64,000 nt of DNA from Gracilinema caldarium (GTDB lineage Bacteria; Spirochaetota; Spirochaetia; Treponematales; Breznakiellaceae), in contig NZ_JAJUHW010000002.1 in NCBI RefSeq assembly GCF_029265695.1, positions 1-64,000 of the forward strand. Direction: 5' to 3'. The position numbers were made by a program, and so were the translations under genes. Of this stretch, positions 1 to 64,000 are shown one piece after another; the first letter of the stretch is position 1, and every line of letters starts with the position of its first letter. The notes under the pieces were generated by a model, which was given only the letters and a program-made list of their open reading frames with translations, made no database searches and was not told the origin of the DNA.

Positions 1-1
1 A

Positions 2-424
2 TCCGTGCTTTCCAACGCGGGCACCATGCTCGAAACACTGCAGGGTAGCGGTGATATTATACCCGTCATCTCCGATGCTATTGCGGGGCTTTCCAATCTA
101 GCCCCTTCGGCAACGGCTCTTACAACAATACTTCCCGATCCTTCTGACATAGAAGCTTTCGATGCCTTTGTTTCCCAGGCGAGCCCAGAGGAACTTGCCA
201 TGGCGGCCGTTGTACTCCTTGCCGCAGAGGCTCAGGCTTCCGGTAGTGTGGCAGACTATATTTCTTATTTTGATCCATCTAATCCAGCTTCTGATCCAGC
301 TTCTGAAGCTGAGACACTTGCCGTAGCCCTCGCGGAAGCTGCTGCAACAGCCTACGCCACGTCTGGCGGCACCGGCCCCTTGGCGGACATACTGGCGGGT
401 CTCAACTTAACCACAACACCGTAA
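2..424 (+). CDS. C-terminal part of an unknown Ala/Ser-rich protein (cut by left edge)
   Basis: The reading frame is open to the left edge, so this is probably the end of a longer gene; a GTG at position 5 lies in frame, but nothing marks it as the true start. The visible 140 residues are rich in Ala, Ser, Leu and Thr and include a short repeated PASDPASEAE stretch. No family is recognised. It ends 15 bp before the outer-membrane protein gene at 440 and is probably co-transcribed with it. A link to the envelope is only a guess from this neighbour. Confidence 0.5.
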   Translation, partial: SVLSNAGTMLETLQGSGDIIPVISDAIAGLSNLAPSATALTTILPDPSDIEAFDAFVSQASPEELAMAAVVLLAAEAQASGSVADYISYFDPSNPASDPASEAETLAVALAEAAATAYATSGGTGPLADILAGLNLTTTP

Positions 425-439
425 GGCAGGAGGCATTTT

Positions 440-1591
440 GTGAAACAACGACGGGGTATCATCGTATTCACTACGCTCTGTGTAATGACGCTTTTTTTCT
501 CGAACAGCCTCCCGGCTTTACCTGAAAAACCCTTTGATTATCCCAGCGCCCGCCTAGCAGCCTTAGGCGGCCGACATGGCACACTGGTCAATGATTTTAC
601 CGCCCTTTTTACGAACCCTGCTGGTTTTGTGGAAGCTCAAGAAGGGTTTAGTGCGGCGGAACTTAGCCTCTCCGTATATGGCCCTGTGTTTGACATTGCC
701 GATAGCTTAGTAAATTATTTGGGGGGTGGTCCCCTCGATATTTCTGGCATAGTAGGTCCAGGAGGTCTTGCAACGGGGCTAAACCTTTCAGGGCCTTTAG
801 CCTTTGGCTGGGTGGGCCGGGGGCTTGGGTTCGGTCTCTTTAACCGGACGGTGGCCGATGCTGCAACCCTGGGCGCTACGATCAATGTGCAAGCCACTGA
901 AGAATTTCTTATGACCGGCGGCTATTCCTTTAGGATTATCAATAAAGGACCTTCTCTTTTGGACGCAGGTTTTTTGGGGAAGGGCTTTGTGCGGGGCCAG
1001 TTACCCCTTTCAGCATCTATTCTTACCGTCACGGATTTATTCAGCGGCAATCCCCTCGATACCCAGCCGTTCACTACCGTATTAGGTGTCGGGGTAGACC
1101 TGGGTGTACTCTATCAATTTGCCAAAACCCTTTCTCTATCCCTCGTGTATCACGATGCCTATTCGCCGGTCTTAGTGGTTCCCTATACATCTGCCCTGTC
1201 TTTTCTGACCGGCGGCGCGGCCAGCGGAAGCGGCACATACAATACGGTAAAGTCCAGCCTGGATGCGGGTATCGCTTATAGTCCCCGTTTTGCCTTCCTG
1301 GACCGCTATGTCTCCCGGCTTACCCTTATGGCTGACTACCGGGATATACTGGACCTGTGGGCCCTCATTCCCCGGAACCCGGTGCTGAATGTTGGGATCG
1401 GCCTAGAGGTAGTCGTACTCGACGCCTTAAGTCTCCGGGCTGGTATTTCCGATGCCCTGCCTGCATTAGGCTTCGGCATCGATTTTTCGATCATGCAGCT
1501 TGACTTTGCAATGCGGGGCGTAGAACTGGGACTCGATCCGGGTATACAGACCACCTATGCGGTAGATGTAGGGCTCCTCTTTAGGTATTAG
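440..1591 (+). CDS. Predicted outer-membrane beta-barrel protein (FadL/PorV/UPF0164-like)
   Basis: The 383-residue product starts with GTG behind a GGCAGGAGG ribosome site. It has a clear signal peptide (basic start, hydrophobic residues about 8-26, then SLPALP). After it comes a segment with SARLAALGG and FTNPAGF, a pattern seen in spirochaete and Bacteroidetes barrel proteins of the FadL/PorV/UPF0164 type. The rest alternates Gly/aromatic/hydrophobic residues and ends in an aromatic residue (LLFRY), as barrel proteins often do. A role in transport of hydrophobic compounds or in outer-membrane structure follows from the family; the substrate cannot be read. Assignment to one exact family is uncertain. 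Confidence 0.65.
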   Translation: MKQRRGIIVFTTLCVMTLFFSNSLPALPEKPFDYPSARLAALGGRHGTLVNDFTALFTNPAGFVEAQEGFSAAELSLSVYGPVFDIADSLVNYLGGGPLDISGIVGPGGLATGLNLSGPLAFGWVGRGLGFGLFNRTVADAATLGATINVQATEEFLMTGGYSFRIINKGPSLLDAGFLGKGFVRGQLPLSASILTVTDLFSGNPLDTQPFTTVLGVGVDLGVLYQFAKTLSLSLVYHDAYSPVLVVPYTSALSFLTGGAASGSGTYNTVKSSLDAGIAYSPRFAFLDRYVSRLTLMADYRDILDLWALIPRNPVLNVGIGLEVVVLDALSLRAGISDALPALGFGIDFSIMQLDFAMRGVELGLDPGIQTTYAVDVGLLFRY

Positions 1592-1643
1592 CCCGCCGTT
1601 TCGCAATCACAAGGACGAAACCAAAAAAAATTGCGGAAAGGTA

Positions 1644-1672
1644 TTGACCAAAAAGCTCCTTTCGTGTAGTGT
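1644..1672 (+). promoter_or_regulatory. Predicted promoter for tRNA-Lys
   Basis: TTGACC at 1644-1649 and TAGTGT at 1667-1672 are separated by 17 bp and lie just ahead of the tRNA at 1683. The -35 box matches the consensus at five of six positions; the -10 box is weaker. The expected start point would be only a few bases upstream of the mature tRNA. Confidence 0.55.
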
Positions 1673-1682
1673 ACCGGAGCAC

Positions 1683-1755
1683 GGGCTGCTAGCTCAGTAG
1701 GTAGAGCAACGCCCTTTTAAGGCGTGGGTCACTGGTTCGAATCCAGTGCAGCTCA
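1683..1755 (+). tRNA. tRNA-Lys (anticodon TTT)
   Basis: A full cloverleaf can be drawn. The acceptor stem is 1683-1689 with 1748-1754 (one G-U pair), the D stem 1692-1695 with 1704-1707, the anticodon stem 1709-1713 with 1721-1725, and the T stem 1731-1735 with 1743-1747. The anticodon loop CTTTTAA places TTT at 1716-1718. The discriminator base is A1755, and the CCA end is not encoded. A promoter precedes it and a terminator follows at 1764, so it is a single-gene unit. Confidence 0.95.
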
Positions 1756-1763
1756 TGTTAAGC

Positions 1764-1800
1764 GGGGATGTCCTTCAAGTTGAGGACATCCCCTTTTTAT
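1764..1800 (+). terminator. Rho-independent terminator after tRNA-Lys
   Basis: A perfect 11-bp stem (GGGGATGTCCT at 1764-1774 with its complement at 1783-1793) and an 8-base loop are followed by a T-rich tail. It lies 8 bp beyond the tRNA. Confidence 0.9.
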
Positions 1801-1844
1801 TTTTAGGGTGATGAAGTTCTTTAACTCAATGGGGAGGACTATCC

Positions 1845-2388
1845 ATGAAAGAGAAAAAAAGTATCGAGCTCACCTACGAGAATATTACCAAGCTGCATGT
1901 GGATGCGATTGTAAATGCCGCTAATGCAACTCTCCTCGGTGGCGGCGGGCTAGACGGTGCCATCCATTATGCTGCGGGTCCTTCCCTGCTCGAAGAGTGC
2001 CGCCTTATCAACAAAACAAAGGGGGGGCTGTAAAACAGGGCATGCGGTCATTACGGGAGCGGGAAAACTCCCCTGCAAGTATGTGATTCATACGGTGGGG
2101 CCGGTCTGGCACGGCGGAAAATTAAACGAGGAAGCCCTGCTTGCCTCCTGTTACCGGGAAAGCCTTTTGCTCGCTGACAGTCATGGCTGCACATCTATTG
2201 CGTTTCCTAATATCAGCACCGGTATTTTTGGTTTTCCAAAACAGCTGGCTGCTGAAATTGCTGTACAAACAATAAAAGCGGAATTACCCCGCTGCTCTCA
2301 TGTGACAAGGCTTCTCTTTGATTGTTATGAGAGTGAAAACTATTATATTTATACCGCATTGCTCGGAGAAGAGTCGGTCTTTCTATGA
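1845..2388 (+). pseudogene. Macro-domain (ADP-ribose-binding) protein, frameshifted at a G7 tract
   Basis: Two overlapping frames together give a complete macro domain of about 180 residues. The first (1845-2033) holds [18 protein letters not shown], the ADP-ribose-binding core. The second holds TGHAVITGAG and NISTGIFGFP, the later conserved loops. The break is at a run of seven G (2021-2027); with six G the frames join to read KGGCKTGHA, the normal family sequence. Known relatives remove ADP-ribose from proteins or deacetylate O-acetyl-ADP-ribose. The gene has an ATG behind GGGGAGG and overlaps the opposite DUF167 gene by 6 bp. The shift may be a sequencing error, a true mutation, or slippage-based on/off switching; the rest of the protein looks undamaged, which argues against old decay. 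Confidence 0.8.
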
Positions 2389-2673
2389 GTCAATAAGAGC
2401 CAAAAGGGGCTGCAATGCTTCCTGGGGCAGCTCAACCGTTTTAAGCCTGTTTTTCTCCCCCAAAACCAGCCTAATATCCCGTTTTGCCATGCCGGTTTTT
2501 TTAGCAAGAAACGCTATCAGTTCTGCGTTTGCCTTACCGTCCTCCGGGGCGGCGGCAATACGGATTCTGAGCCGGTTTTCGGCAATGCCTGCGATTTCGG
2601 TTTTGGATGCCCCGGGAACTGCTTTTATGTCCACCACAAGGGTCTTTTCCTGAATGCGGTACCAATTATCCAT
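2383..2673 (-). CDS. DUF167/YggU family protein
   Basis: The 96-residue product begins MDNWYRIQEK and carries the family signature VPGASKTEIAG followed by LRIRIAAAPEDGKANAELI. The small alpha/beta DUF167 fold is widespread, but its biochemical role is not established. The ATG at 2673 is chosen because the family sequence begins there; the frame stays open upstream, but that part is the antisense of the neighbouring gene. It overlaps the stop of the upstream minus-strand gene by 8 bp, so the two are probably translationally coupled. Confidence 0.85.
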   Translation of the reverse strand: MDNWYRIQEKTLVVDIKAVPGASKTEIAGIAENRLRIRIAAAPEDGKANAELIAFLAKKTGMAKRDIRLVLGEKNRLKTVELPQEALQPLLALIDS

Positions 2674-3241
2674 GATGGGCCATCCAGTATGGTTTACCAA
2701 GTTCCCAGCGAATCCGTATTGCCGCCGCGTCTTCACCGCCGGTATAGGTAAACGCATAATTCGCCACCGCTCCCTGGCGAAATCGGAAGGGGGGAAGCTC
2801 CTGCTGCAATTTTTGCGCAAGAACCAGGGTGTTACTATCCGCATGCAGCGCGAGAATAAAGAGGGGAGAAGGACCCTGATATGGAGCGAGCTTGCCGTAT
2901 GTATGTGCCGATGCAGCAAACAGGGTATCTGAAATCTGAGGTATTAAAGGAAAAGCGAGGGCTACAAGACCGCCGGGGAGGCTAAAAAGATCGAGCGTCC
3001 CTCCATCAATATAAGCTGCTCTATCTTGCTCTATGCTTTTCTCTCGGATAAGACGGGCGAGAGCCTTGAGATGCTCTGGCTTTGCGGGCTCCTCTACCGG
3101 CGCTATGAATGCTAATGATGGCAGCAATTTTACGCCTCCCATTCCGGCTTGCCAGAGGCGGCGCTTAAGTTCCTGTATTGGCTCAAGGCTATCCCGGTGG
3201 GGTACAAGTACGAGCCAGCGGTGTATATTGTCAAAATTCAT
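2666..3241 (-). CDS. Conserved hypothetical protein, 191 residues
   Basis: The product begins MNFDNIHRWLVLVPHRD. The frame is open further up to 3313, but the ATG at 3241 is preferred because it leaves room for promoters between this gene and the divergent one at 3305. The protein is soluble, with no signal peptide. The layout (LVLVPHRD near the start, a mid-protein FILALHADS segment) faintly recalls two-histidine phosphoesterases, but the required HxT/S motifs are not present, so I do not assign that family. It lies upstream of and overlaps the DUF167 gene. Confidence 0.6.
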   Translation of the reverse strand: MNFDNIHRWLVLVPHRDSLEPIQELKRRLWQAGMGGVKLLPSLAFIAPVEEPAKPEHLKALARLIREKSIEQDRAAYIDGGTLDLFSLPGGLVALAFPLIPQISDTLFAASAHTYGKLAPYQGPSPLFILALHADSNTLVLAQKLQQELPPFRFRQGAVANYAFTYTGGEDAAAIRIRWELGKPYWMAHHG

Positions 3242-3304
3242 ATTCTCAAAAAAGTGTAAGCATGATACAGTTATTCTATATCGTTGTAAAGAAAGGAACG
3301 GAAC

Positions 3305-4084
3305 ATGAAACATAAGACCAAGCTCCTTGTGGACAGACTGGTAGGAACTATATCGAGCTGGCCCACCATAGAATGTATTTCATTGAACGAGGCTGCCACG
3401 CCGGACACGCTGGATCCCTATTTTGCCCTCATTCTCGATGTGTATTACCGGGACAAGGTCCCCGATGCTGCATCCCGCCAAGCTGCCTATGGGCAGGATG
3501 TGCTTGCCTTTGAAACTTCCAGCCATACCAACAAGGACCGCTTCCTTATAGGGGATTTTCCTGTCCGTATTGAATATAAGGATATTAAAAAGGTTGATGA
3601 ATTGGTAACTATCGCCGACTCTCAACTGGAACATCTGTGGCTTATTAAGGATATGGGCACCTATGGTTTTTACCGGCTGGCCCACGGTGACATTTTATAC
3701 CAAAATTCAAACTGGATTCAGGATATCCGAAGCAGGCTTAAGCATCTGAGCAGCGAATTCTGGAACCAGATGCGGGATGCTCATCAATCTAAAATGGAGC
3801 ATTTCTTAAGCGACCTGGGGGCCGCCCTCATTCAGGGGGATAATTTCCACTACCTTATTTCTTCTGCGGGTTTTATTAAAAACGCCTGCGAAGTGCTGTT
3901 CTGTATTAACCACCGGTTTGAGCCTTCCCACCGGGGTTTTTATGAACAGGTGATTAAGCTTCCCGTGCTGCCCGACGAATTTGCGGGCCGTTTCGAAAGT
4001 TTTTTGGCCAACGACAGTGAAATGACAGCGGAACGGAAATACTCCCTGGCCCAGCTTATTGCAAGAAGCATAATAGGCCTTTAA
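3305..4084 (+). CDS. Nucleotidyltransferase-fold-like protein (DUF4037-like), function unknown
   Basis: The 259-residue soluble protein starts behind GAAAGGAACGG. The pattern of an acidic strand (FALILDVYYRD, about residues 40-50), a later acidic strand (RIEYKDIKKVDEL, about 88-100) and a helical C-terminal half with LFCINHRFEPSHRGFYEQ resembles DUF4037-type nucleotidyltransferase-like proteins. The Gly-Ser motif of active enzymes is not visible, so catalytic activity is doubtful. It is followed after 12 bp by the lipoprotein gene at 4097. The fold assignment is an inference from pattern only. Confidence 0.5.
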   Translation: MKHKTKLLVDRLVGTISSWPTIECISLNEAATPDTLDPYFALILDVYYRDKVPDAASRQAAYGQDVLAFETSSHTNKDRFLIGDFPVRIEYKDIKKVDELVTIADSQLEHLWLIKDMGTYGFYRLAHGDILYQNSNWIQDIRSRLKHLSSEFWNQMRDAHQSKMEHFLSDLGAALIQGDNFHYLISSAGFIKNACEVLFCINHRFEPSHRGFYEQVIKLPVLPDEFAGRFESFLANDSEMTAERKYSLAQLIARSIIGL

Positions 4085-4096
4085 GGCGGACGCATA

Positions 4097-5824
4097 ATGG
4101 GAAGACGCCATCAGCAGGCTTTCGTCTTTGTGTTTGGATTGGTGCTGTTCTTAGTTTCCGCTTGCAGCGACGCGGAAAGCGCTGATATTCGCTTCATAGA
4201 CCAGGAAGGAAAGTCTTTGGTCTTGGAAACGTCTCAACGCGGGAAGTCCGGTCTTGTGCGTCCTGGAGACAGCCTGGTATATAAGCTTAAAAAATCCCTG
4301 AATCCCGGTCCAAACTATGTCCTTGCGTTGACATATAGGGTGGTACTAGATAACCAGAAAAATACAGGCGGCCAAGCTCCTGCGGCCCTCTTTTCGCTGC
4401 TTAAAGATCCCACTAAAGCCGAAGCATCCCAGATTCGCTGGCAGCTCCCCCTGTCTGGGGAATTTCTGGGCGGCCCGGGCATGGCCTCTTTGCTTAAGGT
4501 GAAATATGCGATACCGATGGGATCTGTATCTTTTTCGGCCATACGGGTGGATTATAAAAAGGCTCTTAAAAACGAAAATTCTGGTGTGAGCATACAGCTA
4601 GAAAGTATGGCGCTGGAACCGCTGTGGTTCGGTTTTTATTATAAGGATGGGGCCTTTTCCTGCTCTCCCTTTGTATCCCGAACTGCGGGGCTTGTCACTA
4701 TCGACGTTCCTGATCAGTTCCGAGGAACGGGCCTGTGGAAGTTAGATCTGAGCGCTGCAAGCCTTGCCTCACCGGTTTCACTGCGGATCGGAAGCGCCGG
4801 TGCCGGAGGATTTTCTGTACAAGCTAAAACGGTGCCGTCCCTCATGGCGGGTTCTTTGCCCGAAATACCCTTTCCCCTCGTCGCTGCTGTCCAAGACCGG
4901 CTTGTTGAAGGTGCATCTGTTGTGTTTAGCCGCTTTAACCTGTCTCCACTGCCAGAGAGTCCCATCCCGGCTGACCCGGCGAGTATTTTAGATTACCGGC
5001 AGGAGCTTTGGCGGCACAAGGACTATGAGGTGTTTCAGTGGGACCGCTTTCCGAGCATCCTTATTTTTGATACCCGGTCCTACGAAGTGCAGGACAGGCT
5101 TTTTAAGCGCCTTGCTTTTTATGTAGAAAAGGCAGGTTTCCGGGGCCGCCTTGCCCAGGACGGGGAGATCGCCTCCCTTCATGGGTGGAATGCCCATGAT
5201 TACCGGAGCAGTGACCTGGCGGATTTTTTTACCACCGCTGAAAAGACTCACTTCCCGCTTAACCGTGAAGAACAGGAGCTTCGGGAGATACTGTTAGCCC
5301 ACGGGATTATTAAGGCCGGATCCGATGGAAACCCCAGGGTGTATACCGCAGGGGAGGGGGCTATTATTTCCATTTCACAGGAATCGGCGGATTATCTGCG
5401 CCGGCTTTTTATGGACCATGAGGCCTTTCACGGGCTCTTTTTTATAGACCCCGATTTTCAGGCCTTTGCGCTTGAACGGTGGACCCATCTTGATCCGGTG
5501 GCTAAAAAGTTTTTGGTCGCCTATTTCAGAAACCGAGGCTATGATACGGCCGACGCTTACCTTATGAAAAACGAGCTCATGGCCTACTGCCTCCAGCAGG
5601 GGGTCGCCGGGGCTGCCCCATATTTTGGAAAAACCCTGCCGGAACGGCTTGCCGAATATCCTCAGCACCTCCAGAGTATGCCCGAAAAGGATGCTGCATC
5701 CGGCACATGGCCGGCCCTGGCTGCTCTTTTTACCGCCGAGGCAAAGGCTTTTTCTGACTATGTTTCCAAGCGCTGGGGCCTTGAAGCGGGCCGCGTCTGG
5801 AACATCACGAAACGGTCCCTCTAG
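4097..5824 (+). CDS. Lipoprotein with HExxH zinc-protease motif, 575 residues
   Basis: The N-terminus has a hydrophobic stretch ending LVSAC (Cys23), a lipoprotein signal. The first 270 residues look beta-rich. In the C-terminal half, MDHEAFHGLFF gives HEAFH at residues 441-445, and NELMAY places Glu493 about 50 residues later, the layout of a gluzincin metallopeptidase (two His and a distal Glu for zinc, plus the catalytic Glu442). It therefore probably acts as a membrane-anchored peptidase outside the cytoplasm. No known family is recognised with confidence. It shares a short operon with the gene at 3305. Confidence 0.6.
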   Translation: MGRRHQQAFVFVFGLVLFLVSACSDAESADIRFIDQEGKSLVLETSQRGKSGLVRPGDSLVYKLKKSLNPGPNYVLALTYRVVLDNQKNTGGQAPAALFSLLKDPTKAEASQIRWQLPLSGEFLGGPGMASLLKVKYAIPMGSVSFSAIRVDYKKALKNENSGVSIQLESMALEPLWFGFYYKDGAFSCSPFVSRTAGLVTIDVPDQFRGTGLWKLDLSAASLASPVSLRIGSAGAGGFSVQAKTVPSLMAGSLPEIPFPLVAAVQDRLVEGASVVFSRFNLSPLPESPIPADPASILDYRQELWRHKDYEVFQWDRFPSILIFDTRSYEVQDRLFKRLAFYVEKAGFRGRLAQDGEIASLHGWNAHDYRSSDLADFFTTAEKTHFPLNREEQELREILLAHGIIKAGSDGNPRVYTAGEGAIISISQESADYLRRLFMDHEAFHGLFFIDPDFQAFALERWTHLDPVAKKFLVAYFRNRGYDTADAYLMKNELMAYCLQQGVAGAAPYFGKTLPERLAEYPQHLQSMPEKDAASGTWPALAALFTAEAKAFSDYVSKRWGLEAGRVWNITKRSL

Positions 5825-5838
5825 AGCTCTGAGGCCTG

Positions 5839-5934
5839 CCATGCAAAACTTGGCAGCTCCGGGATGCCTGCTGGGTAAAACTTCGCGGCTCCGAAAGGAG
5901 TTCCATGCAAAACTTAGCAGCTCCGGTCAGGGGC
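5839..5934. repeat. Three tandem copies of a 32-bp repeat
   Basis: Units start at 5839, 5871 and 5903, each 32 bp, with the shared core AAAACTTnGCnGCTCCG at 5845, 5877 and 5909. Copies one and three are nearly identical over CCATGCAAAACTT; copy two differs at the edges. The array fills the gap between the two convergent genes ending at 5824 and 5936. It contains no spacers and is not a CRISPR. Confidence 0.75.
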
Positions 5935-5935
5935 C

Positions 5936-6643
5936 TTATAGAAATTCTTTAATAAAGGCCAGGGTCTTACTGGCAGCGGTGCTTGGTTTTTGCTCAAAGC
6001 CCGTGTTAAACCGACGTTCTGCCTCCAGGGTGGAAGGCGGTCCGTGGCCGGGCAGCACCACATAGTCCCCTGGCAGGGACAGTATTTTGCTGCGGAGGGC
6101 GCTCACCTCTAGGGATGCTCCATAAGAACTGTTGGTGCTGCCGATAAGACCGGCGGTCATGGCGTCCCCGGTGAACAGCACATGAGATACCTTATACACC
6201 GCCGAATCGGCGGAGTGTCCGGGAACGGAGAAAACTTCTACCGTGAATGGTCCGAGGGGGAAAACATCTCCGTCCTTAATCATAACTGTTTTATGTTCGC
6301 AAACTTCGTGGTTAAGGGCATATACGGGCACATCGTAGATTTTTTTTAAGGTCCGCAGTCCATGAACATGGTTCTGATGATCATGGGTAATCAGTACTCC
6401 CCGCAGGGCATATTCGTTTTGCTCAAGAAAATCAATAATCTTTTCATCCATGCAGCCGGGATCCACAATAATGGCTTCCTTGAGCTCAAAAGAAGGTCCA
6501 TAATGCTCATCCGACGAGTTCTCGCTGGGTGATAGGCCCGCATCCAGCGGAAGTATATTTGTTTTATGAGCCCCGGATCCTTCGGTTCCTATTATGTAAC
6601 AATTGGAAAAACCATACAGACAGTAGTGAAAGTATACCTTCAT
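5936..6643 (-). CDS. Metallo-beta-lactamase-fold hydrolase
   Basis: The 235-residue product begins MKVYFHYCLYGFSNCYII. Metal-binding motifs appear in order: THDHQNHVHG (residues 86-95), VPGHSADS, LFTGDAM and VLPGHGPPS. These match a glyoxalase II-like hydrolase with a dinuclear metal site. The usual HxHxDH reads HDHQNH, with Asn91 in place of the Asp ligand, which may leave only one metal site. The ATG at 6643 sits directly after the stop of the pentapeptide gene (6645), so the two form an operon. The substrate is unknown. Confidence 0.8.
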   Translation of the reverse strand: MKVYFHYCLYGFSNCYIIGTEGSGAHKTNILPLDAGLSPSENSSDEHYGPSFELKEAIIVDPGCMDEKIIDFLEQNEYALRGVLITHDHQNHVHGLRTLKKIYDVPVYALNHEVCEHKTVMIKDGDVFPLGPFTVEVFSVPGHSADSAVYKVSHVLFTGDAMTAGLIGSTNSSYGASLEVSALRSKILSLPGDYVVLPGHGPPSTLEAERRFNTGFEQKPSTAASKTLAFIKEFL

Positions 6644-6644
6644 G

Positions 6645-7244
6645 TTATGGCTCCATTTCAAAAATTGCTTCCGCTGTGTTGGATGACTTAAAAGAAACCT
6701 GTTCCTGCTTGCTTGCAATAAAAAAGGTTTTTTTTACGTTGCAGTCGATAAAATCGGAAGCTTGAATCTTTGTATTGATAAAACGGCTATTGTACAGATT
6801 TGAATCGTTAAAGGTTGATTCTTTAATATGGGATCCTGAAAAATTGTCGTGAACCAGTTCAGAGCCTTCAAAGGTACAATCCTGGAAGGTACAGCCCGCA
6901 AAGGATGTAAATTGAATATCGGTTTTAGAAAAATCACATTCATAAAACTGGGAAAAATCGAAAAAGTTCATCCTGAAAAAAGATTTGGTAAAAACACATA
7001 GGGTAAAAGTACAGCCGCTGAAATTACAGCCGAAATATCGCCGATGCGAAAAATCAATACTTGAAAAATGGAGACCGCTGCATACCAGGTCTTTAACGCT
7101 GGTCTGGCTTTGAATGTATTGAATAAGCCGGCCGGCCTCTAAATCTGCGTTAGCGCTGTGCTGAGCGCAGGTCTTTGCTCCCGATAAGCACGGTTTTCCG
7201 CAGCCTGCAGCGCAGGGATACAGGGTAAACATGAAAACAATCAT
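6645..7244 (-). CDS. Pentapeptide-repeat protein with Cys-rich N-terminus
   Basis: From about residue 55 the 199-residue protein is built of repeats of the A/C/S-x-F-x-x type (for example CNFSGCTFTLC and CTFQDCTFEGSEL), expected to form a right-handed square beta-helix. The first 30 residues hold C-x3-C-x3-C-x7-C-x2-H, which could bind zinc. Pentapeptide proteins serve in protein binding or DNA mimicry; the role here is not known. The start could also be the ATG at 7232. It is divergent from the zinc-ribbon gene at 7309 and precedes the hydrolase gene. Confidence 0.75.
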   Translation of the reverse strand: MIVFMFTLYPCAAGCGKPCLSGAKTCAQHSANADLEAGRLIQYIQSQTSVKDLVCSGLHFSSIDFSHRRYFGCNFSGCTFTLCVFTKSFFRMNFFDFSQFYECDFSKTDIQFTSFAGCTFQDCTFEGSELVHDNFSGSHIKESTFNDSNLYNSRFINTKIQASDFIDCNVKKTFFIASKQEQVSFKSSNTAEAIFEMEP

Positions 7245-7308
7245 AGGATTTCATCTGCTCTCTTGCAAGGCCCTTGCGCCATTATTCAACGAAAGGTATT
7301 ATTGCTTT

Positions 7309-7602
7309 ATGTGCTGGTATTGCGGAAGCCCCATCCTGGAAACCGAACCAATAGGTCGATCCCTGCGCTGTGCTGACTGCGGCAAGGATCTGCGGTGCTG
7401 TAAAAATTGCAGGTTTTACCTGGCGGGTGCCCGGGCCGATTGCACCGAGCCTAATGCAGAAGTGCCCTCGGACAAGGAAAGGGGAAATTTTTGCGATTGG
7501 TTCCAGGTAAATCCAAAACTCAAAGTAAAAACTGAAGGAGAAAAGGCCCAGCGCTCTGCCCAGGAGCAGGCAAAATCTGCCTTTGATGCCCTATTTTCAT
7601 GA
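7309..7602 (+). CDS. Small zinc-ribbon-like protein
   Basis: The 97-residue product begins MCWYCGSPILETEP and has three CxxC-type pairs (CWYC, CADC, CKNC) plus two further Cys, suggesting one or two zinc sites near the N-terminus and a charged, helical tail. The ATG at 7309 is chosen because the Cys motifs start there and GAAAGG lies 12 bp upstream; in-frame codons run upstream to 7231 but would overlap the divergent gene. It ends in an ATGA overlap with murI, implying coupled translation. Function unknown. Confidence 0.65.
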   Translation: MCWYCGSPILETEPIGRSLRCADCGKDLRCCKNCRFYLAGARADCTEPNAEVPSDKERGNFCDWFQVNPKLKVKTEGEKAQRSAQEQAKSAFDALFS

Positions 7603-8414
7603 AACAGAAACCGGTTATTTTTCTTGACTCAGGCGTAGGGGGCTTGCCCTACTGTGAGCATTTTTATAAGTTAGCGCCTCATATCCCACGAATCTATATC
7701 GCTGACCGGGCAAATTTTCCGTATGGACCTAAGTCCAGAGAAGAACTGGGAAGACTGCTCAAGCAGCTTGTGGCCCGGGCCCTGGAACGGTGGGAAGCCC
7801 CGGTGGTGGTCATTGCTTGCAATACGGCAACTATTTCTGCCATTGATGTGCTGAGGACCGCTTTCCCGGAAGTATCCTTTGTGGGCACCGTTCCGGCGGT
7901 AAAACCGGCGGTATTGGCTAGCAAAGCAGGCCGTATCGGCGTTATTGCTACCGAACGCACCATAAGCGAACCGTATATCTACGATTTGGCACGGCGGTTT
8001 AATCCTCAGATCGAAGTAATAGGCCGTGCAGCTCCTGAACTGGTGTCCTTTGTGGAACATGACCTTTTAAAGGCAAACCGGGAAGAGCGGCTCCGCATGG
8101 TAAGGCCTGCGGTTGAATGGTTTAGACAGCGTCAGGTAGATGGTATTGTGCTAGGCTGCACCCATTTTTTATTTTTGCTAGATGAATTTCAAGCTCTGGC
8201 CACACCTGATATTACCATATTCCATTCTGTGGAAGGAGTCGCCCGCCGGGTTTTGCAGCTTCTTGAAACCCGCGGCCTCTTAACAAAGGCTCCGGAAACT
8301 ACAGGCGGCCAATCCGAAAGCGGCATCCTTGCTGTAACCGGCACCGGTGCTGTCTCGGAATCCTGGCATGCTTTTAGCAAAACCTATGGACTTGTCCTTG
8401 AGGTATGGGAATGA
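7599..8414 (+). CDS. murI: Glutamate racemase
   Basis: This cytoplasmic enzyme interconverts L- and D-glutamate and supplies D-Glu for peptidoglycan. The family motifs are present: LDSGVGGLPY (residues 9-18), ACNTATISA with catalytic Cys74, and VLGCTHFLFL with catalytic Cys187. The length of 271 residues is normal. It overlaps the preceding gene by 4 bp and the following rsgA by 10 bp, so it sits in a tight operon. A D-amino-acid aminotransferase gene also occurs at 62095-62982, giving a second possible route to D-Glu. Confidence 0.95.
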   Translation: MKQKPVIFLDSGVGGLPYCEHFYKLAPHIPRIYIADRANFPYGPKSREELGRLLKQLVARALERWEAPVVVIACNTATISAIDVLRTAFPEVSFVGTVPAVKPAVLASKAGRIGVIATERTISEPYIYDLARRFNPQIEVIGRAAPELVSFVEHDLLKANREERLRMVRPAVEWFRQRQVDGIVLGCTHFLFLLDEFQALATPDITIFHSVEGVARRVLQLLETRGLLTKAPETTGGQSESGILAVTGTGAVSESWHAFSKTYGLVLEVWE

Positions 8415-9352
8415 CAGGACTCATCGTACGGGGATCAAACAATATTTTTTATGTACGACCCGATACAGATCCATGCGCGGGTAATGAAGAAATTGAATGC
8501 CGCATTAAAGGAAAGGTTCTCAAGGGGGTAGAAGGCTATTACAATCCCCTCGCGCCGGGGGACAGGGTCCATATCGAGCTGGATCCCCTGCATCCCGGCA
8601 AGGGCCTGGTGACCGAACTGGTGGAACGCAAAAATGCCTTTACCCGATTTAACCAAAAAGGCATGGCTCCCCAGCTGCTGGCGGCTAATGTAGATCTGGT
8701 TTTCTGCCTTACAACCCCTGCGTCTCCTCCCTTCCGCCCCCGTTTTTTGGATCGGGTCCTTGTGCAGGCCGAACGATCCCAGATCCCCTCAGTCATTGTG
8801 GTGAATAAGTGGGACCTCCACGACGGAGACTATGATGTGGATGAACGGCTCGAAGACTACCGACGCATCGGGTATCGGCTTCTCACTGTTTCTGCGGTGA
8901 CAGGGGCCGGTCTTGAAGAGCTTGCAGACCTTATAAAAGGCAGGACCGTAGTTCTTGTAGGCCAATCCGGGGTGGGTAAGTCTAGTCTCATAAACCGCCT
9001 GGCTCCCCATGCGGGACTTAAAGTCGGAGATCTCTGCGAAAAGTATGAGCGGGGCAGTCATACCACCACCATGTCCCGTCTCATTGAGCTTGGAGGCTCT
9101 TCTGGTTCAGGCCGTATCATCGACACACCGGGGGTCCGCAGGCTTATGCCCGATGGGGTGCAGCCCGGTGATTTGGCCCTCTATTTTCGAGAATTTGCTC
9201 CCCTGGTCGGACAATGTACCTATGGACTGTCCTGTTCCCACCGCATTGAACCGGGGTGCAAGATTATGGAAGCGGTGGCCGCAGGGGTTATTCATGAAGA
9301 CCGTTACGAAAGTTATCTGCGGCTTAAAGAAGAATTAGAAGAGTTATATTGA
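8405..9352 (+). CDS. rsgA: Ribosome small-subunit GTPase RsgA
   Basis: The protein is a circularly permuted GTPase that acts late in 30S subunit maturation. After an N-terminal OB-fold come NKWD (residues 134-137, G4), GQSGVGKS (186-193, G1), DTPG (240-243, G3) and the zinc site C271, C277, H279, C285. The permuted motif order is diagnostic. Translation may start at 8405 or at the ATG at 8411. It overlaps murI upstream, and its TGA overlaps the mutS2 start. Confidence 0.95.
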   Translation: MGMTGLIVRGSNNIFYVRPDTDPCAGNEEIECRIKGKVLKGVEGYYNPLAPGDRVHIELDPLHPGKGLVTELVERKNAFTRFNQKGMAPQLLAANVDLVFCLTTPASPPFRPRFLDRVLVQAERSQIPSVIVVNKWDLHDGDYDVDERLEDYRRIGYRLLTVSAVTGAGLEELADLIKGRTVVLVGQSGVGKSSLINRLAPHAGLKVGDLCEKYERGSHTTTMSRLIELGGSSGSGRIIDTPGVRRLMPDGVQPGDLALYFREFAPLVGQCTYGLSCSHRIEPGCKIMEAVAAGVIHEDRYESYLRLKEELEELY

Positions 9353-11811
9353 TGAATGAACGAAGTCTCCGTTTGCTTGAATTTGAAGAAATCCGCAGCC
9401 GTCTCGCAGATCGCTCACTCAGCGAAGAGGCCGCTCAGCTTATCAGATCAGATCTTCCGCGGCTAAAGCCGGAGGATGTGGTATCTCTTAAAGAACAGGT
9501 GCAAGCAATCTGCCGTAAATATGGGCAGCCTTCGGAAGAACCAAGGCAGACCCTGCCGACTATTGGCCCCCTTTTAGAGAAACTGCGCATTGAGGGCCTG
9601 TCCCTCGATCTAGACGAAGCTTATGCCCTGGGGCTTTTCATCCAACGGGGGCGATCCCTGCTCCAGTGGCTGAAAGGGGCCTCTGAAAGCGGAGGCTCCC
9701 AAACTCCAGAGAATAAGGACCCGCTTGCTTCGATACTCTCCGACATTCCCGATTGCACCCAGGTTGAAACAGAAATATTTCGCATCGTTGATAAAAACGG
9801 TGAACTGCGGGACCTGCCTGAGCTTCGGGAAATCCGCAGCAAATTGCAGGGCCTCCATAAGGAACTGGATGCTATTGCAAGCCGCTACACCACGAGCGAA
9901 GAAAGCAGGAAAATGCTTCAGTCGGAGGTGCCTTCACAGCGGGATGGCCGCATCGTGCTTGCTGTAAAGGCCAATTTTAAAGGCCGGATTAAGGGCATCG
10001 TGCATGAGGTGTCTAGTACGGGCCAAACAGTGTTTATAGAACCGGAAGATATCATTGAAAAAAACAACGAAATAGTGTTCCAGGAACAGCGTCTTGCGGC
10101 AGAAATTGCCCGGATCCTGCGGGAACTCACAAGCCGCATTGCAGTACATCGGGAAAGTGTACTGCAATTTCACGGGAATCTCATCTATCTCGAAACGATC
10201 CGTGCCCGGGCTCGTTACAGCTGGGAAACCCACGGTGTTTTTGCCCAGGACTTACGTCTGGACAATGAAGGACCCCTCCAAATACGACAGGGGCGGCATC
10301 CTCTTTTAGGCAGCAAGGCCGTTCCCATCGATCTTGCTATGGACAGTGATACCAGAACGGTAATCATTACGGGGCCCAATACGGGCGGAAAGACCGTAAG
10401 CCTTAAGACCGTAGGGCTTTTTGTGCTGATGAACCAATTCGGCCTTGCGGTTCCTGCCGCCGAAGGTACCGTGCTGCCCCTGGTAGACGGAGTCTATGCG
10501 GATATCGGGGATGAACAGTCTATCAGCCAGTCCCTTTCTACCTTTTCTGGCCATATGACTAATATTGCCTCTATTCTTGGATCGGCGACACGGCAAAGTC
10601 TTGTGCTGTTAGATGAACTGGGATCGGGAACGGACCCCGAAGAGGGGAGTGCCATCGCTATGGCCCTGCTGGATCATTTTATTGAAACAGGCTGCCGAGT
10701 GCTGGTCACCACACATCACAGTATTCTTAAAAACTATGGGTATTCAAAACCGGGCGTGCAGAACGCCTCGGTAGATTTTGACAGTAAAACTCTTTCCCCT
10801 ACCTACCGGATCATTATGGGTGTTCCCGGAGAAAGCCGGGCATTGGAAATTGCCGCGCGAAACGGCCTACCCCCGGCTATCATATCCCAGGCCCGCAGTT
10901 ATCTTGATGAAGAGCGGACCGATGTGTCGGCACTCATTGCGGGTCTTAAAGAAAAACATCGGGAACTGGACAGGGCATTCCGAGAACGGGAACAGGAAGT
11001 CCGCAAGCTGCGGGAAGAGCGAAGAAAGGCGGATCTGCGGGAACTGAGGCTGCGCCAAAAGGAACTGGAACTGAAGCAGCAAGGAATGGGAGACCTGCGG
11101 CGGCTCCTTTCTGAAAGCCGCAAGCGCTTGGAAAATTTGGTTCGCGAAATCCGGGAAGGAGAACTAAATCGGGAAAAGACCCTGACTGTAAAGGATTTTC
11201 TTTCCAGCCTGGAACAGCAGGTGCAGGATGCGGGCCGTTCCCTTGAAAGAGAAGAACAGCTGCTCCGGGAAGAAGCGGCCCGTATCGAGGCTGAGGCGGA
11301 ACAGGATAGGACATCTCAAGCTGTCTCCAGGGAATCAAGTGGAAAGACTCATCAAGAACCAGGCTTTACTCCGGGAACAGAAGTGTACTATGGACCATCC
11401 AAACGGCGGGGAGTACTGGTACGGCAGGCAAAAAAAGGATTTTGGGTAGTAGAACTTGGTTCGGTTAAAATGACGCTGCCCGAGGCGGAGCTCCAGCCGG
11501 TGGCAAGCCCAAAAAAAGCTCCCCTGCAGGTCCTTACCCAGGTGGATTTAGTTCAGACCGCTGCTCCCTGTTTGGAACTTAATATCCGGGGCTACCGCTT
11601 GGAAGATGCCCTGGAAGCCCTGAGGAAGCAGATTGACGGAGCCGCTCTTTCTGGGCTTTTTGAGTTTTCTGTCATTCATGGCAAAGGGGATGGTATTTTG
11701 CAGCGGGGGGTTCACGAGTATCTGAAACAGCATCCCCTCGTAGCGGACTACTATTTTGCCCGCCCAGAAGAAGGCGGCTTTGGCAAGACATTGGTATTTT
11801 TAAAGCGTTGA
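9352..11811 (+). CDS. mutS2: MutS2 family protein (ATPase with Smr endonuclease domain)
   Basis: The 819-residue protein has an N-terminal MutS-like core and clamp, Walker A GPNTGGKT (residues 341-348), the Walker B region LVLLDELGSGTDP, a long charged coiled coil (about 520-640), and a C-terminal Smr domain (NIRGYRLEDAL and VIHGKGDGIL). MutS2 proteins bind branched DNA or collided ribosomes; they do not perform mismatch repair. The ATG at 9352 overlaps the rsgA stop as TGATG and is preferred over a TTG at 9349. It closes the plus-strand operon running from 7309. Confidence 0.95.
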   Translation: MNERSLRLLEFEEIRSRLADRSLSEEAAQLIRSDLPRLKPEDVVSLKEQVQAICRKYGQPSEEPRQTLPTIGPLLEKLRIEGLSLDLDEAYALGLFIQRGRSLLQWLKGASESGGSQTPENKDPLASILSDIPDCTQVETEIFRIVDKNGELRDLPELREIRSKLQGLHKELDAIASRYTTSEESRKMLQSEVPSQRDGRIVLAVKANFKGRIKGIVHEVSSTGQTVFIEPEDIIEKNNEIVFQEQRLAAEIARILRELTSRIAVHRESVLQFHGNLIYLETIRARARYSWETHGVFAQDLRLDNEGPLQIRQGRHPLLGSKAVPIDLAMDSDTRTVIITGPNTGGKTVSLKTVGLFVLMNQFGLAVPAAEGTVLPLVDGVYADIGDEQSISQSLSTFSGHMTNIASILGSATRQSLVLLDELGSGTDPEEGSAIAMALLDHFIETGCRVLVTTHHSILKNYGYSKPGVQNASVDFDSKTLSPTYRIIMGVPGESRALEIAARNGLPPAIISQARSYLDEERTDVSALIAGLKEKHRELDRAFREREQEVRKLREERRKADLRELRLRQKELELKQQGMGDLRRLLSESRKRLENLVREIREGELNREKTLTVKDFLSSLEQQVQDAGRSLEREEQLLREEAARIEAEAEQDRTSQAVSRESSGKTHQEPGFTPGTEVYYGPSKRRGVLVRQAKKGFWVVELGSVKMTLPEAELQPVASPKKAPLQVLTQVDLVQTAAPCLELNIRGYRLEDALEALRKQIDGAALSGLFEFSVIHGKGDGILQRGVHEYLKQHPLVADYYFARPEEGGFGKTLVFLKR

Positions 11812-11818
11812 GCCAACT

Positions 11819-12352
11819 TTAAAAGTCTTCCAGCGGTGAATCGGTGTCCATAAATTCAGGAAAGGTATACACCAGGGTACCAGATTTGCGTACCCGTAAT
11901 TCTGCATGTCCCTGATCGACCAGTTTTTCCAGGGCTTTTTTGGCTTCTTCGATAGAAATCCCCGCTTCCAGAGCTAGCTCGCTGGCGCTGACAATGCCCT
12001 TGTTCTGTTTGGCAAGCCTTAGTATGGTGCGTTCGGTGCTTTCGGTCGATAAAACACGGGCCTGAGCATCCTCCGCATAACGCCAGTTGTTATTCAGCCT
12101 GGTGTGATTATGGGGTTCCCGAACCGCATTCCGTATCTCTTCCCTAAGGTTTGCTTCTGCAACCTGACGGGGAAGGGTAAAAAAATCATAGACAGCGCCA
12201 AACATGCCTAAACCACCGGTACACATCCACAAAATACCCGTTGGAATTTTACCTAAATAAAAGCGATGAAATCCCAGGGCTCCAAAGCCGGATATGAACC
12301 AGAGCATGTATGCAATGAATAGGTTATACACCGGATCCTCCGGTATAAACAT
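11819..12352 (-). CDS. TM2-domain membrane protein with C-terminal winged-helix
   Basis: The first 60 residues form a TM2 domain: two hydrophobic segments around GFGALGFHRFYLGKIPTGIL and a Gly-rich turn ending in VYDFFTLP. Residues about 105-165 look like a winged-helix domain (TERTILRLAKQNKGIVSASEL with EAGISIEEAKKAL). The combination suggests a small inner-membrane sensor or scaffold with a cytoplasmic nucleic-acid- or protein-binding part. It starts one base after the upstream FapA-like gene ends, so they share a transcript. Confidence 0.75.
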   Translation of the reverse strand: MFIPEDPVYNLFIAYMLWFISGFGALGFHRFYLGKIPTGILWMCTGGLGMFGAVYDFFTLPRQVAEANLREEIRNAVREPHNHTRLNNNWRYAEDAQARVLSTESTERTILRLAKQNKGIVSASELALEAGISIEEAKKALEKLVDQGHAELRVRKSGTLVYTFPEFMDTDSPLEDF

Positions 12353-12353
12353 A

Positions 12354-13796
12354 TCATTTTATTGTATCCCAGACAAGTTTTCCTTGGCTTTTATCCAAAT
12401 GAATGGTGACTTTCTTAAGTGGTTTGTCAATAAAGAGGGCCACATGGCAAATTTCTACCAGGGTTCCCTTGGCGATTTCCCCAAGGCAGCTAACCGAAGC
12501 GTTTTCATCGGCATTTAATTTTGGCAGCAAATCGGTCAATTTTGTTGAAATATCAGTCATGTTTTTTTCAATTTGTTTCTGAAATTGTTTTATCTCCGCA
12601 ACTTTGCGTTGATCTAACGCTGGGTTCTGAAGCAGTTCGTTTATTTTTTGATTTTTCTGGGTAAGAATCCTAAATTGTTCATTCAGCCTGTCTATTTCCT
12701 GCTGGACTGAAAAATCAATACCGCAGTGAATCTTGGTTGTCTTTCCCGTTTCAGAGCCAATGCTGGCCGCCTTAAGGCCATGGATGGAAAAAATTTCACC
12801 CCCAATTACTCTGCCCTTATCGCCCAGATCAAGCATGTCAAATGTATAGATGGTTGAATTGACCACCGCACTACTTACCTGAATAGTGCCCTTCGCAGCT
12901 AGGCGGCAATTCTGGATAAATTTTGCCTTAACGGTTCCTCCAACCTTAATTGAGTTCTGTCCCCGGCCGATGATTCCACCTGCCACGATGAGATCCTTTT
13001 TTGCAATGACATCGGTAGCATCAAAGGTTTGCTTCGCAATAATAGAAGCGCCGGAATACACCTTAAAACCATCTGCCACATTGCCATCTAATATGACGTC
13101 TCCAGGAAAAATAATATGTCCCGTGCCATAACCTACCGATCCCTTTACTTCGAGAATTTCATCAATCTGGAGGACCCTCTCTTGAATGACAAGCCGACCG
13201 TCACATGCGGCGACTATTGCATCATCTTTTTGCAGCACATTTTTGCCGGCCGAATAGGTTTCTGGCCGCTGTACCGGCGCTGGAATAGATTCACCATGTA
13301 TGTTTTTTCCCTCTGCACCGGGGACGCGTTCCTTTCGCCGGGCCAATACCTGGTCTTTTTTTACCACAATATAGGAGGCAATGTTTCTATAATCGATTTG
13401 CGATGCCCCATTGAGGTAGGCCTTATTAGCGGTGTTAATGGTCTCATCGAGTTCAAAATAATCTGGTATTTCAGTTACCGGAGCTAGTCCTTGGGCGATA
13501 ATAACATCTTTTATTACCTTCCGGTTAAGATTGCATTCAAGGGCCGTATCTTGAATGATGTCCCAATTGACCCCATAGGTAATTTGGAGGGTATCGAGCA
13601 TTGAGGCAATATAATCGGGGGTAAGTGGTTTTCCGTTTCCTATGGGAGGATAAAAATCTGCGCGGGCAGTCAGTTTTGACTCATCTATGTTGATAACAAT
13701 TTTGCCATCGTTTTCATGGAAGCCCGTAATGGTAGCCTGCTGAGGCTCTACTTGAGTTTTTTGATTGGTTTTGTTAGTATCACGTTCCTGTTCCAT
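12354..13796 (-). CDS. FapA family (DUF342) polymerising-type protein
   Basis: The 480-residue protein has the DUF342/FapA pattern: an N-terminal region (about 60-170), then a long Gly/Val-rich beta-helical part with regular turns (LEVKGSVGYGTGHIIFPGD, IIGRGQNSIKVGGTVKAKF), and a C-terminal coiled coil (about 360-440) rich in Gln, Lys and Leu. FapA proteins are linked to cell-surface or flagellar assembly in several bacteria; the exact role is not settled. The start is uncertain: the ATG at 13796 or a TTG at 13898, neither with a clear ribosome site. It is divergent from argR. Confidence 0.75.
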   Translation of the reverse strand: MEQERDTNKTNQKTQVEPQQATITGFHENDGKIVINIDESKLTARADFYPPIGNGKPLTPDYIASMLDTLQITYGVNWDIIQDTALECNLNRKVIKDVIIAQGLAPVTEIPDYFELDETINTANKAYLNGASQIDYRNIASYIVVKKDQVLARRKERVPGAEGKNIHGESIPAPVQRPETYSAGKNVLQKDDAIVAACDGRLVIQERVLQIDEILEVKGSVGYGTGHIIFPGDVILDGNVADGFKVYSGASIIAKQTFDATDVIAKKDLIVAGGIIGRGQNSIKVGGTVKAKFIQNCRLAAKGTIQVSSAVVNSTIYTFDMLDLGDKGRVIGGEIFSIHGLKAASIGSETGKTTKIHCGIDFSVQQEIDRLNEQFRILTQKNQKINELLQNPALDQRKVAEIKQFQKQIEKNMTDISTKLTDLLPKLNADENASVSCLGEIAKGTLVEICHVALFIDKPLKKVTIHLDKSQGKLVWDTIK

Positions 13797-13910
13797 GGAT
13801 TTATTAGTAAATATATCGGCATTTAGGCCAGTTTTTTTAACGGAACCCTTTGTAGAGTTTCTGCGTTGTTCCTTAATTTGTAAAGAGGTCTTGCACAATT
13901 AGGGACAACA

Positions 13911-13940
13911 TTGTATCTTTATACAGGTAATTGGTATAAT
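13911..13940 (+). promoter_or_regulatory. argR promoter with overlapping inverted repeat
   Basis: TTGTAT (13911-13916) and a perfect TATAAT (13935-13940), 18 bp apart, lie 26 bp before the argR start. The -35 box sits in an inverted repeat, TGTAT-4-ATACA (13912-13925), which could be an operator for self-regulation. It does not closely match the classical ARG box, so the operator call is weak. Confidence 0.5.
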
Positions 13941-13966
13941 TATTCGGCAACGAAGCGGAGAAATCG

Positions 13967-14440
13967 GTGAAAGAACGACTAGCCCGTCTTAAAGCAATTC
14001 GTAAATTGATAAAAACCTATCGAATTGAGTCTCAGGAAATCCTTCTTGGTCACTTGCAAAAGGAAGGCTTCATGGTTACCCAGGCCACCCTTTCCAGGGA
14101 CCTGAAGCTGCTCAAGGTGGGTAAGATTTCTGATGGCCACAACGGATACGTGTATACCCTGCCTGGAGAAGACGACCGGCAGGAGCACGAGCGTACCTAT
14201 GTTCATGATTTTTTAAGGGGCTATGTTTCCATTGATTGGTCCGGCAATATGGTGGTTATCAGGACCTACAGCGGCCATTCAGATTCGGTCGCCCTGGCGG
14301 TGGACAACCTTGCCTTGGACGATGTACTGGGAACAATAGCAGGCCGGGACAATACGGTTTTTGTTTGTTTGCGGGAAGGTGTGACCGGCGAAGACTTTAT
14401 GGCCCAAATGAGGGAAAAAATACCAGAACTAGAAGATTGA
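13967..14440 (+). CDS. argR: Arginine repressor ArgR
   Basis: The 157-residue protein has an N-terminal winged helix (EILLGHLQKEGFMVTQATLS) and a C-terminal oligomerisation and arginine-binding domain with GTIAGRDNTVFV, the family's conserved segment. It normally forms hexamers that repress arginine biosynthesis and activate catabolism when arginine is bound. The start is GTG, with GGAG upstream. No arginine genes are nearby; pgi follows after 17 bp and is probably co-transcribed. Confidence 0.93.
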   Translation: MKERLARLKAIRKLIKTYRIESQEILLGHLQKEGFMVTQATLSRDLKLLKVGKISDGHNGYVYTLPGEDDRQEHERTYVHDFLRGYVSIDWSGNMVVIRTYSGHSDSVALAVDNLALDDVLGTIAGRDNTVFVCLREGVTGEDFMAQMREKIPELED

Positions 14441-14457
14441 GAGAATGAGGAGTTACT

Positions 14458-16020
14458 ATGCCAAAGTATCAGAATCTCGATGCCGCAGGGGCATATAAAA
14501 AGCTGCTTGCCCTGGCTCCACAAGGAAAAGCTTTTGATTTTAAAAAGGAACTCAATGCCGAACGGGTTAAGGCTTATCGAGTCCCTATGGCCGGCGGCCT
14601 TACCTATTCCTATGCTGCTAAGGCGGTTAATGAGGCTACCCTGCAGGTTTTACAGGAATTAGCAGACGAACAGGAACTGATAGAAAAGTATAAGCTGCTA
14701 TTGAATGGCGAAGTGATGAACACCGGTGAAAAACGGAAAGTGCTTCATCACCTGCTTCGGGGGCAGTTGGGTGCACCGGTGTTACACGAAGGCAGAGATC
14801 TGGGCCAGTTTTATGCCGGAGAGCTCAAACGGTTTTCCGAATTTGCCCGAAAAATTCACCGGGAAGCTTCTTTCGATACGGTCGTTCAGATAGGTATCGG
14901 CGGTTCTGACCTGGGGCCCCGGGCGCTCTATCTTGCCTTGGAAAACTGGGCTGATCGGAATGGGAAACGCAAAATGAAGGCTGCCTTTATTTCTAACGTG
15001 GATCCCGATGACGCATCCCAGGTTCTTTCCCAGCTCAATCTCAAACGCACCCTTTTTGTATTAGTTTCCAAAAGCGGGATAACCCAGGAAACTCTGGCAA
15101 ATGAACTGTTTGTTAAGGCAAAACTGCGAGATGCAGGCCTGGACCCTGCTAAGCATCTCGTTGCGGTTACCAGCGAGACGAGTCCCCTGGCCCACAACAG
15201 CGACTATCTTGATTCTTTTTATATTGATGATTTTATCGGGGGACGTTATTCTTCTACCTCTGCGGTAGGGGGAGTCATTCTTTCCTTAACATTCGGCCCC
15301 GAGACCTTCGCTGCCATTCTGGACGGTGCCCACGAAGCGGATAAATCAGCCCTGGAAAAGGATATTAAAAAAAATCCAGCCCTCCTGGATGCCCTTATTG
15401 GTCTTTGGGAACGGAATGCTCTTGGCTATCCTTCTACGGCGATTCTTCCTTACAGCCAGGCCCTGTCCCGTTTCCCGGCCCATTTGCAGCAGCTTGATAT
15501 GGAATCCAATGGCAAACGGGTTAATCGAAACGGAGAGCCGCTCAATTATGCAACTGGCCCGGTAGTATTCGGTGAGCCGGGTACCAACGGACAACATTCT
15601 TTTTACCAGCTCCTCCATCAGGGCACCGATATTGTGCCCCTCCAGTTTATTGGTTTTGAGGAAAGTCAGCGGCAGGATGATGTGGAAGTAGACGGGTCCA
15701 CAAGCCAGACTAAATTAAAGGCCAACCTGGCGGCCCAGATAGTTGCCTTTGCCAAAGGCAAGGATGACCAGAATAAAAACAAGGAATTCCCCGGCGGGCG
15801 GCCCTCTAGCCTCATTTACGGTAAAGCGCTCACTCCGCAGGCCCTGGGAGCCCTGCTTGCACATTTTGAAAATAAGGTTATGTTTCAGGGTTTTGCTTGG
15901 AACCTCAATAGTTTCGACCAGGAGGGTGTCCAGCTTGGCAAAGTCCTCACCAAACAGGTGCTGGCCGGAAATTCAGGAGACAGCGCGCTGGAAGCCTACG
16001 CGGAACTGCTTTCTATTTAA
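14458..16020 (+). CDS. pgi: Glucose-6-phosphate isomerase
   Basis: This enzyme of glycolysis and gluconeogenesis interconverts glucose-6-phosphate and fructose-6-phosphate. The 520-residue sequence shows QIGIGGSDLGPRALYLA (phosphate-binding), the SKSGITQETLAN segment, GGRYSSTSAVG, the region around GEPGTNGQHSFYQLLHQG, and QEGVQLGKVLTKQ near the end. A strong GAGGAG ribosome site precedes the ATG. It follows argR in the same operon, and a terminator lies downstream at 16090. Confidence 0.97.
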   Translation: MPKYQNLDAAGAYKKLLALAPQGKAFDFKKELNAERVKAYRVPMAGGLTYSYAAKAVNEATLQVLQELADEQELIEKYKLLLNGEVMNTGEKRKVLHHLLRGQLGAPVLHEGRDLGQFYAGELKRFSEFARKIHREASFDTVVQIGIGGSDLGPRALYLALENWADRNGKRKMKAAFISNVDPDDASQVLSQLNLKRTLFVLVSKSGITQETLANELFVKAKLRDAGLDPAKHLVAVTSETSPLAHNSDYLDSFYIDDFIGGRYSSTSAVGGVILSLTFGPETFAAILDGAHEADKSALEKDIKKNPALLDALIGLWERNALGYPSTAILPYSQALSRFPAHLQQLDMESNGKRVNRNGEPLNYATGPVVFGEPGTNGQHSFYQLLHQGTDIVPLQFIGFEESQRQDDVEVDGSTSQTKLKANLAAQIVAFAKGKDDQNKNKEFPGGRPSSLIYGKALTPQALGALLAHFENKVMFQGFAWNLNSFDQEGVQLGKVLTKQVLAGNSGDSALEAYAELLSI

Positions 16021-16050
16021 TTAAGTTAGGTTCTATAAAAACTAAGGTTT

Positions 16051-16080
16051 TTTCAAAACTCAAAAAGTTTTGAAGTAGCT
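16051..16080. repeat. Copy 1 of a 30-nt palindromic element
   Basis: TTCAAAACT and AGTTTTGAA form a 9-bp stem with a 5-base loop (16052-16074), followed by a TAGCT flank. The same arrangement and length recur at 30448-30477 with a different loop. This copy lies between the pgi stop and its terminator. Confidence 0.55.
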
Positions 16081-16089
16081 ACCCTAATT

Positions 16090-16132
16090 AAAGGACAGTC
16101 CCTCTTTTTTGAGAGATTGTCCTTTTTTTTTT
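16090..16132 (+). terminator. Rho-independent terminator after pgi
   Basis: AAAGGACAGTCCCTC and GAGAGATTGTCCTTT form a long stem with two mismatches and a six-T loop, followed by a run of about ten T. It ends the argR-pgi unit. Confidence 0.9.
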
Positions 16133-16159
16133 GTACTTTTTATTTCTGTGGCTTATAAT
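16131..16159 (+). promoter_or_regulatory. Predicted promoter for the chemotaxis receptor gene
   Basis: TTGTAC (16131-16136) and a perfect TATAAT (16154-16159) are spaced 17 bp and lie 21 bp before the start codon. The -35 box touches the T-tract of the upstream terminator. This looks like a housekeeping sigma promoter. Confidence 0.65.
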
Positions 16160-16180
16160 TAGGTATATTGGAGGATCGCT

Positions 16181-18031
16181 ATGACCCGCAAACGACGGAT
16201 TAGTATTGCCACCCGGCTTATTGGATTAATTTTATTGCTTTTAGTCGTTGTTGTCTTGGCAATTTCATCCATGGTAAATGTCCTTTTTAAAAGCAACCTG
16301 GATCAGGAATTGCAGGATAAATCCCTCCTCACCATTAGGCTTATAAATCAGGAAATTACCGCCTGGATGGATGTAAAACGGGCTTTGCTTAAAAATCTTG
16401 GACCCGTATTTGCTTATGCGAATCTGAACGAACCAACCGCAGTTTCTATGCTGGGGGCCTTAAAAAAAGCAGACCAGGATCTTTCATCAATTTACCTTAT
16501 GGATATGGTTCCCTATAAAAATGGCGGTTTTGTCTATGAAGCCACAGGCTGGAAACCACCGGCAGATTATGACCAGGCTTCGCGGCCCTGGTTCCAGCAG
16601 GCAGTTGCTGCGACGGATGTTGTCTTTACTGAGCCCTATTTGGATCTTATAACCGGGAAATTGGTGGTTACCGGGGCTTTAAAAATAAAACAGATTAATG
16701 GCAAGGATATGGGGGTTATTGGCCTGGATATGGTTATAGACCAGGTGAGCACCATCATTGGTTCAAAAAAGATTTCTGAACATGGTAAGAGCTATCTTAT
16801 TAACAATGCTGGTGTTTTTATTACCCATGAGAACAGTGAGCAGGTGCTTAAGGGCCTTATTTTTGATCTTCCTGCTATCTCTAGATTTAAACAAAATGTG
16901 CTTTCAAAAGATGAATTTTACGGCCTAGATACCAAAACAGGCTATTATCTCACATCCAAAGTCGTTCCTGGGACAAGCTGGCGTATTGTGAGCTTTGGTC
17001 CCCTTTCAGATATTTATGATGTTCTGTACCAGTTTGGGGCTCTTCTTGTGTTTGTCAGCCTTTTGAGTCTTGTGGTCGCTTTTGTGTTGACTCTGGTGAT
17101 CGCCCGGTCCTTTACAAAGCCTATTTTGCGGACCGCAGATTATGCTTCAGAAATAGCCCAAGGCCGGCTTTATATTACACTTGATGAGTCATCTTTGCGC
17201 CGCGGAGACGAAATTGGAGATCTAGCCCGCTCTATGGAAACCATGAAAGAAAACTTGGTACGGATTATTAGCGGTATAAGGGAATCGACAAAGCAGGTGG
17301 CTTCTGGCAGCGGGGAAATCAGCAATACGGCTCAGGAATTGAGCCAGGGGGCTACGGAACAGGCCTCTAGTGCAGAAGAAATTTCCAGTTCCATGGAACA
17401 GATGAATTCCACAGTGCGGCAGAATGCGGATAATTCCATGCAGACCGAAGCAATAGCACAACGAACCGCACAGGATGCCCAGAACGGCGGCGAGGCAGTA
17501 CAGCGGACGGTGCAGGCGATGAAACAGATCGCAGAAAAAATAGGCATTATCGAAGAAATTGCTCGGCAGACGAATCTGCTTGCCCTGAATGCAGCCATAG
17601 AGGCAGCCCGGGCCGGCGAGTCCGGTAAGGGCTTTGCAGTTGTTGCAGGGGAGGTACGGAAACTGGCTGAGCGGAGCCAGCAGGCTGCATCGGAAATCAG
17701 CGCCCTGTCTCAGAAGAGCGTTGCAACCGCCGATGAGGCGGGGGCTGTTATCAGCAGGATAGTGCCGGACATCAGAAAGACTGCTGAACTAGTCCAGGAA
17801 ATCAGCGCTTCAAGCCGTGAGCAGAACAGCGGCATTGAACAGATTAACAAGGCTATTTTGCAGCTCGATCAGGTTATCCAGCATAATGCAGCGGCTTCTG
17901 AAGAATTGGCCTCTATGGCGGAGGAATTATCAGCCCAGTCCCGGCAGCTGGAAGATGAAATATCTTTTTTCATCACTGAAAAGGAAGCCGCTGACCGGGC
18001 ACTGGTCGTACAGACTAAAATTAAGCCGTAA
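16181..18031 (+). CDS. Methyl-accepting chemotaxis protein
   Basis: The 616-residue receptor has an N-terminal transmembrane helix (about 11-33), a periplasmic dCache-like sensor (about 40-270, with [19 protein letters not shown]), a second transmembrane helix (about 285-310), a HAMP domain (to about 365), and a cytoplasmic signalling domain with the conserved hairpin [20 protein letters not shown]. It would control the CheA kinase; the ligand is unknown. GGAGG precedes the ATG. It has its own promoter and stands alone. Confidence 0.95.
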
Positions 18032-18040
18032 AGTGCTTCA

Positions 18041-18877
18041 TTAAACGTGATTGTCCTCGCAGAGGGCCGCTGCAAAGGATGGTATTATAACAAAACCATC
18101 TTCTGTGAGGGTTTCCCGGCGGTCCTGAGGGGAGTTCATAAGATCCCAGGTTGTTACAGGGGGATACTCTTTCCCGCGGAATGGATTGTTAAGTAAAAGC
18201 TGAGCTTCCTGTTCAGGCAGCATTGTTATCGTCTGTGCGGCAAAACCGGCGGATATAAACCCAAGATCGTCGGAGAAGGGAGTCGGCAGGATATGCAGCC
18301 GCCTGATCATCAGTTTCCGAGCCGTATCCAATGCATGGGCACGTAAATTTCTTGTAAGCCGTATCCGTTCAAGCATAGTAGGCGTCAGCGACTGAGGGGA
18401 AAGCTGCTCCAAAGCGGTAGAAAGAATCATCGTGTTTCCCCTTCCGCAGGCATCAAAAATATACACTTGAGCTCTCTCGAATCCGATGGATTTAAAACCA
18501 TGGGCAACCAAATAGGAACCCTGTGAATTAATAGCCGATCCTCGTTTCCGTTCTTCCTTACCGGTAAACAGGATGAACCAGTTAGGTGTTTTTCGCTGAT
18601 ACATTTCTTTTGCTGCCATAATAAGCTGCAAAACCGCTGCCCCGTTGTCGTTTGCCCCGGGGCTTCCCGGTACACAATCATAATGAGCCACAAGGACCCG
18701 GGGATTTTTTTTATCCCCACATCCCTGGGGTGAACAGAGAAGAATATGCTGCGAATCGGCAAGCTTAATAGGCTGGGGGTCCAATTGGGAGGCGGTTAAA
18801 AAACCCCAAAGAAGTCCATACCTATCTGCTCCTGGTTCGGTGAACCGCTGAAAAAACTGGTGTTCTTGTTCATCCAT
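18041..18877 (-). CDS. M28-like zinc peptidase with altered last ligand
   Basis: The 278-residue protein follows the M28 aminopeptidase pattern: VAHYDCVPGSPGANDNGAAV gives His65 and Asp77, LFTGKEER gives the Glu pair at 108-109, and YIFDACG gives Asp142. The final ligand, normally His in SDH, reads TPFSDDLGFISAG, so it is Asp here. It has no signal peptide and is probably cytoplasmic. A perfect TATAAT (minus strand, 18884-18889) sits so close to the ATG that the mRNA may be leaderless. It is convergent with the receptor gene, 10 bp apart. Confidence 0.75.
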   Translation of the reverse strand: MDEQEHQFFQRFTEPGADRYGLLWGFLTASQLDPQPIKLADSQHILLCSPQGCGDKKNPRVLVAHYDCVPGSPGANDNGAAVLQLIMAAKEMYQRKTPNWFILFTGKEERKRGSAINSQGSYLVAHGFKSIGFERAQVYIFDACGRGNTMILSTALEQLSPQSLTPTMLERIRLTRNLRAHALDTARKLMIRRLHILPTPFSDDLGFISAGFAAQTITMLPEQEAQLLLNNPFRGKEYPPVTTWDLMNSPQDRRETLTEDGFVIIPSFAAALCEDNHV

Positions 18878-18883
18878 GGTTGG

Positions 18884-18912
18884 ATTATAGGATAATCATG
18901 CTTGACTGAAAA
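18884..18912 (-). promoter_or_regulatory. Predicted promoter of the M28-like gene
   Basis: On the minus strand, TTTTCA (18907-18912) and TATAAT (18884-18889) are 17 bp apart. The expected start point is about base 18877, the A of the ATG, which would give an mRNA without a leader. Confidence 0.5.
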
Positions 18913-18930
18913 GGATGGAAAGGGTATCCA

Positions 18931-19866
18931 TTGTGCATGATTATTGCGCCTATTTCTGATCCCGTAACGAAGGATCATCTTAATAATATTAGCCCCGATG
19001 GAATTACTCGGTTTACCATGCTGCAGGGGACCATTAAGGGAGCCCTTGTTTCCGGTACGCGACTTGTTGCTCAGGCTCGGGCAAACCATGATCTGGGGAT
19101 TATCGAAAGTTTAGCCCTCGGGCAGGCCCTGCTTAGTGCTGCTCTGCTTTCTACTACCATTAAAGAAGGAACTAAGCTGACTCTTCAGGTGAGCTGTTCC
19201 GGGCCTCTTAAGGGTTTTTCAGCAGAAACAACCTGGGATGGAAAGGTTCGGGGCTACCTTTATAACGATACCGTAAAAATTGATAAACCCCTTGAGAGTT
19301 TTGATCTAAAACCTTTTATAGGGAGCGGCACCTTAAGCGTAATCAGAAATGATGGGCGGGGAGAACCCTATACAGGTCATATTGAGCTAGTACACGGACG
19401 TATTGCAGAGGATTTAACCGAATATTTTCTCCGTTCTGAGCAAACTAAAACCGCTCTTGCCGTGAGTGTCCGTTTTGATAAAGAAGGCCGTGTCTCCGGT
19501 GCGGGGGGACTGTTTTTTCAGGCCCTGCCCGGCGCTCAGGACTTGGATATGGAAGATACGGAGGACCGAATGCGGGAAATGCCATCCCTGGGAACCTGGT
19601 TCGCCTCTGGAAAGAGCCGTCAGAATCTTTTAGATGAGTGGTTCCAGGCCTTTGAGCTTGACCATATCCACGAAGACCCGGTTCAGTTTTACTGCGACTG
19701 TTCTCGGGACCGATTCCTGCAATTTCTTGCTGCGATGCAAAGGGGAGAACTGGAACAGATGCTGGCCACCGGTCCCTGGCCCATGGAAATTCACTGCCAT
19801 AATTGCGGGAGCCGATACCAGTTTGCCAGGGATGAGATAGCCGCGCTTATTCAAAGAAACGCTTAA
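18931..19866 (+). CDS. hslO: Redox-regulated chaperone Hsp33
   Basis: Hsp33 is a cytoplasmic holdase switched on by oxidative unfolding. The sequence shows an N-terminal domain with LGQALLSAALLSTTIKEG and a C-terminal zinc centre of the CxC...CxxC type (YCDCS and HCHNCGS), about 30 residues apart as usual. The TTG at 18931 has AAAGGG six bases upstream; the ATG at 18937 is the alternative. It overlaps the 3' end of the opposite ParB-like gene by 20 bp. Confidence 0.93.
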   Translation: MCMIIAPISDPVTKDHLNNISPDGITRFTMLQGTIKGALVSGTRLVAQARANHDLGIIESLALGQALLSAALLSTTIKEGTKLTLQVSCSGPLKGFSAETTWDGKVRGYLYNDTVKIDKPLESFDLKPFIGSGTLSVIRNDGRGEPYTGHIELVHGRIAEDLTEYFLRSEQTKTALAVSVRFDKEGRVSGAGGLFFQALPGAQDLDMEDTEDRMREMPSLGTWFASGKSRQNLLDEWFQAFELDHIHEDPVQFYCDCSRDRFLQFLAAMQRGELEQMLATGPWPMEIHCHNCGSRYQFARDEIAALIQRNA

Positions 19867-20761
19867 AGAAAATCTGCAGGTAGTCCCAGAGACTTAAACG
19901 CTCCTTGCCGTATTTTCTGGTAAAGTCCCGAGCCGCCTCCGACATGGAATAATGAACCCCGTATTTCTTTTTAAGAAAGTCCCAGTGTTTTACAATCCAG
20001 ACATAAAGATCACTCGGAGTTCTTCCGGGGAAGCGGGCATCCAGGTGTTCTTCCTGGATTATGTCGATGATCGGTTTGTACACATTGTTATACCAGGAGA
20101 CCAAGGCATCTGAAAAAGAAATTTCGCTTGAGGCATGTTCATTGAGATAATATTTATGCACCAAGATGTGATTATAGATGACATCATAGCGGCCGGGAAC
20201 TGAAAAGTCCAAATCGTCGCAGCCGGTTAATTCATAAAAGTTGGTTTTTTCGTAAAAAAGCTTTTTCTCATAATCTATGACCGCCTGCTTAAGCTGTTCA
20301 GTGGTCATATCGGGGCTTATTTTTATTTCGCTGGAAAGGCTTATCACTTCCGCATCGATTGAGCCGCTGCCCTGAGCCCTGGCTACGGAAACACGGTGGT
20401 TCCCATCCCGAACAAAATATACCCCTCCGATTTCATAGAGCTGTATGGGTGGAAGAATAATATCCTTGAGCCGGGCCATATCTACCCGTTCCCAGCGTTG
20501 CCGCAGGTGCTCCGAACGGGGAAGAAAATACTTATTAAAGTCCCGGTAACGGCCTTCGCTGCCCACGATAAGTTCCAGGGGAACAACCTGCATTCCCTTG
20601 TATGTTTCGTTCCTGGGTTTCAGTATTTCTTTAACATCGTTAAACGACAGGAGTTTATCCTTGTCGGGATTCATAAAATTCTGGATTCTGGAGAGAATCG
20701 CTTTGCCGCGTGCACGGGAGAAATCCTCTGATGCCTGAATACTGTGGATGTCATCGCTCAT
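19847..20761 (-). CDS. ParB-like/DUF4032-like protein
   Basis: The 304-residue protein has a ParB/sulfiredoxin-like core around residues 100-130 (IQLYEIGGVYFVRDGNHRVS), the pattern of DUF4032 and ParB-type nucleases or nucleotide-binding proteins. The C-terminal half is helical and rich in Tyr, Trp and Lys. No DNA-binding helix-turn-helix is evident, so a chromosome-partition role is unlikely. Its ATG overlaps the stop of the phosphoesterase gene by 4 bp, and it is the last gene of a coupled three-gene unit. Function unknown. Confidence 0.65.
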   Translation of the reverse strand: MSDDIHSIQASEDFSRARGKAILSRIQNFMNPDKDKLLSFNDVKEILKPRNETYKGMQVVPLELIVGSEGRYRDFNKYFLPRSEHLRQRWERVDMARLKDIILPPIQLYEIGGVYFVRDGNHRVSVARAQGSGSIDAEVISLSSEIKISPDMTTEQLKQAVIDYEKKLFYEKTNFYELTGCDDLDFSVPGRYDVIYNHILVHKYYLNEHASSEISFSDALVSWYNNVYKPIIDIIQEEHLDARFPGRTPSDLYVWIVKHWDFLKKKYGVHYSMSEAARDFTRKYGKERLSLWDYLQIFFKRFFE

Positions 20762-21432
20762 GAAGCTGCTCCTGTATCGATAATATAATGACTGTATGCG
20801 TTGATAACCTGGGTTTCATGGTATTTGGTGGTACGAACATCCTGCAGGTCATACAGGTGTATATGTCCATGTATGAGGAAGCGGGGTTTAAAAAGACGCA
20901 TAAACCAGAGAAAGGCCTTAAAGCCCCGGTGACAAGGATCTTCCTTATCATGAATCCCCAGAGGCGGTGCATGGGTAAGGAGTATGTCTAAAAAGCGTCC
21001 GTAGACGAGTTTATTAAAGAGAAGCCGAGGAACAAGTTTTAATATCTCAAAATTCATTTGCCGGTTTGTAAACTGGTTGGGGCCATTGTTGTACCTCAGG
21101 GAGCCTCCCAATCCCATGACTATAAGATTCCCTTCCCGGTGTATTTTAGAGCCCACATGAATTGCTCCCGATGTGAGGGCATCCCGTTCTTCCTGGGGAG
21201 AGTAAAATCGGAATCGATCTTCAAAGCTGTGCCTGTAAAAGGGTAATTCCTTAAGATTGTGATTCCCAAAGACAAACAAGAGCGGTTTATTCAGGGTTGT
21301 AACAATAAACTCTAGATAATCCAAAGGCAGATCCCCAGCACTCAGGACCAGATCCATATCGGAAAAACGGTCTTTAATAGTATTGCTATAGATGAGAGGA
21401 TCTATCTGGTCGGAAATGCAGAGAATTTTCAT
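20758..21432 (-). CDS. Calcineurin-like metallophosphoesterase
   Basis: The 224-residue protein carries the phosphoesterase motifs CISDQID (a variant of DxH), LVLSAGDLP (GD), VFGNHN (GNH), LTHAPP and LIHGHIHLYD (GHxH). In the first motif Gln replaces the usual His, so the metal site may be altered. These enzymes hydrolyse phosphomono- or diesters; the substrate is unknown. It overlaps both neighbours by 4 bp (ATGA), so all three genes are probably translated together. Confidence 0.85.
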   Translation of the reverse strand: MKILCISDQIDPLIYSNTIKDRFSDMDLVLSAGDLPLDYLEFIVTTLNKPLLFVFGNHNLKELPFYRHSFEDRFRFYSPQEERDALTSGAIHVGSKIHREGNLIVMGLGGSLRYNNGPNQFTNRQMNFEILKLVPRLLFNKLVYGRFLDILLTHAPPLGIHDKEDPCHRGFKAFLWFMRLFKPRFLIHGHIHLYDLQDVRTTKYHETQVINAYSHYIIDTGAAS

Positions 21433-22814
21433 GATTTTTTTGCATTTCCGTAAATATCAGTTTTATCCAGCAATTCCTGGAGCTGGTCCTTGTTAAAAAG
21501 CTCTACCGGCCTGGAATCAGCAAATTCCTGGGCTGCACGGGTAAAGCCAGAACTGGTTACTATGGCACAGCGAGTCATGTTGAGCTTTTTCATCTGTTCC
21601 ATGAGCTGCCTCACCAGGGTGTCATCGATCATTTCAGGTTTACGGTAGAACCGGATTAAACGGGGCATTTTTCTTACATTGCGCCATTTTGCCGCATCAC
21701 TTTCTACGGCTATAATGTCACAGCCATTCTGGATTTCACTTACATCCCGAACCTGTAAGGACATCCCCTGGGAAACAAGGGCCTTGCAAATTTCCATAAA
21801 TTCGTTTTGCCCTGAGGTAAGATAATCTTTCATCTTATCATCGGTGCGGAATTCCTGGTATTGGGATAGCTTTTCTGCCACATCCCTGAAATTGGGTTTT
21901 TTAGCATATATTTTTTCCCATTGTTCTATAGCCAGGTCCAGTTCTCGATTTTTTTCGTAGCACATGGCAAGGAAATAGCGCGCATAAAGAGTTTCCTGGC
22001 TTGATTCGTCGGTTGTGGCCTTTATTGCCCGTTCGAGCTCAGGGATAGCCTTGTCTATGGCGTTCATGCTCATATAGCAGCCGCCCCGTTCAACCAGGGC
22101 TTTTATTTTAAGGTCGCTGTCTCGTTGCGCTTTTTCGAAAGACAGGAGGGCTGCCACATAATCATGGGCTTCTTTTTGCAGTTTTCCTAAAAGATAATAG
22201 GCCTGAGCATTGTCTCCCTGCAGTTTTAACGCTGCTTCCAGTTCTGCCTTTGCTTCAATCGGCCGTTTTTCCCGGTAAAGGAGCAGGCCCAGCTCATAAT
22301 GGGCTTTGCTATGTCGGGGATCCAGTTCCACCGCCTTGCGAAGATATTGGGTCGCCATATCTGTCCGGTTTCGTTCTGCAAAGAGCTTCCCTGCCCAATA
22401 ATAATGTTCTGCCTGGTAGGCTTCCATTTTGATGAGCAGCAAATATTCTTTTAAGGCTTCTTCGATCTGGTTGTATTTTACGAAGAGCTGTGCAATCGTT
22501 TTTCGAAACTCGTTTTCGGGGATATGAGGGCCGAATACACCAATTTGATTTACGGTTTTAAATTCCATAAGAGCCAATTCGCTTTTATTATCCGCCAGGT
22601 ATGCCTTGCCAAGCATATAGTGGGCATCTGCATTGCGTGGATCCTGGCTGATAAGCGATCGGGCCGCTCGAATAGCGGTCTGGGCCTTTCCCTGCTTGAT
22701 GAGCGTATCAATGGCCTCTATCCGTTTTGGGATAAAAATTGACTTTATGAGAAAATATGAAAGAAAACCAATACCTGTACCGAGAATGATGATGCCAATC
22801 ACCACGATGGTCAT
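21429..22814 (-). CDS. Membrane-anchored TPR protein with C-terminal Mrr-like domain
   Basis: The 461-residue product has one N-terminal transmembrane helix (about 2-25), then TPR repeats to about residue 320 (for example ADAHYMLGKAYLADNKSELAL), and a C-terminal domain resembling the Mrr restriction-endonuclease fold (CDIIAVES, then AIVTSSGFTRAAQEFADSR). In active Mrr domains the second strand carries Q-x-K; here the segment reads LIRFYRK, so the catalytic Lys seems lost. It may bind rather than cut nucleic acid, or serve as a structural module. It is the first gene of the coupled trio and divergent from the TPR gene at 22931. Confidence 0.75.
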   Translation of the reverse strand: MTIVVIGIIILGTGIGFLSYFLIKSIFIPKRIEAIDTLIKQGKAQTAIRAARSLISQDPRNADAHYMLGKAYLADNKSELALMEFKTVNQIGVFGPHIPENEFRKTIAQLFVKYNQIEEALKEYLLLIKMEAYQAEHYYWAGKLFAERNRTDMATQYLRKAVELDPRHSKAHYELGLLLYREKRPIEAKAELEAALKLQGDNAQAYYLLGKLQKEAHDYVAALLSFEKAQRDSDLKIKALVERGGCYMSMNAIDKAIPELERAIKATTDESSQETLYARYFLAMCYEKNRELDLAIEQWEKIYAKKPNFRDVAEKLSQYQEFRTDDKMKDYLTSGQNEFMEICKALVSQGMSLQVRDVSEIQNGCDIIAVESDAAKWRNVRKMPRLIRFYRKPEMIDDTLVRQLMEQMKKLNMTRCAIVTSSGFTRAAQEFADSRPVELFNKDQLQELLDKTDIYGNAKKS

Positions 22815-22930
22815 GACGCGTACCGCCTCTTTGTGGTATCCTTATCTACGACAAGAGTAATTATTTTAGCCTCGCCTGTCAAACCATGCAGGTAGGTTCT
22901 GCAAAAATGTCGGTCTTTCAGGGGGAATAT

Positions 22931-23647
22931 ATGAAAAAGAATTGGCTGATAAAGGGGTTTTTATTCTGTCTTCTCCTTAATGTGCTGCCCCTGATAGCCC
23001 AGGAAGGTTCTGCTGATTTTGCGAAAGCTGAGGATGCCTTTCTCAGAAATAAACCCCAGGATGCGATTCCGATGCTGGAAAAGGTTATTACAGAGGATCC
23101 AGCACATATCAAAGCTTCATTGTATCTTGGGATTGCCTACCAGCAGGTTAAACGATGGGATGATGCGATAGCCCTTTACAAGAAACTGCTCAACCGGAGC
23201 GGAGTGGATGCCGCCCAGGTTGCCTATAATCTGGGAAATGTCTATTTTTCAAAGGGAAGTGCTGCTTTTGCTGAGGAATATTATACCCTGGCAATTCAAA
23301 AAAATGAGTCCTATAGTTCAGCCTATCTCAATAGGGCCAATGCCCGGATAAAGACGGGAAATCTTGCGGCAGCGGTCAATGATTATACCACCTATTTAAC
23401 CCTCGAGCCCGCCTCGCCGAAACGGCCCCAGATTGAACAGCTGCTTGCGCTTATTCGTTCCCAGTTTGCTGCGGAGGAACAGAAAAAAAAGGAAGCAGAA
23501 GCCCAGGCAAAGGCGGAGGAAGAGCGCCGCAGACTGCTTTTGGAAGAAGTATCTGCATCCCTGCAGGCTGCATCTGAAGAGACCAAGGGTTTGCAGGCGG
23601 CTTCGGAATCGGTCCAATCCTACGATGGCGAGTTTATACTAGAATAA
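22931..23647 (+). CDS. Exported TPR protein, 238 residues
   Basis: The protein starts MKKNWLIKGFLFCLLL with a signal peptide ending near LIAQEG, behind GGGGGA four bases upstream; this start is preferred to the in-frame ATG at 22886. TPR repeats fill about residues 25-165 (ASLYLGIAYQQVKRWDDAIALY), followed by a charged Glu/Lys/Ala coiled coil. It is probably periplasmic and acts as a scaffold. It begins a plus-strand run that continues through 29684, the next gene starting 14 bp later. Confidence 0.8.
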   Translation: MKKNWLIKGFLFCLLLNVLPLIAQEGSADFAKAEDAFLRNKPQDAIPMLEKVITEDPAHIKASLYLGIAYQQVKRWDDAIALYKKLLNRSGVDAAQVAYNLGNVYFSKGSAAFAEEYYTLAIQKNESYSSAYLNRANARIKTGNLAAAVNDYTTYLTLEPASPKRPQIEQLLALIRSQFAAEEQKKKEAEAQAKAEEERRRLLLEEVSASLQAASEETKGLQAASESVQSYDGEFILE

Positions 23648-23661
23648 AAGCGGAGGTTTTC

Positions 23662-25695
23662 ATGCAGGTTGATGAAAAAAAAGGGAAGAAGTCCACGTTT
23701 ATTGTGATAGGAATTGTGGCGGCCTTGCTTGCTGTTGCAGCAGGGGCCGCTCTCATATATGGTATCGGGCGTTCCGCTGAAAATACCCGGCGGAATACTC
23801 TTGCCCTCGCGCAGGACTATGTGGATGGCGGCGAATACCAGCGGGCCCTGGATCTATTGGATACCCTGCTTATTAAAAACGCTTCCGACAAGGAAGCTCG
23901 GATACTGCGTACCAAGGTTCTTGAGTTGATGAAAGAATCCGGAAAGGTCGCTTCTAATGCAGGGTCGGGAAAGGACAGCAAGGATTCGGAGCTTGTATCT
24001 TCGGCCCTTAAGGAGGTCAGCAAGGCAGTTGAAAATGTCGCCAAAGTAGCTTCCCAGGCAAAAACAGCCCCAGCCCAGGATCCTATGGCGGCGGCGAAGG
24101 CTGAAGAAGAACGGCGTAAGGCTGCAGAGGCGGAAAAAGCGAAAGCCGAAGCCGCCGCTGCCGCTGCTGCCGCAGCGGCAGAGAAAAAGGCTCAGGAAGA
24201 AGCAGAGGCGGCCCGCAAGAAGGCCCAGGAAGAAGAACTGGCAAAAAAGTCTAAGGAACTGCAGGATAGGCTGAGACTTATCAATGACATGATTGCCCAG
24301 GGCCGCAGCGCTCTGCAGAAAAAAGACTACGGGACTGCCCAGCAGGTCTTCACCGATGCATTATCGAGGATACCTGAGGGAGAAAACCGGTTCCAATCCC
24401 AGAAATTGGCTGAAGTGGCCGATGCCTATTATGAAGGATTTACCAAGGACCGGGACAGTGAAGCGGGGCAGCAGGCCTTAAAGGATGCTATCCGCTATGC
24501 GAGGGATTCGATTAAAGCCGATCCAACCCAGGCTATGCCCCATTACACACTGGGCAAAATTAACTCAGATCTGAGACAATGGGACAACGCAGTTACGGAG
24601 CTTAAGGAAGCAAACCGGCTGGACCCCAAAAATTACCTCTATTCTTTTGAACTTGGCAAAGCTTATTTTAATGCCCGTAAATTTGCCGAAGCCCGCCAGG
24701 CTTTTGAAACTACTACAGCCTTAAAAAGCGATTTTGAACCTGCCTGGTACAATTTGGGAGGGACCCTGCGGGTCCTCGGCAAGAGCGACGAAGCCTTGCA
24801 GGCTTACAGACGAGCTGTGGCGTTAAAGCCTGATTATGCTCTGGCTCACCGTGAAATCGGCCGGATTCTTGCTCAGAAGGGGGACAATAAGGGTGCGGTA
24901 GATGCCTTTACGACGGCCCTAAAATATGCGCCGGATGATGTGGCTTCTCTCCGTGAACTGGGGGCAGTCCAGAGTGCCATGGGGAACAATGCGGCGGCTG
25001 AACAATCCTTTGCAAAGGCCTTGCTTCTCAATGGACAGGATCCCCAGACCAATTACAACATGGCTATCGTAAAGCTTTCTTTGAATAAGACTGCAGAGGC
25101 TCTGCAATTTGCCAGAAAAGCAGTGGAAGGCGCGGAGTCGAATGCGGTTTATCAATATACATTGGGACAGGCACTGGAGGCAAACAACGATACCGACGGC
25201 GCTATTACCGCCTATATCAGGGCCGCTGTGCTGGATAAAAAATACATTAAGCCCCGAATAAACCTGGGGGCCATCTATCTTGCAGGGGGCTTCCCCGATA
25301 AGGCCCTCGATTATCTCTTAGAAGCTTATGGGGTGGATCCCAAGTCCTTTGAGGTAAACAACAATCTGGGTTCAGCCTATGCACGGAAGGAACTGTGGGA
25401 TAAGAGTATCGAACATTATGAAAAGGCTCTTCTTGTGGAACCGAAAAATGGAATTGCACGGATAAACCTAGCTCGAGCTTATGTAGGATCGGGACGGCTC
25501 GATAAGGCCCGGGATACCTATGTTGAACTTATTAAACTTGAACCGAACAACTGGGATGCTCTCTTTGAATTAGGTAAAACCTATGCCAGTCTTGGCGATG
25601 GGGCCAATGCTAAACAGCGGCTTTCTGATTTGGTACGGCGGAATCCTTCTTATGAACGAAGGGCCGAAGCAGAAAAAATACTCGCAGGATTGTAA
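23662..25695 (+). CDS. Large TPR protein with transmembrane anchor and Ala/Glu coiled coil
   Basis: The 677-residue protein has an N-terminal transmembrane helix (about 13-33), a short TPR-like part, a long Ala/Glu/Lys coiled coil (about 130-205, including an all-Ala stretch), and then about ten TPR repeats to the C-terminus (such as KPRINLGAIYLAGGFPDKAL). It probably scaffolds envelope proteins from the inner membrane into the periplasm. It follows the smaller TPR gene by 14 bp. AAGCGGAGG is the ribosome site. Confidence 0.85.
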   Translation: MQVDEKKGKKSTFIVIGIVAALLAVAAGAALIYGIGRSAENTRRNTLALAQDYVDGGEYQRALDLLDTLLIKNASDKEARILRTKVLELMKESGKVASNAGSGKDSKDSELVSSALKEVSKAVENVAKVASQAKTAPAQDPMAAAKAEEERRKAAEAEKAKAEAAAAAAAAAAEKKAQEEAEAARKKAQEEELAKKSKELQDRLRLINDMIAQGRSALQKKDYGTAQQVFTDALSRIPEGENRFQSQKLAEVADAYYEGFTKDRDSEAGQQALKDAIRYARDSIKADPTQAMPHYTLGKINSDLRQWDNAVTELKEANRLDPKNYLYSFELGKAYFNARKFAEARQAFETTTALKSDFEPAWYNLGGTLRVLGKSDEALQAYRRAVALKPDYALAHREIGRILAQKGDNKGAVDAFTTALKYAPDDVASLRELGAVQSAMGNNAAAEQSFAKALLLNGQDPQTNYNMAIVKLSLNKTAEALQFARKAVEGAESNAVYQYTLGQALEANNDTDGAITAYIRAAVLDKKYIKPRINLGAIYLAGGFPDKALDYLLEAYGVDPKSFEVNNNLGSAYARKELWDKSIEHYEKALLVEPKNGIARINLARAYVGSGRLDKARDTYVELIKLEPNNWDALFELGKTYASLGDGANAKQRLSDLVRRNPSYERRAEAEKILAGL

Positions 25696-25721
25696 ACGGA
25701 TTGTGAATGGATAGGTGTGAT

Positions 25722-26816
25722 ATGAACGGAAAAACGATTCAAACCGGGTTTTTCTTTTTGATATTTTTATTGCTTTTCCTGGCTGTGGTGCGTATTTTTA
25801 CCCCCTTTTTTACAGTATTTCTCTGGGCTGCCCTTTTGTATGTACTGGTGAGCCCCCTTTATTCTGCGGTGCTTAAAAAGCTGCCAAATTCGGGCCGTTT
25901 GGCTGCTCTTATCCGGAGCGTCATGGCAGCCCTTTTTGCCATCGTGACTGTTCTTATCATCATATCCCTCATTATATGGATAGGTGTACAGCTATATCAC
26001 CAGATGTATGGACTCTTAAAAAATCTGCGAATGTACCTGGCAAACAACCCCGATTTTTTAAGCAAAGAATTAGGACAGTTCTCACTCTTTATAAAAGACT
26101 TAACCCTGGGTCAGATTGATTTAAGTTCCCTTAATGTAAAAGCCCAGATTCAGGTTCTGCTCAGTTCCAGCAGTCAAAAGCTGCTCCAGGTTTCTACTTC
26201 TCTTGTAAAAAACGTAGGGTCTTTTTTAGCGGGGCTTGCATTTCTTGTTTTTACTTTGTTTTTCTTTTTAATCGATGGATCCTATCTCTTTAATTTATTG
26301 GTGCGGGTCATTCCGATAAAAAAAGACTACATTATGCAACTGGCTACAAAGTTTAAAGAAATAACCCAGAATCTTTTTATGGGCTATATTCTGGTTGCCC
26401 TGGTGCAGGCAACAATCGCCTTTATTCTTTTTACTCTTTTTAGGATTCAGGGAGCATTGGTGTTTTCGATAGTTCTCTTCTTCTGCACCTTTATTCCCAT
26501 TATTGGCGCCGGTACCATCTGGGGGCCCCTCGGTATTTTTAAGATTGTTACCGGAGATGTTATGGGGGGTATTGTGTTCCTTATTCTCTCAGGAGTACTT
26601 ATTTCTACGTTAGATAATCTGCTCAGGCCCTTTTTTTTAAAAGACCGGATCAATCTGCATCCGCTCATTATCTTTTTTGCGATTCTTGGAGGGGTAAGCG
26701 TTTTTGGTCTTAATGGGCTGGTATTGGGTCCCATGATTGTTATATTATTCCTCACCGTGCTGGATCTCTTTTTTGTAGAACACGGAATGAATCCAGAACG
26801 GAGCGATACAAATTAA
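25722..26816 (+). CDS. AI-2E family transporter (YdiK/PerM type)
   Basis: The 364-residue polytopic protein has about seven to eight hydrophobic segments in the layout of the AI-2E transporter family: two or three near the start, a soluble loop (about 85-150), and a C-terminal cluster containing FIPIIGAGTIWGPLGIFKI and SVFGLNGLVLGPMIVILF, the family's signature. Members export small molecules or ions, and the name does not prove autoinducer transport. The ATG at 25722 is chosen over 25707 because the sequence from there fits the family and AGGTG lies upstream. Confidence 0.8.
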   Translation: MNGKTIQTGFFFLIFLLLFLAVVRIFTPFFTVFLWAALLYVLVSPLYSAVLKKLPNSGRLAALIRSVMAALFAIVTVLIIISLIIWIGVQLYHQMYGLLKNLRMYLANNPDFLSKELGQFSLFIKDLTLGQIDLSSLNVKAQIQVLLSSSSQKLLQVSTSLVKNVGSFLAGLAFLVFTLFFFLIDGSYLFNLLVRVIPIKKDYIMQLATKFKEITQNLFMGYILVALVQATIAFILFTLFRIQGALVFSIVLFFCTFIPIIGAGTIWGPLGIFKIVTGDVMGGIVFLILSGVLISTLDNLLRPFFLKDRINLHPLIIFFAILGGVSVFGLNGLVLGPMIVILFLTVLDLFFVEHGMNPERSDTN

Positions 26817-26830
26817 AGCAGGAGACAAAA

Positions 26831-27100
26831 ATGAATGCCATAGTCACCGTGGTGGGCAGCGATAAGGTTGGCATTATTGCCCGGGTTAGCGCATTTTTTG
26901 CGGAGCGGAACATCAACATAGAAGACATAAGCCAGACGGTTCTTTCTGGTAACTTTGTCATGATGATGATGGTTGATTTATCCCACAGTTCTAAACCGCT
27001 TTCTTTAGTCAAGGAAGAGTTGGATGTCCTTGGTTCTGATATGGGTGTGTCTATCAGTGTGATGCACGAAAAAGTGTTCAGCGCTATGCACCGGATATAA
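26831..27100 (+). CDS. ACT-domain protein (UPF0237 type)
   Basis: The 89-residue protein is a single ACT domain with the family start [20 protein letters not shown] followed by [15 protein letters not shown] domains bind amino acids or related ligands. In many genomes this type of small ACT gene lies directly before the DUF711/UPF0210 gene, as here (2 bp gap), so the two products are likely partners. GCAGGAGAC precedes the ATG. Confidence 0.9.
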
Positions 27101-27102
27101 TT

Positions 27103-28464
27103 ATGCTGTTTACTCCCTATGAAATTAAAGAAACGGTGGACATGTTCCTCCGGTACAAACTTGATATTCGGGCTATTACTTTAGGTGTTTCCCTGTTTGA
27201 CTGTATTTCTGCCTCGGGGACCGAAACCCGGCGGCGTATGCGGGAAAAGATACTCCGCGTTGCAGGAAACCTGGTTAAGGTTGGTCAAGATATAGAAATT
27301 GAGTATGGCATTCCCATAATCAACAAGCGAATTTCCGTAACGCCGATTGCCCTTGTGGCAGGAGCTACCGAAGATACGGACTATACGCCCTATGCGCGGA
27401 CCCTGGATGAGGTTGCCCGGGAACTAGGCATAGACTTTGTAGGCGGTTTTTCGGCCCTGGTGCAGAAGGGTTTTGCCAAGGGAGATGATCATCTTATAGC
27501 TTCCATCCCCGAAGCCCTGGCAACGACCGAACGGGTCTGCGGTTCTGTGAATGTGGCAACCACAAAAAGCGGTATTAATATGGATGCGGTCCGCCTTATG
27601 GGTAGGGTAATTAAGGATGCAGCAGCTCGGACCGCTGCTCAGGACGGGCTTGCCTGCGCGAAATTGGTGGTTTTCTGCAATGCGCCGGAGGATAACCCCT
27701 TTATGGCCGGAGCTTTCCATGGCCCTGGTGAAGGTGAATCTTCTCTTAATGTGGGTGTATCCGGCCCCGGTGTAGTCAAGGCTGCCCTGGAAGCCCACCG
27801 GGGGTCCAGTTTTGATGAAATCGCCGATGTGATAAAAAAGACGGCTTTTAAGATTACCCGAATGGGGCAGCTTGTGGGTATGGAAGCGGCCAAACGGCTC
27901 AATGTTCCCTTTGGCATCCTTGATCTGTCTTTGGCACCGACCCCTGAAGTGGGTGATTCGGTTGCCCGTATCCTTGAAGAGTTAGGCCTTGAGTCTGCGG
28001 GTACCCACGGGACGACCGCCGCCCTGGCCCTTTTGACCGATATGGTGAAAAAGGGCGGAGTCATGGCATCTACCCATGTGGGGGGTCTTTCCGGGGCCTT
28101 TATTCCCGTATCCGAAGACGAAGGCATGGTTGCCGCAGTCCGCTCAGGTTCCCTGTCTCTGGACAAGCTCGAAGCTATGACCACCGTATGTTCTGTCGGG
28201 CTTGATATGATTGCAATTCCTGGCGATACCAGTGCGGCAACCATTTCTGCCATCATCGCCGATGAAATGGCTATTGGTATGGTTAACAGTAAAACTACTG
28301 CGGTCCGTCTTATTCCCGTGCCGGGTAAAAAGGCAGGCGATTGGGCTGAGTTTGGAGGCCTCTTAGGGGGCGCTCCCATCATGCCGGTCCACAATTTTGG
28401 AAGCGATGCCTTTATAGCCCGTGGCGGCCGTATTCCTGCGCCGATCCACAGCTTTAGGAACTAA
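27103..28464 (+). CDS. UPF0210/DUF711 family protein
   Basis: The 453-residue protein matches the UPF0210 (PFL) family over its length: EIKETVDMF near the start, [40 protein letters not shown], and MAAKRL-like and [14 protein letters not shown] segments. The family is related to glycyl-radical-fold proteins but lacks an established reaction. The linked ACT gene suggests control by an amino acid or similar ligand. It lies in an operon with the ACT gene before it and an MFS gene 5 bp after it. Confidence 0.9.
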
Positions 28465-28469
28465 GTTGT

Positions 28470-29684
28470 ATGGAATATCTTGTCGGGTCTCCTTTCCGCA
28501 GGCGAGACGAGGGGCTCTATTTTCTTGCGGTTATGGCCGGCGGTCTTGCTGTCGCCATGGTCGATTCTTCTTTTAACAATTTCCTCGCCGCCACCTGGGA
28601 TATTTCGGGTCTTGCACGGAGCAGTCTGGAACTGCCCCGGGAACTGCCGGGCTTTCTTAATGCCTTTGTGGCGGCCCTCTTGGCTTTCCTACCGGGGCGG
28701 CGTATTGGCGCTTTTTCGTTTCTGCTTCAGGCCCTGGGTATTTATCTTCTTGCCAGCTTCTCTGCAACCTTTGGACACATGACCTTTTGGCTTTTTACAT
28801 ACAGCTTGGGCTTACACCTCTTTCTGCCCCTCCAGCAGTCCATCGCATTGGAACTTGCTTCGAGCGGTGCCGAAGGGGCCCTTCTGGGCAAAGCCAATGC
28901 ACTGCGAAACCTTGCCCAGATAGCGGGCGGTGCCTTTGTCTTTATAGCTTTTGGTTTTTTCAAACTTTCTTTTGCCGCAAACTTTTTACTTGCAGCACTA
29001 GTCTTTGCTGCAGGGGCTTTGGCCCTTTTTGGTATGAGCCGTCCGGTTCGGGATAAAAATGCGGAAGCCCTGGTTTTTAAGCGGCGGTATGGTCTTTTTT
29101 ACATCCTTTCAATCCTGTACGGGACAAGAAAACAACTGTTTATTACCTTTGCTCCCTGGGTTATTGTTTCGGTGTACCACAAGCCCACATCTATTATGGC
29201 GGCCCTTTATTTTGCAGGGGGAATTGCGGGGGTCCTGTTTCAGCCTTTCATCGGCAGGGCTGTGGACAAACGTGGAGAAAGGTTCATGCTGGGCCTGGAG
29301 GCGCTCCTCCTTATACCGGTTTGTTTTTTCTATGGTTTTGCAAAAATCATTTTTCCTGAAGCAATTGCCTTTATTATTGTTTGTCTCTGTTATGTGGCCG
29401 ATTCGCTGCTCCTTTCCTTTAGTGTTGCCCGTTCGGTGTGGATGAAAAAAATAGCGGAGAAACCGGGCGATATTGCCCCAACCCTGGCCATGGGCGTTTC
29501 CATCGATCACATATTTTCTATAGCGGTCGCCCTGCTCGCGGGTCTTCTCTGGGATAAGTTTGGCTACCAATGGGTATTTCTTGCCGGTGCGGGAATTGCG
29601 GTCATCAATTTTATTGCCACCCGGTTTGTCCGGGTGCCGGATACTTCTGCGGTTGATCCATTAACCGCAGAAAAGACAACATAA
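28470..29684 (+). CDS. Major facilitator superfamily transporter
   Basis: The 404-residue protein has about twelve hydrophobic segments and a central loop (about residues 190-205) that divides it into two halves, as in MFS carriers. A typical loop motif appears in FQPFIGRAVDKRGERFMLG (G-x-x-x-D-R/K type). The substrate cannot be read; placement after the DUF711 gene hints at a linked small metabolite. It is the last gene of the plus-strand run and convergent with nth. Confidence 0.85.
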   Translation: MEYLVGSPFRRRDEGLYFLAVMAGGLAVAMVDSSFNNFLAATWDISGLARSSLELPRELPGFLNAFVAALLAFLPGRRIGAFSFLLQALGIYLLASFSATFGHMTFWLFTYSLGLHLFLPLQQSIALELASSGAEGALLGKANALRNLAQIAGGAFVFIAFGFFKLSFAANFLLAALVFAAGALALFGMSRPVRDKNAEALVFKRRYGLFYILSILYGTRKQLFITFAPWVIVSVYHKPTSIMAALYFAGGIAGVLFQPFIGRAVDKRGERFMLGLEALLLIPVCFFYGFAKIIFPEAIAFIIVCLCYVADSLLLSFSVARSVWMKKIAEKPGDIAPTLAMGVSIDHIFSIAVALLAGLLWDKFGYQWVFLAGAGIAVINFIATRFVRVPDTSAVDPLTAEKTT

Positions 29685-29729
29685 GTAACGAGGCTTTTTC
29701 CTGATCGTGCCAATCGTATATGGGGCTCA

Positions 29730-30359
29730 TTACAAACCCTGTTTGGGGCACTCCTTCTGCAAAGGACAGACTGCACAGGCTGGTTTCCGGGCGGTGCACA
29801 CCTGTCTTCCGTGGCGATTCAGGCTATGGCCTATGGAAATCCATTGGTTTTCCCGGTAGAGCAGGGCCAGAGTCCTTTCTGTTTTATCCGGGTCCCGGCT
29901 TGTCGTAAGACCCAGCCGCAGGCTGATACGGCTTACATGGGTGTCCACGATGATAGCCGGTTTCTGATAACAGGCAGAGAGGATGACGCTGGCGGTTTTT
30001 CTGCCAACCCCGCGGAGGGCGGTGAGGGCCTCCATTGAGTCGGGTACTTGCCCGTGGTGCTTAATGCTTATGGTCTGGGACAATTCTTTGAGAGCCAGGG
30101 CTTTCGCCCGATAAAATCCGGTAGAGTATATAATTGCTTCCAATTCTTCTATTTCGGCACCCGCCATTGATTCGGGAGTCGGAAAGCGGGCAAATAGGGT
30201 GGGGCTTACCAGGTTCACCCGTTCATCCGTACATTGGGCTGAAAGGACCGTGGCAACAAGAAGCTGGAAGGGGGTGCTATAGTCCAGAGCCGGAGCAGGG
30301 TTCGGGTACAGGGGTGACAAGGTTGTGTAAATGTGCTGAGCCCAGGCCTCTTTATTCAT
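29730..30359 (-). CDS. nth: Endonuclease III
   Basis: This base-excision repair enzyme removes oxidised pyrimidines and cuts the abasic site. The 209-residue protein has the helix-hairpin-helix and catalytic Lys region (LRGVGRKTASVIL), the catalytic Asp region (IIVDTHVSRISLRLG), and a C-terminal 4Fe-4S cluster motif C-x6-C-x2-C-x5-C. All active-site parts are present. It stands alone, convergent with the MFS gene and divergent from ileS. Confidence 0.95.
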   Translation of the reverse strand: MNKEAWAQHIYTTLSPLYPNPAPALDYSTPFQLLVATVLSAQCTDERVNLVSPTLFARFPTPESMAGAEIEELEAIIYSTGFYRAKALALKELSQTISIKHHGQVPDSMEALTALRGVGRKTASVILSACYQKPAIIVDTHVSRISLRLGLTTSRDPDKTERTLALLYRENQWISIGHSLNRHGRQVCTARKPACAVCPLQKECPKQGL

Positions 30360-30408
30360 GGGAACATTGTATTGTGTCTTGTACGGCTAGGCAAGAAATA
30401 ATCCTGCT

Positions 30409-30438
30409 CTGGCATATTATCTACAATTTTGGTATACT
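30409..30438 (+). promoter_or_regulatory. Predicted promoter upstream of ileS
   Basis: CTGGCA (30409-30414) and TATACT (30433-30438), 18 bp apart, lie about 120 bp ahead of the ileS start. The leader that would follow contains the palindromic repeat at 30448. No T-box features (specifier loop with a T-box sequence) are seen. Confidence 0.4.
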
Positions 30439-30447
30439 GGGGGCCAA

Positions 30448-30477
30448 TTTCAAAACCCTCTCAGTTTTGAAATAGCT
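30448..30477. repeat. Copy 2 of a 30-nt palindromic element
   Basis: TTTCAAAAC and GTTTTGAAA form a perfect 9-bp stem with a 7-base loop, followed by TAGCT. It is the same length as copy 1 at 16051-16080 and shares the stem and right flank, with the loop changed. It would lie in the ileS leader RNA. Confidence 0.55.
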
Positions 30478-30559
30478 TTCTGTATCATACTTGTAGTTAA
30501 AAGATATATAGTGTATTTTGTATATATTGCTATATTGCAGCTTCAGAGGGAGGAGCAAA

Positions 30560-33500
30560 GTGTATAAAAGCGTAGATCCCAAAGTAGATTTTCCAAAAAT
30601 GGAAGAGGAAATCCTTGCATTCTGGGAAAAATATGACATTTTCAAAAAATCAATTTCCCAGCGGGAAGGAAAGGATGAATTTGTCTTTTACGACGGTCCT
30701 CCCTTCGCCACGGGCCTTCCGCATTTCGGTCACTTTGTGCCCGGTACTATAAAAGACATTATTCCCCGTTACCAGACGATGAAGGGTAAAAAGGTAGAGC
30801 GCCGCTTCGGCTGGGACTGCCACGGATTACCCGTAGAAAACCTGATCGAAAAAGAACTGGGCCTCAATTCCAAGACCGACATTGAAAAATTCGGGGTCGC
30901 CAATTTTAACGAGGCTTGCCGGTCCTCGGTGCTGCGTTATGTTTCCGAATGGCGCCGCATCGTAACCCGTCTGGGCCGCTGGGTAGACTTTGATAATGAC
31001 TATAAAACAATGGATCCCGATTATATGGAATCCATTTGGTGGGTTATGAAGACCCTCTGGGAAAAGGGTCTCCTTTATGAAGGCTACTATATTCTCCCTT
31101 ATTGCCCCCGCTGTTCCACCGTACTCTCCAACCATGAACTCAATCTGGGGGGCTACAAGGATGTCCATGACCCGGCCATTACGGTCAAATTTAAAGTAAA
31201 TGGCGTCATTCCCGGTTCTGCCGCAGCCCAGGCAAAGCTAGCAGGCCTTGCCGATGGTAATACCTATCTTTTAGCCTGGACCACCACTCCGTGGACCTTG
31301 CCATCCAACCTTGCTTTGGCGGTGGGTCCCGAAATCGACTATGTGCTCGTGCAGGATGGAGCAGAACGGTATATCCTTGCGGAGGCCCGGCTTTCCGCCT
31401 ATTACAAAAAGGCCGAAGACTACCAGATCCTCTGGAAAAAGAAAGGGGATGAGCTTGTCGGTATTGGCTATGAGCCCCTTTTTCCCTATTTTAAGGACGC
31501 CAAAGAACAGAATGCCTTCCGAACCTACAGCGGAGACTATGTGTCCACCGAAGACGGTACAGGTATAGTCCATATTGCCCCCGGTTTCGGCGAAGACGAC
31601 CAGCGGATCCTCAAAGGTACGGGGGTTCCGACAATTTGCCCCGTGGATGCGGAATGCCGCTTTACCGATGAAGTGCCTGATTATAAGGGACTTTTTGTCA
31701 AAGACGCAGACAAGGCTATAATGGAGCGGCTAAAAACGGAGGGAAAACTTGTTAAACGGGACCAGATCCTCCATGCCTATCCCCACTGCTGGCGCTGTTC
31801 GAGCCCCCTCATCTACCGGGCGGTAAGTTCCTGGTTTGTAAATGTGACAAAAATAAAGCAGGATATGCTGGATGCAAACCAGGAAATTCACTGGGTGCCG
31901 GATCACATCCGGGATGGACGCTTCGGAAAGTGGCTCGAAGGGGCCCGTGACTGGGCTATCAGCCGGAACCGGTACTGGGGAAATCCGCTGCCAATCTGGA
32001 AATGCCCGGACTGCGGCAAGACGATCTGTGTGGGCAGCCGCAAGGAACTGCAGGACCTTTCCGGCGTGGAAGTAACGGACCTGCACAAGCACTTTGTGGA
32101 TGAAATTACCATTCCCTGTTCCTGCGGCGGAACCATGAAGCGGATCCCTGAGGTGTTGGACTGCTGGTTTGAATCCGGCGCTATGCCCTATGCCCAGAAC
32201 CACTATCCCTTTGAAAACAAGGAATTTTTCGAATCCCATTTCCCCGCGGACTTTATCAGCGAAGGGCTCGATCAGACCCGGGGCTGGTTCTATACCCTTA
32301 CCATTCTGGGAGCGGCTCTCTTTAAGCGGCCCGCCTTTAAAAATTGTGTCGTCAATGGTCTAGTGCTTGCAGAAGACGGCAAAAAGATGTCCAAGAGCCT
32401 CAGGAACTACACGGATCCCATGGATGTCATCAATACCTTCGGTGCCGATGCCCTTAGGCTTTTCCTCATGCATTCTGCAGTCGTTAAGGCCGATGACCTT
32501 CGGTACAGTGACGAAGGGGTTAAGGATGTGCTCAAGAGCATCATCATTCCCCTGTGGAACTCCTACAGCTTTTTTGTGACCTACGCCAATATCGACCACA
32601 TGAAGCCCACAAAAGCACCGGATAATCCATCCAATCCACTGGACAAATGGATACTTTCGGTGGCTGAATCGATGGTAGAACGGGTTACCGCCGCCCTTGA
32701 CGGCTATGACATGAACCGGGCAATTGATCCGATTGTTGAGTTCATCGATCTCCTTAATAACTGGTATATCCGCCGATCCCGGCGCCGCTTCTGGCGGAGC
32801 GAGAACGACAGTGACAAGGCAGAAGCCTACAGTACCCTGTACAGCGTGCTTAAAAAACTGAGCCTTGTTGCAGCCCCCATTATGCCCTATACCACCGAGG
32901 CGATTTGGCAGAACCTGCGGCTGGAAACGGACCCCATTTCGGTCCATCTGGCGGATTACCCGACGGCGGAACAGCACCGGAAAGACGAAGAGCTGGAATT
33001 CAAGATGTCCGTGGTCCAGCATGCGGTATCCATGGGCCGGGCGCTCCGGTATCAGTACAACATTAAGGTTCGCCAGCCCCTGCGCTCGGTAGAGCTTGTT
33101 ACCCGGAATCCCGAAGAAAAGAAGGTTCTCCTTGAAATGGAAGAAATTATCCGGGAAGAGCTGAATGTTAAAAATGTGGTGTTCCGGGACAACGAGGAAG
33201 ACCTGGTGGAATATCAGGCTAAGGCTAATTTCCGTATTCTGGGCAAAGAACTGGGTAAGGATATGAAGGCCGCCGCCGAACGGATAGAAAGCTTAAGCCA
33301 GCAGGAAATTCAGGGACTCCTCGAAGGAGCGACCCTGAGCATCGAAGTAAACGGCAAACATGTGGACCTCACTGCGGATAAGCTCGATATACGGCGGCTT
33401 GAAAAAGCCAATGTTAAAGTGCTTAACGAGGGTACCCTTACCGTCGGCCTTGATACGGAAGTTACCGAGGAACTTGCCCAGGAAGGGGATGTACGGGATC

Positions 33501-33727
33501 TTGTGCGGGGCATTCAGAATTTACGGAAGGAAAGCGGTCTTGAAGTAACCGACCGGATTCGGCTAACCCTGTTTGGGTCTGAAAGGCTCAAAGCCGCCTA
33601 TGCTTCCTTCGTAGACTATATTGCCCAGGAAACCCTGGCCATAGATATTCAATGGAAAGAGCTTCCTTCCATGACTGCGGTAGAAGCGGGCGATGAGGAA
33701 TGGAAAGTAGCCCTGGAGAAGGCATAA
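30560..33727 (+). CDS. ileS: Isoleucyl-tRNA synthetase (type 2, eukaryote-like)
   Basis: The enzyme charges tRNA-Ile. The 1055-residue protein has HFGH (residues 55-58) in the HIGH position and KMSKS (609-613), with the editing domain between them. Its length and C-terminal sequence (lacking the bacterial-type zinc finger) fit the eukaryote-like type 2 enzymes known in spirochaetes, which in other bacteria are often insensitive to mupirocin. GTG is the start, behind a strong GAGGGAGGAG. A lipoprotein gene follows after 16 bp. Confidence 0.95.
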   Translation: MYKSVDPKVDFPKMEEEILAFWEKYDIFKKSISQREGKDEFVFYDGPPFATGLPHFGHFVPGTIKDIIPRYQTMKGKKVERRFGWDCHGLPVENLIEKELGLNSKTDIEKFGVANFNEACRSSVLRYVSEWRRIVTRLGRWVDFDNDYKTMDPDYMESIWWVMKTLWEKGLLYEGYYILPYCPRCSTVLSNHELNLGGYKDVHDPAITVKFKVNGVIPGSAAAQAKLAGLADGNTYLLAWTTTPWTLPSNLALAVGPEIDYVLVQDGAERYILAEARLSAYYKKAEDYQILWKKKGDELVGIGYEPLFPYFKDAKEQNAFRTYSGDYVSTEDGTGIVHIAPGFGEDDQRILKGTGVPTICPVDAECRFTDEVPDYKGLFVKDADKAIMERLKTEGKLVKRDQILHAYPHCWRCSSPLIYRAVSSWFVNVTKIKQDMLDANQEIHWVPDHIRDGRFGKWLEGARDWAISRNRYWGNPLPIWKCPDCGKTICVGSRKELQDLSGVEVTDLHKHFVDEITIPCSCGGTMKRIPEVLDCWFESGAMPYAQNHYPFENKEFFESHFPADFISEGLDQTRGWFYTLTILGAALFKRPAFKNCVVNGLVLAEDGKKMSKSLRNYTDPMDVINTFGADALRLFLMHSAVVKADDLRYSDEGVKDVLKSIIIPLWNSYSFFVTYANIDHMKPTKAPDNPSNPLDKWILSVAESMVERVTAALDGYDMNRAIDPIVEFIDLLNNWYIRRSRRRFWRSENDSDKAEAYSTLYSVLKKLSLVAAPIMPYTTEAIWQNLRLETDPISVHLADYPTAEQHRKDEELEFKMSVVQHAVSMGRALRYQYNIKVRQPLRSVELVTRNPEEKKVLLEMEEIIREELNVKNVVFRDNEEDLVEYQAKANFRILGKELGKDMKAAAERIESLSQQEIQGLLEGATLSIEVNGKHVDLTADKLDIRRLEKANVKVLNEGTLTVGLDTEVTEELAQEGDVRDLVRGIQNLRKESGLEVTDRIRLTLFGSERLKAAYASFVDYIAQETLAIDIQWKELPSMTAVEAGDEEWKVALEKA

Positions 33728-33743
33728 GGCTAGGGTAAACTTG

Positions 33744-34733
33744 ATGAAAAAACGGTGGGGAGCGGGAAGCATATTCGGCCTATTGGTTCTCATTCTGGCA
33801 GTGCTGGGTGAGACTTCCTGTACCACCGTTCCGGCCGTTTCGCCTGAACTAAAGTCCCATCCCTTTGCTGAGCTCCCGCCAGGAGCGACTCTTTATGTCT
33901 ATGGAAATGTTCAAAAAAGTCGAAGCCTCCTTAAAGAATTATACCGTCTGGATGCGGGAGGCGTATCGGGAGGCTTGTTAAAAAAGGTTCCCCTTTCGGC
34001 ACTGGATATAACTGACCAATTCTATGGGGCTATTTATAGGGAGAACCCTGAACGGAACTGGTATGCCCTTGTCTCAGGCCGTTTCCCTGTTTTTCAGAGT
34101 AACCTGTCGTTGTTCTTTAGCCCCGAGTGGAAAAAAAAGCGCAGCGGAGGCCTTTCCTACTGGAGATCGGAAAAACAGCGTGTTTCACTTCAGATAAGCT
34201 CCCGGCAGCTCATCCTTACCGATGGTATCCCGCAAACCGCAGCCTCGCTTGGCAGCTCCCTCTATGGAACCGAAGGTGAAACAGACTCTTTGCTGCAGGA
34301 TATGGCACTTTCCCATCTTGTTATACTAATTCCGAAACCGCAGAGTCTCTTTCAATCTGCATTGGCAGGACTCGGCATTCCAGCTCAAAACCTGCAAATT
34401 CCGATGGAGGAAATTAGGGTAAAACTGTACTCGTCGGCTATTCAGGACTCTTACGAAATACAACTTAACTTACAAACCGGCAGCCCCATATATGCCCGTG
34501 CTCTGGGGGCCCTATTATCCCTTGCGTCCCGGATGCTCTCAACATGGGAAATGGGGGTTGCAGCAGAGGATCCATCCCTGGCCTTGCAGCAATTCGCCGG
34601 AATACTGCTTTCTGGCAGCCAGAAAACTGAAGGTAACAGGATCATTTTAGTGAGTAAGCCAGTATCTCAAGGAGAACTTGCTTTACTTTTACATAACTTA
34701 TTAGTATATTTTGAGCGAAATAAAACCTTTTAG
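33744..34733 (+). CDS. Predicted lipoprotein, 329 residues, function unknown
   Basis: The N-terminus MKKRWGAGSIFGLLVLILA is hydrophobic and is followed by ETSC (Cys26), a loose lipobox of the kind spirochaetes use. The rest is soluble, with a repeated-looking alpha/beta pattern and no recognised motif. It directly follows ileS. In T. pallidum, as I recall, the gene after ileS (TP0453) also encodes an outer-membrane lipoprotein, so a positional relative is possible but not shown by sequence. The ATG at 33744 is preferred to the TTG at 33741. Confidence 0.6.
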   Translation: MKKRWGAGSIFGLLVLILAVLGETSCTTVPAVSPELKSHPFAELPPGATLYVYGNVQKSRSLLKELYRLDAGGVSGGLLKKVPLSALDITDQFYGAIYRENPERNWYALVSGRFPVFQSNLSLFFSPEWKKKRSGGLSYWRSEKQRVSLQISSRQLILTDGIPQTAASLGSSLYGTEGETDSLLQDMALSHLVILIPKPQSLFQSALAGLGIPAQNLQIPMEEIRVKLYSSAIQDSYEIQLNLQTGSPIYARALGALLSLASRMLSTWEMGVAAEDPSLALQQFAGILLSGSQKTEGNRIILVSKPVSQGELALLLHNLLVYFERNKTF

Positions 34734-34756
34734 ATAAAGACGGAGAGGAATTCACC

Positions 34757-35020
34757 ATGCCTACCTATGAATATGAATGCAAGACCTGCGGTCACACCTT
34801 TGAGGTATTTCAGAACATGAGCGATCCCGCAGTAAAATCCTGTCCTGAATGCGGCAAAGATGTGCGTCGTCTTATAAACGGGGGAACGGGCATCATTTTC
34901 AAGGGCTCCGGATTTTATGTAACCGATAAGGGAAGCTCTAAGTCATCTTCCGGCTCTTCCTCTTGTTCCACCTGCAGCAGTTCCGATTCTGGAACCTGCG
35001 CTTCTAAGACCGCCGTTTAA
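34757..35020 (+). CDS. FmdB-type zinc-ribbon protein
   Basis: The 87-residue protein starts MPTYEYECKTCGHTFEVFQ and has a second CxxC (CPECGKDVRRL), the complete signature of the FmdB/CxxC_CxxC_SSSS regulatory family. A Ser- and Cys-rich tail follows, also typical of this family. It probably binds zinc; the partner or regulated genes are unknown. GGAGAGG precedes the ATG. It lies 6 bp before the gene at 35027. Confidence 0.88.
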   Translation: MPTYEYECKTCGHTFEVFQNMSDPAVKSCPECGKDVRRLINGGTGIIFKGSGFYVTDKGSSKSSSGSSSCSTCSSSDSGTCASKTAV

Positions 35021-35026
35021 CCTGCA

Positions 35027-35542
35027 ATGCAACTGCCGCTCCGGTTTTCGTTGCGGTACCATCCGCTTTTTCTAGAACTTGGGCGGCATCTTCGCCAGGC
35101 TTCCTGGGGGTCCTTGCAAGGAGCGTCACTGCAGGCTAGTCTGAATAACAAACATGATAAGGCAGAATTAGTCGCCTTTGTTTGTTATCTTTTAGGATTA
35201 CCAAGCCATACCCATGTGATTTCCCAGGCTTCGCTCACCCAGCTTGTGTTTATCTACCCTGCCTACGCATTACAGCTGCAAATGATAGTGGCTGAGGAAC
35301 TCCATGAGACGTCAACCTTTTGGGGCAGCCTTTCTTTTAATAACTCAAATATGGTTGAAATTCGTTTTGGCCATGAGTGTTGGATCGCTGTTTCACGCCG
35401 GGAAGATGAATACTATCATGTCCCTTTGCCTGAAGGCAGCGCCGAAGAATATCGAAGGCTCGATGAAACCCAGGGCTTCCGTGTTTTGCCACTGGAGCTT
35501 GAAAAACAGGTAGATGCTTATATACAATCCCTTTCGTTATGA
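35027..35542 (+). CDS. Conserved hypothetical protein, 171 residues
   Basis: No family is recognised. The protein begins MQLPLRFSLRYHPLFLELGR, is soluble, and has a mixed alpha/beta pattern with several aromatic residues; Cys54 and Cys122 do not form a metal motif. It sits between two zinc-ribbon genes: 6 bp after the FmdB-type gene and overlapping the next gene by 4 bp (ATGA). The overlap argues that it is really translated. Confidence 0.6.
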   Translation: MQLPLRFSLRYHPLFLELGRHLRQASWGSLQGASLQASLNNKHDKAELVAFVCYLLGLPSHTHVISQASLTQLVFIYPAYALQLQMIVAEELHETSTFWGSLSFNNSNMVEIRFGHECWIAVSRREDEYYHVPLPEGSAEEYRRLDETQGFRVLPLELEKQVDAYIQSLSL

Positions 35543-35880
35543 AAGAAAGTTTCAAGGGGCCCCTCTTTTTCTGTGAACATTGCGGTTCTCCGGTGCCCCA
35601 AAAAGCAAAACAATGTCCTACCTGCGGCCGATTCTTTGCCAGTGTCCGCTGTCCTTACTGTGGTTTTACCGGCTCCGAGGAACTCTTTTCCGAAGGCTGC
35701 CCAATCTGCGGTTATTCCCGGGGCAAACAGGAACCTCATACAGCTGATATATATCGAGATAAAATACCGTCTCACCGGACTCCCCGGGGACCTGTTACGC
35801 CGCTCCCATGGTGGGTCTACGGAATTAGCCTCTTTGCACTCCTTGTTGCCATAGCAACTATTCTCTTTGTTATGATTTAA
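35539..35880 (+). CDS. Zinc-ribbon protein with C-terminal transmembrane helix
   Basis: The 113-residue protein has four CxxC pairs (CEHC, CPTC, CPYC, CPIC) in the first 65 residues, forming two zinc ribbons, a linker, and one C-terminal hydrophobic segment (VYGISLFALLVAIATILF). It is probably tail-anchored in the inner membrane with the ribbons in the cytoplasm. It overlaps the preceding gene by 4 bp and the convergent amrS gene by 4 bp at its end. Confidence 0.7.
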   Translation: MKESFKGPLFFCEHCGSPVPQKAKQCPTCGRFFASVRCPYCGFTGSEELFSEGCPICGYSRGKQEPHTADIYRDKIPSHRTPRGPVTPLPWWVYGISLFALLVAIATILFVMI

Positions 35881-36893
35881 TAATAAATTGGAGCCGGTTT
35901 CCCGCAGTGGGAGCAAAAGTAGGCCTTTGTTTCCTCGTTGAGCTCAAGTCCCGGCGTCTCTATATGATACCCAGAACGTTCAACCAAGGATTTTCCGCAA
36001 TGACTGCACAGGGTTTGATTTGTTTCACCCCAAATATTCCCCAGGTAAACATATGAAAGCCTTCCCCGCACCAGGTTCTTTATCTGAAAAAGCAGCTCCT
36101 GTTTTGTAGGGCCTTCTCGCCACCGATATGCAGGGTGATAGGCCGAAAGGTGCCAGGGTATATCCGGTGAAAGACCCGAAAGAAATTCAACGATTCCCTC
36201 CGCTTCTGCAATAGAATCGTTAAGGCCCGTAACAACCAGGGTTGTTACTTCAAGATGTACATTCATTTCGCGGGCAAGCTCTAAAAAACGGCAGACGGCA
36301 GCTAGATCTCCACCGAGCTGATTGCGATACGTATCTGAATGAAAACTTTTTAGATCTATGTTTGCCGCATCAGTTAAGGAAAGTACATCCTTGGCGGGCT
36401 CTTCATTGATACACCCATTAGACACAAGCACCGTTGCAAGTCCCCGCTTTTTTGCCTCCCCCATGGCTTCCAGAAGGTATTCAATATGAACCAGGGGCTC
36501 CGAATAGGTAAAGGCCACCGCATCGGTCCCTGAATCAGCTGCAAGCTTTATGAGTTCAGCCGGAGAGATAGAACGAAATGTTATGTCGGTTTTTTGGGAT
36601 ATTTCCCAGTTCTGACAGAAGGGACAATGCAGGTTGCAGCCGACAAAGCCGACAGAAAAAATCGAGGAGCCGGGTCTAAAATGATACAGGGGCTTTTTTT
36701 CTATAGGGTCGATAGAGATACTGCTGATGCTGCCGTAATAGGGAAGGGCTAGGGCCCCCTCGGAACCCTGCCTCACTTTACAAAGCCCAAATGTACCCTG
36801 TTTAAGCACACAGCGGTGGGGACACAGGCCGCATTGAACCGTGGAGGGCCTGTCTTGTACTACACGGTAGTAGCGTCCCTCCGGTATGTTCAT
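35877..36893 (-). CDS. amrS: AmmeMemoRadiSam-type radical SAM protein
   Basis: The 338-residue protein has an N-terminal Cys set (C21, C24, C28, C38), the radical SAM motif GCNLHCPFC (C86, C90, C93), and two C-terminal CxxC pairs. The sequence FTYSEPLVHIEYLLE and HLSAYHPAYRW fit the AmrS branch (pyruvate formate-lyase activase-like). In many genomes it occurs with AMMECR1 and Memo genes; neither lies next to it here. Instead, the 125-residue gene upstream overlaps it by 4 bp. The reaction is not established from this sequence. Confidence 0.85.
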   Translation of the reverse strand: MNIPEGRYYRVVQDRPSTVQCGLCPHRCVLKQGTFGLCKVRQGSEGALALPYYGSISSISIDPIEKKPLYHFRPGSSIFSVGFVGCNLHCPFCQNWEISQKTDITFRSISPAELIKLAADSGTDAVAFTYSEPLVHIEYLLEAMGEAKKRGLATVLVSNGCINEEPAKDVLSLTDAANIDLKSFHSDTYRNQLGGDLAAVCRFLELAREMNVHLEVTTLVVTGLNDSIAEAEGIVEFLSGLSPDIPWHLSAYHPAYRWREGPTKQELLFQIKNLVRGRLSYVYLGNIWGETNQTLCSHCGKSLVERSGYHIETPGLELNEETKAYFCSHCGKPAPIYY

Positions 36894-37267
36894 CGATTTA
36901 AACTCCGCAGGAGCCGTTCATGCAGGCTCTTAGAGGTATTGATAAACTGCAAAGAATCCTGGACTTCAAAAGGTTCATGGATGACTCCATAGGCCCCTTT
37001 GCGAACCCAGATTTTAACAATCCGGATACTTTCTCCTGTTTCAGTTACCGCTGAAGGCAGGTCCTCCACATAGAGCACATCGCAGAGTTTAAACTCCATA
37101 ATAGTGGGGCTTGTACCCAGGGGATCAACCACAAATATCAGTTTTTCCGGCTCAAAAGGATGCTGACGGGGATAGCCCGAAAAGGGAATCCCATCGAGAG
37201 GGGGCTTGCCTGAGTATTTGGCAATTTCAAAAAGCGGGGCAGTTTCAAGATAGGTCGAAATGCTCAT
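36890..37267 (-). CDS. Conserved hypothetical protein coupled to amrS
   Basis: The 125-residue protein begins MSISTYLETAPLFEIAKYSG. It is soluble, mostly beta, with the conserved-looking segments KLIFVVDPLGTSPTIMEF and IRIVKIWVRKGAYGVI. No family is recognised. Its stop overlaps the amrS start by 4 bp, so the two are co-translated and probably act together. GGGAGG precedes the ATG. Confidence 0.55.
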   Translation of the reverse strand: MSISTYLETAPLFEIAKYSGKPPLDGIPFSGYPRQHPFEPEKLIFVVDPLGTSPTIMEFKLCDVLYVEDLPSAVTETGESIRIVKIWVRKGAYGVIHEPFEVQDSLQFINTSKSLHERLLRSLNR

Positions 37268-37323
37268 ACATACCTCCCGTATAAACTATACGCATAATTT
37301 ACAGAGAGGGCAAGATTGTTGGC

Positions 37324-37953
37324 TCACTTGATGAGCGTATCGACTGGAAGGCCCAGTTTATCCAGTTTTGGTGCAATAACAACTCTACAGTAACCTGCGA
37401 AGGGGTGCCGTTCATAGTAATCTTGATGGTATTCTTCGGCGGGCCAGAATGTTGCAAGGGGCTCTATGTGGGTTACCACGGGCTTTGCAAAGGCTTTGCT
37501 CGCAGTCAAACGGCGGATAAAATCTTCAATTCTTTGTTTCTGATCATCATTGGTATAGAGAATAATAGACCGGTATTGGGTCCCCACATCGGCCCCTTGC
37601 CGGTTTTCAGATGTCGGATCGTGGGCCTTAAAAAAGATATCGAGAATTTGTTCAAGACTTATTTTTTCTGGGTTGTATTCGAGCTTTACCACCTCTGCGT
37701 GTCCTGTTAGTCCTGTGCAGACCTGTTCATAGGTTGGGTTTTCTGTTTTTCCGCCCGCATAGCCAGAAACAGCGGATTCAATTCCTTCGATCCGTTCATA
37801 GACCGCTTCGATGCACCAAAAACAACCGCCGCCCAGCACTATACTTTCTCGTTTTTTATTCATCTCCATGCCGTTCACTCCCTCCAGCATTTGCAAAAGC
37901 AGCACAAAGCCAATCAGCAAAAGAATCGCCGCCTGTAAAATGCTGTATTTCAT
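37324..37953 (-). CDS. msrA: Peptide methionine sulfoxide reductase A, possibly membrane-anchored
   Basis: MsrA repairs oxidised methionine (S form). The catalytic GGGCFWC motif places Cys44 and Cys47, followed by the family sequence GYAGGKTENPTYEQVCTGLTGHAE and QYRSIIL. From the first ATG the protein has a hydrophobic segment (about residues 8-21), which could be an export signal or anchor; the alternative starts (Met29 or Met31) would give a cytoplasmic enzyme. It lies divergent from nudC. Confidence 0.9.
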   Translation of the reverse strand: MKYSILQAAILLLIGFVLLLQMLEGVNGMEMNKKRESIVLGGGCFWCIEAVYERIEGIESAVSGYAGGKTENPTYEQVCTGLTGHAEVVKLEYNPEKISLEQILDIFFKAHDPTSENRQGADVGTQYRSIILYTNDDQKQRIEDFIRRLTASKAFAKPVVTHIEPLATFWPAEEYHQDYYERHPFAGYCRVVIAPKLDKLGLPVDTLIK

Positions 37954-38030
37954 ACTATAAAGGTAATATATAAAGGTTGAAAAGAAAACAAAGTGGCACT
38001 TCTTTGTTGACCCTCTGGGGCCGATTCAGT

Positions 38031-38879
38031 ATGGTTGCTGTTATGATGCATAAAGACCGGTGGTTTGTATTTAAGGACAACGATGTCCTATTCCCGCGGG
38101 GCACAGCAATTAATGATGTCGTGCAGGGGATTGTATTTGAATCATCCCAAACCTTTGTTGAAAGCGATCATTATTTTTGTTTAAAAGATCAGGGTACTCT
38201 TATCCATACCCTGTTTTTTGATGGGGAATCTTTGAACCCAGATTTTGCAGACTGGGATTCTCTGCCGGTCCGTACTGTATTGGGTTCATTAAAGGCCCCT
38301 TATGCAGATGGAAATGATTGGCAGATCCTTTCTCGTTTTCTGCGGGCCTTTCATGCTGCCCAATGGCATGTTTCATCCCGGTTTTGCGGTTTTTGCGGCG
38401 CCCCTCACGGCGATGCGGAGGATGAGCTTGCCCGCCAGTGTACCCGCTGCGGAAGATTAGAATACCCCCGCATTACTCCTGCGGTTATAGTTGCCATTAC
38501 TGATGGTCAGGGGCGGCTCCTTCTTGCCCATAACGGCAAGTTTAAAAATAACGTATATGCCCTTATAGCCGGTTTTGTAGAGGCCGGAGAACGCCTGGAA
38601 GATACGGTACACCGGGAAGTCCGGGAAGAGGTAGGTATTGAAGTAGATTCGGTTACCTATGTGGCATCCCAGCCCTGGCCATTTCCTGCTTCCCTTATGC
38701 TCGCCTTTGAAGCCTGCTATAAAGGAGGGGAGCTTCGCTGCGATGGCAAAGAGATCCTGGATGCCCGCTGGGTTACCCCGGATACGCTCCCTGAACTTCC
38801 GGCCCCAGGATCCATATCCCGTTTCCTTATCGACCGCTGGCTTAGGGGGCGTACAAATCCCTGCCCTGGTCATCGATGA
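38031..38879 (+). CDS. nudC: NADH pyrophosphatase (NUDIX)
   Basis: The enzyme hydrolyses NADH and, in some bacteria, removes NAD caps from RNA. A zinc ribbon (CGFCGA and CTRCGR) precedes the NUDIX box GFVEAGERLEDTVHREVREE, and SQPWPFPASLM is the NudC-specific motif. The frame is open to a TTG at 37977, but the ATG at 38031 leaves 77 bp for promoters between it and msrA; the start is not certain. It overlaps the convergent fumarase gene by 38 bp. Confidence 0.9.
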   Translation: MVAVMMHKDRWFVFKDNDVLFPRGTAINDVVQGIVFESSQTFVESDHYFCLKDQGTLIHTLFFDGESLNPDFADWDSLPVRTVLGSLKAPYADGNDWQILSRFLRAFHAAQWHVSSRFCGFCGAPHGDAEDELARQCTRCGRLEYPRITPAVIVAITDGQGRLLLAHNGKFKNNVYALIAGFVEAGERLEDTVHREVREEVGIEVDSVTYVASQPWPFPASLMLAFEACYKGGELRCDGKEILDARWVTPDTLPELPAPGSISRFLIDRWLRGRTNPCPGHR

Positions 38880-40557
38880 TGACAAAGGCCAAGAGGTCCC
38901 GGACCCGGATGCGCCGGACCGCTTCCATGCCTAACTCCGGATAGTCAATAATTTCGCTTTCCAAAATGTTTTCTTCTGCTATGAGAGCCGCGGCTCCGCC
39001 TATGGTGCCAAGATAAAAGGCTCCGTATTTTTTGCAGGCCTCTCTCCATGTTTTAGTCCTATTACCCTTTGCAAGGGTAATAAGGCTGGCTCCCCGGCTC
39101 ATCAATTCATCCGCATAGGCGTCCATCCGTTGAGCTGTGGTGGGACCGAAACTGCCGATTACTTTTCCCGCAGGGGTTGCTGCTGGTCCCGCATAGTAAA
39201 TAGGGTACCGGGCAACATAGTCCGGAAGCTTTTCGCCCCGCTGTAAAATCTCGTGCCATTTCAGGTGGGCGGCGTCTCGGGCGACCAGCAGGTTCCCCGA
39301 AAGAAGTATCCGGTCCCCGGCAGCGGAGCCCCGCAGGGCTTCAAGTGTTTTCTGTATGCCCTGGTCAAGGTCTATGGATCGTACTCTTGAATCAGCATGG
39401 TCAGGACCTTTTATTGATACAGCCGAACCTGCTGGTCGCCCGAGCCCCTGCTTGCGGGTCCTGCTTTGCTCGTAGCTTTCTGCCAGGCTCCGAACTGCGC
39501 CGCCCTGTTTTTTAAGGAAATCCAGCGGCTGCTGTTCGAGTTTTTCGAGCCAGACCCCAGAGGCGTTGATTTTAGCCAGCATGTTACGGTGGGCCGAACA
39601 GGATACGCCGATAGAAACCGGGCAAGAGCCGGCATGGCGGGGCAGCCGGATCAGCCGGGCATCGAGGGCTAGAAGGCTGCCCCCGAACTGGGCACCGAGG
39701 CCGCTCGCCCGTGCGATATTCATCAACTTATTTTCCCAAAGGGCATCCCGAAAGAGCCATCCCTGCTGTCCCTGCTGGGCTGCCCCATCCATAAACGGAG
39801 CCCTATCCAGAATTTCCGTGGTTGCTAGTTTCAGGATGGTTAAGTTTTCTTCGGGGCTCGTGCCGCCCACCACGACCGCAAGCCGGTAGGGCGGACAGGC
39901 AGCGGTTCCCAGGGCTGCTATTTTTTCTCTTAAAAAGGCTTCGAAGGCTTCTGGCTCGAGGAGTGCCTTGGTCATCTGAAAGAGACTTGTCTTGTTAGAT
40001 GAACCTCCACCCTTAGCGACAAATAAGAATCGGTATTCTGCACCTTCCGGCTTATCCGGTACCGCCTCGATATGAATCTGGGCGGGAAGGTTGGTCCCCG
40101 TGTCAAATTCATCAAAAAGGTTTAGAAATCCAACTTGACTGGATCGCAGGGGATTTTCCGTGTAGGCCCGCAGCACCCCGCGGCTTATGGATTCCTGGTC
40201 ATCCGTTCCCGTATATATCGATTCACCCTTCCAGCCAATAACTGTGGCGGTTCCCGTATCCTGACAGAGGGGGAGCTTTCCTTCCGCCGATATGAGGGCG
40301 TTTGTAATGAGTTTTTCCAATACAAGCCGGTCGTTGGTGCCCGCTGCCTCGGCGTTATAGCCTTCGGCCCAAAGTTTAAGGTGGCTTGGCCGCAGATAGT
40401 AGGAGACCCTAAAAAAGGCTTCTTGAGCTACAGCGGTGAGCACCGAGGGATCCAAAGAAAGCCGGCCCTGAGAAACACGGATTGTTCCGGGCAGGGGGAG
40501 AAGGGGTTCAAAGCTGGTATTCTGAAAGGCTGCATCGATAATTGATCCAATATTCAT
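38842..40557 (-). CDS. fumA: Class I fumarate hydratase
   Basis: This 4Fe-4S enzyme converts fumarate and malate. The 571-residue protein has PLCQDTGTATVIG, the GGGSSNKTSLFQM segment, and VVVGGTSPEENL, then the C-terminal beta-domain with GSFGPTTAQRMDAYADEL and GTIGGAAALIAEENI. Length fits the single-chain class I form. It lies 14 bp after the P-loop gene at 40572-41558, so both are probably on one transcript. Confidence 0.93.
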   Translation of the reverse strand: MNIGSIIDAAFQNTSFEPLLPLPGTIRVSQGRLSLDPSVLTAVAQEAFFRVSYYLRPSHLKLWAEGYNAEAAGTNDRLVLEKLITNALISAEGKLPLCQDTGTATVIGWKGESIYTGTDDQESISRGVLRAYTENPLRSSQVGFLNLFDEFDTGTNLPAQIHIEAVPDKPEGAEYRFLFVAKGGGSSNKTSLFQMTKALLEPEAFEAFLREKIAALGTAACPPYRLAVVVGGTSPEENLTILKLATTEILDRAPFMDGAAQQGQQGWLFRDALWENKLMNIARASGLGAQFGGSLLALDARLIRLPRHAGSCPVSIGVSCSAHRNMLAKINASGVWLEKLEQQPLDFLKKQGGAVRSLAESYEQSRTRKQGLGRPAGSAVSIKGPDHADSRVRSIDLDQGIQKTLEALRGSAAGDRILLSGNLLVARDAAHLKWHEILQRGEKLPDYVARYPIYYAGPAATPAGKVIGSFGPTTAQRMDAYADELMSRGASLITLAKGNRTKTWREACKKYGAFYLGTIGGAAALIAEENILESEIIDYPELGMEAVRRIRVRDLLAFVIIDDQGRDLYAP

Positions 40558-40571
40558 ATTCTAATCCTCTT

Positions 40572-41558
40572 TTACTCCTCGGCGATGTTGCTTAAGATTT
40601 GATCGTAGCCGGCGTTTTCTTCGTGGCCGACCCGGCCAATCAGCATATATTCGTGAAAAATAGGATGGTATCGCAAGGCTTTAACGAGACGGAAATTTTC
40701 TATCTGGCCCGAATTCTGCACATGGGTCCGGATCCCGGTACAGAAGATGCTTTCCTCCCCAATTTGAATGTGGTCCGCATCAATGGGCATGATCGGGATG
40801 TTCTGCTGAATAATCTCCTTTACTTTCTGTTCAAGCTCAGGGATATTTATGTCCGGTTTTTCCGGAAAATTGATGACAAATCCGTGTTTTACATCCGAAT
40901 GGAGTACCCGCCGTTTCAGATTATAGTCCCGTTCAAGGATCATAGTGGTAATATCCTCCGCTGAATGGGCCATGAGGCGGAATTTGATCGTCCGGTTTAC
41001 AATATCCCGAATGGCCTCCGGAAAAGGGCCGAATACGCTGGGCCGGCTTACAATGACTTCTTCGCCGATACCGAAGATAATCTGGGCATTGTATCCCAGG
41101 GTTTCCCAGATAAGATCAAAATGTTCTATGACCACCCGCCTGCCATGTGATATGGCATGGGAAATGGCTTCAGCGATTTCCCATTTTTGTCGGAAGCCTA
41201 GCTCGTAATGGACATCGATATGAAAGGTATGGGGGGCAAAAAAATCCTCTGGGTCAAAGTCGTAAATTAATGCCTGCCGTACATTGGTGCCCTCGTCGTC
41301 ATTGGTAAGTTCCAGTCCTGGAAATAGGCCCCGGACCAGGGTAGACTTGCCAGAACCGGGGGCTCCGATAATGCCGATAATAAGGTCGTTTGCATAGAGG
41401 TACCGGTGGGAAAGTTCGTTTCCCAGCATATACAGGCGCTGCCGGCCCCGGGGGGCGTAATAGGTTGCATAGATCAGGGTTTCATAGGTATGGGGCCGGT
41501 AGTCAAAGAGGGGCATTGGCACCGGGCCAGGAATTTGTCTGTTCTTGTCCGTACTCAT
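40572..41558 (-). CDS. P-loop kinase-like protein with tRNA-synthetase-like editing domain
   Basis: The 328-residue protein starts MSTDKNRQIPGPVP. Residues 65-73 (GAPGSGKST) are a Walker A loop of a kinase-type P-loop domain. Residues about 192-295 resemble the second additional domain (editing or N2 domain) of threonyl- and alanyl-tRNA synthetases: FRLMAHSAEDITTMI matches the HxxxH helix, FPEKPDINIPELEQKVKEII the helix after GFYYDF, and CTGIRTHVQNSGQIENF the C-x-G-x-H-V motif. The metal set is altered: the second His of HxxxH is Asp/Glu, and two extra residues separate Cys273 and His279. A related combination with the domains in reverse order is known in bacterial uridine-kinase-like proteins. 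The role is unknown; an editing or nucleoside kinase function is possible. Confidence 0.65.
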   Translation of the reverse strand: MSTDKNRQIPGPVPMPLFDYRPHTYETLIYATYYAPRGRQRLYMLGNELSHRYLYANDLIIGIIGAPGSGKSTLVRGLFPGLELTNDDEGTNVRQALIYDFDPEDFFAPHTFHIDVHYELGFRQKWEIAEAISHAISHGRRVVIEHFDLIWETLGYNAQIIFGIGEEVIVSRPSVFGPFPEAIRDIVNRTIKFRLMAHSAEDITTMILERDYNLKRRVLHSDVKHGFVINFPEKPDINIPELEQKVKEIIQQNIPIMPIDADHIQIGEESIFCTGIRTHVQNSGQIENFRLVKALRYHPIFHEYMLIGRVGHEENAGYDQILSNIAEE

Positions 41559-41622
41559 TATGATGAGAGTATACAACAGAAACAAATAGCGCAACAGCAT
41601 GAAAATGGTATATAGTAAGTAT

Positions 41623-42897
41623 ATGAAAAAGCTTATAGACCGCCGTTCAGAAACCGCTATGGCCCTTATACTGCTGGCCCTTATTTCTCTTCTAGCTTTT
41701 GGGGGTATCTTTGTGGTGGTTGTTCAGGAGCGGCAGCGGCAGCAGCTTTTAGCCGAATACCGGGCTTTTCAGCTGGCTGCGGAACTTCAGCAGGCCTATG
41801 ATCGGGGAACCTTGAGCGGTTTTGAAAAATATCCTGACCTTATAGCCTTTGGTATCTACACTTCACGGGGAATTGCTTTGTATCGCTTTGGAAATGCGCC
41901 GCAAACCGTGGACCCTGAGGATCCCAAGAATCCGCCTACTATTTCAGGGGACATCATTACCCTGGTCCGCCCATTCGGAGGCGGCGGCGCTATGCGGGGC
42001 CGTATTGGCGGCTTTCGGCAAAGCGCTGATACCACTGATATGATGATGTCTGCCATTGCTGGACTCGGCATGATCCGGCTCGTCTTTGTCTCCTATCGCA
42101 TTTCTTCCCTCCAGAAGGGTTTATATGTGCTCTATACGGTTGCATTACTTATCACTTTGGCCCTTACCGGAGCCTTCGCGCTTCTGCTTCGTCTGGCCCG
42201 CAATCTAGACCAGTTCCGGCTCAGGGAAGCTAAAAACCGGGAATTGGTAGCCCTGGGAGAAGCTGCCCGGACCCTGTCCCATGAGATTAAGAATCCCCTA
42301 GGGGTACTTAAGATACAAACCGCCCTTTTGCAGAAACAGCTCAATGGAACAGAGCTGCTGCAAAACGTCCGCATTATGGAAGAAGAAATAGATCGGCTTG
42401 GTATTCTTACAGACCGGCTTAGACAGTTCCTCTCCGGATCGGAAGGGAACCCTGAACCAATAAATCTTAAAACATTTTTACCAGACTTTTGTGTGCGTTA
42501 TGATGGAAGGGTGAAACTCATTGCAATGCCTGAAAGCGAAGTCACTGTTTATATTGATAGAACCCACTTGAACCAGGTGCTTGAGAACCTGGTTCAAAAC
42601 GCCCTAGAAAGTATGGCCGATCGCCCTTTTGAGCCTGTAGAGCTCGAACTTGCCCTGTCCCATGGAAATACCATACATTTGAGTGTAGCGGACCGCGGAG
42701 CAGGGGTCCCCGATTCTCTTTCTGAGCGGATTTATGATCTTTTTTTTACGACCAAAACAAGCGGTTCCGGCCTAGGGCTTGCCATCAGCAAGCGTTATAT
42801 TCAGCTTGCGGGGGGAAGACTCTTTCATCATAAGCGGGATGGAGGGGGAACCATTTTTTATATAGAACTGCCGCTTTTTACAGCAAAAGGAGCTTAA
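41623..42897 (+). CDS. Sensor histidine kinase (NtrB-like)
   Basis: The 424-residue protein has transmembrane helices at about 14-36 and 167-188 with an extracytoplasmic loop between, a dimerisation helix with TLSHEIKNPLG (phosphorylated His220), and an ATP-binding domain (NLVQNALES, SVADRGAGVPD and GSGLGLAISKRY). It is the likely partner of the sigma-54 regulator at 42902, which starts 4 bp after its stop. The in-frame ATG at 41599 is a longer alternative start. The signal is unknown. Confidence 0.9.
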   Translation: MKKLIDRRSETAMALILLALISLLAFGGIFVVVVQERQRQQLLAEYRAFQLAAELQQAYDRGTLSGFEKYPDLIAFGIYTSRGIALYRFGNAPQTVDPEDPKNPPTISGDIITLVRPFGGGGAMRGRIGGFRQSADTTDMMMSAIAGLGMIRLVFVSYRISSLQKGLYVLYTVALLITLALTGAFALLLRLARNLDQFRLREAKNRELVALGEAARTLSHEIKNPLGVLKIQTALLQKQLNGTELLQNVRIMEEEIDRLGILTDRLRQFLSGSEGNPEPINLKTFLPDFCVRYDGRVKLIAMPESEVTVYIDRTHLNQVLENLVQNALESMADRPFEPVELELALSHGNTIHLSVADRGAGVPDSLSERIYDLFFTTKTSGSGLGLAISKRYIQLAGGRLFHHKRDGGGTIFYIELPLFTAKGA

Positions 42898-42901
42898 AAC
42901 C

Positions 42902-44359
42902 ATGAATGGTTCCAGTAATGCACAGCCTTTGCGGGTTCTTATTATTGATGATGAAAAAAACCTGAGGGATTCTATTGCGGCCTACCTTCAGACTGAAGGA
43001 ATAGAAGCGCAAACAGCAGCATCTGGCGAAGCGGGCAAGGCCTTGCTTGAAGCCGAACGGTTCGATGCGGTGGTAGTGGACCTTAAAATGCCTGGTATGT
43101 CGGGCCTGGATTTTCTTACCTGGTTAAAAGAGGGAGGACCCCTGCTCCCCGCCATTATGATCAGTGCCCATGGAGATATAAAGGACGCTGTGGAAGCTAT
43201 GAAACGGGGGGCTGCAGACTACCTTGTAAAGCCCTTTAATCCAGAAGAATTGGTAGTACGACTGCGTATGGTGGTAGAAAATGCCCGTCTTGCCGCATCC
43301 GCTTCGGCAATGCAGACTGTGGCTGATAAAACCGTTCGCCGGAGCGTAGCGGCCCTGGATGCAAACTGGATAGGTTCGAGCCCCGCCATGAAAGAAGTCC
43401 GGGCCCTGATTGAACGGGTTGCTCCTACTGATTCAACGGTGCTGGTCACCGGCGAAAGCGGGACCGGAAAAGAAGTTGTGGCCCGGCTCATCCACCGTTT
43501 AAGTAAACGGGCAAACGGCCCTTTTATTCCTATCAATATGGGCGGAATCCCGGAAAACCTCATAGAAAGCGAGCTCTTTGGCTATGAAAAAGGGGCCTTT
43601 ACCGGAGCGGATTCCAGAAAGACCGGTCTCTGCGAACTTGCCAGCGGAGGTACCCTCTTCCTTGATGAAGTGGGAGACATGCCTTTGCCGTTGCAGGTCA
43701 AAATTTTAAGAATGCTTCAGGAAAAAAAGATTATGCGGCTCGGAGGAAGCCGACAGATCCCGATTGACGTACGAATTGTTGCGGCCACCAACAAGGATCT
43801 TGAACAGGCGGTCAAACAAGGACAGTTTCGGGAAGACCTTTTTTATCGGCTCGCGGTTATTAGGCTAAGGCTCCCCCCCTTGCGGGAGCGGCGGGAGGAT
43901 ATTCCCTTACTTGCCCAGCTTTTTGTGAACCGTTTTGCCGCCGAAATGGGCAGGACCTCCCTTTCCCTGTCCGGTGATGCGCTCCAGGTTCTGCAAAATT
44001 ACCCCTTTCCTGGAAATGTGCGGGAACTGGAAAATGCGGTCGAACGGGCGGTCATCCTCAGCGAAGGGCCGCAACTGCTTGGCAAAGATTTTTCTTTTGC
44101 GGGCTCTGCCATGGGTGAACCCTCAGTTATGAGCACCGCGGATGTACGGCCCCGAACCGCTCTGGTGCCCAATGCGACGGAAACTCCCAACGATTCAGGT
44201 CAAAAAGGGGAAATAAAATCCTTGGAAGAATTGGAAAAAGAAGCAATTCTTAAAGCCCTGGCATTTTACAACGGTCACCGTGAGAAAACCGCCCAGGCCC
44301 TGGGTATTACCCGCAGGACCCTGTTAAACAAGCTCAAGGAATATCAGATTGACGAATGA
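42902..44359 (+). CDS. Sigma-54-dependent response regulator (NtrC family)
   Basis: The 485-residue protein has a receiver domain (LLIIDDEKNL-type acidic pair and VVVDLKMPGMSG with the phosphorylated Asp), an AAA+ domain with Walker A GESGTGKE, ESELFGYEKGAFTGA (the GAFTGA sigma-54 contact loop) and FLDEVGDMPL, and a C-terminal Fis-type helix-turn-helix (TAQALGITRRTLLNKL). It activates sigma-54 promoters after phosphorylation by the upstream kinase. Target genes are not visible here. AAAGGAGC precedes the ATG. Confidence 0.95.
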   Translation: MNGSSNAQPLRVLIIDDEKNLRDSIAAYLQTEGIEAQTAASGEAGKALLEAERFDAVVVDLKMPGMSGLDFLTWLKEGGPLLPAIMISAHGDIKDAVEAMKRGAADYLVKPFNPEELVVRLRMVVENARLAASASAMQTVADKTVRRSVAALDANWIGSSPAMKEVRALIERVAPTDSTVLVTGESGTGKEVVARLIHRLSKRANGPFIPINMGGIPENLIESELFGYEKGAFTGADSRKTGLCELASGGTLFLDEVGDMPLPLQVKILRMLQEKKIMRLGGSRQIPIDVRIVAATNKDLEQAVKQGQFREDLFYRLAVIRLRLPPLRERREDIPLLAQLFVNRFAAEMGRTSLSLSGDALQVLQNYPFPGNVRELENAVERAVILSEGPQLLGKDFSFAGSAMGEPSVMSTADVRPRTALVPNATETPNDSGQKGEIKSLEELEKEAILKALAFYNGHREKTAQALGITRRTLLNKLKEYQIDE

Positions 44360-45821
44360 TTTCTCTTTCTATGACCGCAATACGCCAGCGGTCTTTTACC
44401 CATTCCAAGGTTAGTATGTCCCAGCGCTGTTCTATAACTGTTTGCTGCGGTGACCCGTTCTGAGGCTGCGCCTCTTTTGCTTCAGAGGTCTCTGGATAGT
44501 AAAAAAGGTAAACCGCTTCTATCTTGCACCGATCCCCTGCAACAGGACGCTGCGGTTCCTCGCTCTTTAATGAAAGAACGAGGTCTGTTATACCGAAAAC
44601 ACTGGCTTCGGTTTCGGGGGAGCCCTGGTTTCTCCAGGTTTCTGGGTCAATAATGCTGGTTTTGCGTTCGTAGGCCTCCCGGACCCGGGATATGACAAAG
44701 AAGTTCATGACAGCTTCGATGTCGCCTTTTCCGGCCCCTTTGGTCACACAGGCATCCATCATTTGGTGGTCCAGGCTGTTGAATGCCCTATAATAAGCCT
44801 CCGCCACTGCATGGGGCCCCATACCGAGGGTTGTAGGCCGCTGTTTCTGGTCGTTGAGGATGCTTTTGCCAATAAGGAAGAGCGCAATGGCCGTTCCGAT
44901 TCCCGCAATTAATGGATACTTGTAGGCCTTAATAAAACGACGAAACTTAATTCGGCCTTCCCTTTGTTTTTGTTCGCGCTTCCGCGTCTCTATTGGAAGC
45001 GTCGCAGGAGAAGATGAAGAAAAATCCGAAAAGTGTTTTGTTCCCTCTTGGCCGAGCAAATCTATAACATCGGTAAGACTCGGCTTAGAAATGGGATTTT
45101 TTGTCTTTTCTTTATCAACATCCGGTAAAAGAATACTGTCGATTGCCTCAGCAAGGTCTGGCAAGAGGGGAGGGGCTGCAAGGCTCATGCTCGTAAAAAG
45201 ACCATCCCGCATATCCTGGGCGGTAATCTCCCGCATCTTTTCTATATTGGTTCCCTTTGGAATGCTAAAAGGAGCTTCTCCTGAAAAAAGCCGGTATAGG
45301 AGGGCAGCAGCTATAAAGCCTGCCGCATTGCTGCCTTTTTTGTCTGGATGCAGCCACCGAACTACATGTTCAATATAAAGCTCAGGATTTTTATACTCAT
45401 AAATCCGGCTTGTAAGGGGAAGGGGGGTAAAAAATACCTGGCCCTCGCCGGAAAGAAATACCCCGGCGGGAAACAGGCTTATATTTGCAAACCATGTTTC
45501 ATCGGTCTCTGCGATCTTCTTAAGTGCCTCCAGGTAATGCCGCATGGCCGTAAGCGCGGTTTCCCCTGACTGTGAAAGCAGGGTTTCCAAACTCAAACCT
45601 TCAAAATCACTGCCATAAATAACCATGCGGCCCTGGTATTCTGCGGTACCTTCAGGTTTCCAGATATGAATCGCCGTATCTACAATAAGGCCCCGGCTGT
45701 TCATTAAATTGCCAAGCCGGGCCTTCGCAAATGCCTGTGGACTCAAGCCGGTGTCGAAACCAAGGACTCTGCGGCCCTCGGTTTCGAATCTGAGTACTAA
45801 GTCTGCGGACTGTTCTTCCAT
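44334..45821 (-). CDS. Membrane pseudokinase-like protein
   Basis: The 495-residue protein looks like a degenerate serine/threonine kinase domain (about residues 60-260): YLEALKKIAETDETWFANIS fits helix E and the catalytic-loop region, FIAAALLYRLFSGEAPF fits helix F, and KPSLTDVIDLL the end of the C-lobe. The catalytic HRD and DFG motifs and the ATP-binding Lys are not found. A transmembrane helix (about 303-320) follows, then a domain with an NTF2-like pattern (AVAEAYYRAFNSLDHQMMDA). It may be a signalling scaffold. It overlaps the NtrC-like gene by 26 bp at the 3' end and lies 5 bp after hflC, so it may belong to the hflKC transcript. Confidence 0.55.
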   Translation of the reverse strand: MEEQSADLVLRFETEGRRVLGFDTGLSPQAFAKARLGNLMNSRGLIVDTAIHIWKPEGTAEYQGRMVIYGSDFEGLSLETLLSQSGETALTAMRHYLEALKKIAETDETWFANISLFPAGVFLSGEGQVFFTPLPLTSRIYEYKNPELYIEHVVRWLHPDKKGSNAAGFIAAALLYRLFSGEAPFSIPKGTNIEKMREITAQDMRDGLFTSMSLAAPPLLPDLAEAIDSILLPDVDKEKTKNPISKPSLTDVIDLLGQEGTKHFSDFSSSSPATLPIETRKREQKQREGRIKFRRFIKAYKYPLIAGIGTAIALFLIGKSILNDQKQRPTTLGMGPHAVAEAYYRAFNSLDHQMMDACVTKGAGKGDIEAVMNFFVISRVREAYERKTSIIDPETWRNQGSPETEASVFGITDLVLSLKSEEPQRPVAGDRCKIEAVYLFYYPETSEAKEAQPQNGSPQQTVIEQRWDILTLEWVKDRWRIAVIEREIIRQSDIP

Positions 45822-45826
45822 ATTAC

Positions 45827-46810
45827 TTAGCGGCCCCTTGGTGAATAGAGATAGCGGAAGTAGTCCATATCGGTAGACAGGGTCTTGTTAAATTTCGGCA
45901 GGGTCGTTTTATAGGATTCTATGCTGCGCCAGAATTCAAAGAATTCCGGATCCTTGCTGTAAGCCTGGGCATAAATCTTGGTAGCTTCCGCATCGGCAGT
46001 TCCCTTGATCTTTTCTGCCTTTTCGTAGGCTGCAGAAAGGAGGCTCCTCCGCTCGTTTTCGAGTTTACCTTCCCATTCGGCCTTTTTACCCTCGCCGAAG
46101 GACCGGAATGCCTGGGCAATCTGGCTCCGTTCCTTGATCATTCGGTTGTACACACTCTGGGTCAGTTCATCAGAATATTTTATCTGCCGTGGCACCACAT
46201 CGATTAGCTCAATACCGTATTCGGGTACCAGCTTCCGCGAAAGATTAAGCATCTCTTCGGCCAACTTACGCCGACCTTTCTGAACCTCTTCGTAGGTTAC
46301 ATCGGTTTTGGTAAAGGCAGAAAGCTGGCCAGCATCCTGGTCGCTGCCGACCTCGAAATTTTCTGTACTTCCCTTGGTTTCTCGGATAATGTTGGAATTA
46401 CGCACCGTTTCCCGGAGCCAGTTTTCTGCGATAATGGTCCGTACTGCAGAATCGATGACGTCTCCTAATCTGGCATAGGCTGACTCCAGGTTGCCGATAG
46501 ATTCATAAAATTTCTTGGGGTCCGAAATTCGCCAGCGGGCTATGGTATCAACCCAGATAAACTGATTTTCCTTGGTAGGGATTCGCTGTTTTTCTCCGTC
46601 CCAGCTCATTATTTTTTTGGGGTATTTAATGACGTCATCTAAGAAAGGGGTCTTAAGGTGCAGCCCCGCGTCTTTTTTTACTTCCACTATCTGGCCGAGC
46701 CGGACTACCACCGCCTGTTCTCCTTCATCTAGTGTGTAAAAAGGACCAGCAACAAGAATAGCAATGAATAATACTGCAATAACAACGAGTATACTAATAA
46801 GACGTTTCAT
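45827..46810 (-). CDS. hflC: HflC, SPFH-family membrane protease modulator
   Basis: The 327-residue protein has an N-terminal transmembrane helix (about 5-25), an SPFH/prohibitin domain (DEGEQAVVVRLGQIVEV near the start), and a long charged coiled coil (about 200-270). HflC forms a complex with HflK that encloses and modulates the FtsH protease. Its start overlaps the hflK stop by one base, as is usual for this pair. Confidence 0.93.
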   Translation of the reverse strand: MKRLISILVVIAVLFIAILVAGPFYTLDEGEQAVVVRLGQIVEVKKDAGLHLKTPFLDDVIKYPKKIMSWDGEKQRIPTKENQFIWVDTIARWRISDPKKFYESIGNLESAYARLGDVIDSAVRTIIAENWLRETVRNSNIIRETKGSTENFEVGSDQDAGQLSAFTKTDVTYEEVQKGRRKLAEEMLNLSRKLVPEYGIELIDVVPRQIKYSDELTQSVYNRMIKERSQIAQAFRSFGEGKKAEWEGKLENERRSLLSAAYEKAEKIKGTADAEATKIYAQAYSKDPEFFEFWRSIESYKTTLPKFNKTLSTDMDYFRYLYSPRGR

Positions 46811-47802
46811 TATCGCGCTCCTTGGGTGTTACCGGCGCTGGTTCCGGAATTGTCCAGATTCATCATGGGAAGAAAATTCTGGAACCGCCGGTCGATGAGG
46901 GTGGTGCCGGATTCGTCTTTAAAGACATTTTCGACCATTTCATAATAGAGCCGCCGTCTTGTAATGTCCGGCGCCTTGCGGTATTCGTCGTACACTGCAT
47001 TAAAGCGAGCCACATCACCGCGGGCAACGTTGACCCGTTCGGATGCATAACCTTGCGCAATCTGAATGATTTTATCAGCCTCACCCTGAGCTTTGGGAAT
47101 TTCCTTGTTATAGGCTTCTTTTCCTTCATTGATGAGCCGGTTCATGTCCTGTATGGCCTTGTTGACATCTTCGAAGGCTGCCTGGACACCCTCGGGAGGT
47201 ACGATGTTCTGCAGTTTTACCGCAATGACTTCGATACCGAGACCGTACTGCTTAAAGGTATCATTCATGAGCTGGATTGCCTCCACCTCGATGGTGGTCC
47301 GCTGGGACCCAATAACATCAAGTATGGCCCGGTCTCCTACGAGCATATTGATGACCGAGCGGGATACATCACGGATTGTGTCGGTCCTGTCTTTTACATT
47401 AAAAAGCCATGCACGGGGGTCTACAATGCGGTATTGGATAATCCATTCCACATCAACAATGTTTAAGTCCCCCGTGAGCATAGTCGATTCATCGGGAAAT
47501 TTCTGATCTGAATATATGGTACTCACTCCGGCTTTAACGGTTCTGAAACCGAATTGTTCGGTCTGAACAACCTTTGTTTTTACCTGATATTGTTTGTCAA
47601 TTCCGAAAGGCAGTTTGTAATGCATACCGGGTCCGTTGGTAGTAAGATACTTGCCAAACCGGGTTACCACCGCTTCTTCGGTCTGGTCAACGATGTAGAA
47701 GCTGGTACTCAGAAAAATAATGGCACCAATGGCAACAATGGCAAGGATTATTGTCGTTGGTCCGAGCCATTTAGGCATTGGCTGATACGTTGCGTTTCGC
47801 AT
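46810..47802 (-). CDS. hflK: HflK, SPFH-family membrane protease modulator
   Basis: The 330-residue protein has a transmembrane helix (about 17-37), the SPFH start FYIVDQTEEAVVTRFGKYL, and a coiled coil (KAIQDMNRLINEGKEAYNKE). It is the partner of HflC. GGAGG lies six bases before the ATG. It is shorter than the E. coli protein because it lacks the long Gly-rich N-terminal region. A palindrome lies in its leader at 47825-47840. Confidence 0.93.
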   Translation of the reverse strand: MRNATYQPMPKWLGPTTIILAIVAIGAIIFLSTSFYIVDQTEEAVVTRFGKYLTTNGPGMHYKLPFGIDKQYQVKTKVVQTEQFGFRTVKAGVSTIYSDQKFPDESTMLTGDLNIVDVEWIIQYRIVDPRAWLFNVKDRTDTIRDVSRSVINMLVGDRAILDVIGSQRTTIEVEAIQLMNDTFKQYGLGIEVIAVKLQNIVPPEGVQAAFEDVNKAIQDMNRLINEGKEAYNKEIPKAQGEADKIIQIAQGYASERVNVARGDVARFNAVYDEYRKAPDITRRRLYYEMVENVFKDESGTTLIDRRFQNFLPMMNLDNSGTSAGNTQGAR

Positions 47803-47824
47803 GCAAAGCCTCCACTTTTATGCT

Positions 47825-47840
47825 GACATCTTGTGATGTC
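47825..47840. promoter_or_regulatory. 16-bp palindrome in the hflK leader
   Basis: GACATC, a four-base spacer TTGT, and GATGTC form a perfect inverted repeat 23 bp upstream of the hflK start. It might be an operator or a leader-RNA hairpin. No bound protein can be named. Confidence 0.3.
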
Positions 47841-47940
47841 CGATCCTCAAGAATAAGATAGGCCCATCCTTTTGAATCTTTAGAAAAGGTATCCCCTTGA
47901 TGCGTCTTAGTCAAGAAAAAAGCTTAAAAAGGCGGGGGCT

Positions 47941-47969
47941 TTACAACATACTCGTTTTTTTTGTATTCT
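47941..47969 (+). promoter_or_regulatory. Predicted promoter for rpoZ-miaA
   Basis: TTACAA (47941-47946) and TATTCT (47964-47969) are spaced 17 bp. The start point would be about 47976, just ahead of the AAGGAG ribosome site (47980-47985). Confidence 0.45.
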
Positions 47970-47992
47970 ATTGTCATTTAAGGAGTAAGCCC

Positions 47993-48184
47993 ATGGTATT
48001 TCCCCTGGAACAATTAGTAGAATATGACGGAAACATGTATGAAATCACCTGCGCAGCGTCCCGGCGGGCCTACCAGCTTTCCATGATGAAGGATCCTGAA
48101 ATAGAACGCAACGATGGCAAGGTTGTTTCCCTTGCGGCCCGGCAAGTGTTTACCCAGCAGATAGAATTCCGTCTGGAAGCCTAA
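47993..48184 (+). CDS. rpoZ: RNA polymerase omega subunit (short spirochaete form)
   Basis: The 63-residue protein begins MVFPLEQLVEYDGNMYEITC and has the omega-type pattern AASRRAYQLSMM, then a Lys/Val/Ala-rich helix (GKVVSLAARQVFTQQIEF). It would stabilise the beta-prime subunit of RNA polymerase. The ATG at 47993 has AAGGAG seven bases upstream and is clearly preferred to in-frame starts at 47897-47900, which give an unlikely N-terminus. It is shorter than the roughly 90 residues of E. coli, as in other spirochaetes. miaA follows 7 bp later. Confidence 0.82.
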   Translation: MVFPLEQLVEYDGNMYEITCAASRRAYQLSMMKDPEIERNDGKVVSLAARQVFTQQIEFRLEA

Positions 48185-48191
48185 GTCTCCC

Positions 48192-49190
48192 ATGATACCG
48201 GACCGGACTAAGGATACACCCCTTATCCCGGTGGTCCTGCTCTTTGGTCCCACCGCCTCAGGAAAAACAGACATCCTTGAACATCTCTTTACTGGTTCCC
48301 ATGCGATTGCTGAGGCGGAAATTGTTTCCGCCGATTCTATGCAGGTCTACCGCGGCATGGATATAGGTACTGCAAAACCTGGAGCGGAACTTCGTTCCCG
48401 TTTGCCCCATCACCTGATCGATATTTGTGATATTAAAGAGCAGTTTACCGTCGGCGATTTTGTACGCCATGCAGATCAGGCCTGTCTCGATATTTATAGC
48501 TGGGGAAAACTGCCGGTTGTTTCTGGCGGCACGGGGTTTTATTTAAAAAATTTTGTTCTTGGTCTTCCGGAAGCTCCTCCTTCTGATGCGGATATAAGGA
48601 GCGCATTAAAAGCAGAATTGGAAAACAACGGTGCTGCTGCGCTTGTGGAAGAACTGCAAAGGGTTGATCCGGTCAGTGCTGGCCGGATACATCCAAATGA
48701 TACCTACCGTCTTTTGCGGGCCCTAGAAGTATACCGTTTAACAGGGAAGCCGTTGAGCAGTTTTTCCGTTTCGGGGAGCTCTGGTCATCCTACTGGAGGA
48801 GACCGGCCCCGCTACCGCTTTTTGCTCATCGGTATCCAGAGAAACCGGGAAAATTTATACCAGCGCATCAACCAACGAACCCATGAGATGTTTCTCCGGG
48901 GCCTCAGCGATGAGGTTGCAGGTCTTGTTGCCCAAGGTTATACAAGAACAGATCCAGGGATGCGGGCTATTGGATACCAGGAGTTTTTTCTGGAAGACGG
49001 TACGCTGTGTTCTAACCTGGCTCTTGTGGAAGAACTTGTTGCCCAGAACAGCCGCCGTTATGCAAAACGGCAAATAACCTTCTTCTCTGCTTTACAGGAT
49101 GTACACTGGATAGGGGCCGATAATGCTGATACTTCTGATGAATTGCCTGCCCATATTGAGACATTGGTGAAAGAGTTTATTTTACAGTAA
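48192..49190 (+). CDS. miaA: tRNA dimethylallyltransferase MiaA
   Basis: The enzyme adds a dimethylallyl group to A37 of tRNAs that read codons starting with U. The 332-residue protein has Walker A GPTASGKT (19-26), the SADSMQVYRGMDIGTAKP segment, LIDICDIKEQFTVGDF, SGGTGFYLKN and the C-terminal YAKRQITFF. All conserved parts are present. It is co-transcribed with rpoZ. Its substrate comes from the isoprenoid pathway, to which dxs (52626) also belongs. Confidence 0.95.
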   Translation: MIPDRTKDTPLIPVVLLFGPTASGKTDILEHLFTGSHAIAEAEIVSADSMQVYRGMDIGTAKPGAELRSRLPHHLIDICDIKEQFTVGDFVRHADQACLDIYSWGKLPVVSGGTGFYLKNFVLGLPEAPPSDADIRSALKAELENNGAAALVEELQRVDPVSAGRIHPNDTYRLLRALEVYRLTGKPLSSFSVSGSSGHPTGGDRPRYRFLLIGIQRNRENLYQRINQRTHEMFLRGLSDEVAGLVAQGYTRTDPGMRAIGYQEFFLEDGTLCSNLALVEELVAQNSRRYAKRQITFFSALQDVHWIGADNADTSDELPAHIETLVKEFILQ

Positions 49191-49240
49191 CAAACATAAA
49201 GTTAAATCTATCCCATGATGAGAAATTACCACATATATGG

Positions 49241-49246
49241 TATACT
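49241..49246 (+). promoter_or_regulatory. Predicted -10 box upstream of the receiver-phosphatase gene
   Basis: TATACT, preceded by ATATGG, lies 20 bp ahead of the ATG at 49267; the same GGTATACT string occurs upstream of ileS. A weak -35 (ATGAGA at 49218) is 17 bp upstream. Confidence 0.35.
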
Positions 49247-49266
49247 AGTATCAAAGGGGTTTCATC

Positions 49267-50436
49267 ATGAATGAAATCTATGAACTAGTTCTGGTTGATG
49301 ACGAGATAAAGGTTACAGAAGCCCTTGAGCGGGAAATTAGGCTTGTTTTTACTGGTTCACAATTTTCTGTCAAAACCTTTAATGATCCGGTGGTTTCTGC
49401 TGAATATATTGCCAATCATGCAGATACTATCTTCCTTGTTATTTCGGATCTGAGAATGCCAGTCATGAGTGGTAGTGATTTGCTTACCTTTGTGAGGGCG
49501 ACCTCACCGGAAATACAGACCGTACTGCTTACGGCATTTTCAGATATTGAACAAATCCAAAAGGCTATTTCTGCGTCAATACAAAGTCTGTTATTCAAGC
49601 CCTGGACTAGAGAATCTTTAAAAGCTGAAATTAACAAAGCCTTTGATATATGGAAAGTGCGCCGGGAGAACAGAATCCTCTCATCCCGTATTGATGCCAT
49701 GCTCCGAGAAGCAGGGGATTTTCAGAAAAACCTGTTCGCCTCAAGCATCCCTGTGATTCCCAATCTCCAAATAGATGTATCGTTTATCCCTGTAGAGACC
49801 TTTCATTGCGGAGGAGATTTTTTCGAGTTCCGCCGTGATGCAAATAATAATGTCTTTGTGATATTAGGCGATGTTTCAGGCCATGGCCTCAAATCTGCCA
49901 TGGTTGCAGTTATGCTTAAAACAGCCATGGATGATCTTCTAAATAGCAATCCTAAATTGCCGGAACATCCAGATTTTTTTTTATCAGCTTTAAACGCATA
50001 TTATTACCGGTTATTGAAAAGCGCTCCTGAAATTCTTGTTGGAATTGCGGTATTGAATATCAACACGGACACTGGCCAGCTTGTTTTGGCTATTGCGGGC
50101 CTTCCGAGTATTCTCAGGGTACACCGAAATGAAGCGGAAATGATAAGTAGTGGTAATCCTATGCTTGGGGCTTTTTTAGAGGCTAATTTTACCAAAATTG
50201 AGCAGCAGTTCTCTCCCGGAGATCATTTGTTTATCTATACCGACGGTCTCATAGAATCGGTTCCCCATTTCTATTCCATGGATGAAAAAGAAATTATATC
50301 CATTGTACGTTCTGAGATTGAAAAACCGATAGAGCATATAGTTTCCTCTTTTCGCGCCTCCCTGCCTGAAGCTTGTTTTACCGACGATGTAAGCCTCATT
50401 TCTATACGGTATTCCTTGGAGAAATCTGGTGAGTAA
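49267..50436 (+). CDS. Response regulator with SpoIIE-type protein phosphatase domain
   Basis: The 389-residue protein has an N-terminal receiver (LVLVDDEIK and VISDLRMPVMSG, phosphorylated Asp61), a linker helix, and a C-terminal PP2C/SpoIIE domain (CGGDFFEF, VILGDVSGHGLKSAM and LFIYTDGLIES). Such proteins often dephosphorylate anti-sigma-factor antagonists in partner-switching pathways. Its likely kinase partner starts within its last 8 bp. No sigma regulator gene is nearby. Confidence 0.9.
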   Translation: MNEIYELVLVDDEIKVTEALEREIRLVFTGSQFSVKTFNDPVVSAEYIANHADTIFLVISDLRMPVMSGSDLLTFVRATSPEIQTVLLTAFSDIEQIQKAISASIQSLLFKPWTRESLKAEINKAFDIWKVRRENRILSSRIDAMLREAGDFQKNLFASSIPVIPNLQIDVSFIPVETFHCGGDFFEFRRDANNNVFVILGDVSGHGLKSAMVAVMLKTAMDDLLNSNPKLPEHPDFFLSALNAYYYRLLKSAPEILVGIAVLNINTDTGQLVLAIAGLPSILRVHRNEAEMISSGNPMLGAFLEANFTKIEQQFSPGDHLFIYTDGLIESVPHFYSMDEKEIISIVRSEIEKPIEHIVSSFRASLPEACFTDDVSLISIRYSLEKSGE

Positions 50437-52219
50437 TGGGTTTGAGCTGTTTATTAATATAGCTCCTGTCGCAATCGTTATTCTGATAGTGGCTATACTC
50501 ACCGTATTGCCATACCGTAAAGAGCCAGCAGCACAATCTCTTCTATGGTATCTTAGCCTCTGTATTTGGCTGCTGGTGACCAATATTGGTGAACTGATCG
50601 CCCCTCCCGGAAATGCGACTGTCCTTTTTGCCAAATTAGAATATATTGCCTTTTTATATATCCCTATTGCATGGCTATCATTCAGTTTGAGGTTCACTGG
50701 CTGGATTAAAAGAAATATCAAACCACTTATTGTATCAGCAATCTGTGGTCCTTTTATTGGCATTCTTATCGTGTTTACGAATGAATGCCATGGCCTTTTG
50801 TGGCAAGAGATTTATTTCTATGAATGGAAAACCCTGTCTGTTCTAAAACCCCATTATGGTCCATTGTATTGGGTTGCTTTTGCATATTCATGGCTGAGCA
50901 TCGGAGTTGGATGCCTTATTATATTCCGGTCCTATTTTAAGGGTGAGTCTTTGTATCACCGACAGTCCTTGTGGATCGTTGCGGGGACATTGCTTCCGGC
51001 GATGACTAGTATCATCAATGTAACCCGTCAATATAATGGTATTATTAAGGATTTTACACCCATTGGATTTGCTATATCAGGGATATTTTTCCTGATTGGT
51101 ATGTATTTTCACCGGCTGTTCTGGATCATGCCGGTTTCCCGGGGTGCAATGCTAGAGGATATCGATGTTGGAATAATTGTACTTGACCGTAAGGGCCGGG
51201 TAGTGGATCACAACAAAAGCGCAGATAGGCTTTTAGCCCTCGATGAAGTAATGGTTGGTAAAGAATGTTTTCAATTTCCTATGTTAAACACCTTTCTAAA
51301 AGAAATATCTTATGTGCCAGGAGTTCCGATTACTGAGCCACAAACCGGACAGGCTTTTATCAATAATCGCTATCTAAAATGCACAATGCAATCCAGCGGT
51401 ACATCCTTAAATGGGACTATTTTGATCTTTGAGGATATATCTGCACAAGTTTCATTAGCTAATGAAAATATGTACATCAAAAATGAATTTATGAAACGGG
51501 AGAAACTGGCTTCAATCGGTCAGCTTGTTGCAGGGCTCGCCCATGAGATAAATAATCCTTTAGGTTATATCAAAAGTGATATTCGTTCATTCAATGATTT
51601 GTTGGAAAAACTAAGGCACTTGATCCCATCAGGGGAAATGGAAGCTTTGTATAGGGAGATGCTTTCTATTTCATCGGGGATCTATGAAGGCTTAAGCCGT
51701 ATCGAAGAGGTTACTCGATCCCTATTGCAATATGTCCGCAATGATCCCCTCGATTTTTCTTTTGAAACCGCATCTCTTCATGATTGTATCGATTCCACGT
51801 TGAGTATACTAAAAATAGAATTCCAACGCTTGGCCGAAATTGTTCGCAACTATGGTTCTGTACCTCCTCTACGCATGCAAAAACAAGCGATTAAACAGGT
51901 CTTTTTTAATCTTTTTTCTAATGCTCTTCAGGCGATAGAAACTTCCTATGCTGAAACCGGGAAACGGGGTATATTGGAGATTCGTACCGGTTCTGACAAC
52001 ACCATTGTATGGTGTGAGGTCATGGATACCGGTACGCCAATACCTCCCGAGCAGGTGAATAAAATATTTGATCCTTTTTTTACCACAAAAGAATCAAGCC
52101 TTGGTACCGGAATTGGGCTAGTACTGTGCAAAGACATCATTGAGGCCAGGCATAAAGGGAAGCTCACTTTAGTTTCACCAGATCCTGTAACATTCAGAAT
52201 TGAACTACCGCTGAAGTAA
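50429..52219 (+). CDS. Membrane sensor histidine kinase with PAS domain
   Basis: The 596-residue protein has about seven hydrophobic segments in the first 230 residues (the 7TM N-terminal histidine-kinase sensor type), a PAS-like domain (about 240-345, with DVGIIVLDRKGRVVDHN), a dimerisation helix with AGLAHEINNPLGY (phosphorylated His372), and an ATP-binding domain (NLFSNALQA, VMDTGTPIPPEQ and GTGIGLVLCK). GTG starts it, and it overlaps the upstream regulator by 8 bp, so they form a two-component pair. Confidence 0.9.
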   Translation: MSNGFELFINIAPVAIVILIVAILTVLPYRKEPAAQSLLWYLSLCIWLLVTNIGELIAPPGNATVLFAKLEYIAFLYIPIAWLSFSLRFTGWIKRNIKPLIVSAICGPFIGILIVFTNECHGLLWQEIYFYEWKTLSVLKPHYGPLYWVAFAYSWLSIGVGCLIIFRSYFKGESLYHRQSLWIVAGTLLPAMTSIINVTRQYNGIIKDFTPIGFAISGIFFLIGMYFHRLFWIMPVSRGAMLEDIDVGIIVLDRKGRVVDHNKSADRLLALDEVMVGKECFQFPMLNTFLKEISYVPGVPITEPQTGQAFINNRYLKCTMQSSGTSLNGTILIFEDISAQVSLANENMYIKNEFMKREKLASIGQLVAGLAHEINNPLGYIKSDIRSFNDLLEKLRHLIPSGEMEALYREMLSISSGIYEGLSRIEEVTRSLLQYVRNDPLDFSFETASLHDCIDSTLSILKIEFQRLAEIVRNYGSVPPLRMQKQAIKQVFFNLFSNALQAIETSYAETGKRGILEIRTGSDNTIVWCEVMDTGTPIPPEQVNKIFDPFFTTKESSLGTGIGLVLCKDIIEARHKGKLTLVSPDPVTFRIELPLK

Positions 52220-52247
52220 TAGGTAGTATTCATTAACCATCGCCCCC

Positions 52248-52276
52248 TTGACCTTTTATCATCTCTCATACATACT
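52248..52276 (+). promoter_or_regulatory. Predicted promoter for the small ribosomal protein gene
   Basis: TTGACC (52248-52253) and CATACT (52271-52276) are spaced 17 bp. It lies 84 bp upstream of the GTG at 52361. The 52220-52360 stretch holds no other gene. Confidence 0.5.
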
Positions 52277-52360
52277 GTTCTAAGGTTTGTTGCCAACTGG
52301 CTACGAGGTACCACCTGTTCGGTTCGACGGGATTCATCTTACTGCAAAGGAGACTCTGAA

Positions 52361-52453
52361 GTGCCCTGCGGAAGAAAGCGAAAGTTAAAGAAAATCGCCA
52401 CCCATAAGCGGAAGAAGAAGCTCAGAAAGAATCGGCATAAGAACAAGCGCTAG
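52361..52453 (+). CDS. AURKAIP1/COX24-type small basic ribosomal peptide (30 residues)
   Basis: A short frame from GTG encodes MPCGRKRKLKKIATHKRKKK followed by LRKNRHKNKR. The product is extremely basic and matches the short AURKAIP1/COX24-domain peptides annotated in spirochaetes and Bacteroidetes; in Flavobacterium the corresponding protein is a ribosome component (bL38). AAAGGAG lies eight bases before the GTG, a promoter is predicted upstream, and a strong terminator follows 28 bp downstream, so it is a complete one-gene unit. Confidence 0.82.
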   Translation: MPCGRKRKLKKIATHKRKKKLRKNRHKNKR

Positions 52454-52481
52454 GCTATTCTGCTTGTTATAGCTCCTTCTG

Positions 52482-52519
52482 AAAACCGCGGGTACCCGGT
52501 ACCGTCGCGGTTTTTTTTT
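52482..52519 (+). terminator. Rho-independent terminator after the small ribosomal gene
   Basis: AAAACCGCG (52482-52490) pairs with CGCGGTTTT (52506-52514), with a further GGTAC/GTACC inner pairing, and is followed by a run of T. A strong bacterial terminator. Confidence 0.9.
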
Positions 52520-52625
52520 GCCCTTATCCTTTCTAACTATGTTGTTTTGATGGCTTTTGCCCTTAGGGATGTCCACGGCTGTCTCTGGAAAGGGTTATTA
52601 AAAAGGTGTATTATAGAAAATACAT

Positions 52626-54542
52626 ATGCAACTGCATAAATACCCAATTCTAGAAAAAATAAAAGAACCAGAACAACTGCGCAGCTTAACGTACAAAGAA
52701 TTGATAGAGCTTGCAAGGGAAATTCGTCAGCTTATTGTTCGTACGGTCAGCAAAAACGGAGGTCACCTGGCAAGCAATCTTGGTATTGTCGAACTTACCC
52801 TCGCTTTGCATCGGGTTTTTAAGTCTCCGGAGGATAAAATTGTTTTTGATGTGGGCCATCAATGTTATCCCCACAAGCTCATAACCGGTCGTTATAAAGC
52901 CTTTCATACGATACGGAAAAACGGCGGCTTATCGGGTTTTCCCAAACGGTCAGAAAGTGAACATGACGCATTCGATACGGGCCATGCTTCTACTTCTATT
53001 TCCGCAGCTCTGGGTATGCTCGCAGCAGAAAACATACTCGGCAGCAAGCATCATGTTATTGCAGTCATAGGAGATGGTGCGCTTACGGGAGGACTGGCTT
53101 ACGAAGCCCTATCCCATGCAGGACACCTGCAGCTTCCGCTCATTGTCGTTCTTAACGATAACAAAATGTCGATTAGTCCTAATGTGGGAGGTCTCGCCAA
53201 GCATCTGAGCAGGCTAACCATGACCGGAAGCTATCAACGGGTTCGAAGCCGCATCGATCAGCTTATCAAAAAAATACCTCTCTTCGGCGATCGGCTATAT
53301 AACCTGGTGGTAAGAATAAAACGCAGCATCAAAGTTCTCTTTTATCCTCAGAACTTTTTTATAGAAATGGGATTTGAATATGTGGGTCCCATAGACGGTC
53401 ATAATCTCCCCATATTGGAAGATGTGTTTGATGATGTTAAACAGCTTGGAAAGCCCGTGGTTGTTCATGTCATTACCCGGAAAGGACGGGGCTACAATCA
53501 GGCTGAGCGGGATCCATCCAAATTTCATGGAATAGGCCCCTTTTCTGTGGAGGATGGTCTTGTAGAAAAGAGTTCCGGTTCCACTTTTACCGATGCCTTT
53601 GGGGATTCGGTTGCAAAACTGGCGGGGGTCCGATCCGATGTGGTGGCTATTACCGCCGCAATGGAAAAAGGCACGGGCTTAAGCCGTTTTCATGACCAGT
53701 TTCCCAATCGCTTTTTTGATGTTGGTATCGCAGAAGCCCATGCAGTTACCTTTGCTGCAGGTCTAGCGGCGCGAGGCCTCAGACCTGTTGTGGCGGTATA
53801 TTCTACCTTTATGCAGCGGTCGGTGGATTCGGTTATTCATGATGTGGCATTGCAGCAGCTCCCTGTGGTGTTTGCCCTGGACCGCTCGGGCTTTGTTCCC
53901 GACGACGGAGAGACCCATCAGGGACTATTCGATATTGCCCTGTTCCGATCAGTTCCGAACTTTGTGTTGCTGGCGCCGGCCTCAGCAAAAGAGTTGGATC
54001 TCATGCTTTCCTGGGCTGTATCTTCGGGCAAGCCCTGTATGTTAAGATATCCTAAGGATGTATGCCCGGATGAAATACCTGTCCTGTCGTCTCCGCTTAT
54101 AGAAGGCCAGGGGGTATTTCTGCGCCAGAATAGAGCCTCTATCTGTATTCTGTTTACTGGAAGTCTTTTACACCAGGTCGAAGATGCGGCTAACCGGCTT
54201 TCCATCGCTGGTTACCCCTGCGATGTATACCATCTCAGGTTCCTTAAACCTATAGACGAAGAGCATCTCCTCTCTGCTATGGAACCTTATAAAACGGTAG
54301 TAGTTGTAGAAGAGGGAGTGCAACAGGGTGGTATCGGTGAATATCTAGGGGCCCTGCTGCTTCAGAAAAAAACAAATGTACGTTTTTTAAGTATTGGCTG
54401 TCCCGACCAATTTCATCCCCAGGGAAGCAGACAAGAACTACTCACCCGCAACAGACTTGATGGAATGGGGCTGGCAGATAGAATTACCCAGTTCCTTATG
54501 CCAACTATGAAAGAAACAGAATTAAGGATAGTGGGCAAATGA
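52626..54542 (+). CDS. dxs: 1-deoxy-D-xylulose-5-phosphate synthase
   Basis: This thiamine-diphosphate enzyme makes the first precursor of the MEP isoprenoid pathway. The 638-residue protein has VGHQCYPHKLITGR, GDGALTGGLAYEALSHAG (thiamine site), DRSGFVPDDGETHQG and the C-terminal VVEEGVQQGGIGEYL. The ATG follows a possible TATTAT at 52609. It begins the run that continues through truA, and folP overlaps its end by 4 bp. Confidence 0.95.
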   Translation: MQLHKYPILEKIKEPEQLRSLTYKELIELAREIRQLIVRTVSKNGGHLASNLGIVELTLALHRVFKSPEDKIVFDVGHQCYPHKLITGRYKAFHTIRKNGGLSGFPKRSESEHDAFDTGHASTSISAALGMLAAENILGSKHHVIAVIGDGALTGGLAYEALSHAGHLQLPLIVVLNDNKMSISPNVGGLAKHLSRLTMTGSYQRVRSRIDQLIKKIPLFGDRLYNLVVRIKRSIKVLFYPQNFFIEMGFEYVGPIDGHNLPILEDVFDDVKQLGKPVVVHVITRKGRGYNQAERDPSKFHGIGPFSVEDGLVEKSSGSTFTDAFGDSVAKLAGVRSDVVAITAAMEKGTGLSRFHDQFPNRFFDVGIAEAHAVTFAAGLAARGLRPVVAVYSTFMQRSVDSVIHDVALQQLPVVFALDRSGFVPDDGETHQGLFDIALFRSVPNFVLLAPASAKELDLMLSWAVSSGKPCMLRYPKDVCPDEIPVLSSPLIEGQGVFLRQNRASICILFTGSLLHQVEDAANRLSIAGYPCDVYHLRFLKPIDEEHLLSAMEPYKTVVVVEEGVQQGGIGEYLGALLLQKKTNVRFLSIGCPDQFHPQGSRQELLTRNRLDGMGLADRITQFLMPTMKETELRIVGK

Positions 54543-55384
54543 TCTCAAATATTAAGCTTCTTAATGGCAGCCTTTTAGACCTTTCAGGGCCGCCCCTCGT
54601 GATGGCCATCGTCAATTGTAACGAAGACTCCTTTTATGCTCCGAGCCGGGCCCTAGCAGAACAGGCAGTGGAACGGGCTTTAGAGGCTGCTGCAGCAGGG
54701 GCGGCAATCATAGATTTTGGAGCCGAATCAACCAGGCCCGGCTCAGAATATGTGGATGCGGATACAGAAATCAAGCGTCTTATTCCGGTTTTGCGGCAAT
54801 TTGTAAAGCAATCTTCTGTGCCTGTTTCGGTAGATACTAGAAAGGCAGCTGTAGCCCGGGCCGCTTTGGAAGAAGGAGCCCTCATTATCAACGATATATC
54901 TGCTTTACAGGATGACAGTGAAATGGCAGCCCTCTGCGCAGCACGGGGGGCCGCAGTGGTTCTGATGCATAAAAAGGGTATTCCCGCTACCATGCAGGAC
55001 CAGCCTTATTATGATGATGTGGTGGCCGAGGTAAATACATTTTTGCGGGACGCTGCCCAAAGGGCGGAAGCTGCGGGAATTGGCATGGATAAAATTATTC
55101 TTGACCCGGGAATTGGTTTTGGAAAACGGCTCCAGGACAACCTAGATTTGCTTGCTCATCTTGCGGAAATCGGAGACGGCATGTATCCTTTGCTCGTAGG
55201 AGTTTCAAGAAAGTCTTTTATTGGAGCTATTACCGGCAGGGCGCCGGAAGAGCGTCTTGCGGGGACTCTGGCAGCCCATGCAGCAGCTTATTATCGGGGT
55301 GCAAAAATTTTGAGAGTTCATGACGTCAAAGAAACCGTTGATTTTATCAAAGTATTAAAAGCCATAGATCAAAGTAAAGGATAG
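54539..55384 (+). CDS. folP: Dihydropteroate synthase
   Basis: The folate-pathway enzyme (the sulfonamide target) joins the pterin and p-aminobenzoate. The 281-residue protein has VMAIVNCNEDSFY, IDFGAESTRPGSEYVD, VSVDTRKAAVARAAL, VLMHKKGIPATMQ and LDPGIGFGKRLQDN, all in normal order. The first motif reads NCNEDSF rather than the more common NxTPDSF. It overlaps dxs by 4 bp, and the cdaA start is 5 bp after its stop. Confidence 0.93.
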   Translation: MISNIKLLNGSLLDLSGPPLVMAIVNCNEDSFYAPSRALAEQAVERALEAAAAGAAIIDFGAESTRPGSEYVDADTEIKRLIPVLRQFVKQSSVPVSVDTRKAAVARAALEEGALIINDISALQDDSEMAALCAARGAAVVLMHKKGIPATMQDQPYYDDVVAEVNTFLRDAAQRAEAAGIGMDKIILDPGIGFGKRLQDNLDLLAHLAEIGDGMYPLLVGVSRKSFIGAITGRAPEERLAGTLAAHAAAYYRGAKILRVHDVKETVDFIKVLKAIDQSKG

Positions 55385-55389
55385 TTTCA

Positions 55390-56214
55390 GTGGAATGGAT
55401 ACAGCGTCTTGTGGCCATCTACAATACCCTCCGGCCTCTCTTGGATATTATTATCCTAGCCTTTCTTGTTTATAAGGGGTATGATTTATTGGTCAAAACC
55501 CAGGCAATTCAGCTGGTAAAAGGCGCTGGGTTTTTAGTGCTGCTCTACGGTTTTGCCTATTTTTTTCGTCTAAGCACCCTCCAATGGGTATTGAATCTGC
55601 TCGCCCCTGGTCTTTTTATTGCAATTGCCATTGTTTTTCAGCCGGAGTTGCGCAAAATCATTATGCGACTTGGACAGGGTGATCTATTCCATATAAACGC
55701 AAAGCAGCGTCTCAGCCAGATTGATGCGGCGGTTACCGCAGCGGACCTGCTTTCAAAACAGAAACGGGGAGCCTTAATGGTTTTTCCCCGCAAGATTAAT
55801 ATAAAGGGCATTATCGACACGGGAACGAGGCTGAATGCTGAGTTATCCTCAAGCTTAATTGTGACCATTTTTGCCTATGATGGTCCGCTCCATGACGGGG
55901 CAATTGTGATCCAGAATGGTCATATCCTTGCAGCGGGAGTATTTCTGCCCCTTTCTGAGCAGCAGGATATCCGCAAAAGCTTTGGGACCCGTCATCGTGC
56001 GGCCCTTGGTGTTTCCGAGCAATCCGATGCGGTAGTGCTTGTTGTTTCGGAAGAAACGGGAGCAATCAGCCTAGCCTATGAAGGACGGCTTTATTATGAC
56101 TTATCCCTTTTGGAAATACTGCGAACCATGAAAAAATTATTAGAAGATGAGAATCCGCTATTAGAAGAAGGCTCTGCGGAGGAAGAAAAAAATGGCATTA
56201 TGGAAGTACGATAA
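55390..56214 (+). CDS. cdaA: Diadenylate cyclase CdaA (DAC domain)
   Basis: The enzyme makes cyclic di-AMP from two ATP. Three hydrophobic segments in the first 85 residues anchor it in the inner membrane. The DAC domain carries DGA (169-171) in YDGPLHDGAIVIQ and RHR (201-203) in FGTRHRAALG, the catalytic and ATP-binding motifs. GTG starts it. The cdaR-like gene overlaps its end by 23 bp, as is common for the CdaA regulator. Confidence 0.95.
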   Translation: MEWIQRLVAIYNTLRPLLDIIILAFLVYKGYDLLVKTQAIQLVKGAGFLVLLYGFAYFFRLSTLQWVLNLLAPGLFIAIAIVFQPELRKIIMRLGQGDLFHINAKQRLSQIDAAVTAADLLSKQKRGALMVFPRKINIKGIIDTGTRLNAELSSSLIVTIFAYDGPLHDGAIVIQNGHILAAGVFLPLSEQQDIRKSFGTRHRAALGVSEQSDAVVLVVSEETGAISLAYEGRLYYDLSLLEILRTMKKLLEDENPLLEEGSAEEEKNGIMEVR

Positions 56215-57157
56215 ACTTTTGGACCGGCTAACCGCAAATTGGCCTGCCAAAGTCCTTTCTCTTGCCATAGCAATCCTGCTTTCTCTGTTTCATAAAATCA
56301 GCGTTCTGGAAGAGCGTTATTTTTCTGTACCCCTGCAAATAGAAACTGCAGAAGGAATTTTGCCCTCAGGGCCCTACCCAAAAATGGTACGACTTTCCCT
56401 AAAAGGGGAGGCAAACTCATTGTATCCTATCCAAGAATCGGATATCGAAGCCTATGCAGATCTCTCAAAGTATACAAGTCCTGGTTTATATAGGGCTCCT
56501 ATACAGGTACGCAGGATGGGGACTGCGGTTGGTATTGCTAATCTAGAAATACAGGTAGATCCCCTTGAAGTAATGGTCCCTCTAGACCACAGTATGACAA
56601 AGGTTGTTCCTGTTACTCCCAGTTTTCGCGGTTATCTTGAAAGCGGATACGAATTGAGCAGTTATACTCTGGATCCGAACCAGGTTCCATTGTATGGGCC
56701 AGTCAATATTGTCAGTGGAATCAACGATGTAACCACCGATTATATCGAATTAACGGGACGCAAGGAAAATTTTAGCGTAGTAACAAAAATAGTCACCAAG
56801 GACAGTTTGGTACAAATTAAAGGACCCCTTTCAGTGACTTTTTCGGCGATTATCCAGCAATCTATTGTGATTAAAACCTTTGACAGGCTGCCTATTATCA
56901 TTTCAGGCCTAAAGAACGGACTACTTGCTCGGCCGCAAATTAATTACGGGACAGTCAAATTGCAAGGCAGCCAGATCGATCTCGATTCATACACCCCCGA
57001 TTCTTCGCTGCTTTCAGTTGATTGTTCGGATATAGACAGGGAAGGGACCTATTTCTTACCACTGGTGGTAACGGCTCCTAAAAACTTCATAGTGCTGAGA
57101 TATGAGCCCCTTGAAATACCTATCGAAGTTATAAAACTCACAGGTGGTGAACAGTGA
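56192..57157 (+). CDS. cdaR: YbbR-domain protein (CdaR-like regulator)
   Basis: The 321-residue protein has an N-terminal transmembrane helix (about 18-35, PAKVLSLAIAILLSLF) and then three or four YbbR-type beta domains outside the membrane (for example LPIIISGLKNGLLARPQINY). CdaR proteins bind and control CdaA. Its start lies inside cdaA, so the two are co-translated. The gene name is by context and pattern. Confidence 0.82.
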   Translation: MALWKYDKLLDRLTANWPAKVLSLAIAILLSLFHKISVLEERYFSVPLQIETAEGILPSGPYPKMVRLSLKGEANSLYPIQESDIEAYADLSKYTSPGLYRAPIQVRRMGTAVGIANLEIQVDPLEVMVPLDHSMTKVVPVTPSFRGYLESGYELSSYTLDPNQVPLYGPVNIVSGINDVTTDYIELTGRKENFSVVTKIVTKDSLVQIKGPLSVTFSAIIQQSIVIKTFDRLPIIISGLKNGLLARPQINYGTVKLQGSQIDLDSYTPDSSLLSVDCSDIDREGTYFLPLVVTAPKNFIVLRYEPLEIPIEVIKLTGGEQ

Positions 57158-57558
57158 TTACTGGAATCGGCGTCGATGTTGTCCATGTGCATCGGCTTGA
57201 ACATTGGATAAAGGTTCCGGGACTTTTGGAACGTTTTTTCCATCCCCATGAGCTTGAAACAGCCCGATCCCGCGGTCATGGCATGGCAGTCTCCCTGGCG
57301 GCCCGTTTCGCTGCAAAGGAAGCCTTTGGCAAGGCGTTGGGGACGGGGCTAAAAAACATAGTCCTTAAGGATATCATGGTGGTTAATCGGCATAACGGGC
57401 AGCCTGAGATACAGGTTTTCGGAACCGCCTTGGCGGCCCTAAAACAAAACGGAGCCAACAAAATACATCTTTCGCTGACCCATGAGCATGATAATGCAAT
57501 TGCCATGATAGTCTTAGAACAGGTTGATGAAAAACAGGCAGGATGTTGCCATGATTGA
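57154..57558 (+). CDS. acpS: Holo-[acyl-carrier-protein] synthase
   Basis: AcpS transfers phosphopantetheine to acyl carrier protein. The 134-residue protein has ITGIGVDVVHVHRLEHWI (Asp8), RFAAKEAFGKALGTGL (catalytic Glu) and HLSLTHEHDNAIAMIV. The GTG start overlaps the cdaR stop as GTGA. The DUF2225 gene starts inside its last codons. Confidence 0.93.
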   Translation: MITGIGVDVVHVHRLEHWIKVPGLLERFFHPHELETARSRGHGMAVSLAARFAAKEAFGKALGTGLKNIVLKDIMVVNRHNGQPEIQVFGTALAALKQNGANKIHLSLTHEHDNAIAMIVLEQVDEKQAGCCHD

Positions 57559-58405
57559 TAAAGAATTAAAACTTACATTTTACGCTAAAGAAACTATTCA
57601 TTGTCCTGTCTGTGATGCCAGTTTTAGGAGAGAGGAACTTTTATCCGGCGGTGGGCGGCTTATCGCAGGAAGACTGACCGATGAGCTGCACCGGAAATAT
57701 GAACCCTCTGCTAAATATGGCGAAGTGTATCCGCTTATCTACCAGCCGACCGTCTGTCCTGCCTGTTGGTTTGCATCTACCGAATCAGATTTCTCACTTA
57801 TTCCGAACACAGGTAAAGAGCGGGCGATGATAGACCGGGACAACCGGATTGCCGATGTGCAGCGTCTATTTCCCCATGTGGACTTTACCAGCCCCCGGGA
57901 CCTTTTTTCAGGCACCGCCGCAACCTATTTGGCTCTTCGATGCTATGACCTTTACCCTAAAGAGTTTTCTCCAACTATGAAACAGGCGATTCTGGCCCTC
58001 CGCTGCGGATGGCTTTTTGACGAGCTTAATGATAAGTATGCAGGGCAGCATTATGACTGGCTCGCTCTGCTTTTCAAGAAAAAAGCCCGTTTTTTTTACC
58101 GTCAGGCAATACTCTTAGAACAGAGCGGCAAAGAACCTCTTTCGGGTATAAAAAATTTTGGCCCCGACACGGATAAAAATTATGCCTACGAGGGTGCCCT
58201 GTACTTAACTGCCCTCCTGGAATTAAAATATGGTCCCCGGGAGCCAGAATCGAACCGCATTGAAGCCCTGGGAAACGCCAAACGGACCATTGCTAAAATT
58301 TTCGGTTTAGGAAAGTCTTCCAAGGCAAAACCGGGCCCCTTGCTTGAAAAAGCCCGGGATTTATATGATGCGATTAATGCGGAATTGCATGAAACCGATG
58401 ACTGA
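57551..58405 (+). CDS. DUF2225 protein with zinc-binding Cys pairs
   Basis: The 284-residue protein begins MIDKELKLTFYAKETIHCPV. It has two CxxC pairs (CPVC and CPAC) about 55 residues apart, as in DUF2225, and then a helical, TPR-like C-terminal part (AILLEQSGKEPLSGIKNFG). The ATG at 57551 has AGGA upstream; in-frame codons to 57524 overlap acpS. Spirochaetes and firmicutes share the family, whose function is unknown. It overlaps truA at its end. Confidence 0.75.
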   Translation: MIDKELKLTFYAKETIHCPVCDASFRREELLSGGGRLIAGRLTDELHRKYEPSAKYGEVYPLIYQPTVCPACWFASTESDFSLIPNTGKERAMIDRDNRIADVQRLFPHVDFTSPRDLFSGTAATYLALRCYDLYPKEFSPTMKQAILALRCGWLFDELNDKYAGQHYDWLALLFKKKARFFYRQAILLEQSGKEPLSGIKNFGPDTDKNYAYEGALYLTALLELKYGPREPESNRIEALGNAKRTIAKIFGLGKSSKAKPGPLLEKARDLYDAINAELHETDD

Positions 58406-59150
58406 ACGAAACATCCGTCTTGTTATTGCATATGATGGGACCAATTTTTCCGGATGGCAGCGTCAAGGGCCAGATCGGTCTGTCCAGGGCGATATAGAGG
58501 CTGCTCTTGCAAAGATGCATAAACACCCGGTTACCCTCATTGGTTCCGGAAGAACCGATGCGGGAGTCCACGCTGCAGGACAGGTTGCCAATTTTAAAAC
58601 CAGTATAGCCCATATACCGGCGATACGTTTTGTGCCGGCACTCAATAGTATATTGGAGCGGGATGTGAGAATTATCCACGCAGAAGAAGCTTCCCCTGAT
58701 TTTCATGCCCGCTTCGATGCAAAGTCCCGGACATATCGATATCATATAATTTGCGGGAGGCCCGCATTGCCCCATGAACTGCGTTATGCATGGCAAATCT
58801 GGAGACAGCCGGATATAAGGGTTCTCAATGCCTATGCGAGACTTCTTTTAGGTGAAACAGACTGTTCTCTGTTTGCTAGCCCCCGGGATCCATCGCTCAG
58901 TCGGAGCAGATACATTTCCCATGCCCGCTTTATGGTAGAAGGCCGTACCCTTATATTTGAAATAACCGCCAATGCATTTTTATGGAAAATGGTACGGAGC
59001 ATAGTAGGGAGTCTTTTGTATTTTGAAGAACGGGGCTTTTCGGTAGAAGCGGTGCAACGATTATTAGATGCCAAAAATCACCGGGCTGCCGGTCCTACCG
59101 CGCCTCCTGAAGGCCTCTTCTTATGGAAGATCGATTATTACCGAACTTGA
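58398..59150 (+). CDS. truA: tRNA pseudouridine38-40 synthase TruA
   Basis: TruA makes pseudouridine at positions 38-40 of tRNA anticodon arms. The 250-residue protein has LVIAYDGTNFSGWQRQ near the start and SGRTDAGVHAAGQVANF with catalytic Asp54, and ends in an AFLWKMVRSIVGSLL segment that is family-typical. It overlaps the DUF2225 gene by 8 bp. The next promoter overlaps its stop codon. Confidence 0.95.
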   Translation: MTERNIRLVIAYDGTNFSGWQRQGPDRSVQGDIEAALAKMHKHPVTLIGSGRTDAGVHAAGQVANFKTSIAHIPAIRFVPALNSILERDVRIIHAEEASPDFHARFDAKSRTYRYHIICGRPALPHELRYAWQIWRQPDIRVLNAYARLLLGETDCSLFASPRDPSLSRSRYISHARFMVEGRTLIFEITANAFLWKMVRSIVGSLLYFEERGFSVEAVQRLLDAKNHRAAGPTAPPEGLFLWKIDYYRT

Positions 59151-59176
59151 CGAAGGCTTAAAATCTGGAGTATGAT
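59147..59176 (+). promoter_or_regulatory. Predicted promoter for the cobalamin-controlled operon
   Basis: TTGACG (59147-59152) and TATGAT (59171-59176), spaced 18 bp, overlap the truA stop and lie just upstream of the riboswitch. The start point would be near 59183. Confidence 0.6.
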
Positions 59177-59184
59177 TGCCTCGA

Positions 59185-59366
59185 TAGTGGTGCTCAAGGC
59201 TTCCGCCTCGAGCCGTAAGAGGGAAGCCGGTACAAGCCGGCGCGCCCCCAGGCACTGTAGAAGACAAGGACAACACGGGGTTCAAGATTTGAACCATCAC
59301 CACGGGGGATAGCCCCTGGAAGGGCGTGTTGAACGTTTGCAGTCTTAAGCCAGGATACCTGCCACT
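59185..59366 (+). promoter_or_regulatory. Cobalamin (B12) riboswitch
   Basis: The RNA leader has the conserved core GAGGGAAGCCGGT (59218-59230), CACTGTAG, GGAAGGGCG, and the B12-box sequence AAGCCAGGATACCTGCC (59347-59363). Spacing and order match the class I cobalamin riboswitch. A short stem (GTCC with GGAC, 59401-59418) sits just upstream of the btuF start and may hide the ribosome site; there is no U-tract, so control is probably at translation. It precedes a B12 uptake operon. Confidence 0.9.
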
Positions 59367-59429
59367 CTCCTGGGACTGTATGGTCCTGAGATTTTTCCCA
59401 GTCCTCTGGGCGTAGGACGAGTGAGTACC

Positions 59430-60308
59430 ATGAAAAAATTCCTCGCCGCTCTTCTGTCTTTGGTAATGGCCTTTGCCGTTGCCTCCTCGGTGTTTGCACA
59501 GCAAACTTTTACGGATGCCGCAGGCCGCAGTGTTACTCTGCAAAAAAGTGCTGCTCGGGTGATCAGTTTAAGCCCCGCTGTTACTGAAACCCTGTTTGCC
59601 ATTGGTGCAGACAAGGAGATCGTTGGGGTCACCGAGTTCTGCAACTATCCTGCAGCCGCGGCAACGAAAACAAAGGTGGGCGGTTTTTCAGGCGCTACCA
59701 TCAGCGTTGAACAGATTGTGGCTCTTAAGCCGGACCTGGTGGTCCTTTCTGCAACCATGCATGCCAAACTGATCCCCCTTTTGGACCAGGTTCGTATTAC
59801 ATCTTTTGCAGTGGAACCTGCTTCATTTGCCGATGTGTACCGGGATATTCAAACCCTTGGGGCTCTTACCGGCCATGACAAGGAAGCTGCTGTGGTGGTC
59901 ACCACAATGAAGAACCGCATTGCAGCGGTGCAAAAGCTGCCATCACCTAAGGTTAAGCCAAAGGTTTTCTGGGAACTCTGGCATGATCCACTCATGACCG
60001 CCGGAGGACCTACCTTTATTACTGAGGCTATTACACTGGCCGGGGGTGTTAATATTTTTGGAGACCTTAAGGAACAGTGGCCCCAGGTGAGCTTTGAGGA
60101 ATTGCTGGTCAGAAAGCCCGATTGGATTCTTTCAGGAACCGATCATGGAGACCAGATGAAACTGGATGAAATTGTAAAGCGCCCCGGCTGGTCCAATGTT
60201 GCAGCGGTTAAGAACAAAAAAATTGCCACCGTGGATTCTGATATTGTGTATCGGGGCGGCCCCCGTCTTGCCGATGCGGTAGAAGCCCTGGCTAAAATAC
60301 TGAAATAG
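59430..60308 (+). CDS. btuF: Cobalamin ABC transporter substrate-binding protein
   Basis: The 292-residue protein has an export signal (MKKFLAALLSLVMAFAVASS, cleaved near VFAQ) and the cluster A-4 binding-protein fold: RVISLSPAVTETLFAIGA near the start, QIVALKPDLVVLS, and FEELLVRKPDWIL. It captures the ligand for the permease. B12 specificity follows from the riboswitch; heme or siderophore binders are close relatives. The ATG at 59430 follows GAGTGAG; a GTG at 59421 is in frame. Confidence 0.88.
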   Translation: MKKFLAALLSLVMAFAVASSVFAQQTFTDAAGRSVTLQKSAARVISLSPAVTETLFAIGADKEIVGVTEFCNYPAAAATKTKVGGFSGATISVEQIVALKPDLVVLSATMHAKLIPLLDQVRITSFAVEPASFADVYRDIQTLGALTGHDKEAAVVVTTMKNRIAAVQKLPSPKVKPKVFWELWHDPLMTAGGPTFITEAITLAGGVNIFGDLKEQWPQVSFEELLVRKPDWILSGTDHGDQMKLDEIVKRPGWSNVAAVKNKKIATVDSDIVYRGGPRLADAVEALAKILK

Positions 60309-60310
60309 TT

Positions 60311-61330
60311 ATGCCCCGCAGGCGGTATCTTTCCATCATCTTTTTATTGCTCATCCTTTTGATCTTTACCGCCCTCTATGGGATTGCCGCCGGCTCGGTG
60401 GCAATCCCGGTTTCTGATGTCTTTACTGCCATAATGGGTTTCTTTGCTCCGGTTAAGGAAGATACGAGCTACACCATATTGTTCAGCCTGCGGCTTCCCC
60501 GGGTCTTGCTGGCCATGGCTGTTGGAGTCTCTCTTTCAATTGCCGGAGCGGGGTTTCAGGGTTTTTTCAGGAATCCCCTGGCCGACCCCTATGTGATCGG
60601 AGCCTCTTCTGGTGCCGCTCTGGGGGCTGCATTGGCCATTGTGCTAGCACTGCCGAATCTGGGTTTTCTGTCTTCCGTTTCGCTCTGCGCTTTTTTAGGC
60701 GCCCTTTTTACCACCTTTCTTGCCTTTTCAATATCACGTTTTGCCGGCGACCCGCCTCCAGCGGTAGCCCTGCTTCTTGCGGGGACTGCCCTGAGTGCTT
60801 TTTTTTCTGCCCTGCTTTCGTTGGTTCTTGTATTAAAAGACCGGGACATGCACCGAGTATATTACTGGCTCTTGGGCGGGCTTGGGATGACCTCATGGCC
60901 TGAGCTATTCACTGTGTTTCCTATTATGGCTGCAGGGGCTGGTATCGTGTATCTTGCTTCCCGGCCCCTCGATTTGCTTATCCAGGGTGACGATGTGGCC
61001 CAGTCTTTGGGTCTCGATGTAGGCCGTCTCCGCGTCCTTGTTGCCGCAGGGGCCTCCCTTGCCGCCGCAGCCGCCGTGGCCAGTGCCGGTATTATTGGTT
61101 TTGTTGGACTCATCGCCCCCCACGCTATGAGAATTATAGTTGGACCAAGCCATCGGCGGCTGCTTCCCGCATCTGCCCTCGGGGGCGCCCTCTTGGTACT
61201 TACTGCGGATATTATCGCGCGGACCATTGCTGTCCCCCTTGAGCTGCCCATTGGGATCATCACCTCGGTGATAGGTGCACCTTTTTTTATTTTTCTTTTG
61301 TTTAAACGGGGGCGTCATCTTGGTGCCTGA
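60311..61330 (+). CDS. btuC: Cobalamin ABC transporter permease (BtuC-like)
   Basis: The 339-residue protein has about ten hydrophobic segments in the FecCD/BtuC layout. Key parts are SLRLPRVLLAMAVGVSLSIA, GFFRNPLADPYVIGASSGAA, and GIIGFVGLIAPHAMRIIVGP near the coupling helix. It forms a dimer with the ATPase and imports the ligand. It starts 2 bp after btuF, and the ATPase gene overlaps its end. Confidence 0.9.
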   Translation: MPRRRYLSIIFLLLILLIFTALYGIAAGSVAIPVSDVFTAIMGFFAPVKEDTSYTILFSLRLPRVLLAMAVGVSLSIAGAGFQGFFRNPLADPYVIGASSGAALGAALAIVLALPNLGFLSSVSLCAFLGALFTTFLAFSISRFAGDPPPAVALLLAGTALSAFFSALLSLVLVLKDRDMHRVYYWLLGGLGMTSWPELFTVFPIMAAGAGIVYLASRPLDLLIQGDDVAQSLGLDVGRLRVLVAAGASLAAAAAVASAGIIGFVGLIAPHAMRIIVGPSHRRLLPASALGGALLVLTADIIARTIAVPLELPIGIITSVIGAPFFIFLLFKRGRHLGA

Positions 61331-62132
61331 AAAAATGCTTTCGGTTTATGATGTTATAGTTGGCTACCATGGATCGCCGGTACTCTCAGGAATTACTTTT
61401 TCCGTCTCCAAAGGAGAACTTTTTGCCCTGGTTGGCCCCAATGGTGCAGGAAAAACTACGCTGCTCAAAGCTATTGTAGGTCTTGAAAAACCCCTCTCAG
61501 GAACCATCAGGCTGGATACAAGGCTGCTCGCGGATTATTCCTCCTATGAACGGGCCTCCAAAATTGCCTATGTCGCCCAGGGCAGCGGCATTACCTGGCC
61601 CTTTACCGTCAGGGAACTCGTTTCCCAGGGACGTTTTCCCAGCAGAAAATGGTTTGGCAACGAAAGCGTTGAAGATAGACTTGCCATAGAAGAAGCATTG
61701 GAAATTACAGACCTCGTTTCATTCAAAGAACGCCTGGTGACAGAATTATCCGGGGGAGAACTGCAGCGGGTGCTCATTGCCCGCGCACTGGCTCAAAAAC
61801 CGGAATTGCTTGTGTTGGACGAACCGGTGTCCCACCTGGATATCCGCTACCAGGTCGGTGTCATGGAATTAATACAGTCTTTGGTAGCCCGGGGCATTTC
61901 AGCGCTTATCAGTCTTCACGATCTTAATCTGGCGAGCCTCTATGCACATACCGTAGGACTCATAGCTCAGGGATCCATGGTTCGCTGTGGCAAGGTCCCC
62001 GAAGTATTTACAGGTGAACTGCTTCAGAAAGCCTACAACATAGAACTGGAAGTTGGGAAGCATCCGCAAAATCCGCTTTTACCAATGATTTATTTTAAGA
62101 GCCCCCGCCGCAACGAGTTACAAGATCGCTAA
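61323..62132 (+). CDS. btuD: Cobalamin ABC transporter ATPase (BtuD-like)
   Basis: The ATPase has Walker A GPNGAGKT, the signature LSGGELQRVLIARALA, Walker B LLVLDEPVSHLD and the switch His in ISLHDLNLA. The N-terminus is not certain: GTG at 61323 or ATG at 61335; both fit. It ends in a 38-bp convergent overlap with the dat gene. It completes a three-gene uptake system with btuF and btuC under the riboswitch. Confidence 0.92.
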   Translation: MPEKMLSVYDVIVGYHGSPVLSGITFSVSKGELFALVGPNGAGKTTLLKAIVGLEKPLSGTIRLDTRLLADYSSYERASKIAYVAQGSGITWPFTVRELVSQGRFPSRKWFGNESVEDRLAIEEALEITDLVSFKERLVTELSGGELQRVLIARALAQKPELLVLDEPVSHLDIRYQVGVMELIQSLVARGISALISLHDLNLASLYAHTVGLIAQGSMVRCGKVPEVFTGELLQKAYNIELEVGKHPQNPLLPMIYFKSPRRNELQDR

Positions 62133-62982
62133 AGAGATCCTGCAATTTCCTCGTTATGGGCCCAGGGGTTCCTGAGGCCAGTGCAGAAGACCGAACGGCA
62201 TCCGGAGAGTCTAAGGTTTTGATCTGTGTTATCGGCATGATTTCGGTGGTGGTTCCGCAGATAAAAGCCTCATCCGATCTGAAGAATTCTTCTATCGTAA
62301 AGGGTACTTCTTGGACGGGAATATTTCTTGTCGTTGCAAGTTTTATAATTTCCTGCCGGGTTATGCCATTGAGAATAAGATTATTTGCAGGGTGGGTAAT
62401 CAGGGTTCCATCTTTTACGATAAAGAGGTTTGATGAACTTCCCTCGGTCATTATGCCATTCCGCTCAAGTATGGCTTCATAACAACCCTTTTCTTTTGCC
62501 CTTTGCTTGCTTAAGACCGCACCGAGCAGATTAAGGCTTTTAATATCATTTCTAAGCCAGCGAATATCGGGCAGCAAAAGAACAGTAATTCCCTGACCCA
62601 TTAATTCAAGCGAGCGGGGGAGGGGGCCTGCGGTCCCCGTAAAAACAGGTACCGTATCTTTACTGGGGAATTGATGCACCCGGGGCGCCGCACCCCGGGT
62701 AATTTGCAAATATACAATGCCATCATCAATTCCTTCCGCTTCAACAAGCAGCTGGGCTCCCTTTATTACCCGCTCTGAGCAATCAGGAAAAGATATCGAC
62801 AGTTCCCGAAGACTCTTTTCCATCCGCTTTGCATGGGCCTCCGCAAGAAACAACTCACCGCTGTATACTCGAATGACCTCATAAACCCCATCTCCGAATT
62901 GATAGCCCCGATCCTCTATGTCTGTTTTAGCATCCTGCCGGGGAAGGAGTGTGTCTTGATAGAGCGCCCAATGTCCAGTCAT
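62095..62982 (-). CDS. dat: D-amino-acid aminotransferase (class IV)
   Basis: The PLP enzyme moves amino groups between D-amino acids and 2-oxo acids, for example D-Ala and D-Glu. The 295-residue protein has DRGYQFGDGVYEVIRVY, the D-selective RGAAPRVHQFP segment (Arg101 and His103), catalytic Lys148 in NDIKSLNLLG, and TEGSSSNLFIV for phosphate binding. This fits Dat rather than branched-chain aminotransferase or aminodeoxychorismate lyase. It lies 10 bp after the class V aminotransferase gene, with which it is probably co-transcribed. Confidence 0.85.
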   Translation of the reverse strand: MTGHWALYQDTLLPRQDAKTDIEDRGYQFGDGVYEVIRVYSGELFLAEAHAKRMEKSLRELSISFPDCSERVIKGAQLLVEAEGIDDGIVYLQITRGAAPRVHQFPSKDTVPVFTGTAGPLPRSLELMGQGITVLLLPDIRWLRNDIKSLNLLGAVLSKQRAKEKGCYEAILERNGIMTEGSSSNLFIVKDGTLITHPANNLILNGITRQEIIKLATTRNIPVQEVPFTIEEFFRSDEAFICGTTTEIMPITQIKTLDSPDAVRSSALASGTPGPITRKLQDLFSDLVTRCGGGS

Positions 62983-62992
62983 ACAAAAACCC

Positions 62993-64000
62993 CTAGTGTT
63001 TGAGAATGTTTTTTAAAGCACTTACTACCAGGTCTACATTTTCTTTTTGAGCCGTGTATCCCATGAGCCCGATGCGCCAAATTTTACCCGCCAGGGGGCC
63101 AAGGCCTGCCCCAATTTCTATGTTATAAGTATCCAGGAGGGCTCTGCGAATCGCAGCCTCATCTACACCATCGGGCACGGTTACGGCGTTCAGCATGGGG
63201 AGACGGAACTGGGGATCCACGGGCAGGGTGAGTCCAATACTCTCCAAGCCCTGTACAAGCCGTTCATGCATTTCCTGATGCCGCGCATAAGCCTGGGGAA
63301 GCCCTTCTTCCAATACTACCGACAGGGCTGCATGGAGTCCATAGATCATATTGATGGGCGCCGTATGGTGATATGCCCGTTTTGCTCCCTGCCAGTAATC
63401 CATAATCATTGATATATCAAGATACCAGTTAGGAACCTTGGTTGCACGGTTTTTAAGCTTGCTGATAGCCCGCTCTCCAATGGTAAGGGGGGCAAGTCCC
63501 GGCGGACAGGATAAACATTTCTGGGTACCGGAGTAACATAGGTCCGCTTCGATCGCGTCCACCTCCACCGGTATGCCTCCGAGGCTCGTGACCGCGTCCA
63601 CAATATACAGGGCCCCCGCTTCATGTACGAGTTTCCCCAACTGTTCTACCGGATTGCGTACCCCGGTGGAAGTTTCTGCATGCACAACCGCAACGATTTG
63701 CCAGTTCTTTTCTTTTATTTTTTTTGCTACCACATCGGGATCTACTGGAGTGCCCCAGGTGAACTCCAGTTCCTCTACATCAGCCCCTAGTCTGCGGGCC
63801 ACTTCGACCATGCGTTTTCCAAAGACTCCGTTTACGAGGACAAGGACCTTATCTCCCCGTTCAACCAGATTGACAAAAGCCGCCTCCATGCCTGCCGAAC
63901 CGGTGCCCGACATGGGGAGGGTAATTTCATTCTTTGTACCCATGATCTGACGAAGCATTACCTTTATTTCGTCCATAATATTGATAAACCGGGGATCTAA
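62993..64000 (-). CDS. Class V aminotransferase (alanine-glyoxylate/serine-pyruvate type), N-terminus cut off
   Basis: The frame continues past the right edge: the residues before MDEIKVMLRQ read LDPRFINI, a normal continuation of the family's N-terminus, so only about the first 20-30 residues are missing. The PLP Lys lies in YSGTQKCLSCPPGLAPL, and LPMSGTGSAGMEAAF and VHAETSTGVRNPVEQLG are typical. Likely amino donors are Ala or Ser with glyoxylate or pyruvate. It precedes dat, so the pair could link Ala, Ser and D-amino acids. Confidence 0.9.
   Translation of the reverse strand, partial: LDPRFINIMDEIKVMLRQIMGTKNEITLPMSGTGSAGMEAAFVNLVERGDKVLVLVNGVFGKRMVEVARRLGADVEELEFTWGTPVDPDVVAKKIKEKNWQIVAVVHAETSTGVRNPVEQLGKLVHEAGALYIVDAVTSLGGIPVEVDAIEADLCYSGTQKCLSCPPGLAPLTIGERAISKLKNRATKVPNWYLDISMIMDYWQGAKRAYHHTAPINMIYGLHAALSVVLEEGLPQAYARHQEMHERLVQGLESIGLTLPVDPQFRLPMLNAVTVPDGVDEAAIRRALLDTYNIEIGAGLGPLAGKIWRIGLMGYTAQKENVDLVVSALKNILKH

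Follow-up and report, generated by a model that had tools for sequence, protein, structure and literature searches.

The FAM gene and its neighbours

Within the window, the whole 64,000-nucleotide stretch of DNA that was analysed, lies a gene, here labelled FAM, whose product joins a P-loop half to a half resembling tRNA editing domains (Table 1), and a single copy of it is present in the 3.04 Mb Treponema-related genome to which the window belongs. The ATG at 41558 was taken as the start, the frames of close relatives beginning at or near it, for example those at L002 and L009, which open with MNMNNNGKIPGP. When the protein was searched against Pfam and NCBIfam no model scored above its cut-off, the family having no model of its own, and two plasmid homologues are labelled 'hypothetical protein' by PGAP. 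AlphaFold2, given four input sequences, reached a pLDDT of 31.8 for the full protein and 45.7 for the C-terminal domain.

A search of the available literature found no account of a FAM-type protein and no paper linking methylaspartate, aspartyl-tRNA synthetase and editing; the available text of the main survey of methylaspartate clusters (PMC4682846) names no P-loop/SAD protein, but Figure 4 of that survey could still depict one without a label. Neither the folds nor the pathway is new, but the databases searched contain no description of the family, of its domain order or of its re-modelled site.

The next gene, annotated as a fumarase, begins with an ATG 14 bases downstream of FAM on the same strand, which is consistent with the co-transcription of the two genes that had been proposed. 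The region 35877–40557 holds this fumarase gene together with a nudix hydrolase, msrA, an ORF of 125 aa and a radical SAM protein, a set that is kept beside FAM in genomes G028 and G022.

Table 1. Position and basis of the features at the FAM locus (window coordinates; residues are those of the FAM protein)
Feature	Coordinates	Strand	Basis
FAM gene (P-loop/SAD-like protein, 328 aa)	40572..41558	(-)	translation; single copy; homologues keep length and motifs
P-loop NTPase/kinase-like domain, residues 28-185	41004..41477	(-)	sub-threshold AAA_18 and AAA_33; invariant family motifs
Walker A GAPGSGKS, residues 65-72	41343..41366	(-)	direct reading; conservation
SAD-like (tRNA editing type) domain, residues 186-313	40620..41003	(-)	hhalign 97.8% with shuffle controls; weak tRNA_SAD match in 15/18 members
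H198-S-A-E-D202, counterpart of the HxxxH metal motif	40953..40967	(-)	hhalign alignment; conservation
C273-T-G-I-R277-T-H279, counterpart of C-x-G-P-H with two more residues and an invariant Arg	40722..40742	(-)	hhalign alignment; conservation
Single-chain class I fumarase, probably mesaconase (mesaconate hydratase)	38842..40557	(-)	PF05681 + PF05683; 14-base gap; operon of genome G439

The C-terminal half and its altered metal site

The characterised SAD domains, those of ThrRS, AlaRS and AlaX, deacylate mis-charged tRNA. A profile of the C-terminal half of FAM (residues 186–313, 18 family members) was compared by hhalign with a profile of the AlaRS, ThrRS and AlaX editing regions from spirochaete genomes, giving a match of 97.8% probability (E 1e-12) over 94 columns, and the matches to ThrRS alone and to AlaRS alone reached 96.4% and 96.8%. 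Since the best of 100 column-shuffled profiles gave 12.7% and the reversed profile 0.7%, the match is well above chance, and the comparison with ThrRS and AlaX editing domains that had been suggested as a check bears out the synthetase editing (SAD/N2) pattern that the original prediction had read in this half. The Pfam model tRNA_SAD is matched by the window protein below its cut-off of 24 bits (E 0.013, 15.9 bits over the full length and 17.5 for the domain alone) and weakly by 15 of the 18 members, with a best E of 3e-4, while the AlaXM model is touched by only two of them (best E 0.09). Based on these profiles, the C-terminal half is almost certainly a homologue of the SAD domain. An identity as elongation factor 1-beta, to which there are matches in PDB and NCBIfam, was rejected, these being below threshold and confined to the acidic helix.

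The order of elements, with an HxxxH-like helix, a strand, an acidic helix, a C-x-G-x-H-V-like motif and a TGxIxxFxL ending, is shared with PF07973, ThrRS N2 and AlaX, but the FAM domain is about 25 residues shorter between the acidic helix and the Cys, it follows an N-terminal P-loop domain, unlike the stand-alone SAD of the AlaX trans-editing proteins, and in the window protein it stays under the Pfam cut-off. A difference in motif concerns the metal site, which was predicted to have lost one His and to have a Cys-His spacing two residues longer. Both changes were found throughout the family, the second His being replaced by Asp or Glu and the longer spacing including an inserted, invariant Arg. 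FAM has HSAED where the editing domains have HxxxH, and C-T-G-I-R-T-H-V where they have C-x-G-P-H-V, so that a C-x5-H stands in place of C-x3-H and neither signature is present. Among 25 FAM sequences H198, A200, E201, C273, G275 and R277 are invariant, residue 202 is D or E (giving HxxxE in Prevotella) and H279 is exchanged for Q in Prevotella. Judged by its motifs, FAM is a SAD homologue that lacks the catalytic signature of that family, and in most members the residues H, D, C and H may bind a metal.

The N-terminal half and proteins with a related domain pair

The kinase-type Walker A predicted in the N-terminal half is present, and its key positions G65, G68, G70, K71 and S72 are invariant in the family, with a single S to A exchange at position 69. 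Further invariant motifs in this half are APRG, GxxGxGKS, FPG-x-x-L-x-N-x-D, HxD, EHF, GxGEE and RPxxxGPxP, and acidic residues follow the P-loop helix. All Pfam matches of the window protein in this half are below threshold (AAA_18, E 0.0014; AAA_33, E 0.006), with no match to PRK, and the likeness of the domain to nucleoside and nucleotide kinase models is weak (E 3e-4), the matches to kinase families being sub-threshold only.

The same pair of domain types is found in one chain in the TGS-SAD-uridine kinase-like proteins, which differ from FAM in having the reverse order, an additional TGS domain and a true PRK/uridine kinase domain (E 3e-17). One such protein, of 561 aa, is encoded in the same genome (L072:16369-18051, contig C49), with PRK as its best Pfam match and a SAD region without the catalytic residues, in agreement with the opposite domain order noted earlier for uridine kinases. 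That the two proteins would form one domain-swapped family is unsupported, the kinase halves aligning at the Walker A only (42%). The gene for the TGS-SAD-uridine kinase-like protein follows closely on the glutamate mutase operon both in this genus and in a related one (also at L073:16522-18180 and L074:3567-5369), so that both orders of P-loop and SAD occur near this pathway.

Distribution of FAM

A survey of spirochaete genomes, of the kind that had been proposed, found FAM homologues in 18 out of 120 genomes from the same taxonomic family and, by profile search across the phylum, in 10 of 393. The family is not specific to spirochaetes, as the original prediction had suggested it might be, since members with about 46% identity were identified in Prevotella nigrescens (Bacteroidota) and, as protein WP_025436946.1, in Peptoclostridium acidaminophilum (Bacillota), outside Spirochaetota from plasmids alone; the other part of that suggestion, a family of undescribed function, agrees with the searches of models and literature above. 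No relatives were found in viral contigs and phages. Full-length members score above 440 bits with the FAM profile and the next matches 25 bits, a gap showing that FAM is one compact family without paralogues.

The identities among members do not track taxonomy simply, some FAM proteins of the same family being closer to that of Peptoclostridium (55–58%) or Prevotella (50–56%) than to that of the window (about 45%). When compared with the divergence of GlmE and Mal, the divergence of FAM gave Spearman coefficients of 0.58 and 0.59 (Mantel 0.001), as expected if the genes travel with the pathway.

Linkage to the methylaspartate pathway

The main genomic context of FAM, missed by the original prediction, makes it practically sure that the gene belongs to the glutamate fermentation pathway via 3-methylaspartate. 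Its linkage to glmSLE, mal and mesaconase genes is kept across lineages in three phyla, the usual order being glmS-glmL-glmE-mal-AtuA-DUF4387-FAM-mesaconase, and a GntR regulator stands at the head of many of these operons. Among 21 loci with enough sequence FAM is located directly upstream of mesaconase genes in at least 18 (the exceptions are L030, L044 and L047), and in 16 of 21 assessable loci it is located directly downstream of mal or AtuA-DUF4387. Variants are the order glm-mal-FAM-mesaconase-citXG at L035, a FAM-mesaconase pair separate from glm-mal in the genus of the window and in G040, G068 and G103, and citC-FAM-citX in P. acidaminophilum, inside the citramalate lyase genes and beside glmS and glmL. 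In the genome of the window the glm-mal-AtuA-DUF4387 operon is found on contig C49.

Co-occurrence points in the same direction. Glutamate mutase E is present in 17 of the 18 genomes with FAM in the same family (Fisher P = 1.6e-17), and in the two genomes of that family with GlmE only, the glm contigs end before the position of FAM; at phylum level glutamate mutase accompanies FAM in five of seven genomes (P 1.6e-5), and the two exceptions have mal-AtuA-DUF4387-FAM on broken contigs. The association of FAM with CitF is weak (P 0.03).

The clusters glmS-mutL-glmE-mal-mesAB-cit described in the available text of PMC4682846 are of the same operon type as the FAM loci, with a matching mesaconase neighbour. 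According to the same text class I fumarases hydrate mesaconate, and as genome G439 carries the FAM-fumarase pair of the window inside a complete methylaspartate operon, the 'fumarase' of the window is most likely a mesaconase; its annotation is corrected here to probable mesaconase.

A few loci depart from these arrangements. In G193 (L047:3452-4978) FAM is followed directly by an ORF of 509 aa, by eye glutamine synthetase-like, in the place of the mesaconase, and in G060, a genome that is 73% complete, FAM adjoins an ORF that by eye resembles an adenine deaminase, on a contig where no pathway genes were detected. G206 contains two divergent GlmE-like genes with 34–36% identity and no mal nearby (L112:8361-11797 and L113:9477-11385), one beside a GlmL-like and the other beside a GlmS-like gene, possibly representing a different carbon-skeleton mutase.

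Citramalate lyase and the complete pathway

Neither CitF nor a CitE-like protein was found in the genus of the window, the complete genome G028 included, and FAM was considered as the missing citramalate-cleaving enzyme. This candidate was dropped when AtuA and DUF4387 were found to match chains A and B of PDB 9erq (E 1e-179 and 2e-27), deposited as the citramalate lyase subunits CmlA and CmlB. The AtuA and DUF4387 proteins of the FAM operons are homologous to CmlAB (PDB 9erq, 9evf), of which FAM is no subunit, and with them every reaction on the way from glutamate to acetate and pyruvate has an enzyme without recourse to FAM. The treponeme genus of the window has a complete methylaspartate pathway and lacks citrate-lyase genes. 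A role of FAM as a replacement of CitG was ruled out, CitG being present as a CitX-CitG fusion.

On contig C49 the pair lies downstream of mal (L072:12714-14434), and between DUF4387 and the TGS-SAD-kinase (L072:14314-16169) stand two ORFs, about 331 and 299 aa long, that have no Pfam match; similar ORFs occupy the same place in L073. What is apparently the same pair is seen in E. coli O157 Sakai as ECs_0759-ECs_0760, annotated as 3-methylaspartate ammonia-lyase and acyl-CoA synthetase; it may answer the question on the fate of citramalate that PMC4682846, in its available text, leaves open.

Putative function of FAM

Although fermentation by the methylaspartate route is a classical anaerobic process, the FAM gene, found in the operons of that route in three phyla, had neither a name nor a model in Pfam or NCBIfam. 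FAM occurs with single-chain as well as two-subunit mesaconases and with either AtuA-DUF4387 (CmlAB) or CitDEF as citramalate lyase, two unrelated enzymes, CitDEF being present without CmlAB in the operons L035, L040 and L041; what all its contexts have in common is glutamate mutase and methylaspartase. This pathway core is also found without FAM, in genus g58, in family f17 and in the E. coli O157 cluster, which from glmE to the regulator differs from the FAM loci in lacking the gene. With two types of mesaconase, two types of lyase and some bacteria running the pathway without it, FAM is accessory and not a catalytic step, and its domain pair likewise points away from another catabolic enzyme. 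FAM probably protects or controls the pathway, and being accessory and found with differing enzyme sets its target is likelier a metabolite, or the side effects of one, than a single partner enzyme. The context raises the question whether a cell that makes 3-methylaspartate depends on a factor for proofreading or sensing, and what role the re-modelled editing site plays. FAM may bind tRNA or nucleosides, as the original prediction proposed.

The leading reading, put forward tentatively, is that FAM acts in quality control, linked to ATP, and counters mis-acylated 3-methylaspartate. The SAD half would still bind and hydrolyse an acyl or aminoacyl group in ester linkage, R277 being placed to meet an acidic side chain, its most probable target would be 3-methylaspartate, a non-protein amino acid, wrongly attached to tRNA, and the P-loop half would couple hydrolysis to ATP by gating or phosphorylation, letting cells sustain a high flux through 3-methylaspartate. 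Its stricter form, a P-loop-coupled editing factor guarding translation and hence pathway-specific tRNA proofreading encoded inside a catabolic operon, is doubtful. Such editing fits the SAD homology, a pathway that makes a non-protein amino acid and the tie of FAM to the chemistry of glutamate mutase and methylaspartase and not to one protein partner. However, the absence of HxxxH and the Gln at 279 in Prevotella suggest that FAM may no longer have the metal site for hydrolysis, known trans-editing factors have no fused P-loop domain, FAM in the genus of the window lies with the mesaconase and away from the glutamate mutase operon, and the bacteria with the pathway but no FAM manage without such a factor.

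The altered motif (HxxxD/E, with H279 not invariant) beside an invariant E201 and R277 would also suit an ATP-dependent sensor or regulator, in which an acidic compound, be it glutamate, methylaspartate, mesaconate or citramalate, would be bound by the SAD-like domain, and enzymes of the pathway would be switched or phosphorylated by the P-loop half. Its presence with non-homologous enzyme sets and its dispensability in some bacteria agree with this, but chemistry seems to be kept, to judge from the invariant H198 and C273, and a GntR regulator already heads many operons; we regard it as possible but not likely. The position next to the mesaconase, also where the rest of the pathway lies elsewhere in the genome, favours a maturation or repair factor for this oxygen-sensitive [4Fe-4S] enzyme, which is nevertheless rather unlikely considering that the mesaconases are of two different types, that spirochaetes with the pathway and E. 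coli O157 have a class I mesaconase without FAM, and that the gene of P. acidaminophilum lies between citC and citX-citG. An unrecognised kinase or ligase step on mesaconate, citramalate or a cofactor could account for the P-loop domain, the acidic residues after its helix and the weak nucleoside/nucleotide kinase likeness, but with Glm, Mal, mesaconase and a citramalate lyase (either CmlAB or CitDEF) in place no step lacks its enzyme, and organisms run the pathway without FAM, making this small-molecule enzyme an unlikely one. The neighbourhood of FAM in G060 could indicate that the gene has drifted to a role unrelated to the pathway, in housekeeping or with tRNA, and is merely carried in the operon, which is highly improbable given the incompleteness of that genome, the recurrence of the operon linkage across three phyla and the near-perfect co-occurrence with the pathway.
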